A stretch of DNA of 64,000 bases from Cellulomonas terrae (GTDB lineage: Bacteria > Actinomycetota > Actinomycetes > Actinomycetales > Cellulomonadaceae): the NCBI RefSeq assembly GCF_007990265.1, contig NZ_BJWH01000021.1:1-64000 (forward strand), given 5' to 3'. This document shows, piece by piece, positions 1 to 64,000 of this stretch; positions within the stretch are counted from its first letter, which is position 1; each line of letters starts with the position of its first letter. The notes under the pieces were generated by a model, which ran no database searches, was not told the DNA's origin, and was given only the letters and a program-made list of their open reading frames with translations. The position numbers and the translations under genes are program-made.

Positions 1-96
1 CGGGCGTCGCGCCCTGGTGCCCGGGACGCGCGCCCGCCGACGCTCCTCGGGAGATCGCCGGTGAGCCCACCGGCGCCGACCCGAAGGAGCACATCG

Positions 97-780
97 ATGT
101 CCAGCACCACCGTCGAGCCGTCCGCCGGCCAGACCCGTCGATCCGTCCCCGGCAGCAGCCGCGCGTGGGCGTGGACGGGCGTCGCCGCCGGGGCCCTCGG
201 CCTGGCCACCATCCAGGCGTCGCTCGCCGCGTCCGTCGACTGGGACAAGACCCAGGGCGATGCGGTCGCGATGCTCGCCGACGCGGCGACGAAGCAGTCC
301 TCGTTCCTGGTCTTCCACGTGCTCGCCGCCGCGTGCGCCGTGGTGATCCCCGTCTTCGCGGCCGGGCTCAAGCGCCGGATCGACCAGCGCACCCCGGACG
401 GCTCACTGCACGGGACCGTGGCTGCCTGGGGGCTCGTGCTCGTGTCCGTCGCGCTCCTGCTGGGCAGCGGTCTGGACACGCAGTTCTCGCTGGCCCTGTC
501 CGACCCGGACGTGCTCGTGCCCGAGTCCGCCGCGTTCTACACCGACTGGGTGGCGACCATCTCCTGGCTGTGGCTCGGCGCCGGGCTCTCGGGCGTCGCG
601 CTCGCCGTCGCCGCGTTCCGGCACTCGGCCGCGCCCCGCTGGGTCGGCGCCGTCAGCGTCGTGCTCGGCGGGCTCACCCTGATCGCCGGGCTGTCGCCCC
701 TGCAGTACATGGCCGGGTTCACCGGACCCGTCTGGCTGCTGGTCGTCGCGCTCGGGTTCGCCCTCGGCGACCGTCGCTGA
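97..780 (+). CDS. Small integral membrane protein, unknown function
   Basis: The predicted product is 227 aa. It has a polar N-terminus of about 23 residues and then several hydrophobic segments: about 24-45, a strong one near 70-90 (FLVFHVLAAACAVVIPVF), then about 105-125, 150-172 and 180-222. It looks like a five-helix membrane protein of the DUF998-like kind, but I recognise no catalytic motif. I chose ATG 97 over the in-frame GTG 61 because AAGGAG at 84-89 lies 7 nt before it. A strong hairpin follows the stop codon and separates it from the kinase gene. Function is not assigned. Confidence 0.7.
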   Translation: MSSTTVEPSAGQTRRSVPGSSRAWAWTGVAAGALGLATIQASLAASVDWDKTQGDAVAMLADAATKQSSFLVFHVLAAACAVVIPVFAAGLKRRIDQRTPDGSLHGTVAAWGLVLVSVALLLGSGLDTQFSLALSDPDVLVPESAAFYTDWVATISWLWLGAGLSGVALAVAAFRHSAAPRWVGAVSVVLGGLTLIAGLSPLQYMAGFTGPVWLLVVALGFALGDRR

Positions 781-795
781 GGTGAACACGCTCCA

Positions 796-826
796 CGCCC
801 CCGCGAGGTTCACCCTCGCGGGGGCG
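796..826 (+). terminator. GC-rich hairpin terminator
   Basis: A perfect 13-bp inverted repeat (CGCCCCCGCGAGG and its complement) with a 5-nt loop TTCAC starts 16 nt after the stop of the membrane-protein gene. There is no T-run, which is common for actinobacterial terminators. It also argues that the kinase gene starts at 863, downstream of the hairpin, and not at the in-frame GTG at 782. Confidence 0.7.
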
Positions 827-862
827 TACCGCGGCCACGGAGGCACCCCCTACGGTGGCGCC

Positions 863-2815
863 ATGACGGTGGCCGACGACGACGCCCGCCGCTCCGGACA
901 CCCTCGGCTCGCCGTGGTCGTCGCCGTCCTGACCTGGGCGGTCACGCTCGCCGCCGTCGTCCTGCGCGTCGCGGCCCGCGTGGCGATGGACCCCGACCTG
1001 CTCTTCTTCGTCGTCGACGCGATGGTGGGCGTGGTCTACGGGACGGTCGGCGCCGTCATCCTGGCCCGTCGCTCGCACCCCGTCGGCTGGCTCGTCGCGC
1101 TCACCGGTGCCGGCGGCGCGCTCGCCGCGCTGGGCAGCGCGTGGGGGACGTACCAGTCGGGCCACCCGACCCTCCCCGAGCTGCCCGTCCTGACCGCGAC
1201 CGTGAGCTGGGCCTGGGTGCCCGGCACGCTCGCGCTCTTCCTCGTCGTGCCGTGGCTGGTCCGGGACTCGCCGTTGTCCCGTGGCGCCTGGACGGGGATG
1301 GTCGCGGGAGCCCTGCTGACCCTCGCTCTGACGGTCCAGCGCCTGCTCCTGCCCATGGCCGACAACACCACGCTCCTGGCGGGCGTCGTCGTGCTCGGCC
1401 TGGTCACCGCTGCCGCGACCGGCTGGCGGTACCGGCGCGGTCCCGTGCGCGAGCGACCCGGGCTGGGACTGCTCACCGTCGGCACCGCCCTGATGGCCCT
1501 GTCGTTCGTGCCGCTCCTGCTCGTCGACTCCCCGCCCGAGATGATCTTCGCCGTACCCCTGGCGCACCTCGCGTGCCAGGCGCTGTTCCCCGTCGCGCTG
1601 CTGGTCACCGTGCTGCGCAACCGGCTGTGGGGCATCGACCTGGCGGTCAGCCGGGCGGCCGTGGCCGGTCTGCTCACCCTCGGGCTCGCGGTCGTGTACG
1701 CGCTCGTCCTCGTCGCCGCGACGGTCGCGGTGGGCGGTGGGGCCGTCGCGCAGGTGATCGCGACCGTCGGCGTCGCGGTGGCGGTGCAGCCCGTGCACTC
1801 CTGGCTCGGCCGCCGCGTCCGCGCGCTCGTCTACGGCGAGTCGACCAGCAGCGCCGCGCTGCGGGTCGGGCGCCAGCTCGCGGGCGGCACCGAGCTCCTC
1901 GACGGGCTCACGTCTGCGGTGGCCGAGTCGCTGCGGCTCGAGTCGGTGACGGTGACGGGCGACGAGCACACCGCGCAGTGGGGCGCCGCGACGTCGACGC
2001 CCGTCCGCCGGACGCTCGAGCACGCGGGCCGCCCGATCGGCTCCCTCGCCGTCACGGTCCGGCCCGGCGAACGGCTCGACGCGCGGACCGGCGAGTCCCT
2101 CGACCACCTGCTGCCCGTCGTCGCGGCCGGGCTCGCCCTCGTGCAGGGCGCGGCGGACCTCGAGCGCGCCCGCGACGCCGCCACCCGCGCCCGGCTCGCC
2201 GAGCGCCGGCTGATCCGCCGCGAGCTGCACGACGGCATCGGCCCGTGGCTCTCGGGGCTGCGGCTCGGGCTGCAGGGCGCTCGGAACACCCTGACCCGCG
2301 ACCCGGCGGCAGCCGACACGATCCTGGACGCCCTCCAGGCCGAGGTGGAGCAGCGTGTACAGGACGTGCGGCTGCTCTCGCGGAGCCTGCTCCCGCCGCT
2401 GCTCGACAGCGAAGGTCTCGGGCCGGCCTTGCGCGAGCTCGCCCGACGAACCGGCGACGGCGGTTTCGACGTGCGGCTGGACCTGGCCGCCGACGACCTC
2501 ACCGACCTCGACCCCCGGGTGACCGCCGCCGCCTACGCGATCGTCAGCGAGTCCGTGGTCAACGCGTCCCGGTACAGCGGCGCCGAGGGCTGCACGGTGA
2601 GCGTGACCGTCCAGGACGCCTCGCTCGTGGTCATCGTGCTCGACCTCGGCAGCGGGATTCCCGCCGGGTCACCGTCCGGCGTGGGCCTGCGGTCGATGCG
2701 CGAGCGTGCCGACGAGCTGGGTGGCGTCGTCACGGTCGAGCCCCACCCTCCCGGCGGCACGCGCGTGCACGCCGTCCTGCCCCTCGACCCCGCCCTCGTC
2801 CGGAGCCTCTCGTGA
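863..2815 (+). CDS. Membrane sensor histidine kinase, NarL/DesK class
   Basis: The product is 650 aa. Residues about 15-310 hold roughly eight hydrophobic segments forming the sensor. A cytosolic linker (about 320-440) leads to a HisKA_3 dimerisation domain with the phospho-accepting His at 456 (RRELHDGIGPWLSG). A HATPase_c domain follows, with N-box Asn567 and the G1 motif DLGSG at 594-598. It should autophosphorylate and pass phosphate to the response regulator whose GTG start overlaps its stop by 4 bp. A TACGGT hexamer at 851-856, 6 nt before ATG 863, looks like a -10 box, so the mRNA may be leaderless. The signal sensed is unknown. Confidence 0.9.
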   Translation: MTVADDDARRSGHPRLAVVVAVLTWAVTLAAVVLRVAARVAMDPDLLFFVVDAMVGVVYGTVGAVILARRSHPVGWLVALTGAGGALAALGSAWGTYQSGHPTLPELPVLTATVSWAWVPGTLALFLVVPWLVRDSPLSRGAWTGMVAGALLTLALTVQRLLLPMADNTTLLAGVVVLGLVTAAATGWRYRRGPVRERPGLGLLTVGTALMALSFVPLLLVDSPPEMIFAVPLAHLACQALFPVALLVTVLRNRLWGIDLAVSRAAVAGLLTLGLAVVYALVLVAATVAVGGGAVAQVIATVGVAVAVQPVHSWLGRRVRALVYGESTSSAALRVGRQLAGGTELLDGLTSAVAESLRLESVTVTGDEHTAQWGAATSTPVRRTLEHAGRPIGSLAVTVRPGERLDARTGESLDHLLPVVAAGLALVQGAADLERARDAATRARLAERRLIRRELHDGIGPWLSGLRLGLQGARNTLTRDPAAADTILDALQAEVEQRVQDVRLLSRSLLPPLLDSEGLGPALRELARRTGDGGFDVRLDLAADDLTDLDPRVTAAAYAIVSESVVNASRYSGAEGCTVSVTVQDASLVVIVLDLGSGIPAGSPSGVGLRSMRERADELGGVVTVEPHPPGGTRVHAVLPLDPALVRSLS

Positions 2816-3462
2816 CCATCAGCGTCGTGGTCGTCGACGACCACCCCGTGTTCCGGATCGGCATGGCCGCGCTGCTCGACTCGCTGCCCGGCATCCGCGT
2901 GACCGGGCAGGCCGCCAGCGCCCGGGAGGCCGGACCCCTGCTCGCCTCCGGCACCGACGCCGACGTCGTGCTCATGGACCTCGACCTCGGCGACGGCTCC
3001 GGCATCGACCTCACCCGCGAGCTCCTGCAGCAGCACCCGGACCTGCGCGTGCTCGTGGTCACCATGCACGAGGACGACGACGCCGTCGTGGCGGCCGTCC
3101 GCGCCGGCGCGCGGGGGTACCTGGTGAAGTCCGCACCGCCCGACGCCGTGGAACGTGCCGTCCGCGCCGTGGCGGCGGGCGAGATGATCCTGTCGCCCGC
3201 CGTGGCGCAGCGCGCGATGGCCTACGTGCTCGGTGGGCGGACCGCCGCGCGTCTGCCGTTCCCGCAGCTCACCGACCGGGAGCGCGAGGTCCTCGACCTG
3301 GTGGCCGCCGGGCTCGACAACGAGACGATCGCCCGGCGCCTGCGTCTCAGTCCCAAGACGGTGCGCAACCACCTGGCGAACGTGCTGGCACGGCTGGCGC
3401 TGCCCGACCGGTCGGCCGCGATCGTGCGCGCCCGGGAGGAAGGGCTCGGGACGAGCGGCTGA
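2812..3462 (+). CDS. LuxR/NarL-family response regulator
   Basis: The product is 216 aa. The receiver domain has the acidic pair Asp9-Asp10, phospho-acceptor Asp56 (VVLMDLDLGDG) and Lys106. A LuxR-type HTH occupies about 145-210 (LTDREREVLDLVAAGLDNETIA, then SPKTVRNHL). The GTG start overlaps the kinase stop (GTGA), so the pair is translationally coupled and almost certainly cognate. The next gene, an ABC exporter subunit, is convergent with only 6 bp between stops. Regulation of that exporter is possible, but nothing in the sequence shows it. Confidence 0.93.
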   Translation: MTISVVVVDDHPVFRIGMAALLDSLPGIRVTGQAASAREAGPLLASGTDADVVLMDLDLGDGSGIDLTRELLQQHPDLRVLVVTMHEDDDAVVAAVRAGARGYLVKSAPPDAVERAVRAVAAGEMILSPAVAQRAMAYVLGGRTAARLPFPQLTDREREVLDLVAAGLDNETIARRLRLSPKTVRNHLANVLARLALPDRSAAIVRAREEGLGTSG

Positions 3463-3468
3463 CGTCGT

Positions 3469-5292
3469 CTACGCGGTCCGGCGCAGCGAGCGCTGCCAGT
3501 CGGCGTGCAGGTCCGCGAACCGACCACCGGCCGCCACGAGCTCGGTGGGCGAGCCGTCCTCGATGATGCGGCCGTCCTCGATGACCAGCACGCGGTCCGA
3601 CCCCATGACCGTCGAGAGACGGTGCGCGATGACGACCGACGTGCGGTCGGCGAGCAGGGTCTGCAGGCCGACCTGGACCAGCGCCTCCCCCGGGAGGTCC
3701 AGCGAGCTGGTCGCCTCGTCGAGGATCAGCAGCGCCGGGTCCGCCAGGAACGCGCGCGCGAACGACACCAGCTGGCGCTGCCCGGCCGACAGCCGCACAC
3801 CGCGCTTGTCCGCCTCGGTGTCGTACCCGTCGGGCATCGCCGCGACGAGGTCGTGCACGCCGACCGCACGCGCAGCCGCCTCGATCTCCGCCGGGGTGGC
3901 CTCGGGCTTGCCGAGCGCGATGTTCGCGCTGATCGAGCCCGAGAACAGGTACGCCTCCTGCGTCACCATCACGACGGCCCGTCGCAGGTCGGCGGGCTCG
4001 ATGTCGCGCAGGTCGAGCCCGTCGAGGCGCACGGCTCCCTCGCGGACGTCGTAGAACCGGGCGAGCAGCTTCGCGATCGTCGACTTGCCGGCGCCCGTCT
4101 CGCCGACGAGGGCGATCGACTGCCCGGCCGGGATGTGCAGGTCGACGTGGGGCAGGACCGTGGGCCCGGTGCCGTAGCCGAACTCGACGTCGTCGAACCG
4201 CACGTCGCCGCGGGCCTGAGCGAGCCGCTGCGGGTGCACGGGTTCCGGGACGGTCGGCTCCTCGGCGAGCAGCGACGCGAGCTTCTCGAGTGCCGCGGTC
4301 GCGGACTGGAACGAGTTGTAGAACATCCCGATCTGCTGCAGCGGGTTGAAGAACCGCCGTGCGTACAGCACCGCGGCGACGAGCACCCCGACCTCGATGC
4401 CGCCCTCCAGCGCACGCAGGCCGCCGACCAGCAGGACCGCCGCGACCGTGACGTTCCCGATCAGCGTCAGGCCCGTGTCGAAGACGCCGTTCAGCCGGAT
4501 CGACCTGGCGTTGGTGTCGCGGTAGTCCTCGGCCAGCTCGCCGTAGACACCCCGTACCTGGGGCTCGCGGCGGAACGCCTGCACCGCGCGGATGCCGGTC
4601 ATCGTCTCGACGAACCGGACGATGAGCCGCGCCGCCGCCGTCCGCTGCTTGCGGTACTGCACCTGCGACCGCACCTGGAACCACCGCGTGAGGACGACAC
4701 CGGGCACGACCGCGATGAGGAGCACGAGCCCGCTGCGCCAGTCGAGGAGCACGAGCGACACCGCGGTGAACACCATCGCGAGCACGCCCGACGCCAGCGT
4801 GGTCACGCCGCCGTCGAGGAGCTCGCGCAGCGCGTCCACGTCCGAGGTCTGCCGCGAGATGATCCGGCCCGACGTGTACTTCTCGTGGAACTCCAGGCTG
4901 AGGCGCTGCGTGTGCCGGAACACCCGGCGCCGCAGGTCGAGCAGCATCGTCTGGCTCACGCGGGCCGACGCCCGGACGGTCGCGGCCGTCAGCAGCCCGC
5001 CGAGCAGCGCGGCTGCGAGGTAGGCGGCGGTCGCGAGCGTGATCGGTCCGGCGTCGCCGTCCGTGAGCGCCGGGAGCGCCTGGTCGATGCCGTAGGCGAC
5101 GAGCGCGGGACCGGCGACGGCCGCGAGCTGCGCGCCGACGACCAGCGCGGCGGTCGCCCACGCGGCACCGGCGACCGGCCGGAGCAGGGACCGCAGCAGG
5201 CCGAGGGACCGGCGCCGGATCCGTCGTGACTCGGCGGCCGAGGTCGCGTCGTCGGAGCCCTCGGCGGTCACGGTGCTCACCGGCGCGCTCAC
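3469..5292 (-). CDS. ABC exporter half-transporter, subunit 2 (TM-NBD)
   Basis: The product is 607 aa with type IV ABC exporter architecture. A six-helix transmembrane domain spans about 40-330 and an ATPase domain spans 360-590. Walker A is GETGAGKST at 398-405. The signature is LSAGQ at 501-505, where LSGGQ is usual. Walker B is LLILDE with the catalytic Glu at 526, followed by ATSSLD. The GTG start overlaps the stop of the upstream exporter gene by 4 bp (GTGA). Degenerate features are split between the two proteins, which fits an obligate heterodimer like TmrAB or BmrCD. The substrate (drug, lipid or peptide) cannot be told from sequence. Confidence 0.92.
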
Positions 5293-7154
5293 GGCCGCAC
5301 CTGCGCGAGCTCGTCCGACTCCGCGTCGTCCGTGCCGTCCGCGTCGTCCAGCGCCGACAGCGCGGTCAGCACGTACCGGTAGTGCGGGTGCGTGGAGAGG
5401 AGGTCGGCGTGCCTGCCGACGCCGGTGATGCGCCCGTCCTCCAGCACCGCCACCCGGTCAGCCAGCGCGACCGTCGAGGGCCGGTGCGCGACGACGAGGG
5501 TGGTGGTCCCGGTGAGCATCTCGCGCAGTCGCGCCGTCACCGCGGCCTCCGTGGTGACGTCGAGGGCCGAGAGCGGGTCGTCGAGCAGCAGCACGCGGGG
5601 GCGGACGGCGATCGCGCGGGCCAGGGCGATCCGCTGCCGCTGCCCGCCGGAGAGGCTGAGACCCTCCTCGCCGATGATCGTGTCGAGCCCGTCGGGCAGC
5701 CGGTGGGCGAACCCGGCGCGGGCGACGTCGAGCGCCTCGGCCACCAGGTCGTCGGCGGCCTGCCCGGTCAGGTCGCTCCCGAGCAGCACGTTCTCGCGCA
5801 CCGACGCCGAGAACAGGATCGGGTCCTCGAACGCGATCGACACGGCCGCACGCAGGTCCGCCCGGCTCAGGTCGCGCACGTCCACCCCGTCGATCCGGAC
5901 GCTGCCCGCGGTGACGTCGTAGAGCCGCGGGACCAGCTGGAGCAGGGTCGTCTTGCCGCTGCCGGTGAGCCCGACGAGCGCCATGGTCTCGCCCGGCTCC
6001 AGGACCAGGTCGATGCCGGCGAGGATGTCCGTCCCGCCCCGGGGCTGCCCGTCCGCCGTGGCGGTGCGCGGGTGCGCGAAGTGGACGCCCGACAGCTCCA
6101 CCCGCGAGCCGGCCGGGTCGGCGACGGGCAGGGCGACCGGCTGAGCGGGGTCCCGCACGGCCGAGCCGGTGTCCATGACCTGCAGGTACCGGTCGGTCGC
6201 GGCCTTCGCGTCGAGCGTCATCGCGAGCAGCATCCCGAGGCGTTCCACCGGGCTGTTCACGACCGCCGCGGTGGCGAAGAACGCGACCAGCGCGCCCACG
6301 CTGAGCTCGCTGCGGGAGGTCAGGACGACCCCGAACCCGAGCGACACCGCGAGGATCGCCTCCGGGATGGCCCCCAGCGCGAACGAGACGCGGGAGAGCG
6401 TCCTGGCCTTGTGCACCTCGGTGCTGCGCAGCTCGTCGGCCTGCCGGGCGAAGTCGTCGAGCGCGTCGTCGCCGCGGCCGAAGGCCTTGAGCACCCGGAT
6501 GCCGTGCACGGACTCCTCGACCGTCGTGGCCAGGTCCCCGGCCTGGTCCCGGGCCCGCCGTGCGACGACCTTGTAGTCCTCGCGGAACCGGAAGCCCAGC
6601 CAGATCATGGGCACCGCACCGACGAGGTACACCAGCCCGAGCACCCAGCTGGTCGCGATCATCAGTCCGATGCCGACGACGACCGTCGTGCCGCTGACCA
6701 GCAGCATCACGAGCCCGAACACGGTCCACCGCCGGATCGTCCCGAGGTCGGACATGATCCTCGACAGCAGCTGACCGCCCGACCAGCGATCGTGGAACTC
6801 CACGGGCAGGTCGAGCAGGTGCTGGAACAGGTCGGTGCGCATGTCCCGCTCGACCGTCGTGCCCGGCGTGAGGATGAGCGCACGTCGGCACCACACGAGG
6901 AACGCCTCGAGCACACCCAGCCCGAGCACGAGCAGCGCGCCGAGGATCACGCCGCGCTGCGACCCCTCCGTCAGCAGCGGACCGTTGACGATCACGCGCA
7001 GGACCTGCGGCACCGCGAGCGCGAGCAGGGACGCGCCGAGGGCGGTCAGCCCGCCGAGCGCGATCCGCGGGAGCGCAGGCCTCGCCCAGCGACGCAGGCG
7101 CAGAAGGACCCTGGTGGTGGACTCGGGAGGTCGTGCGGGTGGAGCGGAGGGCAC
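5289..7154 (-). CDS. ABC exporter half-transporter, subunit 1 (TM-NBD)
   Basis: The product is 621 aa, an exporter half-transporter with an N-terminal transmembrane domain (about 25-330) and a C-terminal ATPase domain. Walker A is GLTGSGKTT and the signature is a canonical LSGGQRQR. Walker B reads LLLDDP, so the usual catalytic Glu is replaced by Asp. Asp at this position, with a variant signature in the partner, marks the non-hydrolysing site of heterodimeric exporters. It is the first gene of the two-gene operon, and translation of the second is coupled through GTGA. About 40 bp separate it from the SDR gene on the same strand. Confidence 0.92.
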
Positions 7155-7197
7155 GTCTCCACCCTACGGAGGCCCTCCGACAGTTGCCTGGTCGATC

Positions 7198-7956
7198 TCA
7201 GGCGTCGGTCCGCACGATCCGGTTGTTGCTCGCCTGTGCGCGCGGGCGGACCACCAGGAGGTCGATGTTGACGTGCGGCGGCCGGCCGAGCGTCCACGCG
7301 ATCGCGTCGGCGACGTCGTCCGCGACGAGCGGCTCGTACCCGGCGTACACGGCGGCGGCCCGCTCGCTGTCCCCGTCGAACCGGACCATCGAGAACTCCT
7401 CGGTGGCGACGGCGCCCGGTGCGATCTCGATGACCCGGATCGGCTCGCCGAGGATCTCCCAGCGCAGCGTCGTCGCGAGCATCCGCTCGGCGTGCTTGGC
7501 GCCGACGTAGCCCGCACCGCCCTCGTACGTCCCGTGCGCGGCGGTGGAGGTCACGACGACGATGTCGCCGCCGTCCCCCTCGCGCAGGTGCGGGAGCAGC
7601 GCCTGCGTGACCCGCAGGGTGCCCAGGACGTTGAGCTCGTACATCTGGCGCCAGTGGTCGAGGCTCGACGACTCCACCGGGTCGAGGCCGAACGCGCCGC
7701 CCGCGTTGTTGACCAGCGCGTCGAGCGGCCCGCCGTCGGCCACCTGCGCCGCGAGCCGCGCGACGTCGGCGTCGTCCGTGACGTCGGCGACGATCGTGTC
7801 CGCACCGGTCTGGTCGGCCAGCGCGGCCAGGCGGTCGGCGCGCCGAGCGGTCGCGACGACGTCCCAGCCCTCAGCGCGCAGCCGCCGGACGGTCGCGGCG
7901 CCGATCCCGGAGGAGGCACCCGTGACGAGGGCGCGTCGGGGCGTGCTTGTGCTCAT
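7198..7956 (-). CDS. SDR oxidoreductase, YdfG-like; possible malonate semialdehyde reductase
   Basis: The product is 252 aa, a classical short-chain dehydrogenase. It has the cofactor motif TGASSGIG at 12-19, NNAG at 83-86, and catalytic Ser137, Tyr150 and Lys154 (YVGAK). ARR after the second strand suggests NADP(H) preference. Its closest recognisable kind is the YdfG-type 3-hydroxy-acid dehydrogenase. In E. coli, YdfG reduces malonate semialdehyde from uracil breakdown to 3-hydroxypropionate. It lies 40 bp downstream of an aminotransferase that could produce malonate semialdehyde from beta-alanine. The SDR assignment is secure; the substrate is inferred from context. Confidence 0.85.
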   Translation of the reverse strand: MSTSTPRRALVTGASSGIGAATVRRLRAEGWDVVATARRADRLAALADQTGADTIVADVTDDADVARLAAQVADGGPLDALVNNAGGAFGLDPVESSSLDHWRQMYELNVLGTLRVTQALLPHLREGDGGDIVVVTSTAAHGTYEGGAGYVGAKHAERMLATTLRWEILGEPIRVIEIAPGAVATEEFSMVRFDGDSERAAAVYAGYEPLVADDVADAIAWTLGRPPHVNIDLLVVRPRAQASNNRIVRTDA

Positions 7957-7996
7957 GCGGAACTCCAGAAGGGTGGTGGCGGGGCTGGGCAGAAGG

Positions 7997-9301
7997 CTAG
8001 GCGACCTCGGCGAGGACCTCGGTCAGCAGTCCGAGACCGGTCTCCGCCTCGTCGGGGGTGACGACGCACGGCGGCACGACGTGCACGCGGTTGTCCGCGA
8101 GGAACGGGAGCAGCCCGCGGGCCAGCGCACCCGCCTTGACCCGGCCCATGAGCGCGGCGTCGACGGGCTCGCGCGTGGCCTGGTCCGTGACCAGCTCGAC
8201 GGCCCAGAACACCCCGAGCCCACGCACCTCGCCGACCAGGGGGTTCGTCGCGGCCAGCTCCGCCAGGCCGGGACCCAGGACGTCGCGGCCGATCGCGGCG
8301 GCGTTCTCGACGATGCCCTCGTCGGCCATCGCGTCGAGCGCCGCGACGATCGAGCCCATCGCGAGCGGGTGCCCCGAGTAGGTCAGCCCGCCGGGGAACA
8401 CGCGGTCGTCGAAGGTCTTCGCGATCGGCTCGCTGAGGATCACGCCGCCCGCGGGGACGTAGCCGGAGTTGACCCCCTTGGCGAACGTGATGAGGTCCGG
8501 CACGACGTCGAACGAGTCGAAGGCGAACCACTGCCCGGTCCGGCCGAACCCGGCCATGACCTCGTCGAGGATGAGCAGGATGCCGTACCGGTCGGCGATC
8601 GCGCGGACGCCGGCGAGGTACCCGGGCGGCGGGACGAGCACGCCCGCCGTGCCGGGGATGGTCTCCAGCAGGATCGCCGCGACCGACGACGGCCCCTCGG
8701 CCTGGATCACGCGCTCCAGGTGGTGCAGCGCACGCTCGGACTCCTGCTCGGGGGTGGTCGCCCAGAACTCCGAGCGGTACAGGTACGGCCCGAAGTGGTG
8801 CACGTGCCCCCGGGCGTACTCGTTGGGCACGCGCCGCCAGTCCCCCGTCGCCACCACGGCCGCACCGGTGTTGCCGTGGTACGAGCGGTACGCCGACACC
8901 ACCTTGTCGCGGCCGGTGTGCAGGCGGGCCATCCGGATCGCGTTCTCGTTGGCGTCGGCCCCGCCGTTGGTGAAGAAGACGCTGCTGAAGCCGTCGGGCG
9001 CGTGGCTGAGCACCTTCTCGGCGGCGCGGCCACGCGTGAGGTTCGCCGTCGCGGGCGCCACCGTCGTGAGCGTCGCGGCCTGCTCCTGGATCGCCGCCAC
9101 CACCCGGGGGTGCTGGTGGCCGATGTTGGTGTTCACCAGCTGGCTGGAGAAGTCCAGGTACCGACGGCCCGCGTGGTCCCACACGGTCGACCCCAGCCCG
9201 CCGGCGATGACCAGCGGGTTCAGATGTGCCTGCGCCGACCACGAGTGGAAGACGTGCTCGCGGTCGAGACGCAGCGCCGTCGCGTCGTCGTCGGTGGTCA
9301 T
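7997..9301 (-). CDS. Class III PLP aminotransferase, probable beta-alanine/omega-amino acid transaminase
   Basis: The product is 434 aa, full length for class III aminotransferases. PLP ligands are visible: Lys275 (ITFAKGVNSG) for the Schiff base, Asp246 (ILDEVMAGFGRTG) for the pyridine nitrogen, and the phosphate-binding stretch FTNGGADANENA at 110-121. The cluster carries enzymes that release beta-alanine from dihydropyrimidines, so beta-alanine to malonate semialdehyde is the likely reaction; taurine-pyruvate and other omega-transaminases share the fold. A strong hairpin (9326-9361) separates it from the transporter genes upstream, so its expression may rely on read-through or its own promoter. 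Confidence 0.87.
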   Translation of the reverse strand: MTTDDDATALRLDREHVFHSWSAQAHLNPLVIAGGLGSTVWDHAGRRYLDFSSQLVNTNIGHQHPRVVAAIQEQAATLTTVAPATANLTRGRAAEKVLSHAPDGFSSVFFTNGGADANENAIRMARLHTGRDKVVSAYRSYHGNTGAAVVATGDWRRVPNEYARGHVHHFGPYLYRSEFWATTPEQESERALHHLERVIQAEGPSSVAAILLETIPGTAGVLVPPPGYLAGVRAIADRYGILLILDEVMAGFGRTGQWFAFDSFDVVPDLITFAKGVNSGYVPAGGVILSEPIAKTFDDRVFPGGLTYSGHPLAMGSIVAALDAMADEGIVENAAAIGRDVLGPGLAELAATNPLVGEVRGLGVFWAVELVTDQATREPVDAALMGRVKAGALARGLLPFLADNRVHVVPPCVVTPDEAETGLGLLTEVLAEVA

Positions 9302-9325
9302 GGTGCCTCTCCTCCTGGTGCGGGA

Positions 9326-9361
9326 CCGCGCGCGGGCGCCGTTCTCGACGCCCGCGCGCGG
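9326..9361 (-). terminator. Hairpin downstream of the importer operon
   Basis: A perfect 13-bp inverted repeat (CCGCGCGCGGGCG and complement, 10-nt loop) starts 7 nt after the stop of the substrate-binding protein gene. It probably ends or attenuates the importer transcript before the aminotransferase gene. Confidence 0.6.
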
Positions 9362-9368
9362 GGACTGC

Positions 9369-10523
9369 TCAGTTGCCGCCGGCCTCGAGTGTGACCTCGA
9401 TGGGCTCGAAGTCCTCGCCGGACACGTCGACGCCCTCGTCCCTCAGCTCGGCCAGAGCCTGCTCGACGTACTCGTTCGTGTACGCCTCGGCGTCGGGCTC
9501 GGTCGTGATGACGGTGGCACCCTGGTCGTTCTTCGTGGTGAGGGCGACGTCGACGGTCTGCGCCCACGCGTCCTCGTCGATCATCCCGATGCCGTCGGGC
9601 GACGGCCAGATCAGCTTGTTGATCTCGTTGGTCTGCCACAGCTGGTGGCTGTTGCCCAGCTGCGAGCCCTGGGCCACGACGATGTCCCGGGCCTCCTCCG
9701 GGTTGTCGCGTGCGTAGATCCACCCCTTGAGGCTCGCCTTGATGAACTTGACGGTCGTCTCCTGGTACTCCTCGTCGGACGCGAGCTTCTCCGAGTTCGC
9801 CCAGATGGCGTCCTGGAGCATCGCCGTGCCCTCGTCGTTCCAGTCGATCGCCGTGAAGTCGTCGGCCGTGTACAGCTCGCCCGTCTCGGGGTTCTCCGCC
9901 TCGAGCAGCTGCGCGTACTCGTTGTAGGTCATGGCCTGCGCCGCGTCGATGTCGCCTGCCAGGAACGCGTTCATGTCGAACTGCTGCTGGACGAGCGTGA
10001 CGTCGGTCGCCGGGTCGAGGCCCGCCTTGGTCATCCCGGCGAACAGCTCGAACTCGTTGCCGTAGCCCCAGTTGCCGACGGTCTTGCCCTCGAGGTCGGC
10101 CGCGGTGGAGATGCCCTTGTCCGCGAACGAGACCTGCAGCGTGCCGGACCTCTGGAAGATCTGGGCGACGTCGGTGATCCCGGCGCCCTGCTCGCGCGAC
10201 GCGAGCGCCTTGGGCACCCACGCGATCGCGTAGTCGACCGAGCCGTCGGCCAGCACGGACTGCGGCACGATGTCGGTGCCACCCTCGACGATCTGCACGT
10301 CGAGACCCTCGTCGACGTAGTACCCCTGGTCGATCGCCGCGTAGTAGCCGGCGAACTGGGCCTGCGTGAACCACTGCAGCTGGAGCTTGACGGGGATCAG
10401 CACCTCGGAGCTCATCGAGGGCTCCTCCTCCGCCTCCCCGCCGCTGTCCGAGCTGCATCCCGCCAGGACGAGCGCTGCGGCGACGCCGACCGCGCCCCAC
10501 GCCGTAAGCCGGTTGAGTCTCAT
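9369..10523 (-). CDS. NMT1/ThiY-type ABC importer substrate-binding lipoprotein
   Basis: The product is 384 aa. A lipoprotein signal peptide ends in the lipobox VLAGC with Cys23 as the lipidation site. The mature part begins with KLQLQWFTQAQFAGYYAA, typical of the NMT1/THI5-like family that binds pyrimidines and related nitrogen compounds. The gene sits with two permeases and one ATPase inside the dihydropyrimidine cluster, so it probably captures a pyrimidine, hydantoin or related substrate outside the cell. I start at ATG 10523 because GAGAGG at 10531-10536 lies 7 nt before it; an in-frame TTG at 10529 is less likely. Confidence 0.87.
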   Translation of the reverse strand: MRLNRLTAWGAVGVAAALVLAGCSSDSGGEAEEEPSMSSEVLIPVKLQLQWFTQAQFAGYYAAIDQGYYVDEGLDVQIVEGGTDIVPQSVLADGSVDYAIAWVPKALASREQGAGITDVAQIFQRSGTLQVSFADKGISTAADLEGKTVGNWGYGNEFELFAGMTKAGLDPATDVTLVQQQFDMNAFLAGDIDAAQAMTYNEYAQLLEAENPETGELYTADDFTAIDWNDEGTAMLQDAIWANSEKLASDEEYQETTVKFIKASLKGWIYARDNPEEARDIVVAQGSQLGNSHQLWQTNEINKLIWPSPDGIGMIDEDAWAQTVDVALTTKNDQGATVITTEPDAEAYTNEYVEQALAELRDEGVDVSGEDFEPIEVTLEAGGN

Positions 10524-10583
10524 GATCAATCCTCTCGTTGGCTGTGCGATGGATCCGGCCTGGCGTCGCTGGCAGGCGGACGT

Positions 10584-11345
10584 CTAGCCCCCTTGGCGCC
10601 TCGCGACGGTGCGCTCGAGCGCGAGGGTCGCGAGGTAGAACACGAGTCCGAGCAGGATCGCGCCGAGCACGAACGCCCACGCCCGGGCGTAGGCGCTGTT
10701 CGACGCGGCCGACGTGATGCGCGAGCCGAGGCCGTTCTGCAGCCCGCCGAAGTACTCCGCGACGATCGCGGCGATGACGGCCGTCGACGACGCGATCCGC
10801 AGGCCGGTGAACAGGTACGGCAGCGCGCCGGGGATCGTCACCGTGCGCGTGATCTGGCGGGGCGTCGCCGCGTAGGCCTTCAGCAGGTCGCGGTGCACCG
10901 GCTGCACCTGCCGCAGCCCGCGCAGCATGTTGACGAACACGGGCGCGAAGACGACGACGGACACCACCAGCCGTCGCGGGGTCGTCGAGGTGGTGCCGAA
11001 CATCGTGTTCAGCGCGGGCGCCAGGGCGACGATCGGCATGACCGACAGGGCTGCCGCGGTCGGTGACAGGAGCGTGTCGGCCATCCGGCTGCGCGCCGCG
11101 ACGACGGCCGCGCCGACGGCCACCACGCTGCCGACCACGAGACCGACCAGCACGTTCATGCCCGTGGCCAGCGCCGCGGACCAGACGAGCGGCAGGACCA
11201 GGACGAGCTGCTCGACGATCGCGGTCGGGCTCGGCAGCAGGTACGGCTTGATGCCCGCCCCCACGACGAACGCCTGCCAGAGCAGCAGCGCGAGGACGCC
11301 CAGGACGACCGGGGCGACCCAGCGGCGGACGGCGGAGGCGGTCAT
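10584..11345 (-). CDS. ABC importer permease (BPD_transp_1, SsuC/TauC-like)
   Basis: The product is 253 aa with about six membrane helices. It carries the EAA-loop region of importer permeases (LLKAYAATPRQITRTVTIPGALPYLFTGLRIA at about 150-180). The ATG start overlaps the ATPase stop (ATGA at 11342-11345), so translation is coupled. It is the second permease of the cluster and probably pairs with the product of 12130-13065 as a heterodimeric channel for the NMT1-type binding protein. Confidence 0.88.
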   Translation of the reverse strand: MTASAVRRWVAPVVLGVLALLLWQAFVVGAGIKPYLLPSPTAIVEQLVLVLPLVWSAALATGMNVLVGLVVGSVVAVGAAVVAARSRMADTLLSPTAAALSVMPIVALAPALNTMFGTTSTTPRRLVVSVVVFAPVFVNMLRGLRQVQPVHRDLLKAYAATPRQITRTVTIPGALPYLFTGLRIASSTAVIAAIVAEYFGGLQNGLGSRITSAASNSAYARAWAFVLGAILLGLVFYLATLALERTVARRQGG

Positions 11346-12133
11346 CGCAGGTCCACCCCGCGCGCCGTGACCGGCGTGCCGTGCAGCGCCTCGCGGACGG
11401 CGGTGACCGCCGCGAAGAACGACGCGTCCTCCCGCAGCCCCTCCCCGCGCACGTCGCCGAGGTTCACCGGCACGACCGCGCTGATCCGGCCCGGTCGCGG
11501 CGACATCACGACCACCCTCTGCGACAGGAACACGGCCTCGGGGATCGAGTGCGTCACGAACACGACAGCCGCGCCGCTCTCCGCGCAGATCCGCACCAGC
11601 TCGGTCTGCATCCGCTCTCGGGTCATCTCGTCGAGCGCCCCGAACGGCTCGTCCATGAGCAGCAGGCTGGGCCGCTCCGCGAGCGACCGCGCGATCGCGA
11701 CGCGCTGCTGCATGCCCCCGGACAGCTGGTGCGGGAAGTGCCCGGCGAAGTCGTCGAGCCCGACGAGCGAGAGCAGCTCCCTCGCCCGCCCGGCCCGCTC
11801 CGCCTTGCCCACGCCGTGCAGCTCCAGCGGCAGCTCGACGTTCGCCGTCACGGTCCGCCACGGCAGCAGGCCGGCCTGCTGGAACGCGATGCCGTAGTCC
11901 TGCGCCTCGCGGGCCTGCTGCGGGGTCTTCCCGAAGACGGTGAGCTCACCGGTGGTGGGCGCGTCGAGGTCCGCGATCAGGCGCAGGAGCGTCGACTTGC
12001 CACAGCCGGACGGACCGATGAGCGCGACGAACTCGCCTGCCGCGACCGTGAGGTCGATGCCCTCCAGCGCGACCACGTCGCCGGACCGGGAGGAGAAGAC
12101 CTTCCCGACGCCCCGAGCCTCGACGGCACTCAT
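11342..12133 (-). CDS. ABC importer ATPase (SsuB/TauB-like)
   Basis: The product is 263 aa. It has Walker A GPSGCGKST, signature LSGGMQQR, Walker B LLLMDEPFGALD and the switch His in VFVTHSI. This is the nitrate/taurine/sulfonate/pyrimidine importer ATPase subfamily. ATGA overlaps join it to both permease genes, upstream at 12130-12133 and downstream at 11342-11345. It energises the importer encoded by its neighbours. Confidence 0.92.
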   Translation of the reverse strand: MSAVEARGVGKVFSSRSGDVVALEGIDLTVAAGEFVALIGPSGCGKSTLLRLIADLDAPTTGELTVFGKTPQQAREAQDYGIAFQQAGLLPWRTVTANVELPLELHGVGKAERAGRARELLSLVGLDDFAGHFPHQLSGGMQQRVAIARSLAERPSLLLMDEPFGALDEMTRERMQTELVRICAESGAAVVFVTHSIPEAVFLSQRVVVMSPRPGRISAVVPVNLGDVRGEGLREDASFFAAVTAVREALHGTPVTARGVDLR

Positions 12134-13065
12134 CTGACCTCCGCGTAGCGATACCGGCCCAGACCGAGCCCGAGCAGGGACACCAGGCCGGCGGCGACCA
12201 GCCCGAGCAGTGCGGCCGCGGCGATCGCGGCCCACGGCTTGGCCGGGTCGCCGCTCGCGGACTGGGCGTAGCTGATGATCAGTCGGCCGATCCCGCCCTT
12301 CGTGCCGGTCGACACCTCCGCGACGATCGCGCCGACCACGGCGGTCGCCGCCCCGAGCCGCAGCGCGGGCAAGAGGTACGGCACGCTCGCGGGCAGCCGC
12401 AGCGAGAGCATCGTCCGGTTCCAGCTGGCCGCCTGCGCACGGAACAGCTCGACCTGCGCAGCGGGCGGCGACTGGAACCCTCGCAGCGCGCCGATGGTCA
12501 CGGGGAAGAACGCCAGGTAGCTCGCGATGAGCGCGACCGACATCCACCGCTGCCACTCGAACGTCCCGACGTGGATGCGCCCGCCCCAGCCGACCACCAG
12601 CGGCGCGAGCGCGATGAGCGGGACCGTCTGGCTGAGCACCACCCACGGCACCAGCGCGGACTCGGCCAGCTGCCAGCGCTGCATGAGCGCGGCGAGCAGC
12701 AACCCGCCGATCGACCCGACCAACCAGCCCGCGAGCGCGACCCGCAGCGTGAACCAGCAGGCGGAGAGCATCGCGCTCAGCACCGTCGGCGACCCGGTGG
12801 CCGACGTCTCCGGCTGGAGCACCCGGTCCACGATGTCCCACACGTGCGGCATCGCCAGGTCGTCGGTCCGCGGCAGGACGCTCGCCTCGCCGAGGTGCCC
12901 GCCGCCGTCGGGGACGACGACCTTGACCAGCTCCCACAGCGCGGCGAGCAGGAGGACCGCGAGCACCCCGACGAGGATCCGTCGGCCCACCGTCGACCTC
13001 TCGCGCGGGCGGACGGGCACCGGAGCGGTGCGCTCCGGCGCGAGCGTGGTGGCCAGGTCGGTCAT
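12130..13065 (-). CDS. ABC importer permease, first of two
   Basis: The product is 311 aa with a 25-residue polar N-terminus and about six membrane helices. The cytoplasmic coupling loop reads AQAASWNRTMLSLRLPASVPYLLPALRLGAA. A periplasmic stretch at about 50-90 between the first helices is longer than in the second permease. Its ATG overlaps the stop of the LLM-class enzyme gene (ATGA), tying transport and metabolism into one transcript. Confidence 0.88.
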   Translation of the reverse strand: MTDLATTLAPERTAPVPVRPRERSTVGRRILVGVLAVLLLAALWELVKVVVPDGGGHLGEASVLPRTDDLAMPHVWDIVDRVLQPETSATGSPTVLSAMLSACWFTLRVALAGWLVGSIGGLLLAALMQRWQLAESALVPWVVLSQTVPLIALAPLVVGWGGRIHVGTFEWQRWMSVALIASYLAFFPVTIGALRGFQSPPAAQVELFRAQAASWNRTMLSLRLPASVPYLLPALRLGAATAVVGAIVAEVSTGTKGGIGRLIISYAQSASGDPAKPWAAIAAAALLGLVAAGLVSLLGLGLGRYRYAEVR

Positions 13066-14078
13066 GCGGTGGCCACGACCGGGGTCGCCAGGGCGGGGAT
13101 GACGTGCTCCCCGTAGACGCGCATCGTCTCCTCCTTGTTGTCGTGCTGGAGGTAGCCGGCGAACTGGGTGACGCCGAGGTCGCGCAGGGCCTCGAGCCGC
13201 TCGACGTGCTCGGCGGCGGAGCCGAGGATGCAGAACCGCTCGACGATCTCGTCCGGCACGAACGCTGCGTGCGTGTTCCCCGCGCGGCCGTGCTCGTTGT
13301 AGTCGTAGCCCTGCCGGCCGGCGATGTAGTCGGTGAGCGCCTTCGGCACGGAGGAGTCGGCGCCGTACCGGGCGACGATGTCCGCGACGTGGTTGCCCAC
13401 CATCCCGCCGAACCACCGGCACTGCTCGCGCATGTGCTCTCGGTCGTCGCCGACGTACATGGGGGCGGCGACGCAGAACTTCACGGCGTCGGGGTCCCGT
13501 CCCGCCTGCTCGGCCGCGTCCCGCACCACCTTGATGGTCCACGCGGCGATGTCCGGGTCCGCGAGCTGCAGGATGAACCCGTCGCCCACCTCACCGGTGA
13601 GCTGGAGTGCCAGCGGACCGTACGCGGCGACCCAGATGTCGAGCGTCGACCCCCGTGACCACGGGAAGTGCACCTTCGCGCCGTTGACCTCGACGGACCG
13701 GTCGTTCGCCAGCTCGCGGATGACGTGCACCGACTCGCGCAGCGTCGCCAGGTTCGACGGCCGCCCGTGCAGGGTCCGCACCGCGGAGTCGCCGCGGCCG
13801 ATCCCGCAGATCGTGCGGTTCCCGTACATCTCGTTGAGCGTGGCGAACAGGGACGCGATGACCGTCCAGTCCCGCGTCGCGGGGTTGGTCACCATGGGCC
13901 CGACCATGACCCGGCGGGTGGCCGCGAGGATCGCCGAGTAGATGACGAACGGCTCCTGCCACAGCAGGTGCGAGTCGAACGTCCACACGTGGCTGAACCC
14001 GTGCGTCTCGGCCAGGCGCGCCAGCTCGACGGTGCGTGAGGCCGGTGGGTTGGTCTGCAGGACGACGCCGAAGTCCAT
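13062..14078 (-). CDS. LLM-class flavin/F420-dependent oxidoreductase (TIGR03842-like)
   Basis: The product is 338 aa, a luciferase-like TIM barrel (MDFGVVLQTNPPA start, HVWTFDSHLLWQEPFV, then GPMVTNPATRDWTVIAS and GIGRGDSAVRTLHGRP). The family usually binds F420 or FMN. This branch is known to sit beside dihydropyrimidinases. The start is ATG 14078, preceded by AAGGGC and 11 nt after the hydantoinase stop. No classical dihydropyrimidine dehydrogenase is in the window, so this enzyme might carry out the reduction of the pyrimidine ring; that is inference. The local F420 genes make F420H2 a reasonable electron donor. Confidence 0.85.
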   Translation of the reverse strand: MDFGVVLQTNPPASRTVELARLAETHGFSHVWTFDSHLLWQEPFVIYSAILAATRRVMVGPMVTNPATRDWTVIASLFATLNEMYGNRTICGIGRGDSAVRTLHGRPSNLATLRESVHVIRELANDRSVEVNGAKVHFPWSRGSTLDIWVAAYGPLALQLTGEVGDGFILQLADPDIAAWTIKVVRDAAEQAGRDPDAVKFCVAAPMYVGDDREHMREQCRWFGGMVGNHVADIVARYGADSSVPKALTDYIAGRQGYDYNEHGRAGNTHAAFVPDEIVERFCILGSAAEHVERLEALRDLGVTQFAGYLQHDNKEETMRVYGEHVIPALATPVVATA

Positions 14079-14089
14079 GGGGTGCCCTT

Positions 14090-15508
14090 CTACAGGAGGT
14101 ACTGGGACAGGCCGCGCGGCACGTACTTCCCGTGCCCGGCGCGTCCGCGGAAGCCGGTCTCGTCGACCACGACGGACCCTCGCGACAGGACGACGTCGAC
14201 GTGCCCGTCGATCTCGTACCCCTCCCACGCGGAGTAGTCCATGTTCATGTGGTGGGTCTTGCCCAGGCCGATCGAGGTGTGCCCGGCCGGGTCGTAGACC
14301 ACGACGTCGGCGTCGGCCCCCGGTGCGATCACGCCCTTCCTCCCGTACAGCCCGAACATCCGCGCCGGGGTGGTCGACGTGAGCTCGACCCACCGCTCCA
14401 GCGTGATCTGCCCCGTCACGACCCCCTGGTACATGAGGTCCATCCGGTGCTCGATCGAGCCGATCCCGTTCGGGATGGCCCGGAAGTCACCGACCCCCAG
14501 GTCCTTCTGGCCCTTCATGCAGAAGGGGCAGTGGTCCGTGGAGACCATCTGCAGGTCGTTGGTCCGCAGCGCCTGCCACATGTGCTCCTGGTGACCCTCG
14601 GCCCGCGAGCGCAGGGGTGTGGAGCACACCCACTTGGCGCCCTCGAAGCCTGGTGCTCCCAGCTGCTCCTCGAGGCTGAGGTACAGGTACTGCGGACACG
14701 TCTCGCCGAACACGTTCTTGCCGTTGTCCCGCGCCCACGCGAGCTGCGCGACCGCCTGCTTGGCGCTCACGTGCACGACGTACAGCGGGGCGTTGGTGAC
14801 GTCGGCCAGCATGATCGCCCGGTGCGTGGCCTCCTCCTCCAGCTGCCACGCGCGTGCGATGCCGTGGAAGTACGGGTCGGTCTTGCCCTGCGCGACGAGC
14901 TGGGCGGCGAGCACGTCGATCGCCGGGCCGTTCTCGGCGTGCATCATCGTGAGCAGCCCGAGGTCGGCCGCCTTCTGCATGGCCCGCAGGATCTGTGCGT
15001 CGTCGGAGTAGAAGACCCCCGGGTAGGCCATGAACAGCTTGTAGCTGGTCACACCCTCCGCGACGAGGCCCTCCATCGCCTTGAGCGAGTCCTCGTCGAC
15101 GCCGCCGACGATCTGGTGGAACCCGTAGTCGATCGCGCAGTTCCCCGCCGCCTTGTCGTGCCACGCCCCGAGCCCGTCCAGGACCCGCTCCCCCGCGCGC
15201 TGCACGGCGAAGTCGATGATCGTGGTCGTCCCGCCCCACGCCGCGGCGCGGGTCCCGCTCTCGAACGTGTCCGACGCGTTCGTGCCCCCGAACGGGAGCT
15301 CCATGTGGGTGTGCGCGTCGATGCCGCCGGGGATGACGTACTTGCCCGTGGCGTCGATGACCTCGTCGACGGATGAGGCGAGATCGTGCCCGAGCAGCGT
15401 GGAGCCCGGGCTGAGGACGGCGGCGATGGTCTCGCCGTCGATGAGCACGTCGGCGGCCGTCCGCCCGGTCGCGCTGACCAGGGTGCCGCCGGTGATGAGC
15501 GTCGTCAT
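14090..15508 (-). CDS. hydA: Dihydropyrimidinase / D-hydantoinase
   Basis: The product is 472 aa, the normal family length. The binuclear metal site of cyclic amidohydrolases is complete: His66 and His68 (DAHTH), Lys157 (SYKLFMAY, the carboxylated lysine), His190 (MMHAENG), His246 (VVHVSAK) and the Asp of STDHCPF. It opens 5,6-dihydrouracil or dihydrothymine to N-carbamoyl-beta-alanine or its methyl homologue in the cytosol. The next enzyme of that path is encoded 16 bp upstream in the same operon. Hydantoinase and dihydropyrimidinase cannot be separated by sequence alone; the context favours the pyrimidine role. Confidence 0.93.
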   Translation of the reverse strand: MTTLITGGTLVSATGRTAADVLIDGETIAAVLSPGSTLLGHDLASSVDEVIDATGKYVIPGGIDAHTHMELPFGGTNASDTFESGTRAAAWGGTTTIIDFAVQRAGERVLDGLGAWHDKAAGNCAIDYGFHQIVGGVDEDSLKAMEGLVAEGVTSYKLFMAYPGVFYSDDAQILRAMQKAADLGLLTMMHAENGPAIDVLAAQLVAQGKTDPYFHGIARAWQLEEEATHRAIMLADVTNAPLYVVHVSAKQAVAQLAWARDNGKNVFGETCPQYLYLSLEEQLGAPGFEGAKWVCSTPLRSRAEGHQEHMWQALRTNDLQMVSTDHCPFCMKGQKDLGVGDFRAIPNGIGSIEHRMDLMYQGVVTGQITLERWVELTSTTPARMFGLYGRKGVIAPGADADVVVYDPAGHTSIGLGKTHHMNMDYSAWEGYEIDGHVDVVLSRGSVVVDETGFRGRAGHGKYVPRGLSQYLL

Positions 15509-15524
15509 GACAGTGCCTCCTCGG

Positions 15525-16373
<849 letters not shown>

Positions 16374-16471
16374 AGGGCTCCTCCGCATCTCTGTCGACCG
16401 GCCTCGGAGCCCCACGCGGCGCCTGAGTGCCCGTTCTTGGCACCGTAGCCTGGAATGTGACTGTCCGGGTT

Positions 16472-16546
16472 GAACATTTCTGCACTGTTACTGAGGAGTA
16501 CCCGGACGCGAACATCGGCACCGCCCACGTAAACATCTGCACCGTC
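16472..16546. promoter_or_regulatory. Putative MocR operator: repeated RAACATCKGCACCG sites
   Basis: Two direct repeats, GAACATCGGCACCG (16510-16523) and AAACATCTGCACCG (16531-16544), lie exactly 21 bp apart, two helical turns, on the same face. A looser copy, GAACATTTCTGCACTG, lies at 16472-16487. MocR/GabR regulators typically bind direct repeats upstream of the operon they activate. On the minus strand a TACGGT hexamer (16442-16447) could be the -10 of the catabolic operon, which would place the repeats just upstream of the polymerase site. Confidence 0.6.
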
Positions 16547-16594
16547 TCGCGGAGGGTCTCCTCGGTCCCGCCCGCGGCGTGCATCCTGACCGGC

Positions 16595-17947
16595 ATGGAC
16601 CTCGCCTCCCACGTCGACGACCGCAGCCCGCGCGGCATCGCCGCGACCGTGGCGCGCCTCGTCCGCGGCGGTGACCTGCGCCCCGGCGACCGGCTGCCGA
16701 CCGTCCGCACGCTCGCCGCCGACCTCGGCGTCAGCCCCGCGACCGTCAGCGGCGCCTGGCAGGCGCTCTCGGCCGTCGGCATCGTGATCTCCCGCGGGCG
16801 CGCCGGCACGGTCGTGCTCCCGCCCCCGGCCAGCTGGCTCCCGCCGCGCTACCGCGAGCTCGCCGGCGGCGCACCCGCACGGCTCGACCTCTCGACCGGC
16901 ACCCCCGACCCCGAGCTGCTGCCCCTGATCGGCCCCGCGCTGTCCCGCGTCGCCCGCCAGCGACCCGCAGCCGACACCGGCGCCTATGTGACCTCCCCCG
17001 TCGTCCCCGCCCTCGAGGTGCTGCTGCGCGACTCCTGGCCGTTCGCACCGCAGCGCATCACCGTGGTCGACGGAGCGCTCGACGCCATCAGCCGCACCCT
17101 GGAGCGGGTCGCCGGTTACGGCTCCCGCATCGCGGTCGAGGACCCCGGTTTCCCACCGCTGTTCGATCTCGTGGACCAGCTCGGCCTCGAACGCGTGCCG
17201 GTCACGCTCGACCGGCACGGGATGCGTCCCGACGCGCTCGAGCGGGCGCTCGACGCCGGGGCGGGCGTCGTCGTCGTCCAGCCGCGCGCCCACAACCCGA
17301 CCGGCGTGAGCATGACCTCGACGCGCGCCCGCGAGCTCGCCGCCGTCCTGCGCCGGCACGACGCCCTCGTCGTCGAGGACGACCACTCGGGCGAGATCGC
17401 GTCCGCCCGCGACGTCAGCCTCGGGTCGCTCCTGCCCGACCGGGTCGTGCACGTCCGCTCCTACTCCAAGTCCCACGGCCCCGACCTGCGCATCGCCGCC
17501 GTCGGCGGACCCGCCTCCGTGCTCGACGGCCTCGTCGCCCGCCGCATGCTCGGCCCCGGCTGGACCAGCCGCCTCCTCCAGCACGTCCTCGTCGACCTGC
17601 TCACCGACAGCACCGCCATCGAGGCCGTCGCCCACGCCCGACGCGTCTACCACGCCCGCCGCCGAGCCCTGCGCGACGCACTCGCCGGCCACGGCATCAC
17701 GATCGATCCCGGCGACGGCATCAACGTCTGGCTCCCGGTCCACGACGAGCGCACCGCCCTGGTCCGCCTGGAGGCCGCCGGCATCCGCGTGGCCCCGGGG
17801 GCACCGTTCTCCGCCGACGGAGGGCAACCGGCGGGCCCGCTCGCAGCAGACGCTGCCGAGGGCGGCCATGTCCGCATCACGGTGGGCCTGCTCGGAGCCG
17901 AGGTCGACGACGTCGCGCTGGCGCTGGCCCTCGCCGCTGCACCCTGA
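16595..17947 (+). CDS. MocR-family (GntR-HTH plus aminotransferase-fold) regulator
   Basis: The product is 450 aa. A GntR-type winged helix occupies about 1-75 (DRLPTVRTLAADLGVSPATVSGAWQALSA). An aminotransferase class I fold follows, with NPTG at 234-237, EDDHSGE near 261 and PLP lysine at 292 (SYSKSHG). I start at ATG 16595 because it begins directly at the HTH domain; longer in-frame starts would run through the operator repeats. It is divergent from the amidohydrolase gene and probably controls the pyrimidine cluster in response to a PLP-bound amine or amino acid such as beta-alanine. Confidence 0.9.
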   Translation: MDLASHVDDRSPRGIAATVARLVRGGDLRPGDRLPTVRTLAADLGVSPATVSGAWQALSAVGIVISRGRAGTVVLPPPASWLPPRYRELAGGAPARLDLSTGTPDPELLPLIGPALSRVARQRPAADTGAYVTSPVVPALEVLLRDSWPFAPQRITVVDGALDAISRTLERVAGYGSRIAVEDPGFPPLFDLVDQLGLERVPVTLDRHGMRPDALERALDAGAGVVVVQPRAHNPTGVSMTSTRARELAAVLRRHDALVVEDDHSGEIASARDVSLGSLLPDRVVHVRSYSKSHGPDLRIAAVGGPASVLDGLVARRMLGPGWTSRLLQHVLVDLLTDSTAIEAVAHARRVYHARRRALRDALAGHGITIDPGDGINVWLPVHDERTALVRLEAAGIRVAPGAPFSADGGQPAGPLAADAAEGGHVRITVGLLGAEVDDVALALALAAAP

Positions 17948-17970
17948 CGCCTGCACGTGCGACCCGGCAC

Positions 17971-18011
17971 GAGCGGGATCCGGGACCTCCCCGAGCCCCG
18001 GATCCCCGCTC
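17971..18011 (+). terminator. Hairpin after the MocR gene
   Basis: GAGCGGGATCCGGG pairs with a downstream CCCGGATCCCCGCTC containing one bulged C, with a loop of about 12 nt. It starts 23 nt after the MocR stop codon. It separates the regulator from the F420-0 transporter operon. Confidence 0.5.
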
Positions 18012-18144
18012 CTACCGTTCTTCGAACATGCGTTCGATCCTAATCCTTGGTTTCGGCCACGGCAAGGCCACGGAGCCGATCCGCGCAGCACCCACGATCC
18101 CCACTTGCCGACACGCCACCCTCCAGGCCTACTCTGTGCCCGGA

Positions 18145-18202
18145 ACCCGGCCGGCTGTGGCCGGGTCGCGCCGCCCGGACGTGGGCGGCCCTCCGGAGGT
18201 GC
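18145..18202 (+). other. Tandem hairpins in the leader of the F420-0 transporter operon
   Basis: The 331-bp gap between the MocR gene and the transporter operon holds three consecutive inverted repeats: ACCCGGCC/GGCCGGGT (18145-18166), CCGCCC/GGGCGG (18171-18188) and the palindrome CCTCCGGAGG (18193-18202). They end 76 nt before the ATG at 18279. They could be a regulatory leader, an attenuator or simply GC-rich structure. I find no cobalamin-riboswitch B12 box here, although the transporter is of the BtuCDF type. Confidence 0.35.
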
Positions 18203-18278
18203 GACGTGCACCCCACCCCCGACGCCGAGCGACGTGCTCGCGCGCCCCCACCGCAGAGCCCCCGGAGCCCTCATCCCG

Positions 18279-19262
18279 ATGCCCAGGATCCGTCCCGTCC
18301 TCCTGACCGCCGTCGCCGCACTGGCGCTCGCGGCGTGCTCCGCCCAGAGCGCCCCGGAAGCGGCACCGACCGGGACCGCGAGCGCCACGTTCGCCCCGGT
18401 CACGCTCGACAACTGCGGCACGGAGGTCACGATCACCGCGCCGCCGACGAAGGTCGTCACCATCAAGTCGACCGCCACGGAGATGCTCCTGGCGCTGGGC
18501 ATGCAGGACGTGCTCATCGGCACCGCGTTCGCCGACGGCCCGGTCCCGGCGGAGTACGAGTCCGCCTACACGAGCGTCCCGGTGGTCTCGGACAAGGTCC
18601 CCGGACAGGAGGCGCTGCTCGCGCTGGAACCCGACTTCGTCTACGGCGGTTGGGAGTCCAACTTCTCCGCAGACGGCGCCGGCGACCGCGCGGCGCTGCA
18701 CGACCTCGGGATCACCACGTACGTCTCCCCCGCGGCCTGCAAGGAGGAGGGCTACATGCCCGACCCGCTGACGTTCGAGGAGGTCGCGGACGAGATCCGG
18801 GAGGTCGCGACGATCTTCGGGGTACCCGAGCGGGCGGAGGAGCTCGTCGCGGAGCAGGAGGCCACGCTGGACGCGGTGCAGCAGCCGGCCGAGGAGACGA
18901 CCGCGCTCTGGTACAGCTCCGGCACGGACACCCCGTACGTCGGGGCAGGCATCGGTGCGCCGCAGATGATCATGGACGCCGCGGGGCTGACCAACATCTT
19001 TGCGGACGTGCACGACACCTGGACGTCGGCCGGCTGGGAGCAGGTCGTGGCGGCGGACCCGGACGTGATCGTGCTCGTCGACGCCGCGTGGAACACCGCG
19101 GAGAAGAAGATCGGTCTGCTCGAGGCCAACCCGGCGACGAGCCAGCTCACGGCCGTGCGGGAGAAGCAGTATCTCGTCGTCCCGTTCGCGGCGGGCGAGG
19201 CCGGGGTCCGGAACGCCGACGCGGTCGCCTCGCTCAGCGACCAGCTGACCGAGCTGGGGTGA
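18279..19262 (+). CDS. Proposed F420-0 ABC importer, substrate-binding lipoprotein
   Basis: The product is 327 aa. A lipoprotein signal peptide has Cys20 in ALAAC, followed by a class III (BtuF/FhuD-like) binding fold (TKVVTIKSTATEMLLALGM, LEPDFVYGGWESNFSADG). This matches the actinobacterial three-gene cassette proposed to import F420-0 (TIGR03868/03869/03873). In previously described genomes that cassette often sits with cofE and few other F420 genes; here cofD follows directly. ATG 18279 has GGAG at 18263-18266. Its stop overlaps the permease start (GTGA). An alternative substrate is a corrinoid or siderophore. Confidence 0.82.
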   Translation: MPRIRPVLLTAVAALALAACSAQSAPEAAPTGTASATFAPVTLDNCGTEVTITAPPTKVVTIKSTATEMLLALGMQDVLIGTAFADGPVPAEYESAYTSVPVVSDKVPGQEALLALEPDFVYGGWESNFSADGAGDRAALHDLGITTYVSPAACKEEGYMPDPLTFEEVADEIREVATIFGVPERAEELVAEQEATLDAVQQPAEETTALWYSSGTDTPYVGAGIGAPQMIMDAAGLTNIFADVHDTWTSAGWEQVVAADPDVIVLVDAAWNTAEKKIGLLEANPATSQLTAVREKQYLVVPFAAGEAGVRNADAVASLSDQLTELG

Positions 19263-20278
19263 GACGCCGCACGCCCCTGACGCTGCTCGTCCTCGCGGGG
19301 CTGGCGGCGTTGGTCGTCACCGTCCTGGTCACGGTCACCATCGGTCCGGCGGACCTCGGCGTCGCGGAGGTCGCGCGGAGCATCGCGGGCCACCTCGGCC
19401 TGCCGGTCGAGGCCGTCCCGCGCCTGCACGACGCGATCGTGTGGGACCTGCGCCTCCCGCGCGTGCTCACGGCCGCGGCCGTGGGTGCCGGCCTCGCGAT
19501 CGCGGGCGCGGTGATGCAGAGCCTGACCCGCAACCCGCTGGCCGACCCGTACCTGCTCGGCCTCTCCTCAGGTGCCTCGCTCGGGGCGGTCGCCGTGCTC
19601 GTCGTCGGTGTGAGCCTGCTGCTGCCGGTCGCCGCGTTCGCCGGGGCCCTGCTGGCCCTCGTCGCGACCCTGGCCCTCGCCCGCTCGGGCAGCACCCTGT
19701 CACCGGCGCGGACGGTCCTCGCCGGTCTCGCGGTGTCCCAGATGGCCGCGGCCGGGACGAGCTTCGTCATCTTCTGGAGCTCGACGGGCGACTCCTACCG
19801 CGAGATCCTCACCTGGCTCCTCGGCTCGCTGGCCGGCGCGACGTGGACGTCGGTCGCCATCGCGGGCATCGCCGTCGTCGTCGTCGGCGCGGTCCTGGTG
19901 CTCAGCGCGACGCGGCTCGACGCGTTCGCGTTCGGGGACACGTCGGCCGCGGCCCTCGGCATCGACGTCGACCGCACACGCTGGACGCTGATGACGGTCG
20001 TCGCGCTGCTCACCGGCGCGATGGTCGCGGTCAGCGGCGCCATCGGGTTCGTCGGCCTGATCCTGCCGCACGCGGTCTCGTCCCTGACCGGCCCCGCGCA
20101 CCGCCGGCTGCTGCCCGTCGCCGCGCTGAGCGGTGCCGTGTTCCTGATCTGGGCGGACACGCTCGCGCGGACGGTCTTCGACCCGCGCGAGCTGCCCGTC
20201 GGGATCGTCACCGCCCTGATCGGCGTCCCGGTCTTCGCGTTCCTGCTGCGCCGCGGGAAGGGGTCGGCATGGACCTGA
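19259..20278 (+). CDS. Proposed F420-0 ABC importer, permease
   Basis: The product is 339 aa of the FecCD/BtuC permease family, with about nine to ten membrane helices. It has the family region LRLPRVLTAAAVGAGLAIAGAVMQSLTRNPLADPYLLGLSSGAS near residues 60-105 and GAIGFVGLILPH further on. The GTG start overlaps the binding-protein stop by 4 bp, and the 3' end overlaps the ATPase gene by 10 bp. It forms the membrane channel of the importer. Confidence 0.88.
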   Translation: MRRRTPLTLLVLAGLAALVVTVLVTVTIGPADLGVAEVARSIAGHLGLPVEAVPRLHDAIVWDLRLPRVLTAAAVGAGLAIAGAVMQSLTRNPLADPYLLGLSSGASLGAVAVLVVGVSLLLPVAAFAGALLALVATLALARSGSTLSPARTVLAGLAVSQMAAAGTSFVIFWSSTGDSYREILTWLLGSLAGATWTSVAIAGIAVVVVGAVLVLSATRLDAFAFGDTSAAALGIDVDRTRWTLMTVVALLTGAMVAVSGAIGFVGLILPHAVSSLTGPAHRRLLPVAALSGAVFLIWADTLARTVFDPRELPVGIVTALIGVPVFAFLLRRGKGSAWT

Positions 20279-21039
20279 CCCTCGACGGCGTCGGCACCCG
20301 CCTCGGCGGACGCTGGGTGGTGGACGGGATCGACGCGACCCCGCCGGCCGGTCACCTGACCGGGCTGCTCGGGCCGAACGGGGCGGGCAAGACCACGCTG
20401 CTGCGGCTGGTCGCCGGGCTGCTGCCGCCCGAGAAGGGCGCGGTGCTCGTCCGCGACACCCCGGTGCACGAGCTTCCGCGCAGGACGCGCGCGCGTCAGA
20501 TCGCCCTGCTGGAGCAGGAGTCCACGAGCACCGTCCCGCTGACCGTCCGCGAGGTCGTGTCGCTGGGCCGGATCCCTTACCGGAGCCTGTGGGGCACCGA
20601 CCCCGACGACGCAGCCGTCGACCGCGCGCTCGTGAGCGCGCAGGCAGACCACCTCGCGGAGCGTCCCTGGTCCTCGCTCTCCGGCGGAGAGCGCCAGCGT
20701 GTCCAGATCGCCCGGGCGCTGGCGCAGGAGCCTGAGCTCCTGCTCCTCGACGAGCCGACCAACCACCTCGACGTCAGCGCGCAGCTGAGCCTGCTGGCGT
20801 TCGTGCGGGACCTGGGCACGACGACGGTCGCCGCGCTGCACGACCTCAACCTCGCGGCCGCGTTCTGCGAGCACGTGCTCGTGCTCGCCGACGGGCACCT
20901 GGCCGCGGCAGGCCACCCGCGCGACGTCCTGACCCCGGACCTGCTGCGCACGGTCTACGGCGTCGAGGCCGACATCCTCGAGCACCCGCGCACCGGCCGA
21001 CCAGTCATCGCGTTCCACGAGCCGACGAGGTCCGAATGA
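20269..21039 (+). CDS. Proposed F420-0 ABC importer, ATPase
   Basis: The product is 256 aa. It has Walker A GPNGAGKTT, signature LSGGERQR, Walker B LLLLDEPTNHLD and switch His in AALHDLNLA, the FecE/BtuD pattern. It starts inside the 3' end of the permease gene with GGGAAGGGG before the ATG. Its stop overlaps the cofD start (ATGA at 21036-21039), so transport and F420 side-chain synthesis are translationally linked. Confidence 0.9.
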   Translation: MDLTLDGVGTRLGGRWVVDGIDATPPAGHLTGLLGPNGAGKTTLLRLVAGLLPPEKGAVLVRDTPVHELPRRTRARQIALLEQESTSTVPLTVREVVSLGRIPYRSLWGTDPDDAAVDRALVSAQADHLAERPWSSLSGGERQRVQIARALAQEPELLLLDEPTNHLDVSAQLSLLAFVRDLGTTTVAALHDLNLAAAFCEHVLVLADGHLAAAGHPRDVLTPDLLRTVYGVEADILEHPRTGRPVIAFHEPTRSE

Positions 21040-21992
21040 AGGTCACCGTCCTGTCCGGCGGCGTCGGCGGCGCCCGCTTCACCCGCGGCCTGCTGAGCCT
21101 CCTCGGCGAACGCGCCCACGTCACCGTCGTCGCCAACACGGGCGACGACCTGTGGCTGCACGGCGTCCGCGTCTGCCCCGACCTCGACACCCTGATGTAC
21201 ACGCTCGGCGGCGCCGTGCACGAGGAGCAGGGCTGGGGCCGACGCGACGAGACCCGGCGGACCAGCGACGACCTCGCCGCGTACGGGCTCGGCTGGGAGT
21301 GGTTCACGCTCGGCGACCTGGACCTCGCCACCCACCTGGCCCGGACCGAGCTGCTCCGCACCGGGCTGCCGTTGTCCCAGGTCACGGCCCGCCTCGCCGA
21401 ACGCTGGGCACCCCGCGTGACGCTGCTGCCGATGACCGACGACGAGGTCGAGACGCACGTCGTCACCGCCGACGGTCAGGAGATCCACTTCGAGGAGTGG
21501 TGGGTGCGTCACCGGGCGACGCTCCCCGCAGCGCGGTTCGTGCAGACGAACCTGGCGACCGCCGCCCCCGCACCCGGCGTCCTCGCCGCCCTCACCGAGG
21601 CCGACGTGGTCGTCGTCCCGCCGTCCAACCCCGTCGTCTCCGTCGGGACCATCTTGGCGATCCCCGGCGTCCGCGACGCGCTGCGCACGTCGTCCGCTCC
21701 GGTGGTCGGCGTCAGCCCCGTGATCGGCGGAGCACCCGTGCGCGGGATGGCCGACGCGTGCCTGACGGCGATCGGCGTCGAGACCAGCGCCGTCGCCGTC
21801 GCGCGGCACTACGGCCGCCGGCCCGACGGGGTGCTCGACGCGTGGCTCGTCGACGAGCGCGACGCCGACGCGGCCGACGCCCTGCGGTCCGAGGGCTGGA
21901 TCGCGGGCGCCGCGCCCACCCTCATGACCGACGTGCCGACGACCGCCCGCATCGCCGCCGACGCGCTCGCCCTGGTGGGCGCGCTGCCTTAG
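21036..21992 (+). CDS. cofD: 2-phospho-L-lactate transferase (FO to F420-0)
   Basis: The product is 318 aa, the typical CofD/FbiA length. It begins with the diagnostic MKVTVLSGGVGGARFTRG and continues with ANTGDDLWLHGVRVCPDLDTLMYTL. Near the C-terminus it has VVPPSNPVVSVGTILA and VSPVIGGAPVRGMAD. It transfers the phospho-lactyl or phosphoenolpyruvyl group from LPPG or EPPG to FO. It is the fourth gene of the transporter operon. Its last 4 bp overlap the convergent metallopeptidase gene. Confidence 0.95.
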   Translation: MKVTVLSGGVGGARFTRGLLSLLGERAHVTVVANTGDDLWLHGVRVCPDLDTLMYTLGGAVHEEQGWGRRDETRRTSDDLAAYGLGWEWFTLGDLDLATHLARTELLRTGLPLSQVTARLAERWAPRVTLLPMTDDEVETHVVTADGQEIHFEEWWVRHRATLPAARFVQTNLATAAPAPGVLAALTEADVVVVPPSNPVVSVGTILAIPGVRDALRTSSAPVVGVSPVIGGAPVRGMADACLTAIGVETSAVAVARHYGRRPDGVLDAWLVDERDADAADALRSEGWIAGAAPTLMTDVPTTARIAADALALVGALP

Positions 21993-23038
21993 CCGAGCGG
22001 CTGCTCCACCCTCGACGCGGTGACGACCCGGTGCACGAAGTCGAGCTTGCGGGCCACCGGCGCCGCGATCGTGAACGGGTACAGGTCGCCCTTGCCCATC
22101 GCGCGGTTCACCCGGTTGAGGAACGTCGAGACGGGAAGCCAGTCGGCGAGGATCTCCACCATCGCCGCGTCCGCGTAGCTGGTCCGCGGGCGCACCTCCC
22201 CGTCGGCGATCTGCGGCACACCCTCCACCCGGATGCTCATGTTCCCGCCCGCCGCGGTCTGCAGCGTGCTGGTCAGGTGCAGGTAGTGGGCGAAGCACTC
22301 CGCGAAGTCCTCCCACGGGTGCATCGTCGCGTACTCGGAGATGAAGCTCTCCGCCCAGTCGTGCGGCGCACCCGTGCGGTAGTGCCGGGCGATCGCGTCG
22401 CGGTACGACGAGCGCTCGTCGCCGAAGATCGTCCGGCACTCGTCGATCCAGCCGGTCTGCTCGACGAGGATCCACTCGTAGTAGTGCCCGACCTCGTGCC
22501 GGAAGTGCCCGAGCATCGTCCGGTACGGCTCGCCCAGCCGGATCCGCAACGCCTCGCGGTGCGCGTCGAGCGACTCCGCCAGGTCGATCGTGACGATCCC
22601 GTTGGCGTGCCCGATGGTGACGCGCGCGCCGTGGGACCGGGACGACAGGAGGTCGAACCCGAGCCCGCCCGGCCGCTCGTACCAGGGGGTGATCGGCAGC
22701 CCGAGGTCCGCGAGCTGGACCAGCAGCCGGCGCTTGTCGCCCGACGCGGTCGCGAGCTTCTCCAGCGCCAGGGTGTCGTCGTTGCCCGGCCGCGTGCGGG
22801 TCAGCCGGCACGAGACGCACTGGCCGGAGCCGGAGTCCGCCGCCGTGAGCCAGTTGCAGTCCCACAGCCGGTTCGCGCACGGGAACCACCACGTGCCGTC
22901 GACGTCGCTGCCCTGCGTGGGCGCAGCCCGCATCGTCAGTGTCGGCGGGTGCAGGCCGAGCTCCAGGCCGCACCCGTCGCAGGACACGGACTCGATGAAC
23001 GCCACGTTCGCGCAGCGGGGACAACGAAAGAGGCGCAC
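21989..23038 (-). CDS. Putative zinc-binding metallopeptidase with N-terminal zinc ribbon
   Basis: The product is 349 aa. It starts with a zinc-ribbon-like cysteine set (C6-x2-C9 and C20-x2-C23) and has another CxxC at 74-77. It carries the metallopeptidase motif HEVGH at 181-185, with a downstream DFAECFAHY that could supply the third ligand. This is the actinobacterial putative zinc-binding metallopeptidase family (DUF2248-like). Its substrate is unknown. It converges on cofD with a 4-bp overlap and lies 9 bp after cofC on the same strand, so it may share a transcript with cofC. Confidence 0.82.
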   Translation of the reverse strand: MRLFRCPRCANVAFIESVSCDGCGLELGLHPPTLTMRAAPTQGSDVDGTWWFPCANRLWDCNWLTAADSGSGQCVSCRLTRTRPGNDDTLALEKLATASGDKRRLLVQLADLGLPITPWYERPGGLGFDLLSSRSHGARVTIGHANGIVTIDLAESLDAHREALRIRLGEPYRTMLGHFRHEVGHYYEWILVEQTGWIDECRTIFGDERSSYRDAIARHYRTGAPHDWAESFISEYATMHPWEDFAECFAHYLHLTSTLQTAAGGNMSIRVEGVPQIADGEVRPRTSYADAAMVEILADWLPVSTFLNRVNRAMGKGDLYPFTIAAPVARKLDFVHRVVTASRVEQPLG

Positions 23039-23047
23039 GGGCCGACG

Positions 23048-23650
23048 CTAGAGCACCGCGCGCGTCGCCGGGCCGACGCCGAGCCGCGCCACCTCGATCA
23101 GGTCGTCGGGAACGTCCACGTCGCGCCGCACCGTGGACGTCGCGACGACCGCCAGACGCACGTGACCGGCCAGCTCGTGCGCGGCCGCGGACCCCGGACC
23201 GAACCGCGGTTGGAGCGCGACACCGGGCGACGCGGCGAGCAACGTCGTGCCCGTGCCGTCGGCGTCGGCCACGAACGCACGCTCGTGGGCGCTCGCCATG
23301 CTCAGCGCGTCCGCGAGATCGTCGGGCCGCAGCGCGGGCAGGTCGCCCAGCAGGACCGCGACACCGGCATCGGACCGCACCGCCCGGTCGATGCCCGCGC
23401 GGACCGCTCCGTTCAGTCCCCCACCGGGCTCGTCGACGAGGTCGACCGACCCCGCCAGCAGCGTCCGCAGCGGCACGTCCGCCGTCACGACGACCACCCG
23501 CACCACCTCGGTCGTCGCGACCGCCGCGGCGATCGTGTCGAGCGCCATCGCCCGGACCAGCCCTTCCCGCGCCGGCGTGGACAGCACCCCGGCCAGCCGC
23601 GTCTTCCCGTCGACCGCCGGCTTCACGGGCACCACCACGACCCATCGCAC
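23048..23650 (-). CDS. cofC: Phosphoenolpyruvate / 2-phospho-L-lactate guanylyltransferase
   Basis: The product is 200 aa, the size of CofC/FbiD. The N-terminus VVVPVKPAVDGKTRLAGVL is the nucleotidyltransferase signature, and LLGDLPALRPDDL holds the metal-binding Asp. It makes the GDP- or GppP-activated donor used by CofD. GTG 23650 is chosen because GGGAGGA lies 7 nt before it. Only 36 bp separate it from the divergent HhH-GPD gene, so the two promoters overlap or are leaderless-like. Confidence 0.92.
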   Translation of the reverse strand: MRWVVVVPVKPAVDGKTRLAGVLSTPAREGLVRAMALDTIAAAVATTEVVRVVVVTADVPLRTLLAGSVDLVDEPGGGLNGAVRAGIDRAVRSDAGVAVLLGDLPALRPDDLADALSMASAHERAFVADADGTGTTLLAASPGVALQPRFGPGSAAAHELAGHVRLAVVATSTVRRDVDVPDDLIEVARLGVGPATRAVL

Positions 23651-23686
23651 TGCCGCATCCTCCCCCACCTGCGAGAGGATGCCGAC

Positions 23687-24265
23687 ATGACCCTCTGGCT
23701 CACCGGCGACCCGACCGCCGACCAGCTCCTGACCGACGACCCGTTCGCCCTCCTCATCGGCATGCTCCTCGACCAGCAGGTCACCATGGAGTCCGCCTTC
23801 GCCGGCCCGGCGAAGATCGCGTCGCGCATGGACGGTCTCGACGTCCACCGCATCGCGGAGGCCGACCCGGAGACGTTCGCCGCCCTGTGCGCGACTCCCC
23901 CGGCGGTCCACCGCTACCCGGGCTCGATGGCCGGTCGCATCCAGGCCGTGGCCGCCGCCGTCGTCGAGGACTACGACGGCGACGTCACCCGGCTGTGGAC
24001 CGACGGCGACCCCGACGGCAAGACCGTCCTGAAGCGGCTCAAGACACTGCCCGGCTTCGGCGACCAGAAGGCCCGGATCTTCCTCGCGCTCCTCGGCAAG
24101 CAGCGCGGCGTCCAGCCCGCGGGCTGGGCCGAGGCCGCCGGCGCCTACGGGGAACCCGGTGCGCGCCGCTCGATCGCCGACGTCACCGACCCGACGTCCC
24201 TGAGCGAGGTGCGGGCGACCAAGCAGGCCGCCAAGGCTGCCGCCAAGGCTGCAGCGGGCTCCTGA
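23687..24265 (+). CDS. HhH-GPD-type base-excision repair family protein
   Basis: The product is 192 aa. The region LLIGMLLDQQVTMESAF near the N-terminus and a helix-hairpin-helix with LKTLPGFGDQKARIFLALLGK near 115-135 match the actinobacterial HhH-GPD family (TIGR03252-like). The C-terminus is a Lys/Ala-rich tail, KQAAKAAAKAAAGS, which probably contacts DNA. The family is assigned to base excision repair by fold. The usual catalytic Asp or Lys of glycosylases is not obvious, so activity is unproven. GAGAGGA precedes the ATG. Confidence 0.82.
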   Translation: MTLWLTGDPTADQLLTDDPFALLIGMLLDQQVTMESAFAGPAKIASRMDGLDVHRIAEADPETFAALCATPPAVHRYPGSMAGRIQAVAAAVVEDYDGDVTRLWTDGDPDGKTVLKRLKTLPGFGDQKARIFLALLGKQRGVQPAGWAEAAGAYGEPGARRSIADVTDPTSLSEVRATKQAAKAAAKAAAGS

Positions 24266-24345
24266 GCATCCTTCCGACCGACTGGCTCGTCGACCTCCCG
24301 CCACCGACGCGGCCACTAGCCCTGGCGGTTCCGGCACCGCCGCCG

Positions 24346-25122
24346 TCAGCGGACCTCCCATCGCGTCTGCAGCCAACAACCGACGACCAGCGGGACCACG
24401 TACCAGATGCCCGCCGAGGTGACGGCCGCGAGCGAGAGGCTCTCCTCGCCGAGCAGCCAGGTGGCGGACGTCTCGCTGGTGAACCAACGGGCGACGTCAC
24501 CGAGGGCGACCCTCAGGGCGAGGTCGGCGACGAGTGACGCCACGATCGTGAACACCAGGGCAACCGGCGTCGACCGCAGCAGCGCTCCCCACGCCAGCCC
24601 GAAGAGCGTCGCCGTGAGGACAGACACGTACGCGAGGCGTATCTCCTCGCCCACCCCCGCGGCGGTCACGGACCCACCTCGTGCGGCGAGGGCGACGGCC
24701 GTGATCGAGAGGCACACGACGAGGAGCACGGTGACGGTCGCGAGCGAGACGACAAGGGCAGCGGCGACCTTCGCGGCGAGCACCCGCGACCGCCGAGGCA
24801 CGAGCCGGAACGTGGTCACGGCCGTCCGCTGTCCCCACTCGGACGTCATGACCAGGACACCGATGACCGGGAAACCTGCCACGAGGAGAGTCGCGGGCAG
24901 TGCGGCTGTAGCGAGTGACGCGTCCGGGTCGTTGACCAGGGCGAGAACCAGGATGAGCGCCCCGATGACGATGAACGTCCCCAGGACTGCCCTCGCCGCA
25001 CGCGTGTCCACGGACTTGCGCATCTCGACCGCGACCAGTCTCCCGAACGGGATCGGCGTGTCCCGACTCAACGCGTCGTCAGTCACAGACCGCGATGCAC
25101 CGACACTGACGTCCGCCGTCAC
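24346..25122 (-). CDS. ABC-2 type transporter permease
   Basis: The product is 258 aa. The N-terminus is cytoplasmic (about 1-45) and is followed by six hydrophobic segments, starting at about 46-63 and ending at about 230-250. The layout matches ABC-2 permeases of the bacitracin/lantibiotic self-protection type. Its start overlaps the ATPase gene stop by 4 bp. In context with the secreted peptide gene at 26550-27002 it may export the peptide or protect against it. Confidence 0.82.
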   Translation of the reverse strand: MTADVSVGASRSVTDDALSRDTPIPFGRLVAVEMRKSVDTRAARAVLGTFIVIGALILVLALVNDPDASLATAALPATLLVAGFPVIGVLVMTSEWGQRTAVTTFRLVPRRSRVLAAKVAAALVVSLATVTVLLVVCLSITAVALAARGGSVTAAGVGEEIRLAYVSVLTATLFGLAWGALLRSTPVALVFTIVASLVADLALRVALGDVARWFTSETSATWLLGEESLSLAAVTSAGIWYVVPLVVGCWLQTRWEVR

Positions 25123-26102
25123 GACGAGGTCCTTTCAGGAGCAGGTGCTGGCGCCGTGCTCGGGATGCCGACCGGTTCGAGCCCGTCGGGAGCCGCGAAC
25201 TCGCCTCGCGTGTTGTCGAGCACGAACGACGCCAGTCTGGCCCGCTCCTCTCGCAGCTCGACGAGCGCGACGGCCGCAGACAGGGCAACACGCCCCACGA
25301 GGTCCGGAGCCGCGGCGGTCGTGACCCCATGAGGCGTGGTCGTGGCGGGGCAGCCAGCCGCCTCCAGCGCGCGGACCAGCGCCACGTCGTCCGCGGAGCG
25401 AACCACCGTCAGGGGCGCGCCGAGCGCGCGCGGATCGGCCTCGACGACGACGCGCCCGCGGTCGATGACGACGACCCGGTCCGCCAGATCCTCGATCTCG
25501 CCGATGAGATGCGTGGAGATCAGCACGCCTGCGCCGTCGTCCGCGATGAGGCGCAGCAGGGACTTCACCCATCCGATGCCCTCGGTGTCGAGGCCGTTCA
25601 TCGGCTCGTCCAGGACCAGGTAGCGGGGGGAGCCGACGCACGCGATCGCCAGCCCGAGCCGCTGGCGCATGCCGAGCGACAGTGCCCCTGCACGACGTCG
25701 AGCGACGGACGAGAGGCCTACTCGCGACAACCACTCGTCACCCGTCGACCGTGCCAGCCCCATCGTCTGTGTCGCGATGGACATCGTCTCCCGAACGCTC
25801 CGTCCGTCGTGGACGGCACTGGCGTCGAGCAGCGCACCGAGCCGCAGTCCAGGGTTGTGGTAGGCCGCGACGGGCGTGCCGTCGAGGATCGCCTGCCCCC
25901 GGTCCGGTCTCGACAGCCCGACGAGCATCCGCATCGTCGTCGACTTCCCCGATCCGTTCGGGCCGAGGAATCCCGTGATCTCACCGCCCCGAACGGTGAA
26001 CGAGACATCGTCCGCCGCGAGCCGCCCTCCATAGCTCTTGGTCAGCCCGTGTGCGACGAGCCCCACCGATGCCGGACTCTCGCTCCCTACCTGCACACGC
26101 AC
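25119..26102 (-). CDS. ABC transporter ATPase, CcmA/BcrA-like
   Basis: The product is 327 aa. It has Walker A GPNGSGKST, a variant signature LSLGMRQRLGLA, Walker B YLVLDEPMNGLD and switch His in ISTHLIGE. The C-terminal about 100 residues resemble the regulatory tail of BcrA/NatA-like proteins. It forms an exporter or immunity pump with the following permease (4-bp overlap). It lies 81 bp after the small membrane protein gene on the same strand. Confidence 0.88.
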   Translation of the reverse strand: MRVQVGSESPASVGLVAHGLTKSYGGRLAADDVSFTVRGGEITGFLGPNGSGKSTTMRMLVGLSRPDRGQAILDGTPVAAYHNPGLRLGALLDASAVHDGRSVRETMSIATQTMGLARSTGDEWLSRVGLSSVARRRAGALSLGMRQRLGLAIACVGSPRYLVLDEPMNGLDTEGIGWVKSLLRLIADDGAGVLISTHLIGEIEDLADRVVVIDRGRVVVEADPRALGAPLTVVRSADDVALVRALEAAGCPATTTPHGVTTAAAPDLVGRVALSAAVALVELREERARLASFVLDNTRGEFAAPDGLEPVGIPSTAPAPAPERTSS

Positions 26103-26183
26103 CCGTACCCACCCCTGTCTGCTTGCCGCCCCTCAGGGCGCCGGCAACTGATCGTCGGCCCTTCTCGCCGCCCTGCTCCGTGC

Positions 26184-26474
26184 TCAGGTGAGGCGTACAA
26201 CACCCAGCACCGCCGTGAGCACGAAGAGCACGACGGGGAGAACCGTCGCTCTTCCCACCCGACGCCGGATCCCGACGACCACGGCCGCGCCGAACGGAAC
26301 CAGGGACGCGAGCCCTACCAACATCGCCACGAGCTCACCGCCTGAGAACCGCCCCACGACGAGCGACGCGAGGAGCAGGAGCAACCCGATGCCTGTCAAT
26401 GCCGAGACGTCGGAGTCTCGCCGTCCCGGACGGGCGGTCGACGAGTCCTCGACGCCATGGTCGTCACTCTGCAC
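26184..26474 (-). CDS. Small membrane protein of the peptide cluster
   Basis: The product is 96 aa. A polar N-terminus of about 25 residues is followed by hydrophobic segments at about 26-42, 47-67 and 75-94. GTG 26474 has GAAGGGA upstream at good spacing. It sits between the secreted peptide gene and the ABC transporter genes. By position it could be an immunity or accessory protein of a bacteriocin-like system. No family is recognised. Confidence 0.65.
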   Translation of the reverse strand: MQSDDHGVEDSSTARPGRRDSDVSALTGIGLLLLLASLVVGRFSGGELVAMLVGLASLVPFGAAVVVGIRRRVGRATVLPVVLFVLTAVLGVVRLT

Positions 26475-26501
26475 GTCTGAATCCCTTCACAAGCAGCGGC
26501 A

Positions 26502-26537
26502 CTCGGGCTCGACCGCAACTCTCCGGTCGAGCCCGAG
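26502..26537 (-). terminator. Hairpin directly after the secreted peptide gene
   Basis: A perfect 14-bp inverted repeat (CTCGGGCTCGACCG and complement, 8-nt loop) begins 12 nt after the peptide gene stop. A partial terminator here would give high peptide expression with low read-through into the accessory genes, as seen in bacteriocin operons. Confidence 0.65.
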
Positions 26538-26549
26538 CGCGTCACGCCA

Positions 26550-27002
26550 CTAGAGACCGATGAGGTTGCGGATCTCCTGGTAGATGTCGTAGATGGTCAC
26601 GCCCGTCATGAGGTTCTTGATCCACTGCGGGACCGAGTTCTCCCACCAGGACTTGAACGCCCGGTATCCGGCCTTCACCTTCTCGACCGCCGCGTTCCAC
26701 AGCTTGGGGATCGCCTTGATGGCCTTGATGATTGCGCTTGCCACGCCAAGCGTCGTCGAGCTCCCGCCGACGGCACCCGGCGCAGAAGGCCCGGGAACCT
26801 GGAGGGGGACGGCGCTGCCTGCCGCGAAGGCGGAAACGGAAGCGGCCGGCGCACCGACTGACGTCGACGTGGAACTGCTCACGCTCGAACCGACGGACGA
26901 CGGCGATGCCACCGATGCGGTGGCCGCGATCCCCGTGATGCCCATGGCACCGACCAGGGCTGACGCCGTGATCCGGTAGAAGCGCCTTCTGTACGCTGTC
27001 AT
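26550..27002 (-). CDS. Secreted cationic Trp-containing peptide precursor, bacteriocin-like
   Basis: The product is 150 aa. Residues 1-32 look like a Sec signal peptide (YRRRFYR, then a hydrophobic core, ending near SVA). Residues 34-80 are a Ser/Ala/Gly/Pro-rich linker ending in AVGG. Residues 81-150 form a cationic amphipathic region with four Trp and many Lys (AIIKAIKAIPKLWNAA, FKSWWENSVPQWIKN). No known bacteriocin family is recognised. It is the first gene of a cluster with a small membrane protein and an ABC-2 transporter. ATG 27002 is used; longer in-frame starts have no signal-peptide logic. Confidence 0.65.
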   Translation of the reverse strand: MTAYRRRFYRITASALVGAMGITGIAATASVASPSSVGSSVSSSTSTSVGAPAASVSAFAAGSAVPLQVPGPSAPGAVGGSSTTLGVASAIIKAIKAIPKLWNAAVEKVKAGYRAFKSWWENSVPQWIKNLMTGVTIYDIYQEIRNLIGL

Positions 27003-27050
27003 CTCACACTTCTCTCTGGGTTGTGTGAAGGGCGCGGCGACGCCGCACCG

Positions 27051-27133
27051 GAACCGCGTCGGGCATGCCAGTGCCCGGCGCGGTTCGTCATGACCGGACG
27101 AGTGCACGTCCGGTGCCGGGCACCTGACCCGGC
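27051..27133 (-). other. Three consecutive hairpins upstream of the peptide gene
   Basis: The first (27051-27086) is a 15-bp stem with one G-T pair and a 6-nt loop. The second (27093-27114) is a perfect 8-bp stem, ACCGGACG/CGTCCGGT. The third (27115-27133) is GCCGGG/CCCGGC. All lie within the 331-bp gap between the divergent peptide and HTH genes, 49 nt or more before the peptide ATG. They could form a structured 5' leader of the peptide mRNA that affects stability or attenuation. Confidence 0.4.
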
Positions 27134-27192
27134 GGGACCGAGGCTTCTGCATCGCAGAGCAGCAGGTCAAGGGCATGCGCGATCACTGAATA

Positions 27193-27227
27193 TCCGATAC
27201 GTCGGGTACCGGACATCGGACGTCGGG
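27193..27227. promoter_or_regulatory. Operator-like repeats between peptide gene and LysR-type HTH gene
   Basis: TCCGAT (27193-27198) and ATCGGA (27215-27220) form an inverted repeat. ACGTCGGG occurs twice at 27199-27206 and 27220-27227, exactly 21 bp apart. Both lie in the divergent intergenic region, so they are a plausible binding site for the adjacent small HTH protein. Confidence 0.4.
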
Positions 27228-27333
27228 CTCGCGCACCGCAGCCGGCTGACGGCGGCGATGCCTGTTGACTGCCGCCCCCTGGCGCGGTGCCGGGCTGCTA
27301 GCGTGCCGCCGGTCGGATGCCTCAGGGGGCTCA

Positions 27334-27609
27334 ATGCACATCACCGCCGTTCAACTCATGACATTGGTCGCGGTGGCGGATCTCGGCTCGATGATCGCGG
27401 CGGCACGGTCGCTCGGGTACGCGCCGAGCACCATCAGCGCGCACATCAGCGCGGTCGAGCGCCACGTCGGGACGCCCGTCGTCGCGCGCACCGCGGACGG
27501 CACCCGGTTGACACCGGCCGGTCGGCAGGCCGTCGCGGTAGCCCGCATGATCGTGGGCCTGTACGACTACCTCGACGACCTGGACGTCACGGCGTCGTCG
27601 CGGCTCTGA
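27334..27609 (+). CDS. Orphan LysR-type winged-helix DNA-binding protein
   Basis: The product is 91 aa. It matches only the N-terminal HTH of LysR regulators (LMTLVAVADLGSMIAAARSLGYAPSTISAHISAVE, then LTPAGRQAVAVARMIVGL). The effector-binding domain of about 200 residues is absent. The downstream sequence shows no in-frame remnant that I can recognise, so it may be a genuine stand-alone HTH and not a recent truncation. AGGGGG lies 4 nt before the ATG. It is divergent from the secreted peptide gene and may regulate it. Confidence 0.72.
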   Translation: MHITAVQLMTLVAVADLGSMIAAARSLGYAPSTISAHISAVERHVGTPVVARTADGTRLTPAGRQAVAVARMIVGLYDYLDDLDVTASSRL

Positions 27610-27730
27610 CCGAGTTCTCCGTTGGGAGGCGGATCGGACGCGATCTCACGAACACCCGCTCTGAACCCGCGGCGACGTGCGCGCCTCCTGTGCGGGCTGC
27701 CGTGGTCCGCTGCAGCGACAGCCGGCACGG

Positions 27731-28498
27731 TCAGGACTGCTCCCGCAGCGCGTCCTTCCAGCCCTGCGAGTACGCCTCGGCGCTGCCCTGCGCGAACATG
27801 TCCTCGGCACCGAGCCGCACGAGCGCCCGCGCACCGGGGCCGTCGTCGTCGGTGACGAGGTGGCCGAGGCCTCGGACGACGGCGAGCGGTCGCCCCTCGG
27901 CCTTGCCCTTGACCAGCTCACCGGCGGACGCGATCTCGTCGGCGACGGCGGCCTGCGTCATGACGAGGGGGCGGCCGAACGAGTCGACCTGTCCGCGCAG
28001 GTCGTCGAGGACGACGAGCCCGGCGGCGCCGATCGCGATGTCGGTGACGCCCTGCCGCCAGGGCCGTCCGGCGGTGTCGGTGACGACGACGCCGATCCGG
28101 ACGCCGAAGGCCGCGGAGAGGCCGGCACGCAGTGCCCGAGCGGACGCGTCCGGGTCGACGGGGAGCAGCAGGACTGTCCCCTCGGGGGTGTTCGACGCGT
28201 CGACGCCGGCGGCGGCCATGACGAGGCCCAGCCGGTTCTCGACGATCCTCGTCACCCCGGAGGCGTGCTCACGGGTGGCCACGACCCGCACGGTCTCGTC
28301 GGTGATGGCCTGCTCGCGGTCGTCGGCGGAGACGACCCGTCCCTCCGCCTTCGAGACGACCTTCGACGTCAGCACGAGGACGTCACCGTCGACGAGCGGG
28401 TCGTCGGCGAGCAACGTCACCAGCAGCGCCACCAGGTCGTCGCCGGGTGCGATCTCCGGGAGCCCGTCGGGTGCCCAGACCTCGAGGCGGGTGCTCAT
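27731..28498 (-). CDS. cofE: Coenzyme F420-0:L-glutamate ligase
   Basis: The product is 255 aa, the stand-alone CofE form without the C-terminal nitroreductase-like domain of mycobacterial FbiB. Family motifs are [33 protein letters not shown] and the acidic VTDDDGPG. It adds gamma-linked glutamates to F420-0. Its ATG overlaps the stop of the F420-dependent oxidoreductase gene (ATGA at 28495-28498), so tail synthesis and an F420-using enzyme are coupled. Confidence 0.93.
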
Positions 28499-29511
28499 CG
28501 CACGAGCTTGGGCAGCACGTCCGCCCCGAACGTCTCGATCCACTCGCGCTGGTTGCGCCCGACGTTGTGCAGGTAGATGCGGTCGAACCCGAGGTCGACG
28601 TACTTCTGGATCTCGGCGCGGTGCTTGTCGGGGTCCGCGGAGATGACCATGCGGCCCTCGAAGTCCTCGGGTCGCACCAGCTTGGCCATCTGCTCGAAGT
28701 CGAACGGGGAGCGGATGTCGGCCTTCGGGAACTTCATGCCGCCGTTGGGCCACTCGTGCATGGCGTGCGCGAGGGCGAGCTCGTCGGTCTCCGCCCAGGA
28801 CAGGTGGAGCTGGAGGACCTTCGGCATCGTGTCGGGGTCCTTGCCGGCCTCGCGCGCACCCTCGTCGAACTTGCCGAACAGGCCGGAGATCTTCTCCAGC
28901 GGTGCGCCGACGGTGATGAGCCCGTCGGCGTGCCGGCCGGCGCGCTTGGCCGTGACCGGGCCGGCGGTGGCGACGAGGATCTCCGGGGCGACCTCGGGCA
29001 TGGTCCACAACCGGGTGGACTCCACCTTGTAGAACTGCCCGGCGTGCTTGACGTCCTTGCCGGCGATCGAGGCGGTGAACAGCTTCTTGATGATCTCGAT
29101 GGCCTCGAACATGCGGTTGATCCGCTCGGGGGCCTCGGGCCAGTAGTTCGCGACGATGTGCTCGTTGAGCGCCTCGCCGGAGCCGAGCCCGAGCCAGTGG
29201 CGCCCGGGGTACATCGCGGCGAGCGTGGCCGACGCCTGCGCGACCATCGCGGGGTGCCAGCGGAAGGTCGGGGCGGTCACGCCGGGGCCGATGTCACCGG
29301 TGGTGCGCTCGCCGAGGGCGGTCAGCACGTTCCAGACGAACGCGGCCTGGCCCTGCGCGGGGACCCACGGCTGGTAGTGGTCGGCGGCCATCACACCGGA
29401 GAACCCGTGGGCCTCCGCGTGGACGGACAGCTCGACCGCCTCGGTCGGGTGGAACTGCTCGAGCATCGCCGCGTACCCGACCGTGAGGCCGTCCGCCGTG
29501 ACCTGTGCCAT
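28495..29511 (-). CDS. LLM-class F420-dependent oxidoreductase, glucose-6-phosphate dehydrogenase-like
   Basis: The product is 338 aa, a TIM barrel of the luciferase-like family. It has the F420-binding pattern of the G6PDH branch: [56 protein letters not shown]. It may supply F420H2 by oxidising glucose 6-phosphate, or it may belong to the related TIGR03557 group, whose substrates are less clear. Overlap with cofE supports F420 as the cofactor. A TAGGGT hexamer at 29568-29573 is a plausible -10 box. Confidence 0.85.
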
Positions 29512-29567
29512 CTACTGACTCCTGTGAGCGCGGGGTACGCGGTGCTCCGCGAGATCGTCCCCGAATC

Positions 29568-29573
29568 ACCCTA
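29568..29573 (-). promoter_or_regulatory. Possible -10 box (TAGGGT) for the F420 oxidoreductase-cofE operon
   Basis: GTTAGGGT reads on the minus strand 57 nt before the ATG at 29511. The same GTTAGGGT occurs upstream of clpP1, where it also fits the TAnnnT pattern. No clear -35 element is visible. Confidence 0.35.
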
Positions 29574-29598
29574 ACCGCGGGACCAGGCCGAATGATCC

Positions 29599-30888
29599 CT
29601 ACGGCAGCGCCGGCAGGGCCGCCCGGTAGACCCACGACTCGACGAGGAGCGCGACCGGGGTGCCGGCCACCTCGGACGCGCACGCGACGAGCTGCTCCGT
29701 GCTGACCGTCCCGTGCCGGTAGCGCGCGGTCCACGTGCGCAGGATCTGGAAGAACACGTCGTCCCCCACGGTGAGGCGCAGGGCGTGCAGGGTCAGCGCA
29801 CCGCGCTTGTAGAGACGGTCGTCGAACATCGCCGCCGCGCCGGGATCCCCGATGACCAGGTCCTGCGGCAGGATCATCAAGCGCGCGTGCGCCGAGCGCG
29901 CGTGGCGGTGCGCCGTCCAGCCGCCCGACGCCTCCGACCACAGCCACTCGGCGTAGCAGGCGAAGCCCTCGTGCAGCCAGATGTCCCGCCACCGCCCAAC
30001 GGTCAGGCTGTTGCCGAACCACTGGTGCGCCAGCTCGTGCGCCACCAGCCGTTCCGACCCGCGCCGTCCGTCCATGTGGTTGGCGCCGAACACGGAGAGC
30101 CCCTGCGCCTCCAGCGGGATCTCGAGATCGTCGTCGGTGACGACGACCGTGTACGGGGCGGCGAACGGGTAGGGCCCGAAGCGCTCCTCGAAGAGCGCCA
30201 TCATCTCGGGCTGAGGAGCGAGGTCGTGCTCCGCCGCCTGCTGCAGCCGCGGGGGGACGAGCAGCTGGGTGCCGTGCTCCAAGCGCTGGTAGCGGCCGAT
30301 CTGCAGCGTGGCGAGGTACGGCGCCATGGGCTCGGCCTGGTCGTAGGCCCACCGGACGCGCCCAGCCCTGGGCGCGCGCGAGACGAGCCGCCCGTTGGCG
30401 AGCACCTCGTACCCGGCCTCCGCGGTGACGACCACGGAGAAGGTGGCCTTGTCCGCGGGGCTGTCGTGGCACGGGAACCAGGTCGGTGCGCCGTCGGGCT
30501 GGCCGGCCACGATGAGCCCGTCCTCCAGCTCCTCCCACCCGACCTCGCCCCACGGTCCGCGGGCGGGTCCCGGCTGTCCGCCGTAACGGACCTCGAGGAC
30601 GAGCGACGTCCCGACGAGCACGGCACGGCCGAGCCGGACGGTGAGCCGGCCGTCGCGGTGCGACCACCGTTCGGGCCGCCTCCCGTCGACCAGCACCTGG
30701 CTGACGCGCAGCCCACGCAGGGACAGCGACACCCGGTCGACCACGCTCGACGCCCGGGCGTGCACGACGGCGCGGGCGTCGAGCCTGTTCGTGGCCACGC
30801 GGTAGTCGAGCTCCAGCTCGTACCGGTCCACCGAGAGGCCACCGTCCGGGCGACCGGGCAGGTAGGGGTCCTCCGGCGGCTGCGTCAC
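29599..30888 (-). CDS. M1-family zinc metallopeptidase, possibly a poly-amino-acid degrading enzyme
   Basis: The product is 429 aa. The zinc site HELAHQW (His284, Glu285, His288) is followed by Glu307 in WLHEGFA, the HExxH-x18-E pattern of M1 aminopeptidases. The GAMEN position is altered to EAQGLSVF. The protein lacks the large C-terminal helical domain of full-length aminopeptidase N. Its GTG start overlaps the stop of the Pls-like synthetase (GTGA). In epsilon-polylysine-producing Streptomyces, an M1-type polymer-degrading enzyme (Pld) accompanies Pls. The pairing here suggests a similar role, which is inference. Confidence 0.88.
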   Translation of the reverse strand: MTQPPEDPYLPGRPDGGLSVDRYELELDYRVATNRLDARAVVHARASSVVDRVSLSLRGLRVSQVLVDGRRPERWSHRDGRLTVRLGRAVLVGTSLVLEVRYGGQPGPARGPWGEVGWEELEDGLIVAGQPDGAPTWFPCHDSPADKATFSVVVTAEAGYEVLANGRLVSRAPRAGRVRWAYDQAEPMAPYLATLQIGRYQRLEHGTQLLVPPRLQQAAEHDLAPQPEMMALFEERFGPYPFAAPYTVVVTDDDLEIPLEAQGLSVFGANHMDGRRGSERLVAHELAHQWFGNSLTVGRWRDIWLHEGFACYAEWLWSEASGGWTAHRHARSAHARLMILPQDLVIGDPGAAAMFDDRLYKRGALTLHALRLTVGDDVFFQILRTWTARYRHGTVSTEQLVACASEVAGTPVALLVESWVYRAALPALP

Positions 30889-33800
30889 GCCGGGGACACC
30901 GGGTTCCCCGTCCAGCGGGACCCGGCGGGGATGGTGTCGCCGCGCAGCACGAGCGACGCCGGCCCGACGCGGGCCCCGTCGTCGAGGCTCGCCGCGGGCA
31001 GCACCACCCCGTGCGGGCCCAGGCTCGCGCCGCGTCCGAGCTCGACTGTGTCCATGCTCATGACCCGATCATGGAACAAGTGTGTCTGCAGCACGCACCC
31101 ACGGTTCACGGTGGCGGCGTCGCCGAGCGTCACCAGGTCGGCCTCGGGCAGCCAGTAGGTCTCGCACCAGACGCCGCGGCCGATGCGCGCACCGAGCGTC
31201 CGCAACCAGACGGTCAGCGCGGGCGAGCCGTTCGTGGCCGGACCCAACCACGGGACCGCGACGACCTCCAGGAACGTGTCGGCAAGCTCGTTGCGCCAGA
31301 TGAACGAGCTCCACAGCGGGTGGTCGCCCGGCCGGAGGCGTCCGACGAGGAGCCACTTCGCGGCGGTCGCGAGGGCGCAGGCGACTGCGGCAGCACCGAG
31401 CACGACGACCGGGGACAGCGCTGCTGCGACACCGAGCCCCCACGCGTCGAAGGCGGCCTGGAGCGCGAGCAGGACGACGACGCCGAGACCGAACGTGCAG
31501 ATCACGGGCACGATCCGGCAGAGCTCCACGAGCGCGCGTGCGATCCGCAGCCGCGTCGGGGGCGCGAACGTGCGCGCGTCGTCGGACTCCCCCGCCACCC
31601 GGCGCAGCTTCACCGGCGGTGACCCGAGCCAGCTGGTGCCCGCCCGCGCGTCCTCCGGCGTGGCGGACAGGACGGCGACGAGGCCCCGCTTCGGCACCGC
31701 GCGGCCGGGCGCGATCATCCCCGAGTTGCCGAGGAACGCCCGCTTGCCCACCTTGCTGCGCTCCACCCGGAGCCAGCCGTGCCCGAGCTCGTAGGAGCCG
31801 ATGAGCGTGTCGTCGGCGAGGAACGCCCCGTCCCCGACCGTCGTGAGGGTCGGGAGCATGAGAGCCGTCGACGCTTCGACGTCCTTGCCGATGTCGGCCC
31901 CGAGCGCCCGCAGCCACACCGGTGTCGCCATGCTGGAGTAGAGCGGGAACAGCGTGGTGCGGGCGTCGTCCATGAGCCGCAGCGTCGCCCACACCTGCCA
32001 GCCCGCCCGGCTGCGCACGGCGTGGTACCCCTCGCGGAAGCCGAGCCCGAGCAGCCGCACGGACACGAGCGTCACCACAGCGAGCACGACGACCATCGTG
32101 ACCGCGCCGAGCGGGACGGCCCGCAGGGCGTCGACGGCCGCCTCGGACCGCGTCGTCGCGTCTCGGAGCCCGATCCCGACCACGAGCAGCCCGCACGCCG
32201 CTGCCACCACCGGCAGGGCCGCGAGCGCCGCGGCCGTCGCACCGTAGGCGGCCACCCAGCGCCGGCCGCGGGGTGCCTTGTCGCGCGGCCAGTGGCGACG
32301 CGCCGGCCCGTCGAACACCGCGGGCGACCCCACCCACAGCTCGCCGGGCGGTACGGAGTCGAGCACGGCGGACCCGGGTGCGACCTCGGCCCAGGCACCG
32401 ACGCGGGTGCCGGGCGCCAGCGTGCTGCGCGTCCCGACGGTCGCCCGCTTGTCGATCCGCACCCGGCCGACTCGCAGCACGTCGCCGTCCAGCCAGTGCC
32501 CGCGCAGGTCGACCTCCGGCTCGACCGCGCAGCCGTTGCCGAGCGTGAGCAAGCCGGTGACCGGCGGCAGAGCGTGCAGGTCGACGTCGCGGCCGATGGT
32601 CGCGCCGAGCGCGCGCGCGTACTGCGCGGTCCACGGAGCGCAGGACAGGTTCTCCGCACCCGCCGCCGCGGCCCACGACTCGGTGAACCAGAGCCGTAGG
32701 TGCACCGCCCCGCCGCGCGGGTACCGGCCGGGCGTCAGGCCACGCAGGAGCGTCCGGGCGACGACGACGGTGGTCCCCATGCGCCCGAGCGGGCTGATGA
32801 GCACGAGCCACCCGAGCGCCACCCACCACCAGACGCCGAGCACGACGGGCACCCAGGGCGCTCCGGTCGTCGCGACGAGCACCGCGTCCGCCGCCAGCAG
32901 CCAGGTCAGCCACCGCAGCCCGACGAGCGCGGCGAGCGGCAGCGCGAGCACCGTCTGGACGAGCTGTGCCCGGAGCGGGGTCGGCAGGACGACCCGCGCC
33001 TCGGCTGCGACCGTCGGCTCGAACTCGTCGAGCCGGCGCGCCAGGTCCCCGATCCGCGGATACTCGTAGACGTCCGCGACGGTCACGGTGGGGAACCGCT
33101 CCCGCAGGGCGCTCACCAGCTGCGCAGCCACCAGGCTCCCCCCACCGGACGCGAAGAAGTCGTCGCGGGGGCCGGCGACGGCGACACCGAGCGCCGCGGT
33201 CCAGCGCTCCGCCACCCACGCACCCGTCGCGGTCAGCCCGACAGCTGGCGCGGACTCCTCGTCGGGACGTGCGAGCGGCCACGGGAGCGCGTCGCGGTCC
33301 ACCTTTCCGGAGCCCCGGGTCGGGATCGACTCCACGGGGGCGAGCAGCGGGACCAGCGCGGCCGGGAGCATGCCGGTGAGGCGGTGGCGGGCGTCGGCGA
33401 GGTCCAGCTCGATCCCGGGCTCGGGGACGAGGTAGCCGACGAGGACCGAAGTGCCGGCCGGTGTCCTGCGTACGGCGGCGGCGGCTCCGGCGACCCCCGG
33501 CAGCCCGAGCAGGGCGGAGTCGACCTCGCCCAGCTCGATGCGCCGGCCGCCCACCTTGACCTGGTCGTCGGCGCGCCCGACGAAGACCAGCCCCTCGGGC
33601 TCGTACCGGACGAGGTCGCCGCTGCGGTACGCCCGCTGCCACCCGAGGCCCTCGGCGGGCGCGTACTTCTCGGCGTCCTTGGCCGGGTCGAGGTACCGCG
33701 CGAGCCCGACACCGCCGATGATGAGCTCGCCGAGCCCACCCTCCTCGACCGGCGAACCGTCGGGGGCCACGACCGCGAGGTCCCAGCCGTCGAGCGCGTG

Positions 33801-34724
33801 CCCGATGCGCACGGGCCCGTCGCCGGTGAGCAGCGCCGCGCACGCGACGACGGTCGCCTCCGTGGGTCCGTACGTGTTCCAGACCTCCCGCCGGTCCCCG
33901 ACCAGCCGCGCGACGAGCTCGGGCGGGCACGCCTCGCCGCCGAAGATGAGGAGCCGGACGCCCGCCAGCTCCTCGGCGCGCCACAGCCCGGCCAGCGTCG
34001 GTACCGTCGAGATGACCGTGATGCCCTGCGCGACGAGCCACGGACCGAGATCCATGCCGGTGCGCACGAGCGCACGAGGTGCCGGGACCAGGCAGGCCCC
34101 GTGCCCCCAGGCGAGCCACATCTCCTCGCAGCTGGCGTCGAAGGCCACGGACAGGCCGGCGAGCACCCGGTCGCCCGGGCCGAGCGGTGCCGCCTGGAGG
34201 AAGAGGCGGGCCTCGGCGTCGACGAACGCGGCCGCCGACCGGTGCGTGACCGCGACCCCCTTGGGTGCACCGGTCGAGCCCGACGTGAAGATGATCCAGG
34301 CGTCGTCCTCCAGCGTCGGCCGGCGCGGCTCGGCGGTGCGGCGCAGGCCCGCGAGGTCGCCCTCGGTGAGCACCCGCGCCACCCTCGCCTCGCGGAAGAC
34401 GGTCCGCGCGCGCTCGTCCGGGTCGTCCACGTCGACGGGCACGTACGCGGCGCCGGCGGCGAGGACCGCGAGGATCGCCGTGTAGAGCTCGGCCGTGCCC
34501 GACGGGATGCGCACCCCGACGCGGTCGCCCGGTCCGATGCCCGCACCTGCCAGGCCAGCCGCGGCCGCGCGGACGGCCACCAGCAGCTCGGCGTAGGTCA
34601 GGACCGTGCTGCCGTCGTCGATCGCGGGGGCGTCGCCGTGCGCCAGCGCCGTCGCCTCGAGGACGTCGACGAGGGTGCGCGGCGCGGGCGCGAGGTCGGC
34701 ACGGAGGAACCCCTCGGCCGCCAT
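30885..34724 (-). CDS. Pls-like single-module NRPS: A-PCP with membrane/hexapeptide-repeat terminal domain
   Basis: The product is 1279 aa, close to epsilon-polylysine synthetase in size. The adenylation domain (about 15-480) has FTSGSTGAPKG at 146-156, NTYGPTE at 283-289 and RSGDLVR at 367-373. A carrier domain has Ser530 in FFASGGGSL. The rest alternates membrane helices with three left-handed beta-helix segments, the Pls/PosA C-terminal domain (TIGR02353-like). There is no condensation or thioesterase domain. By comparison with GrsA I read the substrate code D196-A197-E200-S239-I260-G262-T284-V292-V293-K474; the Glu hints at a basic amino acid. It is divergent from valS; GGGGAGG precedes the ATG. 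Confidence 0.9.
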   Translation of the reverse strand: MAAEGFLRADLAPAPRTLVDVLEATALAHGDAPAIDDGSTVLTYAELLVAVRAAAAGLAGAGIGPGDRVGVRIPSGTAELYTAILAVLAAGAAYVPVDVDDPDERARTVFREARVARVLTEGDLAGLRRTAEPRRPTLEDDAWIIFTSGSTGAPKGVAVTHRSAAAFVDAEARLFLQAAPLGPGDRVLAGLSVAFDASCEEMWLAWGHGACLVPAPRALVRTGMDLGPWLVAQGITVISTVPTLAGLWRAEELAGVRLLIFGGEACPPELVARLVGDRREVWNTYGPTEATVVACAALLTGDGPVRIGHALDGWDLAVVAPDGSPVEEGGLGELIIGGVGLARYLDPAKDAEKYAPAEGLGWQRAYRSGDLVRYEPEGLVFVGRADDQVKVGGRRIELGEVDSALLGLPGVAGAAAAVRRTPAGTSVLVGYLVPEPGIELDLADARHRLTGMLPAALVPLLAPVESIPTRGSGKVDRDALPWPLARPDEESAPAVGLTATGAWVAERWTAALGVAVAGPRDDFFASGGGSLVAAQLVSALRERFPTVTVADVYEYPRIGDLARRLDEFEPTVAAEARVVLPTPLRAQLVQTVLALPLAALVGLRWLTWLLAADAVLVATTGAPWVPVVLGVWWWVALGWLVLISPLGRMGTTVVVARTLLRGLTPGRYPRGGAVHLRLWFTESWAAAAGAENLSCAPWTAQYARALGATIGRDVDLHALPPVTGLLTLGNGCAVEPEVDLRGHWLDGDVLRVGRVRIDKRATVGTRSTLAPGTRVGAWAEVAPGSAVLDSVPPGELWVGSPAVFDGPARRHWPRDKAPRGRRWVAAYGATAAALAALPVVAAACGLLVVGIGLRDATTRSEAAVDALRAVPLGAVTMVVVLAVVTLVSVRLLGLGFREGYHAVRSRAGWQVWATLRLMDDARTTLFPLYSSMATPVWLRALGADIGKDVEASTALMLPTLTTVGDGAFLADDTLIGSYELGHGWLRVERSKVGKRAFLGNSGMIAPGRAVPKRGLVAVLSATPEDARAGTSWLGSPPVKLRRVAGESDDARTFAPPTRLRIARALVELCRIVPVICTFGLGVVVLLALQAAFDAWGLGVAAALSPVVVLGAAAVACALATAAKWLLVGRLRPGDHPLWSSFIWRNELADTFLEVVAVPWLGPATNGSPALTVWLRTLGARIGRGVWCETYWLPEADLVTLGDAATVNRGCVLQTHLFHDRVMSMDTVELGRGASLGPHGVVLPAASLDDGARVGPASLVLRGDTIPAGSRWTGNPVSPA

Positions 34725-34897
34725 CGCCAGCCTCCCCGTCCGATCGTGTGTTCCCGATCATGCGCTCACGACCCGGCGAGTGGCGATCCTCGCACCCGGG
34801 GCGCGCCGGTCCGCGCCCGGACCGCACCAGTTCACCGAGTGTTCGCCTGTTCGTCGCCGGATCCTCGACGCCCGACGATCTGGGAAGATGTCGACCC

Positions 34898-37525
34898 ATG
34901 AGCTCTGAGTCCCCGAACACGCCCGCCGCACCCCTGTCCACCACGGGTACACGGCAGGTACCGGACCGGGTCTCCCTCGACGGTGTCGAGACCCGCTGGG
35001 ACGAGGCGTGGACCGCGCAGGACCTGTACGCGTTCGACCGGACGGCCACGCGCGAGCAGGTGTACTCGATCGACACGCCTCCCCCGACGGTGTCCGGCTC
35101 GCTGCACGTGGGCCACGTGTTCTCGTACACGCACACCGACGTCGTCGCGCGGTTCCAGCGCATGCGCGGCCGCGAGGTGTTCTACCCGATGGGCTGGGAC
35201 GACAACGGCCTGCCCACCGAGCGCCGCGTGCAGAACTACTACGGCGTCCGCTGCGACCCGTCCCTGCCCTACGACGAGGACTTCGCTCCCCCGTTCGAGG
35301 GCGGCGAGGGCAAGTCGGGGCCGCAGGTGCCGGTGAGCCGCAAGAACTTCGTCGAGCTGTGCGAGCGGCTGACGGTCGAGGACGAGCGGCTCTTCGAGGC
35401 CCTGTGGCGTCGGCTCGGCCTGTCGGTGGACTGGTCGCGGACCTATCAGACGGTCTCCGCGGAGTCCCGCGCCGTCGCCCAGCAGGCGTTCCTGCGCAAC
35501 CTCGCGCGCGGCGAGGCGTACCAGGCCGAGGCGCCGGGCCTGTGGGACGTGACGTTCCAGACGGCCGTCGCCCAGGCCGAGCTCGAGGCGCGCGACTACC
35601 CCGGTGCGTTCCACCGGGTCGCGTTCCACGGTGCCGACGGTCCCGTCCACATCGAGACGACGCGTCCGGAGCTGCTGCCCGCCTGCGTCGCCCTCATCGC
35701 GCACCCGGACGACGAGCGCTACCAGCACTTGTTCGGCACCACCGTCCGCTCGCCGCTGTTCGACGTCGAGATCCCCGTGCTGGCGCACGCGCTGGCCGAG
35801 CCCGACAAGGGCGCCGGCATCGCGATGTGCTGCACCTTCGGCGACCTGACCGACGTGCAGTGGTGGCGCGAGCTCCAGCTGCCGACGCGCTCCGTGGTGG
35901 GTCGCGACGGCCGCATCCTGCGGGACACCCCGGAGTGGCTGAGCACCGAGTCGGCACGCACCCGGTACGAGGAGCTCGCCGGCAAGACCACGTTCTCCGC
36001 ACGGGAGGCCGTCGTCGCCGGCCTGCGCGAGACCGGCGACCTGGACGGCGAGCCGGTGAAGACCGAGCGCAAGGCGAACTTCTACGAGAAGGGCGACAAG
36101 CCCCTCGAGATCGTCACCAGCCGCCAGTGGTACATCCGCAACGGCGGTCGCGACGAGTCCCTGCGCGAGGCGCTGCTGGCCCGCGGCGCGGAGCTCGGGT
36201 TCAACCCCGACTTCATGAAGGTCCGCTACGAGAACTGGGTCAGCGGCCTGAACGGCGACTGGCTGGTCTCTCGGCAGCGCTTCTTCGGCGTGCCGTTCCC
36301 CGTCTGGTACCCGCTCGACGAGCACGGCGAGCCGCAGCACGACAAGCCGCTCCTGCCGACCGAGGACCAGCTCCCGATCGACCCGTCCTCCGACGTGCCC
36401 GCCGGCTACACGGCCGACCAGCGCGGGGTGCCGGGCGGCTTCGCGGCCGACCCCGACATCATGGACACCTGGGCCACCAGCTCGCTGACCCCCCAGATCG
36501 TCGGCGGCTGGCGCACGGACCCCGACCTGTTCAGCCGCGTGTTCCCGATGGACCTGCGCCCCCAGGGCCAGGACATCATCCGTACCTGGCTCTTCTCCAC
36601 GGTCGTCCGCTCGCACCTGGAGCACGGCTCGCTGCCGTGGTCGTCGGCCGCGATCAGCGGCTGGATCCTCGACCCCGACCGCAAGAAGATGTCGAAGTCC
36701 AAGGGCAACGTCGTCACGCCGATGGGCCTGCTCGAGGAGCACGGCTCCGACGCCGTCCGGTACTGGGCCGCCTCGGCGCGACTCGGCACGGACGCGGCGT
36801 TCGAGATCGGCCAGATGAAGATCGGCCGACGCCTCGCCATCAAGGTGCTCAACGCCTCGAAGTTCGCCCTCTCGTTCGGTGCCGCCGACGAGCCGCTCGC
36901 GCTCGACCCCGCGCTCGTCACGTCCGAGATCGACCGCGCGATGCTCGCCGGCCTCGCGGACGTCGTCGACAAGGCCACCGCGGCCCTCGACGCGTACGAC
37001 CACACCCGCGCGCTCGAGCTCTCGGAGACGTTCTTCTGGACGTTCTGCGACGACTACCTGGAGCTGGTCAAGGACCGCGCCTACGGCGACCCGTCCCCGG
37101 AGACCACCTCGGCTCGCGCCGCGCTGGCGATCGCCCTCGACGTGCTGCTGCGCCTGTTCGCCCCGGTGCTGCCGTTCGCGACGGAGGAGGTCTGGTCGTG
37201 GTGGCGCGAGGGTTCGGTGCACCGCGCGCCGTGGCCGACCGCCGAGCCGCTGCGCACGTCGGCGGACCCGGGCGTCGTCTCCGCCGCAGGCTCGGCGCTC
37301 GCCGCGCTGCGCAAGGTGAAGTCCGAGGCCAAGCTGTCGATGCGCACCGAGATCACCGCGGTCGAGCTCGTCGTGCCCGCGGCCCTGCGCCCGGGCGTCG
37401 AGTCGGCGCTCGGCGACATCCGCGCGGCCGGCCGGGTCACGGGAACCCTCACGCTCGTCGACGGCGAGGCCGAGACGTGCGTGGCGCGCGACGCCGTCCT
37501 GGTGCCCCCGGCGCCGAAGGACTGA
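34898..37525 (+). CDS. valS: Valine--tRNA ligase
   Basis: The product is 875 aa. It is a class I synthetase with HIGH-like GSLHVGHVFSY near residues 63-73 and KMSKSKGN in the second half. An editing CP1 domain lies between them (HIETTRPELLPACVALIAHPDD). WDDNGLPTERRVQ is typical of ValRS. The C-terminal coiled coil of proteobacterial enzymes is absent, as in many actinobacterial forms. ATG 34898 starts at MSSESPN; earlier in-frame codons would run into the divergent promoter region. The acyl-CoA ligase gene begins 1 bp after its stop. Confidence 0.95.
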   Translation: MSSESPNTPAAPLSTTGTRQVPDRVSLDGVETRWDEAWTAQDLYAFDRTATREQVYSIDTPPPTVSGSLHVGHVFSYTHTDVVARFQRMRGREVFYPMGWDDNGLPTERRVQNYYGVRCDPSLPYDEDFAPPFEGGEGKSGPQVPVSRKNFVELCERLTVEDERLFEALWRRLGLSVDWSRTYQTVSAESRAVAQQAFLRNLARGEAYQAEAPGLWDVTFQTAVAQAELEARDYPGAFHRVAFHGADGPVHIETTRPELLPACVALIAHPDDERYQHLFGTTVRSPLFDVEIPVLAHALAEPDKGAGIAMCCTFGDLTDVQWWRELQLPTRSVVGRDGRILRDTPEWLSTESARTRYEELAGKTTFSAREAVVAGLRETGDLDGEPVKTERKANFYEKGDKPLEIVTSRQWYIRNGGRDESLREALLARGAELGFNPDFMKVRYENWVSGLNGDWLVSRQRFFGVPFPVWYPLDEHGEPQHDKPLLPTEDQLPIDPSSDVPAGYTADQRGVPGGFAADPDIMDTWATSSLTPQIVGGWRTDPDLFSRVFPMDLRPQGQDIIRTWLFSTVVRSHLEHGSLPWSSAAISGWILDPDRKKMSKSKGNVVTPMGLLEEHGSDAVRYWAASARLGTDAAFEIGQMKIGRRLAIKVLNASKFALSFGAADEPLALDPALVTSEIDRAMLAGLADVVDKATAALDAYDHTRALELSETFFWTFCDDYLELVKDRAYGDPSPETTSARAALAIALDVLLRLFAPVLPFATEEVWSWWREGSVHRAPWPTAEPLRTSADPGVVSAAGSALAALRKVKSEAKLSMRTEITAVELVVPAALRPGVESALGDIRAAGRVTGTLTLVDGEAETCVARDAVLVPPAPKD

Positions 37526-37526
37526 C

Positions 37527-39329
37527 GTGCGCGAGTTCCGGTCGGACCCCCTGGTCGAGCCCGACCCGGCCGCGAGCATCCCGGGGCTGCTCACGGACCG
37601 GCTCGCGCGCGACCCGGACGGGGTGTTCGCCGAGCGCGTCGTCGACGGCCGGTGGACGCCGGTCACGGTGTCGGCGTTCGTCGCCGAGGTCACGGCTGTC
37701 GCCAAGGGGCTCGTGGCGCGCGGCGTCGAACCCGGCGACCGCGTCGCGATCATGTCCCGCACGCGCTACGAGTGGACCCTGCTCGACTTCGCCTGCTGGG
37801 CCGCGGGTGCGCTCGGCGTCCCGGTCTACGAGACGTCCTCGGCAGAGCAGGTCCGCTGGATCGCGGCCGATGCCGGGGTGCGACTCGCGATCGTCGAGAC
37901 CGCCCAGCACGCCGCGGTCGTCGCGCAGGTCCGGGACGACCTCCCCGGGCTGACGGACGTGCTCGTGATCGAGGACGGCGCCGTCGCGTCGCTCGTCGCC
38001 GCCGGCACCGGGGTCACCGACGCCGAGGTCGCCCGGCGCAGCGCGCTGGCGCGGGCCGACGACCTGGCGACGATCATCTACACGTCCGGCACGACGGGCC
38101 GCCCGAAGGGTGTCGAGCTGACGCACGGCAACTTCGTCGCTCTCACGCTCAACGGCGTCGCCGGGCTCGGTGACGTCTGCGCGCAGGCCGGGTCGCGGAC
38201 CCTGCTCTTCATGCCGCTCGCGCACGTGTTCGCGCGGTTCATCCAGGTGCTCTGCGTCCCCTCGGGCGCCGTCCTGGGCCACACGCCCGACGCCAAGAAC
38301 CTCCTCGGCGACCTCGCCGCGTTCCAGCCGACGTTCATCCTGGCGGTGCCGCGCGTGTTCGAGAAGGTCTACAACTCGGCCGAGCAGAAGGCGGGCTCGG
38401 GCGCGAAGCTGACGCTGTTCCGGTGGGCCGCCAAGGCTGCGGAGGACTACTCGCGCGCGCTCGACTCGTCGGGGCCCAGCGCGGCCCTGCGTGCTCGGCA
38501 CCGGCTGGCGGGCACCCTGGTGCACAGCAAGCTCCGCGCGGCGCTCGGCGGTCGCGCGCAGTACGCCATCTCCGGGGGCGCCCCGCTGGGCGAACGGCTC
38601 GGGCACTTCTACCGCGGCATCGGCGTCGAGGTGCTGGAGGGCTACGGGCTCACCGAGACCACCGCGCCGACAGCCGTGAACCGGCCCGGGCTCACCAAGA
38701 TCGGCACCGTCGGACCCGCGTTCCCCGGCACCGCCCTGCGGGTCGACGACGAGGGGCAGGTCTTCGTGTCCGGACCGCACGTGTTCCGCGGCTACCGGCA
38801 CGACGCCGAGGCCACCGCGGAGGCCCTGGTCGACGGCTGGTTCCGCACCGGAGACGTCGGCACGCTCGACGACGACGGCTACCTGACAATCACCGGCCGG
38901 ACCAAGGAGATCATCGTCACAGCGGGCGGCAAGAACGTCGCTCCCGCGGTGCTCGAGGACCGGCTCCGGGGTCACCCGCTGATCAGCCAGGTCGTCGTCG
39001 TCGGCGACCAGCGCCCGTTCATCGGTGCCCTGGTCACGCTCGACGCCGACATGCTCCCCGGCTGGCTGTCCAACCACGGCCTGCCGGCCATGTCCGTCGA
39101 CGAGGCGGCGACCGACCCGCGCGTCCTGCAGGCTCTCGACCGCGCCGCAGAGCGCGCCAACGAGGCCGTCTCGCGCGCGGAGTCGATCCGCAAGCTCCGC
39201 GTGCTCACCACGGACTTCACCGAGGCGAACGGGTACCTCACGCCCTCCCTGAAGATGAAGCGCGCGGTGATCCTCGAGGACTTCGCGACCGACATCGACG
39301 CCCTGTACACGGACACCCGAGGCGACTGA
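37527..39329 (+). CDS. Long-chain fatty-acid--CoA ligase (FadD15-like)
   Basis: The product is 600 aa of the ANL superfamily. The AMP motif YTSGTTGRPKG is at 185-195. GYGLTETTAP and WFRTGDVGTLDDDGYLTITGRTKEIIVTAGGKNVAP cover the core and hinge motifs. It activates fatty acids to acyl-CoA for lipid metabolism. The GTG start is 1 bp after the valS stop, so the two are probably co-transcribed. Two overlapping hairpins follow its stop. Confidence 0.9.
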   Translation: MREFRSDPLVEPDPAASIPGLLTDRLARDPDGVFAERVVDGRWTPVTVSAFVAEVTAVAKGLVARGVEPGDRVAIMSRTRYEWTLLDFACWAAGALGVPVYETSSAEQVRWIAADAGVRLAIVETAQHAAVVAQVRDDLPGLTDVLVIEDGAVASLVAAGTGVTDAEVARRSALARADDLATIIYTSGTTGRPKGVELTHGNFVALTLNGVAGLGDVCAQAGSRTLLFMPLAHVFARFIQVLCVPSGAVLGHTPDAKNLLGDLAAFQPTFILAVPRVFEKVYNSAEQKAGSGAKLTLFRWAAKAAEDYSRALDSSGPSAALRARHRLAGTLVHSKLRAALGGRAQYAISGGAPLGERLGHFYRGIGVEVLEGYGLTETTAPTAVNRPGLTKIGTVGPAFPGTALRVDDEGQVFVSGPHVFRGYRHDAEATAEALVDGWFRTGDVGTLDDDGYLTITGRTKEIIVTAGGKNVAPAVLEDRLRGHPLISQVVVVGDQRPFIGALVTLDADMLPGWLSNHGLPAMSVDEAATDPRVLQALDRAAERANEAVSRAESIRKLRVLTTDFTEANGYLTPSLKMKRAVILEDFATDIDALYTDTRGD

Positions 39330-39335
39330 CCCACA

Positions 39336-39418
39336 ACGTCCGCACTCCTGCACGCGTGACCCCGCACGAGTGCGGACGTCCGAGGAAGCGGTCGCCGGAG
39401 CGCTCGCTTCCTCGGACG
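39336..39418. terminator. Bidirectional terminator made of two overlapping hairpins
   Basis: ACGTCCGCACTC (39336-39347) pairs perfectly with 39368-39379. CGTCCGAGGAAGCG (39377-39390) pairs perfectly with 39405-39418. The two stems share bases 39377-39379, so they compete at the base. They lie between convergent genes ending at 39329 and 39430 and can stop transcription from both sides. Confidence 0.7.
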
Positions 39419-39429
39419 CCGTGGAGGGG

Positions 39430-40626
39430 CTACACCACCGAGCGGAGCCGGGCCTGGTCCGCCGACTGGGTCGGGACCGCCTCGCTGGGGGTGGAGTCGT
39501 CGGACCAGCGCAGCACCGCGCCGATGCCGTCGACGAGGTCGACGGTGCCGTCCTCGGCGAACGTGAGCCCGGCGTCCTGACCCAGGGCCGCTCGCACCAG
39601 CGCGACGTTCGCGTCCATCTCCTCAGCGCCCCCGGTCACCCCGATAGACGCGAGGTCGGTCGCGCTCGTCGCCACCTGGAGCGGCTCGGGGCCGACCCAG
39701 AGGGTCCGGTCCGCCAGCCCGGACGTCAGGGCGTCGACGTGCAGCACCAGCTCGGCCACCTGACCGCGCCGGAGCACCTCGATCACGTCGTCGAGCGCCG
39801 TGACCGCCCCGCCACCGCGGCCCTGCGCCTCTCGGAACCGGTCCAGCACCGCATCGCTGCGCTGCTTCCGGACCGCAGCAAGCGCTTCGGCCACGCGCGC
39901 CTCGAACGACCCCTTCTTCAGGCCCTCGCCCCGGCCGCCCCCAGGCACGTCGACGAGCAGCTCGCGCGTGGGCTGACCGACGGCGTCGCGCACGAGAGAG
40001 ACCGCACGCACGTCACCGGTGATCAGCACCAGGTCCGGGCTCCGCTCCGCGACGCGCTTGTCGAGCACCGCCGCGACCGCCTCCGCGTTGCGACCCCACG
40101 AGTCCTCTGCCCGCGTCTGGCTGCGCCGGTCCAGCCCGCCCTCGCGCGTCTTGTGCACGTCGTCGTGCCCACCGTCGACGGTCTCGGTCTCCGGACCACC
40201 CTCGGTCCGGACCGTGCCCCCGGCGGCCCAGGTCAGGTCCGCACCGTTGCGGTCCACCGCGACCAGGAGGTAGGTCACCGTCTCGTCGGCCGCACGCACC
40301 GCCGGGAGCAGAGCGGGTGCGGGCCCGAACACCGCGTAGGACTGGGCCGGCGGCTCGGAGAGGACCCGGTCGACGACGACGCCCTCGGCGTCCGCGACGA
40401 CCACCCGGCCGTGCGGACCACGCACCCCGGTCGGGACGGAGACCAGCTCGGCGATGTCGTCCAGCACGCCCGCGGACGCCCCGTCGCGCTCCAGGGAGCG
40501 CCGGACAGCCCTCCAGCGGTCGGCCGCCTCGGCGTCAGCGTTCGCGCCGGTCCTCGTCGCGTCCAGGTAGACGGTCGTGAACGGCGACGGCCGTCCGAGC
40601 AGCGGCTTGAGCCAGTGCAGGTCCAT
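39430..40626 (-). CDS. Rv2629-like protein, bacterial archaeo-eukaryotic release factor (baeRF) family
   Basis: The product is 398 aa. It resembles mycobacterial Rv2629: N-terminal VYLDATRT with ADRWRAVRRSLERDGA, a central SPDLVLITGDVRAVSLVRDAV, and C-terminal DGIGAVLRWSDD. The baeRF/Vms1-eRF1-like fold suggests action on ribosomes or peptidyl-tRNA during stress, by family knowledge only. ATG 40626 is preferred because GGAGGG ends 6 nt before it; ATG 40632 lies directly against that site. It stands alone between a bidirectional terminator and the chorismate mutase gene. Confidence 0.8.
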   Translation of the reverse strand: MDLHWLKPLLGRPSPFTTVYLDATRTGANADAEAADRWRAVRRSLERDGASAGVLDDIAELVSVPTGVRGPHGRVVVADAEGVVVDRVLSEPPAQSYAVFGPAPALLPAVRAADETVTYLLVAVDRNGADLTWAAGGTVRTEGGPETETVDGGHDDVHKTREGGLDRRSQTRAEDSWGRNAEAVAAVLDKRVAERSPDLVLITGDVRAVSLVRDAVGQPTRELLVDVPGGGRGEGLKKGSFEARVAEALAAVRKQRSDAVLDRFREAQGRGGGAVTALDDVIEVLRRGQVAELVLHVDALTSGLADRTLWVGPEPLQVATSATDLASIGVTGGAEEMDANVALVRAALGQDAGLTFAEDGTVDLVDGIGAVLRWSDDSTPSEAVPTQSADQARLRSVV

Positions 40627-40740
40627 GGGCATCCCTCCGGGATCGAGATCCCCGGCAGCCGCACACTCACCCCCGCGGCCGGCCGGAGCTGACCCCACCT
40701 ACCTTCCGCTCCTGCGGACCGCGGCGCCACCCCGAACTTC

Positions 40741-41055
40741 TCAGTCGCGCTGCGCGTGCCCCTGGGCGATGGCCTCGTGGTGCTGGATGACCTCCTCGAC
40801 GATGAACGCGAGGAACTTCTCCGCGAACACCGGGTCGAGGTCGGCGTTCCGCGCGAGCTCGCGCAGCCGGGCCACCTGCTGCTGCTCGCGCGCGGGGTCC
40901 GACGGCGGCAGGCCCGTGGTCGCCTTGAGCACGCCCACCTGCTGCGTGGCCTTGAACCGCTCCGCCAGCAGGTACACCAGCGCGGCGTCGATGTTGTCGA
41001 TGCTCCCGCGCAGGCGGGCGAGCTCGGCAGGGATCGGGGTCGGCAGGTCGCTCAC
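40741..41055 (-). CDS. Chorismate mutase, AroQ type
   Basis: The product is 104 aa, all helical. It has LRGSIDNIDAALVYLLAERFKATQQVGVLKA near the N-terminus and the pattern of active-site Arg and Lys residues expected of AroQ mutases (R16, R33, K44 by position). It converts chorismate to prephenate. There is no fused dehydratase or dehydrogenase and no signal peptide. It begins with GTG and lies 31 bp downstream of clpX on the same strand. Confidence 0.88.
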   Translation of the reverse strand: MSDLPTPIPAELARLRGSIDNIDAALVYLLAERFKATQQVGVLKATTGLPPSDPAREQQQVARLRELARNADLDPVFAEKFLAFIVEEVIQHHEAIAQGHAQRD

Positions 41056-41086
41056 GGTCGCGATCCTAGGCGCGATGACGGACCTG

Positions 41087-42367
<1,281 letters not shown>

Positions 42368-42540
42368 GTCGATCCCCTTCCTCGTGTCGCCCTCCGCCCG
42401 ACGGGCGGTGCGTCGTCAGTGCGTCAACCCCGCAGGGTGCGCGTCCTCCCCCATTGCACACCACCCGGGCCGGGATGTCAGCCGAACACACGGCTCGGCG
42501 AGTCTCGGCGTGTTCCGGGCGTGTCGCGCCGGACGCACCC

Positions 42541-42572
42541 GAGCCGGGTCCCGCCGCAGCGGAACCCGGCTC
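42541..42572 (-). terminator. Terminator of the clpP1-clpP2 operon
   Basis: A 14-bp stem with one mismatch (GAGCCGGGTCCCGC against GCGGAACCCGGCTC, 4-nt loop) lies 8 nt after the clpP2 stop codon. It separates clpP2 from clpX. Confidence 0.7.
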
Positions 42573-42580
42573 GTGATGTG

Positions 42581-43282
42581 CTACTTGGCCTGCACGGTCG
42601 TCGGGACGACGCCCTTGCGGCTGGCGAGCACCTGGTCGACGATCCCGTACTCCAGCGCCGCCTGAGCGGTGAGGATCTTGTCCCGCTCGATGTCCTTGCG
42701 GACCAGCTCGATGTCACGCCCGGTGTGGTGCGCGATCGTCAGCTCGAGCCACTCCCGCATGCGGATGAGCTCGTTCGCGTGGATCTCGATGTCGGACGCC
42801 TGCGCGTAGCCACCACCCTCCATCGCGGGCTGGTGGATCAGCACGCGCGCGTTGGGCAGAGCCAGGCGCTTGCCGGGCGAGCCGGCCGCGAGCAGCACCG
42901 CCGCCGCCGAGGCGGCCTGCCCGAGGCAGACCGTCTGGATGTGCGGCTTGATGTACTGCATCGTGTCGTAGATCGCCGTGAGCGCCGTGAACGAGCCGCC
43001 GGGCGAGTTGATGTACAGGATGATGTCGCGGTCCGGGTCGGTGCTCTCCAGCACCAGCAGCTGGGCCATGACGTCGTCGGCCGAGGCGTCGTCCACCTGC
43101 ACGCCGAGGAAGATGATCCGGTCCTCGAACAGCTTGGTGTACGGGTCCTGGCGCTTGAAGCCGTAGGCCGTGCGCTCCTCGAACTGCGGCAGCACGTACC
43201 GGGCGGCGGGCGAGGACGGCGCAAGGCCACCCGGCCCCGCCAGCATCCCGGCGCGCGCCATGAACTGAGATTCCATGCTCAT
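42581..43282 (-). CDS. clpP2: ATP-dependent Clp protease proteolytic subunit ClpP2
   Basis: The product is 233 aa. The catalytic triad is Ser125 ([11 protein letters not shown]), His150 (VLIHQPAM) and Asp201 (ERDKILTA). The long N-terminal extension of about 30 residues is typical of actinobacterial ClpP2, which forms mixed tetradecamers with ClpP1 and docks ClpX. It lies 26 bp after clpP1 on the same transcript. Confidence 0.95.
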
Positions 43283-43308
43283 GAGCTTCTCCTCAAGATG
43301 AAGGGGTG

Positions 43309-43926
43309 TCAGGCCGTGCCGCCGCCGCCGGCGACCGAGTCGGCCTTCGTGACGACCTTGTCCACGAAGCCGTACTCGAGCGCCTCGGGGGCGGTGAACC
43401 AGCGGTCACGGTCGGCGTCGGAGTTGATCTGGTCGACGCTCTTTCCCGTCTGTGCTGCGGTGAGCTCGGCGAGCACGTTCTTCATGTGCAGGATGAGCTG
43501 GGCGTTGATCCGCACGTCCGTCGCGGTGCCACCGATCCCGCCCGAGGGCTGGTGCATCATCACGCGGGCGTGCGGCAGGGCGTAGCGCTTGCCCTTGGCG
43601 CCCGACGAGAGCAGGAACTGCCCCATCGAGGCGGCCATGCCCATCGCGATCGTGGCGACGTCCGGCTGGATGTACTGCATGGTGTCGTAGATCGCCATGC
43701 CCGCGGTGATCGAGCCACCGGGCGAGTTGATGTACAGCCAGATGTCCTTGTCCGGGTCCTCCGCGGCCAGCAGCATCATCTGCGCGCAGATGGCGTTGGC
43801 GTTCTCGTCGCGCACCTCGGAGCCGAGCCAGATGATGCGTTCGCGCAGCAGCCGGTTGTAGATGGAGTCATTGAGGCCGAAGGCCGGGCTGTCGGCCCTG
43901 GCCATCATCGGCGCTAGCTCGTTCAC
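43309..43926 (-). CDS. clpP1: ATP-dependent Clp protease proteolytic subunit ClpP1
   Basis: The product is 205 aa with Ser100 ([11 protein letters not shown]), His125 (VMMHQPSGG) and Asp174 (ADRDRWFTA) as the catalytic triad. It forms the other ring of ClpP1P2. GTG 43926 is chosen for its GAGGGA at about 7 nt and because the product then begins at the usual ClpP1 position. A dyad and a TAGGGT -10-like box lie upstream. Confidence 0.95.
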
Positions 43927-43958
43927 GAAGGCTCCCTCGTCTGACGGTGACGTCTGTC

Positions 43959-44008
43959 CTGCACCGCACAGCCGTCCCGTCCGGGACCTGTGCGATGCAG
44001 TGACCCTA
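43959..44008 (-). promoter_or_regulatory. clpP1 promoter -10 box with a large dyad over the start of the transcript
   Basis: TAGGGT (44003-44008, minus strand) fits a -10 box. Immediately downstream, CTGCATCGCACAG (44000-43988) pairs with CTGTGCGGTGCAG (43971-43959), 13 bp with one G-T pair. An inner perfect 6-bp stem, GTCCCG/CGGGAC, lies within it. The dyad covers the expected transcription start and 5' leader, so it may be a regulator site or an mRNA structure. Confidence 0.5.
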
Positions 44009-44081
44009 ACGCGCGCCCCCGCCCGCCCATGTCCCGCCACGGAGCGTTTTCGCTGACGGCAGAGCAGGGCGCCCGGGCAGA

Positions 44082-44120
44082 CAGGAGGCCCCGCACCGGT
44101 GATCGGTGCGGGGCCTCCTG
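44082..44120 (-). terminator. Terminator of the trigger factor gene
   Basis: A perfect 17-bp stem (CAGGAGGCCCCGCACCG and complement, 5-nt loop) starts 8 nt after the tig stop codon. It is the strongest hairpin in this part of the window and insulates the clpP1 promoter. Confidence 0.8.
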
Positions 44121-44128
44121 GTGGGACG

Positions 44129-45535
44129 TCAGGCCTTGGTGTCCTCGGCCGTCTCGACCTCGTCGTCGTACACGTCGAACGCGGCGATGTCGGTCGCGGC
44201 GTCGGTCGCCGTCGCGGTCGCGGCGGCTGCCTCCTCCGCGTCCTCGGCGTCGGAGCCGATGAACTCCGAGAGGTCGACGGCCTTGCCGGAGCCGTCGGTG
44301 ACGGCGACGCGACGCAGCGCGACGGCGAGCGCCTTGGACCGTGCGACCTCGGCGACCATCGTGGGGATCTGGCCCTGCTGGTCGATGGTCTGGATGAACG
44401 TGTTCGGGTCCATGCCGTACTGGCGCGACGCGTTCACCAGGTAGTCGAGCAGCTCGTTCTGGCTGACCTTGATCTCGAGCTGCTCGGCGAGCGTGTCGAG
44501 GAGGATCTGGTTGCGCAGCGCGGTGGTGGCCTGCTCGCCGACCTCCGCACGGTGCTCGTCGTCCTCGAGCCGCCCCTCACCCTCGAGGTGACGGTGCACC
44601 TCGGTCTCGACGACGCCTGCCGGGACCGGGATCTCCGTCGCGGCGAGCAGCTGCTCGAGCAGCAGGTCGCGGGCCTGCACGGCCTGGTTCGACGCCTTGA
44701 TGCTGGACGCCTGCGTGCGCAGGTCCGCCGTCAGCTCCTCGAGCGTGTCGAACTCGCTGGCCAGCTGCGCGAAGTCGTCGTCGGCGTCGGGGAGCTGACG
44801 CTCCTTGACGGTCGTGGCGGTGACGTTCACCAGGGCGGTCTCGCCGGCGTGGTCGCCGCCCGCGAGCGCCGTCTCGAACGTGGTCGACTCGCCGGCCGAC
44901 AGGCCCGTGAGCGCCTCGTCGAGACCCTCGAGCATGTTGCCCGACCCGATCTGGTAGCTGACGCCGGAGACGTTGTCGACCTGCTCGTCGCCGATCGTGG
45001 CGGTCAGGTCGATGACGACGAAGTCGCCCTCGGCGGCCGGGCGGTCGACGCCGACCAGCGTGCCGAAGCGCTCGCGCAGGGCGTCCAGGCGGGCGGCGAC
45101 GTCCTCGTCGGAGACCTCGACGTCGTCGACCGTGACGGCGATGCCGTCGAGCGCCGGGACGGTGATCTCGGGGCGGACCTCGACCTCGGCGGTGAAGTGC
45201 AGCTCACCCTCCTCGCCGGCGGGTGCGGCCGTCAGGCCGGGGACCTTGGTGACCTCGACCTCGGGCTGGCCCAGGGGGCGCAGCTTGTTCTCGCGGACGG
45301 CCTCGGCGTAGAAGCCGGACAGGCCCTCGTTGATCGCGTGCTCGAGGACGGCCGGGCGACCGACGCGCTGGTCGATGATGCGCGGCGGCACCTTGCCCTT
45401 GCGGAAGCCGGGGACGACGACGTCCTGGGCGATGTGCTCGTACGCGTGATCGATGCTCGGCTTGAGCTCGTCGTACGTCACCTCGACGGTCAGCTTGACC
45501 TTGGTGGGCTCCAGGGTCTCGACGGCGCTCTTCAC
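44129..45535 (-). CDS. tig: Trigger factor, ribosome-associated chaperone and peptidyl-prolyl isomerase
   Basis: The product is 468 aa. The ribosome-binding N-terminal domain carries the signature [14 protein letters not shown] near residues 42-55. A central FKBP-like domain ([16 protein letters not shown]) and a helical C-terminal domain follow. The acidic Ala/Thr/Asp-rich tail is typical of actinobacterial proteins. I start at GTG 45535 ([14 protein letters not shown]) because GGAG lies 8-9 nt before it; longer in-frame starts lack this. It is followed by the clpP operon, a conserved arrangement in Actinobacteria. Confidence 0.94.
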
Positions 45536-45593
45536 TTCGATGGTCTCCAACTGATCGGGGCGGGCGCCGGCGACTCCGGCGATCTCCGTTGGT

Positions 45594-47009
45594 TCAGGGC
45601 CGCACGCCGTCGTGACGCCCTGAAAACGGAGCGACGACCGCACGCTGGCGACCCTCGACCTTACGCCACGGGGAGCGGCGCTCCCAAGCCGGGAGGCTGT
45701 GGCACCGCCCACGCCCTCGCCTGCCGGCGCCCGCGACCTCGGTGATCACCGAGACGGTCCGCGCGATGCCGTCGTACTCGGCGTACTCCTGGGCCAGCTC
45801 CGCCGCCCGACGCGCGAACGACGGGTTGTCCAGCACCCGGTTCACACCGTCGCGCACGGCTTGCGACGTCGTGCCGTCCGTGACCTTGTCGGTGGGCAGC
45901 GCCAGACCGACGCCGGACCACACCACCCGCGCACCGACCTCCGCCTTGTCCTCCGTCCGCCCGGCGACGATCACGGGCACGCCCGCGGCGAGCGCCTGCT
46001 GGACTCCCCCGAAGCCGCCGTTGGTGACCAGGACGTCGACGAGCGGCAGCAGCCGGTCGAACGGGACGAACGGCGTCGCCCGCACGTTCGCCGGATAGGC
46101 GTCGAGGGGTTCAGTGGTCGCGACGACGAGGACGTCCTCGTCGGCGAGGCCGTCGATCGCCGGCCAGAGGAGGCGTTCCGGATCGGTCGCGACGGTGCCC
46201 TGCGTGACCAGGACCACGGGCCGACCCGTCGCGCGCGCCTCCAGGACGTCGTCCCACCAGGCGGGCGGGTCGAACCCGTCGATGCCGGCCGGCAGGTACG
46301 GGCCGACGAGCTCGACGTGCTCCGGCAGGTCGCTGCGCGGGTACTCGAACGACGGGATCGACGGGTGCAGCACACGGGTGACCTCCGTCTGGACCCAGTC
46401 GAGGAAGAAGCCGTCCGGGACGGGCTGGCCCGCGTCGGCGACGATCTGCTCGGCCGCCCTCTGCACGTCCCGGAACACGACCTTGCGTGTGAACCAGTCC
46501 AGGAGGGCGTACCGCAGGCCGTCGAACCCGGTCCGCGGCGGCTGCAGCCCCATGCCGAACGGCGCCGTGTCCTTGCTCGAGATGGCCAGCGGTGAGACCG
46601 AGAACAGCACCGACGGCAGGTCGTGGCGGCGCGCCGCGATCGCCCCGGCCATGAACGCGTTGTCCATCACGATCACGTCGGGTCGCTCGGCGGCGACGAC
46701 GGTGTCGATGTCGGCCAGGAACCCGGGGACGGTCGCCACGAAGTGGTGGAGCACGTCCCACTGCACCCGCTTGATGCCGGGGGCGGGCGCGTCGTGCTCC
46801 GACGACCAGGCGTCGAACTCCGCGTCGTCCAGGTCGCGGCCCTGCACGATCGGGGCATGCTTGGCGCCGGTCGCCGTGACGGCGCTCGCGAACTTGCGGC
46901 CCGTGTAGACGACGACGTCGTGACCCTCGTCGACGAGGGCGCGGGCCAGCGGCAGCGCAGGCCGCACGTGGCCGGTGACGGGGGTCAGGGCGAACAGGAT
47001 CCTGCTCAT
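45594..47009 (-). CDS. GT1-family glycosyltransferase (MGT/erythromycin-desosaminyltransferase-like)
   Basis: The product is 471 aa with a GT-B fold. The N-terminal acceptor domain begins with ILFALTPVTGHVRPALPLARAL. The C-terminal nucleotide-sugar domain has VLVTNGGFGGVQQALAAGVPVIVAGRTEDKAEVGARV. It probably transfers a sugar from an NDP-sugar to a small lipophilic acceptor; the acceptor is unknown. Family members normally end near TVSVITEVA, but here about 45 further residues, very Arg-rich, follow before the stop. That tail could be a real extension or the result of a lost stop codon or a frameshift. Confidence 0.85.
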   Translation of the reverse strand: MSRILFALTPVTGHVRPALPLARALVDEGHDVVVYTGRKFASAVTATGAKHAPIVQGRDLDDAEFDAWSSEHDAPAPGIKRVQWDVLHHFVATVPGFLADIDTVVAAERPDVIVMDNAFMAGAIAARRHDLPSVLFSVSPLAISSKDTAPFGMGLQPPRTGFDGLRYALLDWFTRKVVFRDVQRAAEQIVADAGQPVPDGFFLDWVQTEVTRVLHPSIPSFEYPRSDLPEHVELVGPYLPAGIDGFDPPAWWDDVLEARATGRPVVLVTQGTVATDPERLLWPAIDGLADEDVLVVATTEPLDAYPANVRATPFVPFDRLLPLVDVLVTNGGFGGVQQALAAGVPVIVAGRTEDKAEVGARVVWSGVGLALPTDKVTDGTTSQAVRDGVNRVLDNPSFARRAAELAQEYAEYDGIARTVSVITEVAGAGRRGRGRCHSLPAWERRSPWRKVEGRQRAVVAPFSGRHDGVRP

Positions 47010-47064
47010 GGCGGTTCTCCGAGAGGTGACGGGGGCATTCCCCGACGAAGACCCTGGGCGATTC

Positions 47065-47091
47065 GCCCTGATACATCCCGTCGCTCAGGGC
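47065..47091 (-). terminator. Weak hairpin at the end of the DUF389 gene
   Basis: GCCCTGA (47065-47071) pairs with TCAGGGC (47085-47091), which includes the stop codon of the DUF389 gene. The 7-bp stem with a 13-nt loop is weak, so it may only reduce read-through into the glycosyltransferase gene. Confidence 0.3.
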
Positions 47092-48047
47092 CGCCCGAGG
47101 ATCCGCGCCCGCAAGCGCTCCCGCCGCTCGGCGAACCTGTTCCACACCGCCTTCTGGAACACGAGCGTGAGCCAGCCCGCCAGAGCCATCCCCACGATGT
47201 TGACGCCCAGCTGCAGGGCGCTGCCACGCACCTCGGCCAGCTGCCCGAACGCCAGCCCGAGCGCGACGTTGCCCGCAGCCGGCACCGTCGTCACGGAGAT
47301 GAACGCCCCCGCGAGCGCCCCCACCCGGGCCGACGTCAACGACAGCACGCCGGCCGCCCCCGCGATGACCGCGACGATGAACGACCACTTGTCCGGCGAG
47401 TAGATGAACGCGGTGTCCGGGCGGGGAGCCGTCACCTGCTCGAGCGTCACCCACCCGAGCTGCTTCGCCGCGAGCGCCGCCACGCACGTGACGAGGATCG
47501 CGATGAGGAACCCGACCACGAGCGTCCAGAGCGCGATCCGGAGCAGGTGGAACCGGCGGCGGACCAGCGCGATCCCCAGGGCGGCGATCGGGACGAACTC
47601 CGGCCCCAGGACCATCGCGCCGATGATGAGGATCTGGGAGTCGAGCACGATCGCGATCGCGGCGATGAGCGTCGCGAAGCACATGAAGCTCAGGTAGCTC
47701 CAGTTCAGCTCCGACTCGGCGTACGCCCGCCGCGTGACGTCGACCCACACGACCGCGTCCGCGCTGCTGCCCGGCGCGAGCTGTTCGGCGTCGAACCCGG
47801 GCTGCGACACCCATGTGTCGACAGGCTCGATCTTGAGCGTGCCCTCACGCTGGACACCCAGCTCCAGCAGCTCGTCGAGGACGTCGTTCGCGGCCTCCCT
47901 GGCGATGTCCGCCAGTACGACGTCGCCCACGGGCCGTCGCGACGCACCGTCGAAGACCGCCAGGCTGCTCACGGCAGGCGCCCGCTCCAGCACGCCGACG
48001 ACGCCGCTCGTGAGGTCCGCCGGGACCGAGATCCGCAGGTGCAGCAC
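47085..48047 (-). CDS. DUF389 family membrane protein
   Basis: The product is 320 aa. A cytosolic ferredoxin-like N-terminal domain (about 1-110) is followed by about six membrane helices with the DUF389 features [23 protein letters not shown] and [26 protein letters not shown]. The function of the family is not established. It is the last gene before the tRNA pair and the accessory region. Confidence 0.85.
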
Positions 48048-48110
48048 GGGGTCAGTGTGTCGCCGTCCGGCCCACGACGGTGGGAGCCGCTCCGCCGTCG
48101 TCGAACTCTG

Positions 48111-48184
48111 TCGGGATGGCGGGATTCGAACCCACGACCTTCCGCTCCCAAAGCGGACGCGCTACCAACCTGCGCCACATCCCG
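48111..48184 (-). tRNA. tRNA-Pro (anticodon TGG)
   Basis: This is a 74-nt cloverleaf on the minus strand. The acceptor arm CGGGATG pairs with CATCCCG, the discriminator is A, the anticodon arm CCGCTTTGGGAGCGG carries TGG, and the T-arm holds GGTTCGAATCC. CCA is not encoded. Confidence 0.95.
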
Positions 48185-48291
48185 GCGCACCTCACCAGGC
48201 CCGGGGGCCGAGGGAGGTGCACGGTGCGCCCTCGCACACCCGGTACCCTGGGTGCCGCGGTCCTGACTGAGCATGCAGCAGCCGGACCTGT

Positions 48292-48362
48292 GCGGACGTA
48301 GCTCAATGGTAGAGCCCCAGTCTTCCAAACTGGCTACGCGGGTTCGATTCCCGTCGTCCGCT
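48292..48362 (+). tRNA. tRNA-Gly (anticodon TCC)
   Basis: This is a 71-nt cloverleaf. The acceptor arm GCGGACG pairs with CGTCCGC, the anticodon loop CTTCCAA carries TCC, and the T-arm holds GGTTCGATTCC. CCA is not encoded. It is the last core gene before the accessory region and is a candidate integration site; no second copy of its 3' end is visible in the window. Confidence 0.95.
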
Positions 48363-48608
48363 CCCGTGAGGTCTTCGTAGATATCGAGCCAACTCTTCGC
48401 AGATTGCCGGGCTCGGGCGGCGCCCTGTCCGCATCGCCAACCGGCCGAGCCTCACCCGCCCACGGTGGGCGCGGGCGGCGGCGCGACAAGGTGCAGGGCA
48501 ACCGTTTGAGCGCTCGGTCACCACGGCTGTGTCGTGCGGACTGCGCTCCCGCGCAGAGCCAGACGTTCCTGGGCTCGCTCCTCTGTGCCGGCACTCTTGC
48601 GCGACGCG

Positions 48609-48648
48609 ACGACCCGGCGCACGAGGTGCACATCGAGCGCCGGGTCGT
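48609..48648 (-). terminator. Hairpin after the transposase gene
   Basis: ACGACCCGGCGC (48609-48620) pairs perfectly over 12 bp with 48637-48648, with a 16-nt loop, 23 nt after the transposase stop. The rest of the 309-bp stretch 48363-48671 shows no convincing gene, and I see no clear terminal inverted repeat of the element in it. Confidence 0.5.
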
Positions 48649-48671
48649 TGGGAGAGGCGGCCTCCAGGCGA

Positions 48672-50522
48672 TCAGGCAGCGCGAGATTCCCGCGCAGCCG
48701 CACCCGCCCGCAGGCGGTCGAGGTGCGTCGCGTCGATCGCCCTGGCCTCGTCGCGGCCGAGGTTCCGGAAGCCCCAGCTCGGCGGATCAGCCCGCAGCAG
48801 GGGGTGGTCCACCGGTCCGCGCGCCGTCCGACCGTGCCAGGCACGCAGCTGCTCCTCGTTGAAGAGGCTGATCTTCAGGGCTGAGATGACCGTCGCCATC
48901 GCCAGCCCTGGGAGACGGTTCTGCCCTCGTCGCAGTCGCTGTCGGCTCGGGTTCTTCAGGATCCCGAAGATCCCCTCGACGAAGGTCCGCCGCTTGAAGA
49001 GCCGGCGCCACGCTCGGTTGCCGTAGTAGTGACGCTGAGCGAGCTTGCGCTGGTGGTGGGTGTCGGTCGGGTCAGGCGTGAAGTCGACCGTCCGGTTGGT
49101 GCAGCAGTCTCGGCTGTCCCAGTCGTCCGGCGGCCTGGTGACCGGGTTCCCGACGTCGATCGCGGCCTGGACGTTCGCACCGCCGCGAGCGTGGCAACCG
49201 ACGCGCGTCGCGACCGCCGGGCACACCCACTTGCTGGTGGCAGAGGCTCCGAGGCCGCTCTCCTTGCGGCTGAAGGCCCAGCGTCGCTGGAAGTCCTCGA
49301 TCTTCGTGAAGTAGGTGTCCCAGTCCTCCTTGGTCCCGTTCTCGGGTGGTAGCGGGCGGTCGGCCATCGGTGCCATCGGGCAGTGCATCCAGCCGTACTG
49401 CAGCTTGGCGCCCTTCACGTCGACGATGCCGTGGTCGTTCTTCCCCATCGTCAGGCACTGCTCGATCCCGCGCTCCGCGAGCGGCACCGCCCATCGCCAC
49501 GCCTTGAGGTTGGTGTAGAGGTGGTCGCCGATCAAGCCCGTGAAGCCGTGGTTCTTGCGGATGCGGTCGATGATGCGGAGCGAGGCGTCGACGACGTCAC
49601 AGTTGGCGGGCGTGAGCGCGAATCCATCGACGAGCACGGCCTCGTCGTCGTCCTCGGCGTCGGGGTCGGGCACGCGGCAGATCGTGTGTTGGTGGAAGCC
49701 GAAGCCGACCTCCTTCTTCCCCAGCTTGGAGGTCTTGTACCCCCACGCCGCGTCGAGGCACCTGCCCCGGAGGTTCGCGGACGGAACCTCCGGAGCACTC
49801 TCGGGGGCCGTCGCACCGTCGTCGTCGATCGCGATGTCGGCGACCTCGAGGGCCTCCCCCGCCGCCTCGGCGGCCTCCATCGCGGCGAGAACACGCTCCG
49901 CTCGCGCCCGGTCTGCGGTCGGGCCCTTCGTCCACGCCCACTGACCGGTCGCGTCGATCGCGAAGACGGAGCCCGTCCGGGGAACCGTCGTGACACGGAT
50001 CAGGCTGTCGACGATCGCCTCCACCGCCGCCTGCCGAGCCTCTCGCTCACCGTCCGACAAGCCGGGCGCCGAGCCGAGGCCGTAGTCGAGGCGCTCGCGT
50101 AGCCGCTTCGCGGCGTTCGCAAGGTCGTCGTACCCGATCTCCTCGACCCCGTCCGCCTCCCACATCCGCTTGCGTGGCTTTCCCGACGACGTGAGGCGAG
50201 GAGCCTCGGGGTCAAACTCCGCCTTGGCCCGCGTGCCCCTCGACCGGCTCGTGAGAGGGCGCAGGACGCCGATCTTCCACTGAGAGTCGCGGTCCAGCCC
50301 TTCGGTCAGGGCCATGTGTGCCCCCCTGATGGTCGTCTCGTGGCCGAGACGGGCGCACAGGTGGAGCCCGATGAAGAGCAGTCTGGTGTTCTCGTAGAGA
50401 CAGCCGATGCGACCCCTCTGCCCCGGCTTCCGGGGCGGGCAGGCCAGGTCGAGGACGCCGGAGGTGTCGATCACGTGCACCGCCCGGTCCAGCATCTCGA
50501 CACTGATGTGGACGGCGCTCAT
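48672..50522 (-). CDS. Divergent DDE transposase
   Basis: The product is 616 aa. A DDE set can be read: Asp in SVFAIDATGQWAW (residues about 197-209), Asp in GLIGDHLYTNLKAW (the common D-x2-Y motif), and Glu in RRTFVEGIFGILKN near the C-terminus. The two-Asp-plus-Glu layout and the C-terminal WRRLFKRR resemble IS1182/IS4-like transposases, although the N-terminal 200 residues are unlike typical members. Its ATG overlaps the stop of the recombinase-like gene (ATGA at 50519-50522), so the two act as one unit. A stem-loop follows the stop. Confidence 0.72.
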   Translation of the reverse strand: MSAVHISVEMLDRAVHVIDTSGVLDLACPPRKPGQRGRIGCLYENTRLLFIGLHLCARLGHETTIRGAHMALTEGLDRDSQWKIGVLRPLTSRSRGTRAKAEFDPEAPRLTSSGKPRKRMWEADGVEEIGYDDLANAAKRLRERLDYGLGSAPGLSDGEREARQAAVEAIVDSLIRVTTVPRTGSVFAIDATGQWAWTKGPTADRARAERVLAAMEAAEAAGEALEVADIAIDDDGATAPESAPEVPSANLRGRCLDAAWGYKTSKLGKKEVGFGFHQHTICRVPDPDAEDDDEAVLVDGFALTPANCDVVDASLRIIDRIRKNHGFTGLIGDHLYTNLKAWRWAVPLAERGIEQCLTMGKNDHGIVDVKGAKLQYGWMHCPMAPMADRPLPPENGTKEDWDTYFTKIEDFQRRWAFSRKESGLGASATSKWVCPAVATRVGCHARGGANVQAAIDVGNPVTRPPDDWDSRDCCTNRTVDFTPDPTDTHHQRKLAQRHYYGNRAWRRLFKRRTFVEGIFGILKNPSRQRLRRGQNRLPGLAMATVISALKISLFNEEQLRAWHGRTARGPVDHPLLRADPPSWGFRNLGRDEARAIDATHLDRLRAGAAARESRAA

Positions 50523-51361
50523 CGGGCACCGCCCCGCAGGCTCGCGCCGGCACCGAGCCCCTTGAACTCGAGCCACGGTGCGAGGTAGGGCTGCAGGTCG
50601 ACGAGCGTTCGAGCGGACTGGAGCCCCGCGGCGCGCAGCAGCAGACCGATCGGGACGGGGTCGGTCATGAGGTCTGCGAGCCACGTGGCGCGCAAGCGGG
50701 ACTGCTCGATGCGTGGGACGTTGTACAGCGCGGCGCGGTCCGCGATGCGGGCGGCGATGTTGCGGCGGTCGACCTGCTGTCCGAGGACCAGTTCCTCGGC
50801 GCCGCGGCCCGCGACAGCCGCGCGGACCAACGCCGCCGCACATGCGCGCACCGGCACGACGCGCGGCCGGGGCCCGGGCACATGCACCGTCAGCCCGGGC
50901 TCGCCCTGGTCCTCGATGTGCCCGACGCGCAGGTACCGGATGTCCAGGCTGTCCAGGCCGGCTCCCGCGCCGAGCCCCACTACGGCGGACAGGTCCCGCG
51001 CGAGGATTGCCGTCGGCTGGACTCCGGCGACGCGGAAGTACACGGCGCGCTCGCGGGGCGTGTAGGGCGGCTTGACGGCGCGGTGGGCGATCGGCGCCAG
51101 GTTCGCCGGCGTGGTCGGCCCCGGGTTGACCGTGCGCGCGAGCGCGAGCAGCCGCCGGCGCCGCTCGGCTCGGACGTGGTCGCCCGCGCCGGGCATGCCG
51201 ATCCGGATGTACTCGTCGATCAGGTCGGTCGTCAGGACCTTGACGGGGTCGAGCGGGTGGCCGTGGCGCATCGCGTACGCGGCGAGGCCGGCGATGTGCG
51301 TGCGGTGGTTGCGGATGCTCTTCTCGCCGTCCAGCGTGCTGGCGACGACGACGCGGCGCAT
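50519..51361 (-). CDS. Degenerate tyrosine-recombinase-like protein coupled to the transposase
   Basis: The product is 280 aa. The N-terminal part (about 1-85) looks like an integrase SAM-like core-binding domain (NHRTHIAGLAAYAMRHG). The C-terminal part follows the recombinase fold: GAGAGLDSLDIRYLRVGHI stands where active enzymes have GLRxxEL, so the first catalytic Arg is replaced. LRATWLADLM replaces LRHT, and LQPYL could hold the Tyr. Catalysis is therefore doubtful; it may be a DNA-binding helper of the DDE transposase. In-frame codons continue upstream of ATG 51361 to a TAA at 51410, without a good start or RBS. Confidence 0.62.
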   Translation of the reverse strand: MRRVVVASTLDGEKSIRNHRTHIAGLAAYAMRHGHPLDPVKVLTTDLIDEYIRIGMPGAGDHVRAERRRRLLALARTVNPGPTTPANLAPIAHRAVKPPYTPRERAVYFRVAGVQPTAILARDLSAVVGLGAGAGLDSLDIRYLRVGHIEDQGEPGLTVHVPGPRPRVVPVRACAAALVRAAVAGRGAEELVLGQQVDRRNIAARIADRAALYNVPRIEQSRLRATWLADLMTDPVPIGLLLRAAGLQSARTLVDLQPYLAPWLEFKGLGAGASLRGGAR

Positions 51362-51409
51362 GAACGGACGGATACTCTCCAGCTCGGTGTCCGAAAGCGC
51401 CGCGCTGGT

Positions 51410-51544
51410 TTACGAGTCGATGAGGTTGAGGATGCTCTCGGGGAGCGCGCGCGGCTGGGTAGACGCGGCCTCGAGCTCCTTGATCCTTCGGGCCATCGCG
51501 GCGGCGCTGACCTTGCGGGTGCGCCCGGTTCGGGACTTGCTCAT
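51410..51544 (-). CDS. 44-aa basic small protein of the transposon
   Basis: The product is 44 aa, very basic at the N-terminus (SKSRTGRTRKVS) with a short helix AAAMARRIKELEAAS. AAGGAG lies 7 nt before ATG 51544, a near-perfect RBS, so it is translated. Its TAA stop is in frame with the next gene, whose likely coding sequence begins 16 codons later. It may be a regulatory or DNA-binding peptide, or the original N-terminus of the recombinase-like protein cut off by a stop mutation. Confidence 0.6.
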   Translation of the reverse strand: MSKSRTGRTRKVSAAAMARRIKELEAASTQPRALPESILNLIDS

Positions 51545-51672
51545 GTCTTGCTCCTTCGATATCTGCCACCGGCGGTCGCGGGTGGCGAGACGTGAAGGTG
51601 CGCGGTGTGTCCGTGTGCGCAATCGGCGGGATTCGCGTCAGCTGCCTCGAAGAACGGCAGCATCGTTCGAGC

Positions 51673-52422
51673 TCACGAGCTCACGAACTCACCGAGCGCG
51701 TGGGCATGGGTCAGGCCGAGGTCGAGGTCACGAACGGTCAAGCCGCACGTCTCGATGAGCGTGGCGAGCGGGGCGTCGCTCGCCAGCACTTCATGGGTCA
51801 CAGCCGCGGCGAGCGACCGCGTCGTGAGGTTGAGGCCGTGCCTTCTCGCGAAAGAGCGGGCCCGTATCCACTCGTCGCCCTCATGGCTCGGCGAGCTTCC
51901 GCGTGCAGTCCTGGCCCTGCGGGCGCGCTCCACGGCCGCGAGAAAGGCAGATCCGTCTCGATCGCCGGTAGACGCCGCCTGCGCGATTCGGGCCAGGTCG
52001 TCGACGATCCCCGGCTCCGGCATGTACAGCACGCGCTCGCCCGGAGCGCGTCGGGGCCGACGTCCTGGCACGCCGTGGTGGCCCGCCTGAAGTCGACGCA
52101 GGATCCCACGCACGTTCTCGCGCGTTCCCGAGTCGAGACCCTCGCGCGCCATCGCCTGGTCCAAGGAAAGGAGGGTGTGGTCGGCGACGAGCTCGTCGAC
52201 GGTCAGTGGCCTGCCGATCCGCTCGAGGTGCCCGGCCGCTGCGGCGATCGCCTGAATGTCCTTCCGCGCTCGGTCCTTGGTCGGGGCCCCGCGCAGGACC
52301 AGCGCGATCGCGGCGGGGGCGATCTGCGCCCAGTCCGACACGGACTTGGGCCGGTAGGCGCGGACGTACTGCTCGGCGGACGAAGGCACTTGAGGGACAG
52401 AAGGGTTGGCAGAGGGGTCCAT
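51673..52422 (-). CDS. Hypothetical protein upstream of the transposon genes
   Basis: The product is 249 aa, rich in Ala and Arg and mostly helical (APTKDRARKDIQAIAAAAGHLERIG, LSLDQAMAREGLDSGTRENVRGILRRL). I recognise no family. The pattern of short helices and basic residues would fit a DNA-binding or recombinase-accessory protein. It is co-directional with the small protein, recombinase-like and transposase genes and may be the first gene of the same mobile element. ATG 52422 is chosen; its RBS is weak. Confidence 0.55.
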   Translation of the reverse strand: MDPSANPSVPQVPSSAEQYVRAYRPKSVSDWAQIAPAAIALVLRGAPTKDRARKDIQAIAAAAGHLERIGRPLTVDELVADHTLLSLDQAMAREGLDSGTRENVRGILRRLQAGHHGVPGRRPRRAPGERVLYMPEPGIVDDLARIAQAASTGDRDGSAFLAAVERARRARTARGSSPSHEGDEWIRARSFARRHGLNLTTRSLAAAVTHEVLASDAPLATLIETCGLTVRDLDLGLTHAHALGEFVSS

Positions 52423-52522
52423 GCCTGCCAACGTCCGGCGCCCCGGGGATCGCGCAATGAGCCAGGCAACCGGGCGCCACAGAGCACCCGCCCGCTGGCG
52501 TTCGATGCCGAGCCGGAACGGA

Positions 52523-52555
52523 TGTGGCCCCGCCTCAGATCGAGGCGGGGCCACA
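52523..52555 (-). terminator. Perfect 14-bp hairpin terminator
   Basis: TGTGGCCCCGCCTC pairs with its complement across a 5-nt loop AGATC, 2 nt after the stop of the 101-aa gene. It separates the two-gene unit 52558-53330 from the transposon genes. Confidence 0.75.
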
Positions 52556-52557
52556 CG

Positions 52558-52863
52558 TCACGCAGCTCGGGGGCCTACCGACAGTCGGGCCTGTGCTGCG
52601 CAGATTCGGCAGTCAGCCGGTCGCGGCGAGTCCGCCGTGTGGAGACGCTCGCCGTCCTGCACCACCCACGACGCGTTCTCGATCGCCCACACAGCCGGGA
52701 ACTGGATGCGAACCCGCTCCTCGACCTTGTGCACCTCCTGCCACAGCAGGTCGGCGCCCGGCAGGTCGTGAGCAAGGTGCTCGATCGCGGCGGTGGCCAG
52801 TCGGTTTCGACGGTGGAGCAGCCGCAGCAGTTCCCATCGCCGGTTCGGTTCCTTTGTGATCAT
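52558..52863 (-). CDS. Hypothetical 101-aa protein
   Basis: The product is 101 aa with a basic helical N-terminus (KEPNRRWELLRLLHRRNRLATAAIEHLA) and a C-terminal DCRICAAQA. GGAGGAG lies directly before ATG 52863 at normal spacing. It begins 32 bp after the stop of the 144-aa gene and ends just before a strong hairpin, so the two form a small operon. No family is recognised. Confidence 0.6.
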   Translation of the reverse strand: MITKEPNRRWELLRLLHRRNRLATAAIEHLAHDLPGADLLWQEVHKVEERVRIQFPAVWAIENASWVVQDGERLHTADSPRPADCRICAAQARLSVGPRAA

Positions 52864-52895
52864 CGGCTCCTCCAGCCGAAGGCGCCCCAGACAGC

Positions 52896-53330
52896 TCATC
52901 TGCCGGGTGACGCGGGCGGGCGCTGGCCCGTCCGCATCACCCGTTGCGGCGGGGCGACCTCTCCCAAGCTGGCTGACCGACCATCTCGCGAGGCGGTCGC
53001 CAGCCCCGCCCGGGCCCCGATCGCGCCGATCGTCACCATTCCGCGCGTTGCGCCGCGCTCCGCGATGCAGGCCCGCTCCCGGGTGGTGCCCTCGCACGAC
53101 GGGCAGGACATCGGCGTGTCTTCAAACCGGGACAGGAGCAACTCCCAAGCCGTCCGGACGACGGCTGCCCCGTTGCACTCGAATCCACGAGCGGCGATGC
53201 CCGCCGAGCCCGCGGCGAGCCCCGCGCGCGTGGCGGCAAGGTCGAAGAGGTGGGCCGACGGCAGGGAGCCGACCCGCTCGGGTGTCAGGGGATTGTGCAC
53301 GGGTGTGGCTCGTGAGGGCGAAGCTGGCAC
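52896..53330 (-). CDS. Hypothetical 144-aa protein with CPSC motif
   Basis: The product is 144 aa. It has a central CPSC with nearby Cys residues (FECNG, ERACIAE) that could bind a metal, and a basic, low-complexity C-terminus. GGAGG lies 5 nt before the GTG at 53330, which supports real translation. A 9-bp palindrome lies 16 nt upstream of the start. No family is recognised. Confidence 0.5.
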   Translation of the reverse strand: MPASPSRATPVHNPLTPERVGSLPSAHLFDLAATRAGLAAGSAGIAARGFECNGAAVVRTAWELLLSRFEDTPMSCPSCEGTTRERACIAERGATRGMVTIGAIGARAGLATASRDGRSASLGEVAPPQRVMRTGQRPPASPGR

Positions 53331-53346
53331 TTTGGCCTCCTGGTAG

Positions 53347-53372
53347 TCGTGATCGCCGTTCGACGATCACGA
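53347..53372. promoter_or_regulatory. Palindrome upstream of the small two-gene operon
   Basis: TCGTGATCG and CGATCACGA form a perfect 9-bp inverted repeat around an 8-nt spacer, just upstream of the RBS at 53336-53340. Its position suits an operator or 5' leader stem. Confidence 0.4.
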
Positions 53373-53890
53373 GCACTGTGCTCGCGAGGCGCGCATGGGC
53401 AGCGGGCACGAAGTTCGCCACCTAGCTGGTTGCGCAATCGCGATCGCCGGTCACCGTGCGTCGCCGCAACCCACTGCACTGCACGTTGACAACTGCACAG
53501 CGCAACACGACGGCGGCCGCAGCGCTGCTCGGCTGGGTCTCCGGAATGGAGGTGATGAGACCCCACCCACCGAGCAGCGCTGGGGCAAGCCGCAACGTCC
53601 ACCGCCGCCGGATCGTTGGGACGGCTCGCCTCGGATCGAGGGCCCGCACACGTCGGCCGACCAGGAGCGTGGCGTCTCCGGTCCCTCCTAGACGTACGCC
53701 AGCGCAAGAACGCGCCGAACGTACTCGGACCCAGCCGTGAGCAGATCAGCTCGCGCTACAGCGCGGCACTCGACTCGCCCTGCGGTGCGTCCTCGACGAA
53801 GTCACCCATCTCGCGGGCAATCGCTCCTGCCACCTGGACAGGGCGGAACTAGGCCCGCTGTCCGAGGAGCCCCACAACGAGTCGTTGTGC
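53373..53890. other. Gene-poor interval between the small operon and the defence operon
   Basis: About 520 bp contain only short reading frames in several overlapping frames, with no RBS-supported start and no recognisable product. TTGACA at 53486-53491 has no matching -10. I see no gene here. Confidence 0.5.
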
Positions 53891-56470
53891 CTAGGAGTAG
53901 TTCCGGGCGACCGGCTCTAGGTACAGCGCTTCGACGGCACCCGTCCACGACCGAACGGTAGCCCGCGTGTCAGAGTCCTTAAGGTCGAGCAGGCGCATCC
54001 GACCGCCGACCTTGTCAAGCGCCTCGATCCGGTGGAATCGGTCGCCGAACTCGTTCGCGAAGTCCGCGAGCGCGCGTAGCTTGATCATCGAGTCCTCGAG
54101 GTGGTGACCGTGCGGGTCGACGATCGAAGCCTTGACCTCGCCACCGATCTCGTTGAAGAAGATGAAGTCCGCATGCATCGATCGCCAGTTCCCGAGGTCG
54201 TCGCGGTACACGATTCCGAGAGAGTCCACGGCTGGCCGCGACGGGTTTCGGTACCACGCCACCGAGTCGGGCCTGGCGATTTCCGCGCGGACAACGTCCT
54301 GCTCCCACTCGTTGAGCGACCCAACGGGGAACTGGCCGCGCTCGTCCGACATCAAGTGCTTCTCAACAGTCGGCGCCGCCACCCACGCTAGGAGCTCATC
54401 TGGTCCGGCCACGGCGAAGTCTTCGATCCGGGTACGCGGGCGACGTAGCGTCGTGATCTGCGGGTTCGCCGCGAGAGCCCGCACGTCCTCGTACACCTGC
54501 TGACGCTCGTCCGAGAGTCCACGAATGGCGACTCGGTAGCGGTCGAACCACTCGTCGGACATCTTGTCGGCCTCGGCGTCGAGTCGCTCTCGGATCTCCT
54601 TGACCGTCGCCAGCGCAGCGGTGGTCACGTACGAGTCGCGCAGGTCGTCGTCCTCCCCGGCGTGGTGGTTCAGGTATGACATCGCCAACTCGCCGCCGAA
54701 GGCCTTCTTTGCGAAGTCGAACCCGACACCGATCGCACGGTCGTCGGCAGTCTCGACGAACGAGGTGTACGTGACCGCCGAACCGCCACGAGCACCTACG
54801 AGCGTCTGTCCGTGAACTCTCAGGATCTCGCTCACCGCGTCGTCGAGCTTTCCCTGATACCGAACGGCGTACCCGTCCAGGACGGCGTGCATCTCTTGGA
54901 GAGCCATTCCGACGGCGCCCGGCTGGAGACTGTCGTTCGACAACTCCTGTGCCAGCAGAACGAGGCGCTTCACGGGCGCCACGCCCCGCTGCGGCACGAC
55001 AAGGGTTGGCAGGCCGTCCCACTCCTCCCAGACCCTCTGAGGGATCGACAGGTTCGGGTGCAGCTCGCGTCCGTCCAGGACCACCTTCTGAGCGCCGCCT
55101 GGGATCTCCGGGATGAGGCCGGTCATGTACTTGACGACGTTGCCTGCCGTCGTGCGGTCGAAGAACGGCAAGATGCAGTCCACGGCGTTTAGACGTTCGT
55201 CACCCGGCACGCGGCGCGCGAGCGGCGTGCGAATCATGCGGCCAAGCATCTGCGTGATGTGGGTGTGATCCTTCGCGGGCCGGAACGACACGAGCACTTC
55301 GGCGCGGGGGCAGTCCCACCCAGTCGAGATCGCCTCCTTGGCGACAAGAACCCGGACAGACTTGGTCTCCTCGACGCGCTGCGGCTCGATCCAGTCGACG
55401 ACCCACGACCCGAACTCCTCTGTGCCGCCTCCACCGCCGAACACGTGCCGGACATTCGCTAGCCCCAGCCCGGGAATCTCGGCAGCGACCGCGTCAAGCG
55501 CGGCCCCGATCTGCAACGGGTCAGGCAGGTTCGGCACCTGGAGCACCATCAGAGGCGCAACGGTGTCGGCCGAGTTCTGGCTATTCGCGTACTTCACCCA
55601 ACGCTCGCTCGACTCTCGCAGCTTGCGCGCCGCGCGCGTCACCAAGACAGTGTCGAAGTTTCCGGCCTCAGCCGGGATGTCGAGCACGACCGTGTCCTTT
55701 AGGAGCCCTGAGTCCACCACCCGTTCAGGGTTGACCGACACCTCAAACGTCCGTCGGGTGTAGCCCGCGGACGTTTCGAGGTTCTTCATCGCCTCGCGGA
55801 ACCGGTCGATCGTGGCGGAAATACCTAGCACGATCGGAATCGGCTGCCCGATGTCGATGCCGTTGACGAGGCGAGAAACGATGGTGGCTCGCTCTGTCGA
55901 CGTCCGCGTGTTGAACCCTCGATGCGCCTCATCAAGCACGAGGTAGAGCGTTCGGTCCTCTTGGTCGACGGTGTTGGCAATCGTCTCCCAGATGTTCCAG
56001 GCGAGGTCATCGGGCGGGATCACATTGTCGAAGAGCGTCGCGTCGCCACCACGCTCCTCCCATCCGCGGGTGAGACGTGCACCCCTGGCGAGCTGTTGCG
56101 TGTTGAGGAAGTAGACCTTGCCCGCATCGAGCATCGGCACCGGACGCCACAGACCTGCGCGGACGGTGACGAGCCTGTCATACGTCAACCTGTCGGACGC
56201 CTGCGTCAGGCGGGTCCGCGACTGGTCGTTGAGGTTCGGGTCGTCGGAGAACCAGATGACGGTCGCAGTCGGGTCGGCTTCGAAGTCATCCGAGCCGAAG
56301 AACAGCGACTCTATGATCGCGGCTGCCATGACGGTCTTCCCTGAGCCCGTGGGCGCCGTGAGTGCAACGGCAGACTCTTGCCCACGCGCATAAAGGCCGA
56401 GCGCGGTTCCCAGGTTGCCGAGCACCTGGAGCACGCCGTCGACCTGGTAGTCCTTGAGCGTGTACTTCAT
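53891..56470 (-). CDS. Type III restriction Res-like DEAD/DEAH helicase-nuclease
   Basis: The product is 859 aa. The SF2 helicase core has Walker A TGSGKT at 41-46, DEAH at 180-183 (VLDEAHRGF) and GISATID. The second RecA-like domain has KEAISTGWDCPRAEVLVSFR and MLGRMIRTP. The C-terminus contains ADFIFFNE with GEVKASIVDPHGHHLEDSMIKL, probably a divergent PD-(D/E)xK nuclease as in type III Res subunits. Its ATG overlaps the methyltransferase stop (ATGA), as in mod-res operons. It is the last gene of the six-gene operon. Codon use is less GC-biased than in the core genes. Confidence 0.86.
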   Translation of the reverse strand: MKYTLKDYQVDGVLQVLGNLGTALGLYARGQESAVALTAPTGSGKTVMAAAIIESLFFGSDDFEADPTATVIWFSDDPNLNDQSRTRLTQASDRLTYDRLVTVRAGLWRPVPMLDAGKVYFLNTQQLARGARLTRGWEERGGDATLFDNVIPPDDLAWNIWETIANTVDQEDRTLYLVLDEAHRGFNTRTSTERATIVSRLVNGIDIGQPIPIVLGISATIDRFREAMKNLETSAGYTRRTFEVSVNPERVVDSGLLKDTVVLDIPAEAGNFDTVLVTRAARKLRESSERWVKYANSQNSADTVAPLMVLQVPNLPDPLQIGAALDAVAAEIPGLGLANVRHVFGGGGGTEEFGSWVVDWIEPQRVEETKSVRVLVAKEAISTGWDCPRAEVLVSFRPAKDHTHITQMLGRMIRTPLARRVPGDERLNAVDCILPFFDRTTAGNVVKYMTGLIPEIPGGAQKVVLDGRELHPNLSIPQRVWEEWDGLPTLVVPQRGVAPVKRLVLLAQELSNDSLQPGAVGMALQEMHAVLDGYAVRYQGKLDDAVSEILRVHGQTLVGARGGSAVTYTSFVETADDRAIGVGFDFAKKAFGGELAMSYLNHHAGEDDDLRDSYVTTAALATVKEIRERLDAEADKMSDEWFDRYRVAIRGLSDERQQVYEDVRALAANPQITTLRRPRTRIEDFAVAGPDELLAWVAAPTVEKHLMSDERGQFPVGSLNEWEQDVVRAEIARPDSVAWYRNPSRPAVDSLGIVYRDDLGNWRSMHADFIFFNEIGGEVKASIVDPHGHHLEDSMIKLRALADFANEFGDRFHRIEALDKVGGRMRLLDLKDSDTRATVRSWTGAVEALYLEPVARNYS

Positions 56471-58623
56471 CGCTGCACCGCCCGGATCGCGTCAATGCGG
56501 AAGTTCGTAAGGTACGACTCGTACAGCCGAACAGGCTCAACGGAATCAGGCAGATCGCGGACGACCGCCTGAAAGAGCCGCTCATCGTCCGTTACGATGA
56601 ATGCGTGCGTGAGGCCGTCAGCGGCCCGCACCGCATCCACAAACTCGTTCACGTGATCGAGGTCGACCAGGACCCCGTAGGTCTCAGCGACATCCCAGCC
56701 GACGGCCGGGATGGCCTGGATTTGACGGCCGTGCAGTCCCGCCCGGATCCACAAAAGCAGCGAGATTCTTTCAAATTCTCGGTTCGCCTGAACTCGAAGC
56801 GGCGACTCGTAGGTAAGCGTGAAGCACTCGAGGTTCTCGTCGAAGCCCTCGGACATGGGGAATACATCGGTCACCTTGTATTCACCGTTGATCGGTTCAC
56901 CCTGTGGAGTTCGCCCGGTAATCGCCGCGCGGATCCGAGGCTTAGTGATGTACTCGCAGATACCCCATTGCTCCCATTCGGCATCGCCAGGTCGGAGGTT
57001 CTTTTCGCGGAGAGCCTTCTGCTCGCCTGAGGATACTTCGTTATTGGTCACAGAGATCGAGACTCTCCGACCGCCATCTTGCCGGTTAAGCCGCATGACG
57101 GCATGGGCGGTCGTGCCGGAGCCAGAGAAGAAATCGATGATCGTGGCTTCCTTCTTGCTCGAAACGAAGAAGCGCAGCACGTCCTCGACGGCGTACAATG
57201 ACTTTGGGAATGGGAATGCGCGACGGGGAATGAATGCCGAGAGGAGCGTTGAGCCATACTCGGATGCGTTATGCGTCGATATTTTCCACTGAGTTGGAGC
57301 AACTCGTCGTGAATCAACCCTGCCGTGGGCGACAATCGAGCCGTCGTCCGCTCGGCCGGCAATCTCGAAGCGATCCGACATGACCGCCGCATACGCACCG
57401 TCCGGAAGGTAGTTGATGACATATCCGTAGGGCGTCGGCCGTCCGGGCCTGACGCGTCCCTGCTCAAGGCGGACTGCCAACTCTGGCGATCCGACCTGCC
57501 ATCGGCCCTCGTCGCCGTTCCTGCGCAACGGCAGCACCGCGACGAGGCCATCGCGGGGTGGGGCCTCGTGTACGCCGTTTGGCAACGGTTCTCCAGCGCC
57601 AACTACTCGGGGAACCGTCGGATCGACGTAGATCGGATAGAACATCGTCGGACGGTCCGCCCGAGCCGAGTTCGAACCGCGGCGCATCATCGACGTCCAC
57701 TCGGGAGTCTCGAGAAGTGTGTCGTCCCGCTCCACCGCGTCAGCCTCCGACCCTGCTGCCGAGCTGGCCCACTCTCCCGTGAGTTGCAGGCGGGCAGGAC
57801 TCGCGCTCCCAAACATAACGACGAACACGTATTCATCGGTCCGCCGAAAGCCCTTGCCGCGCGACACACCCTTCGGATTGATAACGCTCGAGACCATCTG
57901 AATCGTCGCCTCGGGGAAAGTCTGCTCGAGCAGCAGGCCCAATCGGAGATACTCCCGTTCGTCGATGGTGACGATCAGGACAGAGTCGTCTGCGTTGAGG
58001 AGTTCCTTTGCGAGGAGCAGCCGACGCTCCATGAACGCGAGCCACTTGGAGTGGCGGTACAGATCGTCGGAGTTGACGTAGTCGTTGTTGTATTTCCAGT
58101 CATCGTCTCGCGTGTTGTACGGCGGGTCGATGTAGATCAGATCCACCGCGCTTCGGTGCGTGAACAGTAGCGTCTGAAGTGCGTGGAAGTTCTCAGCGTT
58201 GATCACGGCGTGAAAGGGCTTGTCACCGCCACGCTCGACCCGGCCGGTCGAGACGAGACCCGGGTAGATCGGGTCCCGGAACTCGGCGACCACGACGAGA
58301 TCGTCGATGGACGCGGTGGTGGTCTCGACGTCGTCGGATGTGGGGTGGCGCACGATAGTCGCAGCGCCGTCCGTCACCGAGATGACGCGCCACATCGCGG
58401 CGTTGTCCGCATTTGGCGACTGACCGCGCGGCGGCAACACGTGGACCTTGTCGCCGCGGCGCACGGGACGCCCGGGGAGCTCGACCTCTTCTGGCGTATG
58501 GCGTTCGAAGTTGAGGCCAAACGCGCGCCGGCCAGCGAGGGCGTCCACCTCGCGCTCGAGGTCGGCCGCCAGGTGCGGGTTGCTCACGGCGATCTGTCGG
58601 ATAAGCTCGTGGATGCGCGCCAC
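56467..58623 (-). CDS. Beta-class adenine-specific DNA methyltransferase (type III Mod-like)
   Basis: The product is 718 aa. Motif IV DPPYN at 166-170 precedes motif I DFFSGSGTT at 497-505, the order of beta-class N6-adenine methyltransferases such as type III Mod. The stretch between them is long, about 330 residues, and should hold the target-recognition domain. An N-terminal part of about 110 residues has an SH3/barrel-like look (RRGDKVHVLPPRG). It probably methylates host DNA at one strand of an asymmetric site. GTG 58623 lies 1 nt after the reconstructed stop of the helicase gene at 58625. Bases are visibly less GC-rich than in the core genome. Confidence 0.88.
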   Translation of the reverse strand: MARIHELIRQIAVSNPHLAADLEREVDALAGRRAFGLNFERHTPEEVELPGRPVRRGDKVHVLPPRGQSPNADNAAMWRVISVTDGAATIVRHPTSDDVETTTASIDDLVVVAEFRDPIYPGLVSTGRVERGGDKPFHAVINAENFHALQTLLFTHRSAVDLIYIDPPYNTRDDDWKYNNDYVNSDDLYRHSKWLAFMERRLLLAKELLNADDSVLIVTIDEREYLRLGLLLEQTFPEATIQMVSSVINPKGVSRGKGFRRTDEYVFVVMFGSASPARLQLTGEWASSAAGSEADAVERDDTLLETPEWTSMMRRGSNSARADRPTMFYPIYVDPTVPRVVGAGEPLPNGVHEAPPRDGLVAVLPLRRNGDEGRWQVGSPELAVRLEQGRVRPGRPTPYGYVINYLPDGAYAAVMSDRFEIAGRADDGSIVAHGRVDSRRVAPTQWKISTHNASEYGSTLLSAFIPRRAFPFPKSLYAVEDVLRFFVSSKKEATIIDFFSGSGTTAHAVMRLNRQDGGRRVSISVTNNEVSSGEQKALREKNLRPGDAEWEQWGICEYITKPRIRAAITGRTPQGEPINGEYKVTDVFPMSEGFDENLECFTLTYESPLRVQANREFERISLLLWIRAGLHGRQIQAIPAVGWDVAETYGVLVDLDHVNEFVDAVRAADGLTHAFIVTDDERLFQAVVRDLPDSVEPVRLYESYLTNFRIDAIRAVQR

Positions 58624-58624
58624 T

Positions 58625-58825
58625 TCAGTCCTTCTCGTTCGGGTCGGACAGCAGATTCGGCGGGGCGGTCACCTTGACCCGAACGAACGCGCTGAGGATA
58701 TCCGCGTGCGTCTGCCGAGGCAGACGCCGGTTGCCGGGTTCACCAAGGGGCGTACCGGGACGCGCGGGGGCATCTCGAAGCAGTTCGTCGAGACCGGGGC
58801 GAGTGACGAGCAGCAGGCCGTGTGG
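58625..58825 (-). pseudogene. Out-of-frame 3' end of the helicase gene
   Basis: From about 58825 downward, a different minus-strand frame encodes GLLLVTRPGLDELLRDAP and about 45 further residues, ending in TGA at 58625-58627. In the upstream frame the helicase motif VVATRAT is broken just before the expected HGLLLVT. A loss of two bases in an ACAC run on the minus strand (TGTG at 58820-58824) explains it. The restored frame ends 1 nt before the methyltransferase start, matching the tight spacing of the other genes. Confidence 0.7.
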
Positions 58826-60119
58826 CCCGGGTCGCGACGACCGCCAGGCGGCCGAACGCGGAGTTGAACTCGTCGAGCTTCGCGGCGCCAGTCAGGGGGT
58901 GGACGCCGAAGGTGATTCCGTTCGTCTGGCCCTGCCAGGAGTCAACGGTCGACGAAGTGAGGTCGGCGTCCGTCAACCCGTGAGCCTCAGCGAGGCGACC
59001 CACTGCGGCTGCCGCGTCGTCCACCGCCTGGTTGCGGGTAGCGAGCACGGTGATGAGTGGGTCTCCCGACGCTCCTACCGAGCGTGTGTCGGACTCACCC
59101 GTGGGCGTTCCCGTTTCGTCGTAGCGCGCGGCGCGGAGCTCAACTCCCGCGCTAAACGCGGCGTCGATGGCGTACTCGACGAACCGCATCAGCGGTTCGT
59201 CGACGTCCGGTGCATCCGCGTCCGGCAGCCCGTCGACCTCGGCGAGCACCGGCCTGCCGGTGGCGACCGTCGCCCAGAGTTCTGCCACGGGCGCATCGAC
59301 CGTTCCGGAGAAGGAGACGACGCGGTCCCCCGGCGCGGCGACGCAGGACAGCTCCGACCACTCCGGGTAGAAGGCGCGCCATAGCGGGAGCTGCTCCGCC
59401 GTCGGCCGCCACACTGCGGGAAGCTCGGCGACCCACGTGTCGGCGAGATCGCCATACCCGGTCGGCCACGCCCGGTAGGGGTTGTATCCCGGGTCGCCTC
59501 GCCACGGGTTATCCCCGACCTCGAGCGGTGGCAGCTGACCGACGTCGCCGACGCCGACCCACACCGGAGCGGCCTTGGTGACCTTGTCGAATAAGTGGTG
59601 GGCGACCTGCCACGCCTCGTCGCAGAACAGAACGTCGAAGGGCTGCTCGCCGTTCTTGCCTGCCCCGAACCGCGACGACTGGCGGCCCAGCTCACCGATC
59701 GCGCCCAGCTTGTGGACCGTCGAGACGATCACCTTCGCGGTCGACGGGATGTTCGCAGTCGACGACGCAACCGATGCGTGGTCCCACACGTCCTGGGGGA
59801 CCGCCCCGACCTTCGCGGCAGATGGGAAGAGGCACACGCGCTCTTTACCGAGGAGTTTGCCGAGCTCAACAGCCAGGGGCCACGTTTGCTTATTCGTGAA
59901 CGCGACGACAGCGACGCGGTCACAGTTCCGGTGCTCCACCGCGGCCGCGACGAGCTGTCGCAGGACGTACGACTTGCCTGCACCGGCGGCCGCCTTGAGC
60001 AGCAGGCGCCGATAGGCGGAGTCGCCGGACAGGACGTCGCGCAGGGCGCCTGCCGCTTCGGTCGCGACCGCAGCGTTAGCGGCAGCCGCGCTCGCGTGGT
60101 GCTTCGTCGTTTCAGTCAC
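58740..60119 (-). CDS. P-loop DNA/RNA helicase (UvrD/DUF2075-like) with 3' frameshift
   Basis: As the sequence stands the product is 459 aa. It has Walker A AAAGAGKS at 43-50, a Walker B-like VLFCDEAWQV, and GVGDVGQLPP, the motif III of superfamily 1 helicases. DSWQGQTNGITFGVHPLTGA near the C-terminus is motif V, and VVATRAT leads into motif VI. Right there the frame shifts, and the last about 30 residues (RPAARHSPRSRR...) are not family-like. The intact gene would run to 58625 and give about 497 aa. GTG 60119 lies 4 nt after the nuclease gene stop. It may be a helicase partner of the Cas4-like nuclease. Confidence 0.82.
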   Translation of the reverse strand: MTETTKHHASAAAANAAVATEAAGALRDVLSGDSAYRRLLLKAAAGAGKSYVLRQLVAAAVEHRNCDRVAVVAFTNKQTWPLAVELGKLLGKERVCLFPSAAKVGAVPQDVWDHASVASSTANIPSTAKVIVSTVHKLGAIGELGRQSSRFGAGKNGEQPFDVLFCDEAWQVAHHLFDKVTKAAPVWVGVGDVGQLPPLEVGDNPWRGDPGYNPYRAWPTGYGDLADTWVAELPAVWRPTAEQLPLWRAFYPEWSELSCVAAPGDRVVSFSGTVDAPVAELWATVATGRPVLAEVDGLPDADAPDVDEPLMRFVEYAIDAAFSAGVELRAARYDETGTPTGESDTRSVGASGDPLITVLATRNQAVDDAAAAVGRLAEAHGLTDADLTSSTVDSWQGQTNGITFGVHPLTGAAKLDEFNSAFGRLAVVATRATRPAARHSPRSRRTASRCPRASRYAPW

Positions 60120-60123
60120 GCGC

Positions 60124-62835
60124 TCAGTCCAGGTCGTCGATCGTCAGGTGCTCGGGAGCCGGCGCCTCGGCGGTCAGCGTCTCCGTCGCACTTCCGGTCG
60201 GTGCGATGTCGAACGAGTCGGCGTCGCGGATCGGCGGCCATGTCTGCGGGTTGAGCTCACCGCGATCCCGCCGGGCGGCGATCTCGTCGGAGAACTCCGC
60301 CTCGGCGACTGCGTGGGGCTTGCAGCACCACTGGTGGCTGGCGGGGGCGTTCGCGAAGTCGTCCGGCTGGCACGCCACCTTCGGCGCCCCGGTGCTGTCG
60401 CCGGCCGGCCGGACTACCCGGATCGCCACCGGTCGCTTCATCTCCTCAAACCACTTCTCGGCGACGACTGAGACGATGAGCGCGTCGCCGACCGAAAGAG
60501 TCGGAACCACGGACGGAGACCAGCGAACGACAGCTGGCGGGAGGGTGTCATCGAACGGATCCCGCTCGAGCGGGCCGAACGACATACCGATGAACCGGTG
60601 TCCGTCCACCCGGACACCGGCCTCGACGGCCGCCGCACCATTGCGGTGCAGGAGGACGACAACGTCCCCAGCCCCGATGCGGCGTGAGTGAACTTCGAGC
60701 CGCAGCGGGGTCGTGGAGACGACCACCGCGGTGGCGAGCTGCTTGCTGCCCGCATCTGCCGCGTAATCAGCGGCGACGTGGGGGTTCGCCATCAGCGCCA
60801 GGAGAGTTCGCACCCGGTTGTCGTCCTCGATCGCCGGCACGAGGTTGTTTCGCCAGAACCGATACGTCCGCCCGAACCGCACGAGGTCGGACGCGGAGAA
60901 GTCGAACCGACGACGCCAGACCGCCTGCGCATCGCCCTCGATCTCCTGGTGGTAGGCACGCAGCGCTGAGACCGGCACGGTGTTGAGAACCGCGGTCGCT
61001 CGGGCCAGGATGTCTTGCTCGAACGTGAGCTCCTCACGCACCAGGCGGTCGTAGGCGATTGGGTCGCCCGCGGACTTGCCGCGCTCCCCCACGAGCGCAC
61101 GGTGGATCGCATCGGATGACCCGACGGAAAGCCGTGCTCCGGGCGTGAAGGGCGAGTGCTCCACTCGGTCCGAGACGTCGCGATGATCGAGGATCTCGGT
61201 CGCCTCGGCCCACTCGACCAGGTAGTCTAGACGGCCAGAGTTCGACCCCGGCCCCCCAGCGACAAGGTGCTGCGAGAGCACACGTTGGACGCTCACGACC
61301 GGTGTGCGCAGGGTGAAGGCCCGCGCCCGGTCCTCCTCCAGGAAGAATGACACTGCGGCACGAGCGGGACCGGGCAGAGCGGCCGGCAACGCCGCGGGCT
61401 CACCGTCGAACGTCAGGGCTGGGCGCCCCGCCTCGACGTCCCTCTGCCAACGCAAGCGGGATATCTCGACGCCAGCCAATACGTCGGCAATCGAGGCGAG
61501 CAGGTCCGCAGTAGGGCGGTCGGGCACGACGACCTGCACAGGGGCCTCGGTGGCGCCCGTGCGCTGCGCGACGCGGTGGTGGTACTTCATCGCCTTCAGC
61601 AACTCCGTGCCGAGGGCCGTCATTAGAGCGCGCCGGGTGGCGTCGGACTGTGGGTCCGCGAAGAGCGTGGTCGACCACCCGCTCGGCCCGTCGTCCGTGA
61701 TCCGCTGCATCGAGATCCCGTACACCCCGAGTGCTGCGGCGTCCGACTTCGCGAGAACCACATTCAGAGTTCCCGGCAACCCGATCGGGTCGACCCGCAG
61801 CTGCCCCGTCGACTGCGCGCGGCCCGAGACCGTTGCGTTGACGAGCGCGACGGTGGCAGGCGTCGCTCGTTCACTCACCACGCCTGTCCCATCGACGAGG
61901 CCAGCGACCAGCGGACGCTCGTTCACCGGAACACCGATCTCGACCAGGAGGTCGAGAGGGTTTGTGGACGCGCGCAACTCGTCGCGGCAGTAGTTAAACA
62001 GAGCGCACGACGGGCACGCCGCCGGGTCGAACGTCGCCACAAGGTGCGCGACGAAGTCGTCGATTTGCTGGTCGGCCGAAAATGCGACGCTGCCCGTCTC
62101 GGCGTGCCGCTGCACGATGCGCAAGCGGACCTCCTCGCGGTGGTCCGTAAGGTCCTCAACCACTGCAAGTGGCTGCAGGAAGGCGTTACGGGGCACCGCA
62201 AGCACGCCGTGGGAGTGCACGTCCATCAGAGCGGGACGCTTGGACCACACATCGAACGCCTCGGCGCCCAGGGCTACCTGCAGGTAGCCCTTGAGCATGC
62301 GGGGGTCGTCGATGCGCGACCGGACGCGCTCGTAGTCCTTGGCGTCGCCGGCCACGAGCCACGACCCCGAACCGTCGATCTTCGGCGCCACGACGATGAA
62401 GTCCGGCAGGACAGGGGTCGCGTTCGCGTGCTCGAACCCAGGAAACGGCACCGCGGCCCGGTGAATGAGCGTCGCCGCGCGATGCAGGGTCGCCCGCTCG
62501 TGCGCGGCCTCGAGCTCGCGGGCCATCGTCAGAACGTCCGTCCTCGCGTCGCGGATGACGACCGACTCCGGCCGCTCGAGCCCCAGATCCCCGACGGAAC
62601 GCGTGGCAATCTGGGATGCGAACCGCTCGTCGCGAACGAGCCGCTCGAACACCATCGCCCGCATCCAACGAGCTTCGGGGATGCCGGCGGCGGTGTCGGG
62701 CTTGCCGAGATCAGCCGCGAGCGTGCGTCGTGCACGGCGGGTGATTATCGGGTCGGTTCCGCGGAACCGAGCGCACGCTGCGTGAGCAGACGCGGCAACT
62801 GCGCTGGTGCCGCCCCCGAGTGCTACTGCAGACAT
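60124..62835 (-). CDS. Large Cas4/RecB-type nuclease with probable Fe-S cluster
   Basis: The product is 903 aa. A PD-(D/E)xK core can be read: Asp145 (LPDFIVV), Asp164 and Lys166 (AGDAKDY) and Gln186 in LQVALGAEAF, the QxxxY-like motif of RecB nucleases. Cys21 with Cys274-x2-Cys277-x5-Cys283 reproduces the Fe-S cysteine layout of Cas4/AddB. About 600 residues follow without a motif I recognise, and a further Cys pair (QWCCKP) lies near residue 850. There is no helicase motif in this protein; the helicase is the next gene, 4 nt downstream. AGGAGG precedes the ATG. This resembles the nuclease half of TM0106-like RecB fusions. Confidence 0.8.
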   Translation of the reverse strand: MSAVALGGGTSAVAASAHAACARFRGTDPIITRRARRTLAADLGKPDTAAGIPEARWMRAMVFERLVRDERFASQIATRSVGDLGLERPESVVIRDARTDVLTMARELEAAHERATLHRAATLIHRAAVPFPGFEHANATPVLPDFIVVAPKIDGSGSWLVAGDAKDYERVRSRIDDPRMLKGYLQVALGAEAFDVWSKRPALMDVHSHGVLAVPRNAFLQPLAVVEDLTDHREEVRLRIVQRHAETGSVAFSADQQIDDFVAHLVATFDPAACPSCALFNYCRDELRASTNPLDLLVEIGVPVNERPLVAGLVDGTGVVSERATPATVALVNATVSGRAQSTGQLRVDPIGLPGTLNVVLAKSDAAALGVYGISMQRITDDGPSGWSTTLFADPQSDATRRALMTALGTELLKAMKYHHRVAQRTGATEAPVQVVVPDRPTADLLASIADVLAGVEISRLRWQRDVEAGRPALTFDGEPAALPAALPGPARAAVSFFLEEDRARAFTLRTPVVSVQRVLSQHLVAGGPGSNSGRLDYLVEWAEATEILDHRDVSDRVEHSPFTPGARLSVGSSDAIHRALVGERGKSAGDPIAYDRLVREELTFEQDILARATAVLNTVPVSALRAYHQEIEGDAQAVWRRRFDFSASDLVRFGRTYRFWRNNLVPAIEDDNRVRTLLALMANPHVAADYAADAGSKQLATAVVVSTTPLRLEVHSRRIGAGDVVVLLHRNGAAAVEAGVRVDGHRFIGMSFGPLERDPFDDTLPPAVVRWSPSVVPTLSVGDALIVSVVAEKWFEEMKRPVAIRVVRPAGDSTGAPKVACQPDDFANAPASHQWCCKPHAVAEAEFSDEIAARRDRGELNPQTWPPIRDADSFDIAPTGSATETLTAEAPAPEHLTIDDLD

Positions 62836-62860
62836 GGCCTCCTCTTTCGGTTCGATCCTG

Positions 62861-63199
62861 TCACGAGCCGTTGACGTGCGAGAGAACCGGCGCGTCCGGG
62901 CAAAGCGCCGTCAACCGCTTACTAGGTGTCAGGGCCGCGGAGTCACGGGTAGCGGCTTCTTCTAGGGCAGTTGCGCCGCCGGGAGCCCGGGCAGCTTGCT
63001 CGGCAAGGGCGCGTTCGATCTCGCGCTGCTTGTTTCGGGCGCTCCGGCCGTTCATCGTCAGACCGCTCCGAACGATGCGCCCGTCCGGGAGCGTCCAGCG
63101 AACACGGTTGCTTCGGTCGATCTGGACGCTGCCGCCAGCTCGGCGAATACGTCGAGCGAGCGGCTCGAGGTCCTTGTTGATTCCGAGGTGATGACTCAT
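62861..63199 (-). CDS. HicA-like small basic protein
   Basis: The product is 112 aa. The N-terminal 60 residues (DLEPLARRIRRAGGSVQIDRSNRVRWTLPDGRIVRSGLTM, then NGRSARNKQREIERAL) resemble the HicA/dsRBD-like fold of mRNA interferases, with GGSVQ and the conserved P-x-S-like turn. The catalytic His of HicA is not clearly present, so it may bind nucleic acid without cutting it. It overlaps the HTH gene by 4 bp (ATGA) and precedes the nuclease gene by 25 bp. The role in the island (toxin, sensor or RNA-binding subunit) is unknown. Confidence 0.6.
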   Translation of the reverse strand: MSHHLGINKDLEPLARRIRRAGGSVQIDRSNRVRWTLPDGRIVRSGLTMNGRSARNKQREIERALAEQAARAPGGATALEEAATRDSAALTPSKRLTALCPDAPVLSHVNGS

Positions 63200-63660
63200 C
63201 GCGGGCCTTCGCTGTCGCCGTCCTCGTCGCCGATGCTGAAGTCGTCGAACGACGGCAGCGGTTCGTCGAGGATGTCAGTGAGTGTCTTCACTGGTTGCGC
63301 GAGGCGTTCCGCCAGGCGTGCCACGTACTCGCGGTCCTCGACCGACAGACGGGCGACGACGTCGGCCACTGCCCTCACCTCGGGCTCCAGGTCCGAGCCG
63401 CTCGCTGCGCCGAACCACTCCACCGCGATGGCTTCACTGAGGTGCTGCTCGGTGATGCCAAACAGGGTCGCGAGCCGCTCCCATGTCTCGGGGTTCGGCG
63501 GGGCGACGATCCACGGCGTCGAGCCGTTGACGAGGTTGTTGAACCACGCGCTCGAGCGGGCCTCGCCGCTGCGGTTCACGAGGTCCTGGTAGCGGTACCC
63601 CTTGGCTCGGAGAGCGTTCACCAGCGCCGTGAACGGCCGCTCCTTCAAGATCGTGGTCAT
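63196..63660 (-). CDS. XRE-like HTH regulator, first gene of the defence operon
   Basis: The product is 154 aa. The N-terminal 65 residues form a helix-turn-helix of the XRE/Cro kind (FTALVNALRAKGYRYQDLVNRSGEARSSAWFNNLVNG, then PETWERLATLFGITEQHLSEAIA). The C-terminal half is acidic and helical. A strong promoter ends so close to ATG 63660 that the mRNA is probably leaderless. It probably autoregulates the operon; XRE-type repressors are common first genes of defence operons. Confidence 0.78.
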   Translation of the reverse strand: MTTILKERPFTALVNALRAKGYRYQDLVNRSGEARSSAWFNNLVNGSTPWIVAPPNPETWERLATLFGITEQHLSEAIAVEWFGAASGSDLEPEVRAVADVVARLSVEDREYVARLAERLAQPVKTLTDILDEPLPSFDDFSIGDEDGDSEGPR

Positions 63661-63667
63661 GTCATCT

Positions 63668-63697
63668 AGAATAGTGATACAGGTTCGCGACGGTCAA
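63668..63697 (-). promoter_or_regulatory. Sigma70-type promoter of the defence operon
   Basis: TTGACC (63692-63697) and TATTCT (63668-63673) are separated by 18 bp on the minus strand. The -10 box ends 7 nt before ATG 63660, so transcription should start at or next to the start codon. It is the best consensus promoter in the window. Confidence 0.75.
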
Positions 63698-64000
63698 GGG
63701 GTGAGAACAGGTCTGGGCCCGAGCCGACGTGCTCGGCCCTCCCGGCAACGAAGCGGCGTGGGAGTGGGCCTGTTGGAACCGCGAGCACGCGGACCGCATC
63801 GACCCTTCCGACGGTCCGCTCCAGATCGTCAAGGTCACGTGTCGTAGCCACGAAGCACTCCAGCCACACACGAACGTTTGGAGCACCTACGGGCCGCACC
63901 GGCGGTAGACCCGCAAGTTCGAACGTAGGCGCTCGTTGTCGAGACCACGAGCAGCTTGATGCCCGAAGATGGCGGCCCAGACCGTCGCCTAGCCAGCCTG
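63698..64000. other. Right end of the window, no supported gene
   Basis: About 300 bp upstream of the defence operon hold short overlapping frames with neither RBS nor recognisable product. A divergent gene or island end could begin beyond the window. Confidence 0.4.

Follow-up and report, generated by a model that had tools for sequence, protein, structure and literature searches.

A probable pls-pldII gene pair for the synthesis and degradation of epsilon-polylysine in Cellulomonas terrae

Introduction

Epsilon-polylysine is an antimicrobial polymer that is used as a food preservative. The locus described here raises the question of whether two overlapping genes of Cellulomonas terrae encode one enzyme that makes this polymer and another that breaks it down. 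Both genes are located within a 64,000-nucleotide stretch of contig NZ_BJWH01000021.1, which we call the window. An initial annotation proposed that their products are a synthetase resembling epsilon-polylysine synthetase (Pls) and an M1 peptidase that acts on the same kind of polymer. We conclude that the locus is very probably a pls-pldII operon, with both the synthetase product and the peptidase activity predicted from sequence.

In the mechanism we propose, the A domain of the synthetase would activate L-lysine with ATP and load it onto the T domain. Three tandem membrane-anchored LbH (acetyltransferase-like) domains would link the lysines through bonds between alpha-carboxyl and epsilon-amino groups, and the resulting short polymer would exit the cell. 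Translated together with the synthetase, the M1 zinc peptidase would cleave the same isopeptide polymer, either for self-protection, for recovery of lysine, or for both. Lysine use, the polymer product, its degradation, and the proposed self-protection are assigned by analogy with the literature on orthologs. Presumably, the pair is expressed in the source organism, and epsilon-polylysine is synthesized and degraded there.

The synthetase and its overlap with the downstream gene

The features of the locus are collected in Table 1. The larger protein had been described as an A-PCP-membrane/LbH protein without C or TE domains, and profile searches bear out this description. NCBIfam model TIGR02353, which represents the Pls/PosA family, matches residues 589-1276 with 712.7 bits compared to a cut-off of 423.1. 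Pfam detects an AMP-binding domain and a phosphopantetheine site (PP-binding) at E values up to 0.001, together with a single sub-threshold hexapeptide repeat, and finds no condensation or thioesterase domain. The protein is thus composed of an A domain, a T domain, and, at its C-terminal end, a Pls/PosA terminal domain. The T-domain serine at the S530 column is kept in all 117 aligned sequences.

Table 1. Features of the pls-M1 locus in the window and parts of the predicted synthetase.
Feature	Position	Strand	Basis
pls, epsilon-poly-L-lysine synthetase ortholog, 1279 aa, ATG start	30885..34724	-	TIGR02353, Pfam, 7wew match
pldII-type two-domain M1 zinc metallopeptidase, 429 aa, GTG start	29599..30888	-	Pfam Peptidase_M1 + M1_N, motif, predicted fold
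4-base overlap GTGA, pls stop/M1 start	30885..30888	-	junction sequence
Codon of phosphopantetheine serine S530, T domain (GGGSL)	33135..33137	-	computed from start at 34724
Synthetase A domain	residues ~9-485		
Synthetase T domain	residues ~503-565		
Synthetase terminal membrane/LbH region	residues 589-1276		

In the terminal region, simple hydropathy analysis reveals three clusters of hydrophobic residues, at 588-647, 823-897, and 1064-1127, each with room for two helices, as well as a weak hydrophobic segment inside the A domain (79-99). The three clusters are consistent with the six membrane helices described for Pls, which would separate three acetyltransferase-like (LbH-like) domains (PMC8117764). 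Only weak matches to solved structures are obtained for the terminal region (best E 0.001). The closest solved relative of the synthetase is 7wew, the adenylation domain of an epsilon-poly-L-lysine synthase (663 bits). Next comes linear gramicidin synthase, two domains of which match, at 363 bits. A Streptomyces protein (L138) matches 7wew with 672 bits, and therefore the window synthetase is approximately as near to this structure as its Streptomyces counterpart. This comparison with a characterized Pls, which the initial annotation had recommended, supports the assignment of the protein as an ortholog of epsilon-polylysine synthetase with an identical specificity code.

The M1 gene was also noted to overlap the synthetase stop, and the overlap is four bases long. 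At the junction (...CCGGCGTGACGCAG...), the sequence GTGA is common to the GTG start of the M1 gene and the TGA stop of the synthetase gene. We infer that the two genes are translationally coupled through this overlap. In Streptomyces albulus, pldII adjoins pls with a 4-bp overlap in a single operon (PMC4361855), and is termed translationally coupled and self-protective (PMC9223678). The window pair has the same position and overlap, in agreement with the proposal that a Pld-type enzyme accompanies Pls here. We compared the junction with those of 101 related loci, of which 21 come from relatives and 80 are named loci (the 80 best-scoring of 594 confirmed, and thus closer relatives only, all actinobacterial by title). 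A start that creates a 4-base overlap is possible at 63 of the 101, and a conserved M1 start is located no more than 200 bases from the pls stop in 99. The two exceptions are Williamsia sp. 1135 (L075) and Dietzia natronolimnaea (L106), where 634 and 1247 bases, respectively, separate the pls stop from the M1 gene.

A combined promoter and terminator scan at the locus was empty. Its consensus search found no sigma-70-like promoter, a result that says little for a high-GC actinobacterium. This outcome is in line with a silent locus that yields no product under ordinary conditions, which would be compatible with its identity as a pls-pldII operon. There is a precedent in Corynebacterium variabile, whose functional gene is reported to be silent in culture, with no detectable polymer; transfer to C. 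glutamicum was also unsuccessful, and the gene was functional only when the S. albulus promoter drove it in S. coelicolor (PMC8117764). However, both reading frames of the window pair are intact, including the catalytic residues, and the four closest congeners keep the synthetase at 91-96% and the peptidase at 83-90% identity. In Cellulomonas xylanilytica (L063), identity is 95% over the whole synthetase. We consider a silent locus unlikely.

The downstream M1 peptidase

The smaller protein carries the Pfam domains Peptidase_M1 and M1_N. Its zinc motif HELAH...E is intact (H284, E285, H288, and E307) and is kept in all 115 aligned M1 proteins. The same is true of E260, which aligns with the glutamate of the GxMEN motif. 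The predicted fold has a mean pLDDT of 87.1, and the ten best PDB matches of the model all correspond to a Deinococcus radiodurans M1 metallopeptidase with two domains (6a8z, 6iff, 6ifg). The two proteins share this fold with TM scores of about 0.8, although the window peptidase is only 30% identical to the Deinococcus enzyme. Gene position and the Streptomyces loci support the classification of the protein as a putative pldII-type ortholog.

The peptidase begins with MTQPPEDPYLPG, which is not hydrophobic, and hydropathy analysis found neither a signal peptide nor a membrane helix in the M1 protein. The highest mean hydropathy over 19 residues is 1.40, at residue 400. Because the peptidase is without a recognisable export signal, one could imagine that the pair runs an intracellular make-and-break cycle in which a lysine polymer serves storage or buffering, rather than or in addition to an exported antimicrobial with extracellular self-protection. 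Cyanophycin synthetase and cyanophycinase form a comparable storage-type pair. We view such a cycle as a speculative and rather improbable explanation for the window pair. The missing export signal contrasts with S. albulus, where PldII is placed outside the membrane (PMC9223678).

Publications disagree on what the peptidase does. According to a review, inactivation of Pld and PldII altered neither production nor chain length (PMC8506220), whereas a repression study describes longer chains and lower tolerance (PMC9223678). Degradation activity has been published for the S. albulus counterpart.

Inheritance of the gene pair

M1 peptidases are not confined to loci of this type, and the gene might encode an ordinary cytosolic aminopeptidase whose position behind the synthetase is coincidental. 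Retention of E260 in all 115 M1 proteins is expected for an aminopeptidase. Furthermore, among 296 genomes sampled across the phylum, 37 have an M1 match at E values up to 1e-35. In 23 of the 37, the related two-domain M1 gene is 33-43% identical and no lysine-type synthetase is present. The wider M1 family is therefore not tied to the synthetase.

Several observations argue against coincidence for the close homologs. All 80 named loci (the best-scoring 80 of 594 confirmed) have an M1 gene downstream of the synthetase gene and in the same orientation, on which basis chance adjacency or an annotation effect was rejected. Of 57 relatives examined, 22 encode a lysine-type synthetase, and exactly these 22 also encode an M1 protein of at least 50% identity (18 of 35 within the genus and four of 22 outside it); and coordinates place the M1 gene next to the synthetase in all 22. 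One of these pairs (G035) includes a synthetase split over two contigs, with the M1 gene adjoining the 3ˊ part. Linked M1 proteins of the 22 relatives each score at least 392 bits, compared to 34% identity and 221 bits for the best M1 match in a relative that lacks the lysine-type synthetase (G039). Short, partial matches elsewhere reach 36-38% identity. For these 57 relatives, the difference in score led us to reject the idea that the M1 gene encodes a general peptidase that occurs with or without the synthetase. In the phylum sample, 14 of the 296 genomes (including that of C. terrae) contain a reading frame of synthetase size (1290-1420 aa) that matches the terminal domain in full, and all 14 carry an adjacent M1 gene of at least 50% identity. 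No adjacent M1 gene (E up to 1e-35) was found for the other TIGR02353 matches, which are located in G215, G182, G040 (two), and G069 (two fragments).

Tree and distance analyses complement these counts. A single clade of the 115 synthetase-linked M1 proteins that excludes all 17 unlinked ones was not obtained. However, a branch with full support divides the linked proteins from 16 of the 17 unlinked ones, which we selected from 55 unlinked places in the phylum sample (13 proteins) and from the relatives (four proteins); the exception is a fragmentary M1 protein of 26% identity (L176). Synthetase and peptidase distances are correlated between matrices (r 0.90, a value reached by none of 999 permutations), although species history alone could give such a correlation. 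With the degradation activity published for the S. albulus counterpart also in its disfavour, coincidental placement of an ordinary aminopeptidase is a very improbable explanation, and a dedicated pldII-type partner of the synthetase is preferred.

Six of eight window neighbours, whose labels (ValS, ClpX, etc.) were read off the sequence without a family search, were found among the 80 named loci (best 80 of 594), in two to five loci each. Five of the six are confined to four Cellulomonas loci, and the sixth is also present in L075 and L131. Because none occurs in more than five of these 80 loci, the pair seems to travel largely without its neighbours outside the genus. Within the genus, 15 congeners have a pls gene 75-96% identical to that of the window, and three others (L021, L022, and L023, from G014, G006, and G011) have one that is 59-62% identical, like those of other families. 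This pattern suggests separate acquisition or replacement of pls at these three loci.

Other arrangements were also encountered. Three loci of the phylum sample, L178 (G215:C5), L179 (G182:C1), and L180 (G040:C14), carry terminal Pls/PosA-type domains on frames of 829-919 aa that seemingly lack a full adenylation domain of their own. A separate adenylation-carrier match is located nearby on the same strand, so that the layout is a split one, and these loci have no close M1 gene. In the relative G044, which is not one of the 22, a Pls/PosA-family member of 34-37% identity has a different code and no close M1 homolog, and a divergent M1 match is present nearby on the opposite strand (L026/L176, G044:C63). 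At L177 (G049:C117), an adenylation-domain gene adjoins a two-domain M1 gene that is divergent (29% identity) and is encoded on the opposite strand.

Substrate specificity of the synthetase

The initial annotation read the A-domain code as D-A-E-S-I-G-T-V-V-K and took it to indicate a basic substrate such as lysine or ornithine. Our alignment of 117 sequences reproduces this code, with the ten residues at D196, A197, E200, S239, I260, G262, T284, V292, V293, and K474. All ten are identical in 7wew, whose code was taken from a printed alignment. The code is found in 79 of the 80 named loci, the remaining one being DAESVGTVVK, in all 13 loci of the phylum sample, and in all but one of 23 relatives; at least three genes are shared between these sets (L006/L063, L013/L064, and L018/L154 are apparently the same genes). 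The A domain is incomplete in loci L143-L155, although each of the ten code residues is readable there. The odd relative is L026, a protein of 34% identity with the code DFEYNGTVTK, which has Phe at position 2 as does the diaminopropionate enzyme.

Because its code equals that of the 7wew enzyme, the substrate of the window synthetase is likely lysine. The code had been proposed for comparison with those of non-basic substrates, and it matches a lysine enzyme rather than a non-basic one. Position 2 is reported to track substrate length, with Ala in lysine enzymes, Met in PosA, and Phe in the diaminopropionate enzyme (PMC10522769). The Ala at this position favours lysine over ornithine, and a reading of the code as an ornithine code was rejected on this basis. 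Production of any other cationic homopolymer (delta-polyornithine, gamma-poly-diaminobutyrate, beta-poly-diaminopropionate, or epsilon-poly-beta-lysine) is hardly probable at all. The Pls/PosA family as a whole spans such products (PMC8117764, PMC10522769) and its cationic homopolymer synthetases share the Glu at code position 3 (PMC10522769), but the Ala at position 2 and the full identity with 7wew point to lysine, the published beta-lysine code is a different one (D-G-E-S-I-S-V-V-N-K; PMC10522769), and the diaminobutyrate and diaminopropionate synthetases are described in a different gene context (PMC8117764).

Relation to known systems and implications

The locus most closely resembles Pls-PldII of S. 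albulus, with which it shares the A-T-terminal-domain architecture, the ten-residue code, and a peptidase directly downstream with a 4-bp overlap. It differs in host and in the length of the peptidase, which has 429 aa compared to about 467 (1404-bp gene, PMC9223678). For the S. albulus synthetase the comparison covers the A domain; other Streptomyces loci are 60-62% identical over the whole synthetase. In C. variabile and other coryneforms, the synthetase is likewise a single protein whose gene shares an operon with a peptidase gene. The product was established there through heterologous expression (Jiang 2021, PMC8117764), whereas that of the window pair is predicted. PosA, the delta-poly-L-ornithine synthetase of Acinetobacter baumannii, belongs to the same family and has the same Asp at position 1 and Glu at position 3 of the code, but it differs in having Met at position 2 and His/Asn at positions 4/5, and its published description mentions no obvious co-transcribed neighbours (PMC10522769).

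A limited literature search for Cellulomonas and polylysine returned a single paper, on nattokinase. Judged by its sequence, the window pair has the testable features of the pls-pldII system, with the exception of peptidase location. Operons of this type have already been published and are widespread, and the known picture is unchanged by this example. The locus adds a likely epsilon-polylysine pair in Cellulomonas, and the counts presented here show the extent to which the peptidase and the lysine-type synthetase are inherited together. Its practical value would be that of a further candidate producer gene together with a candidate degrading enzyme.
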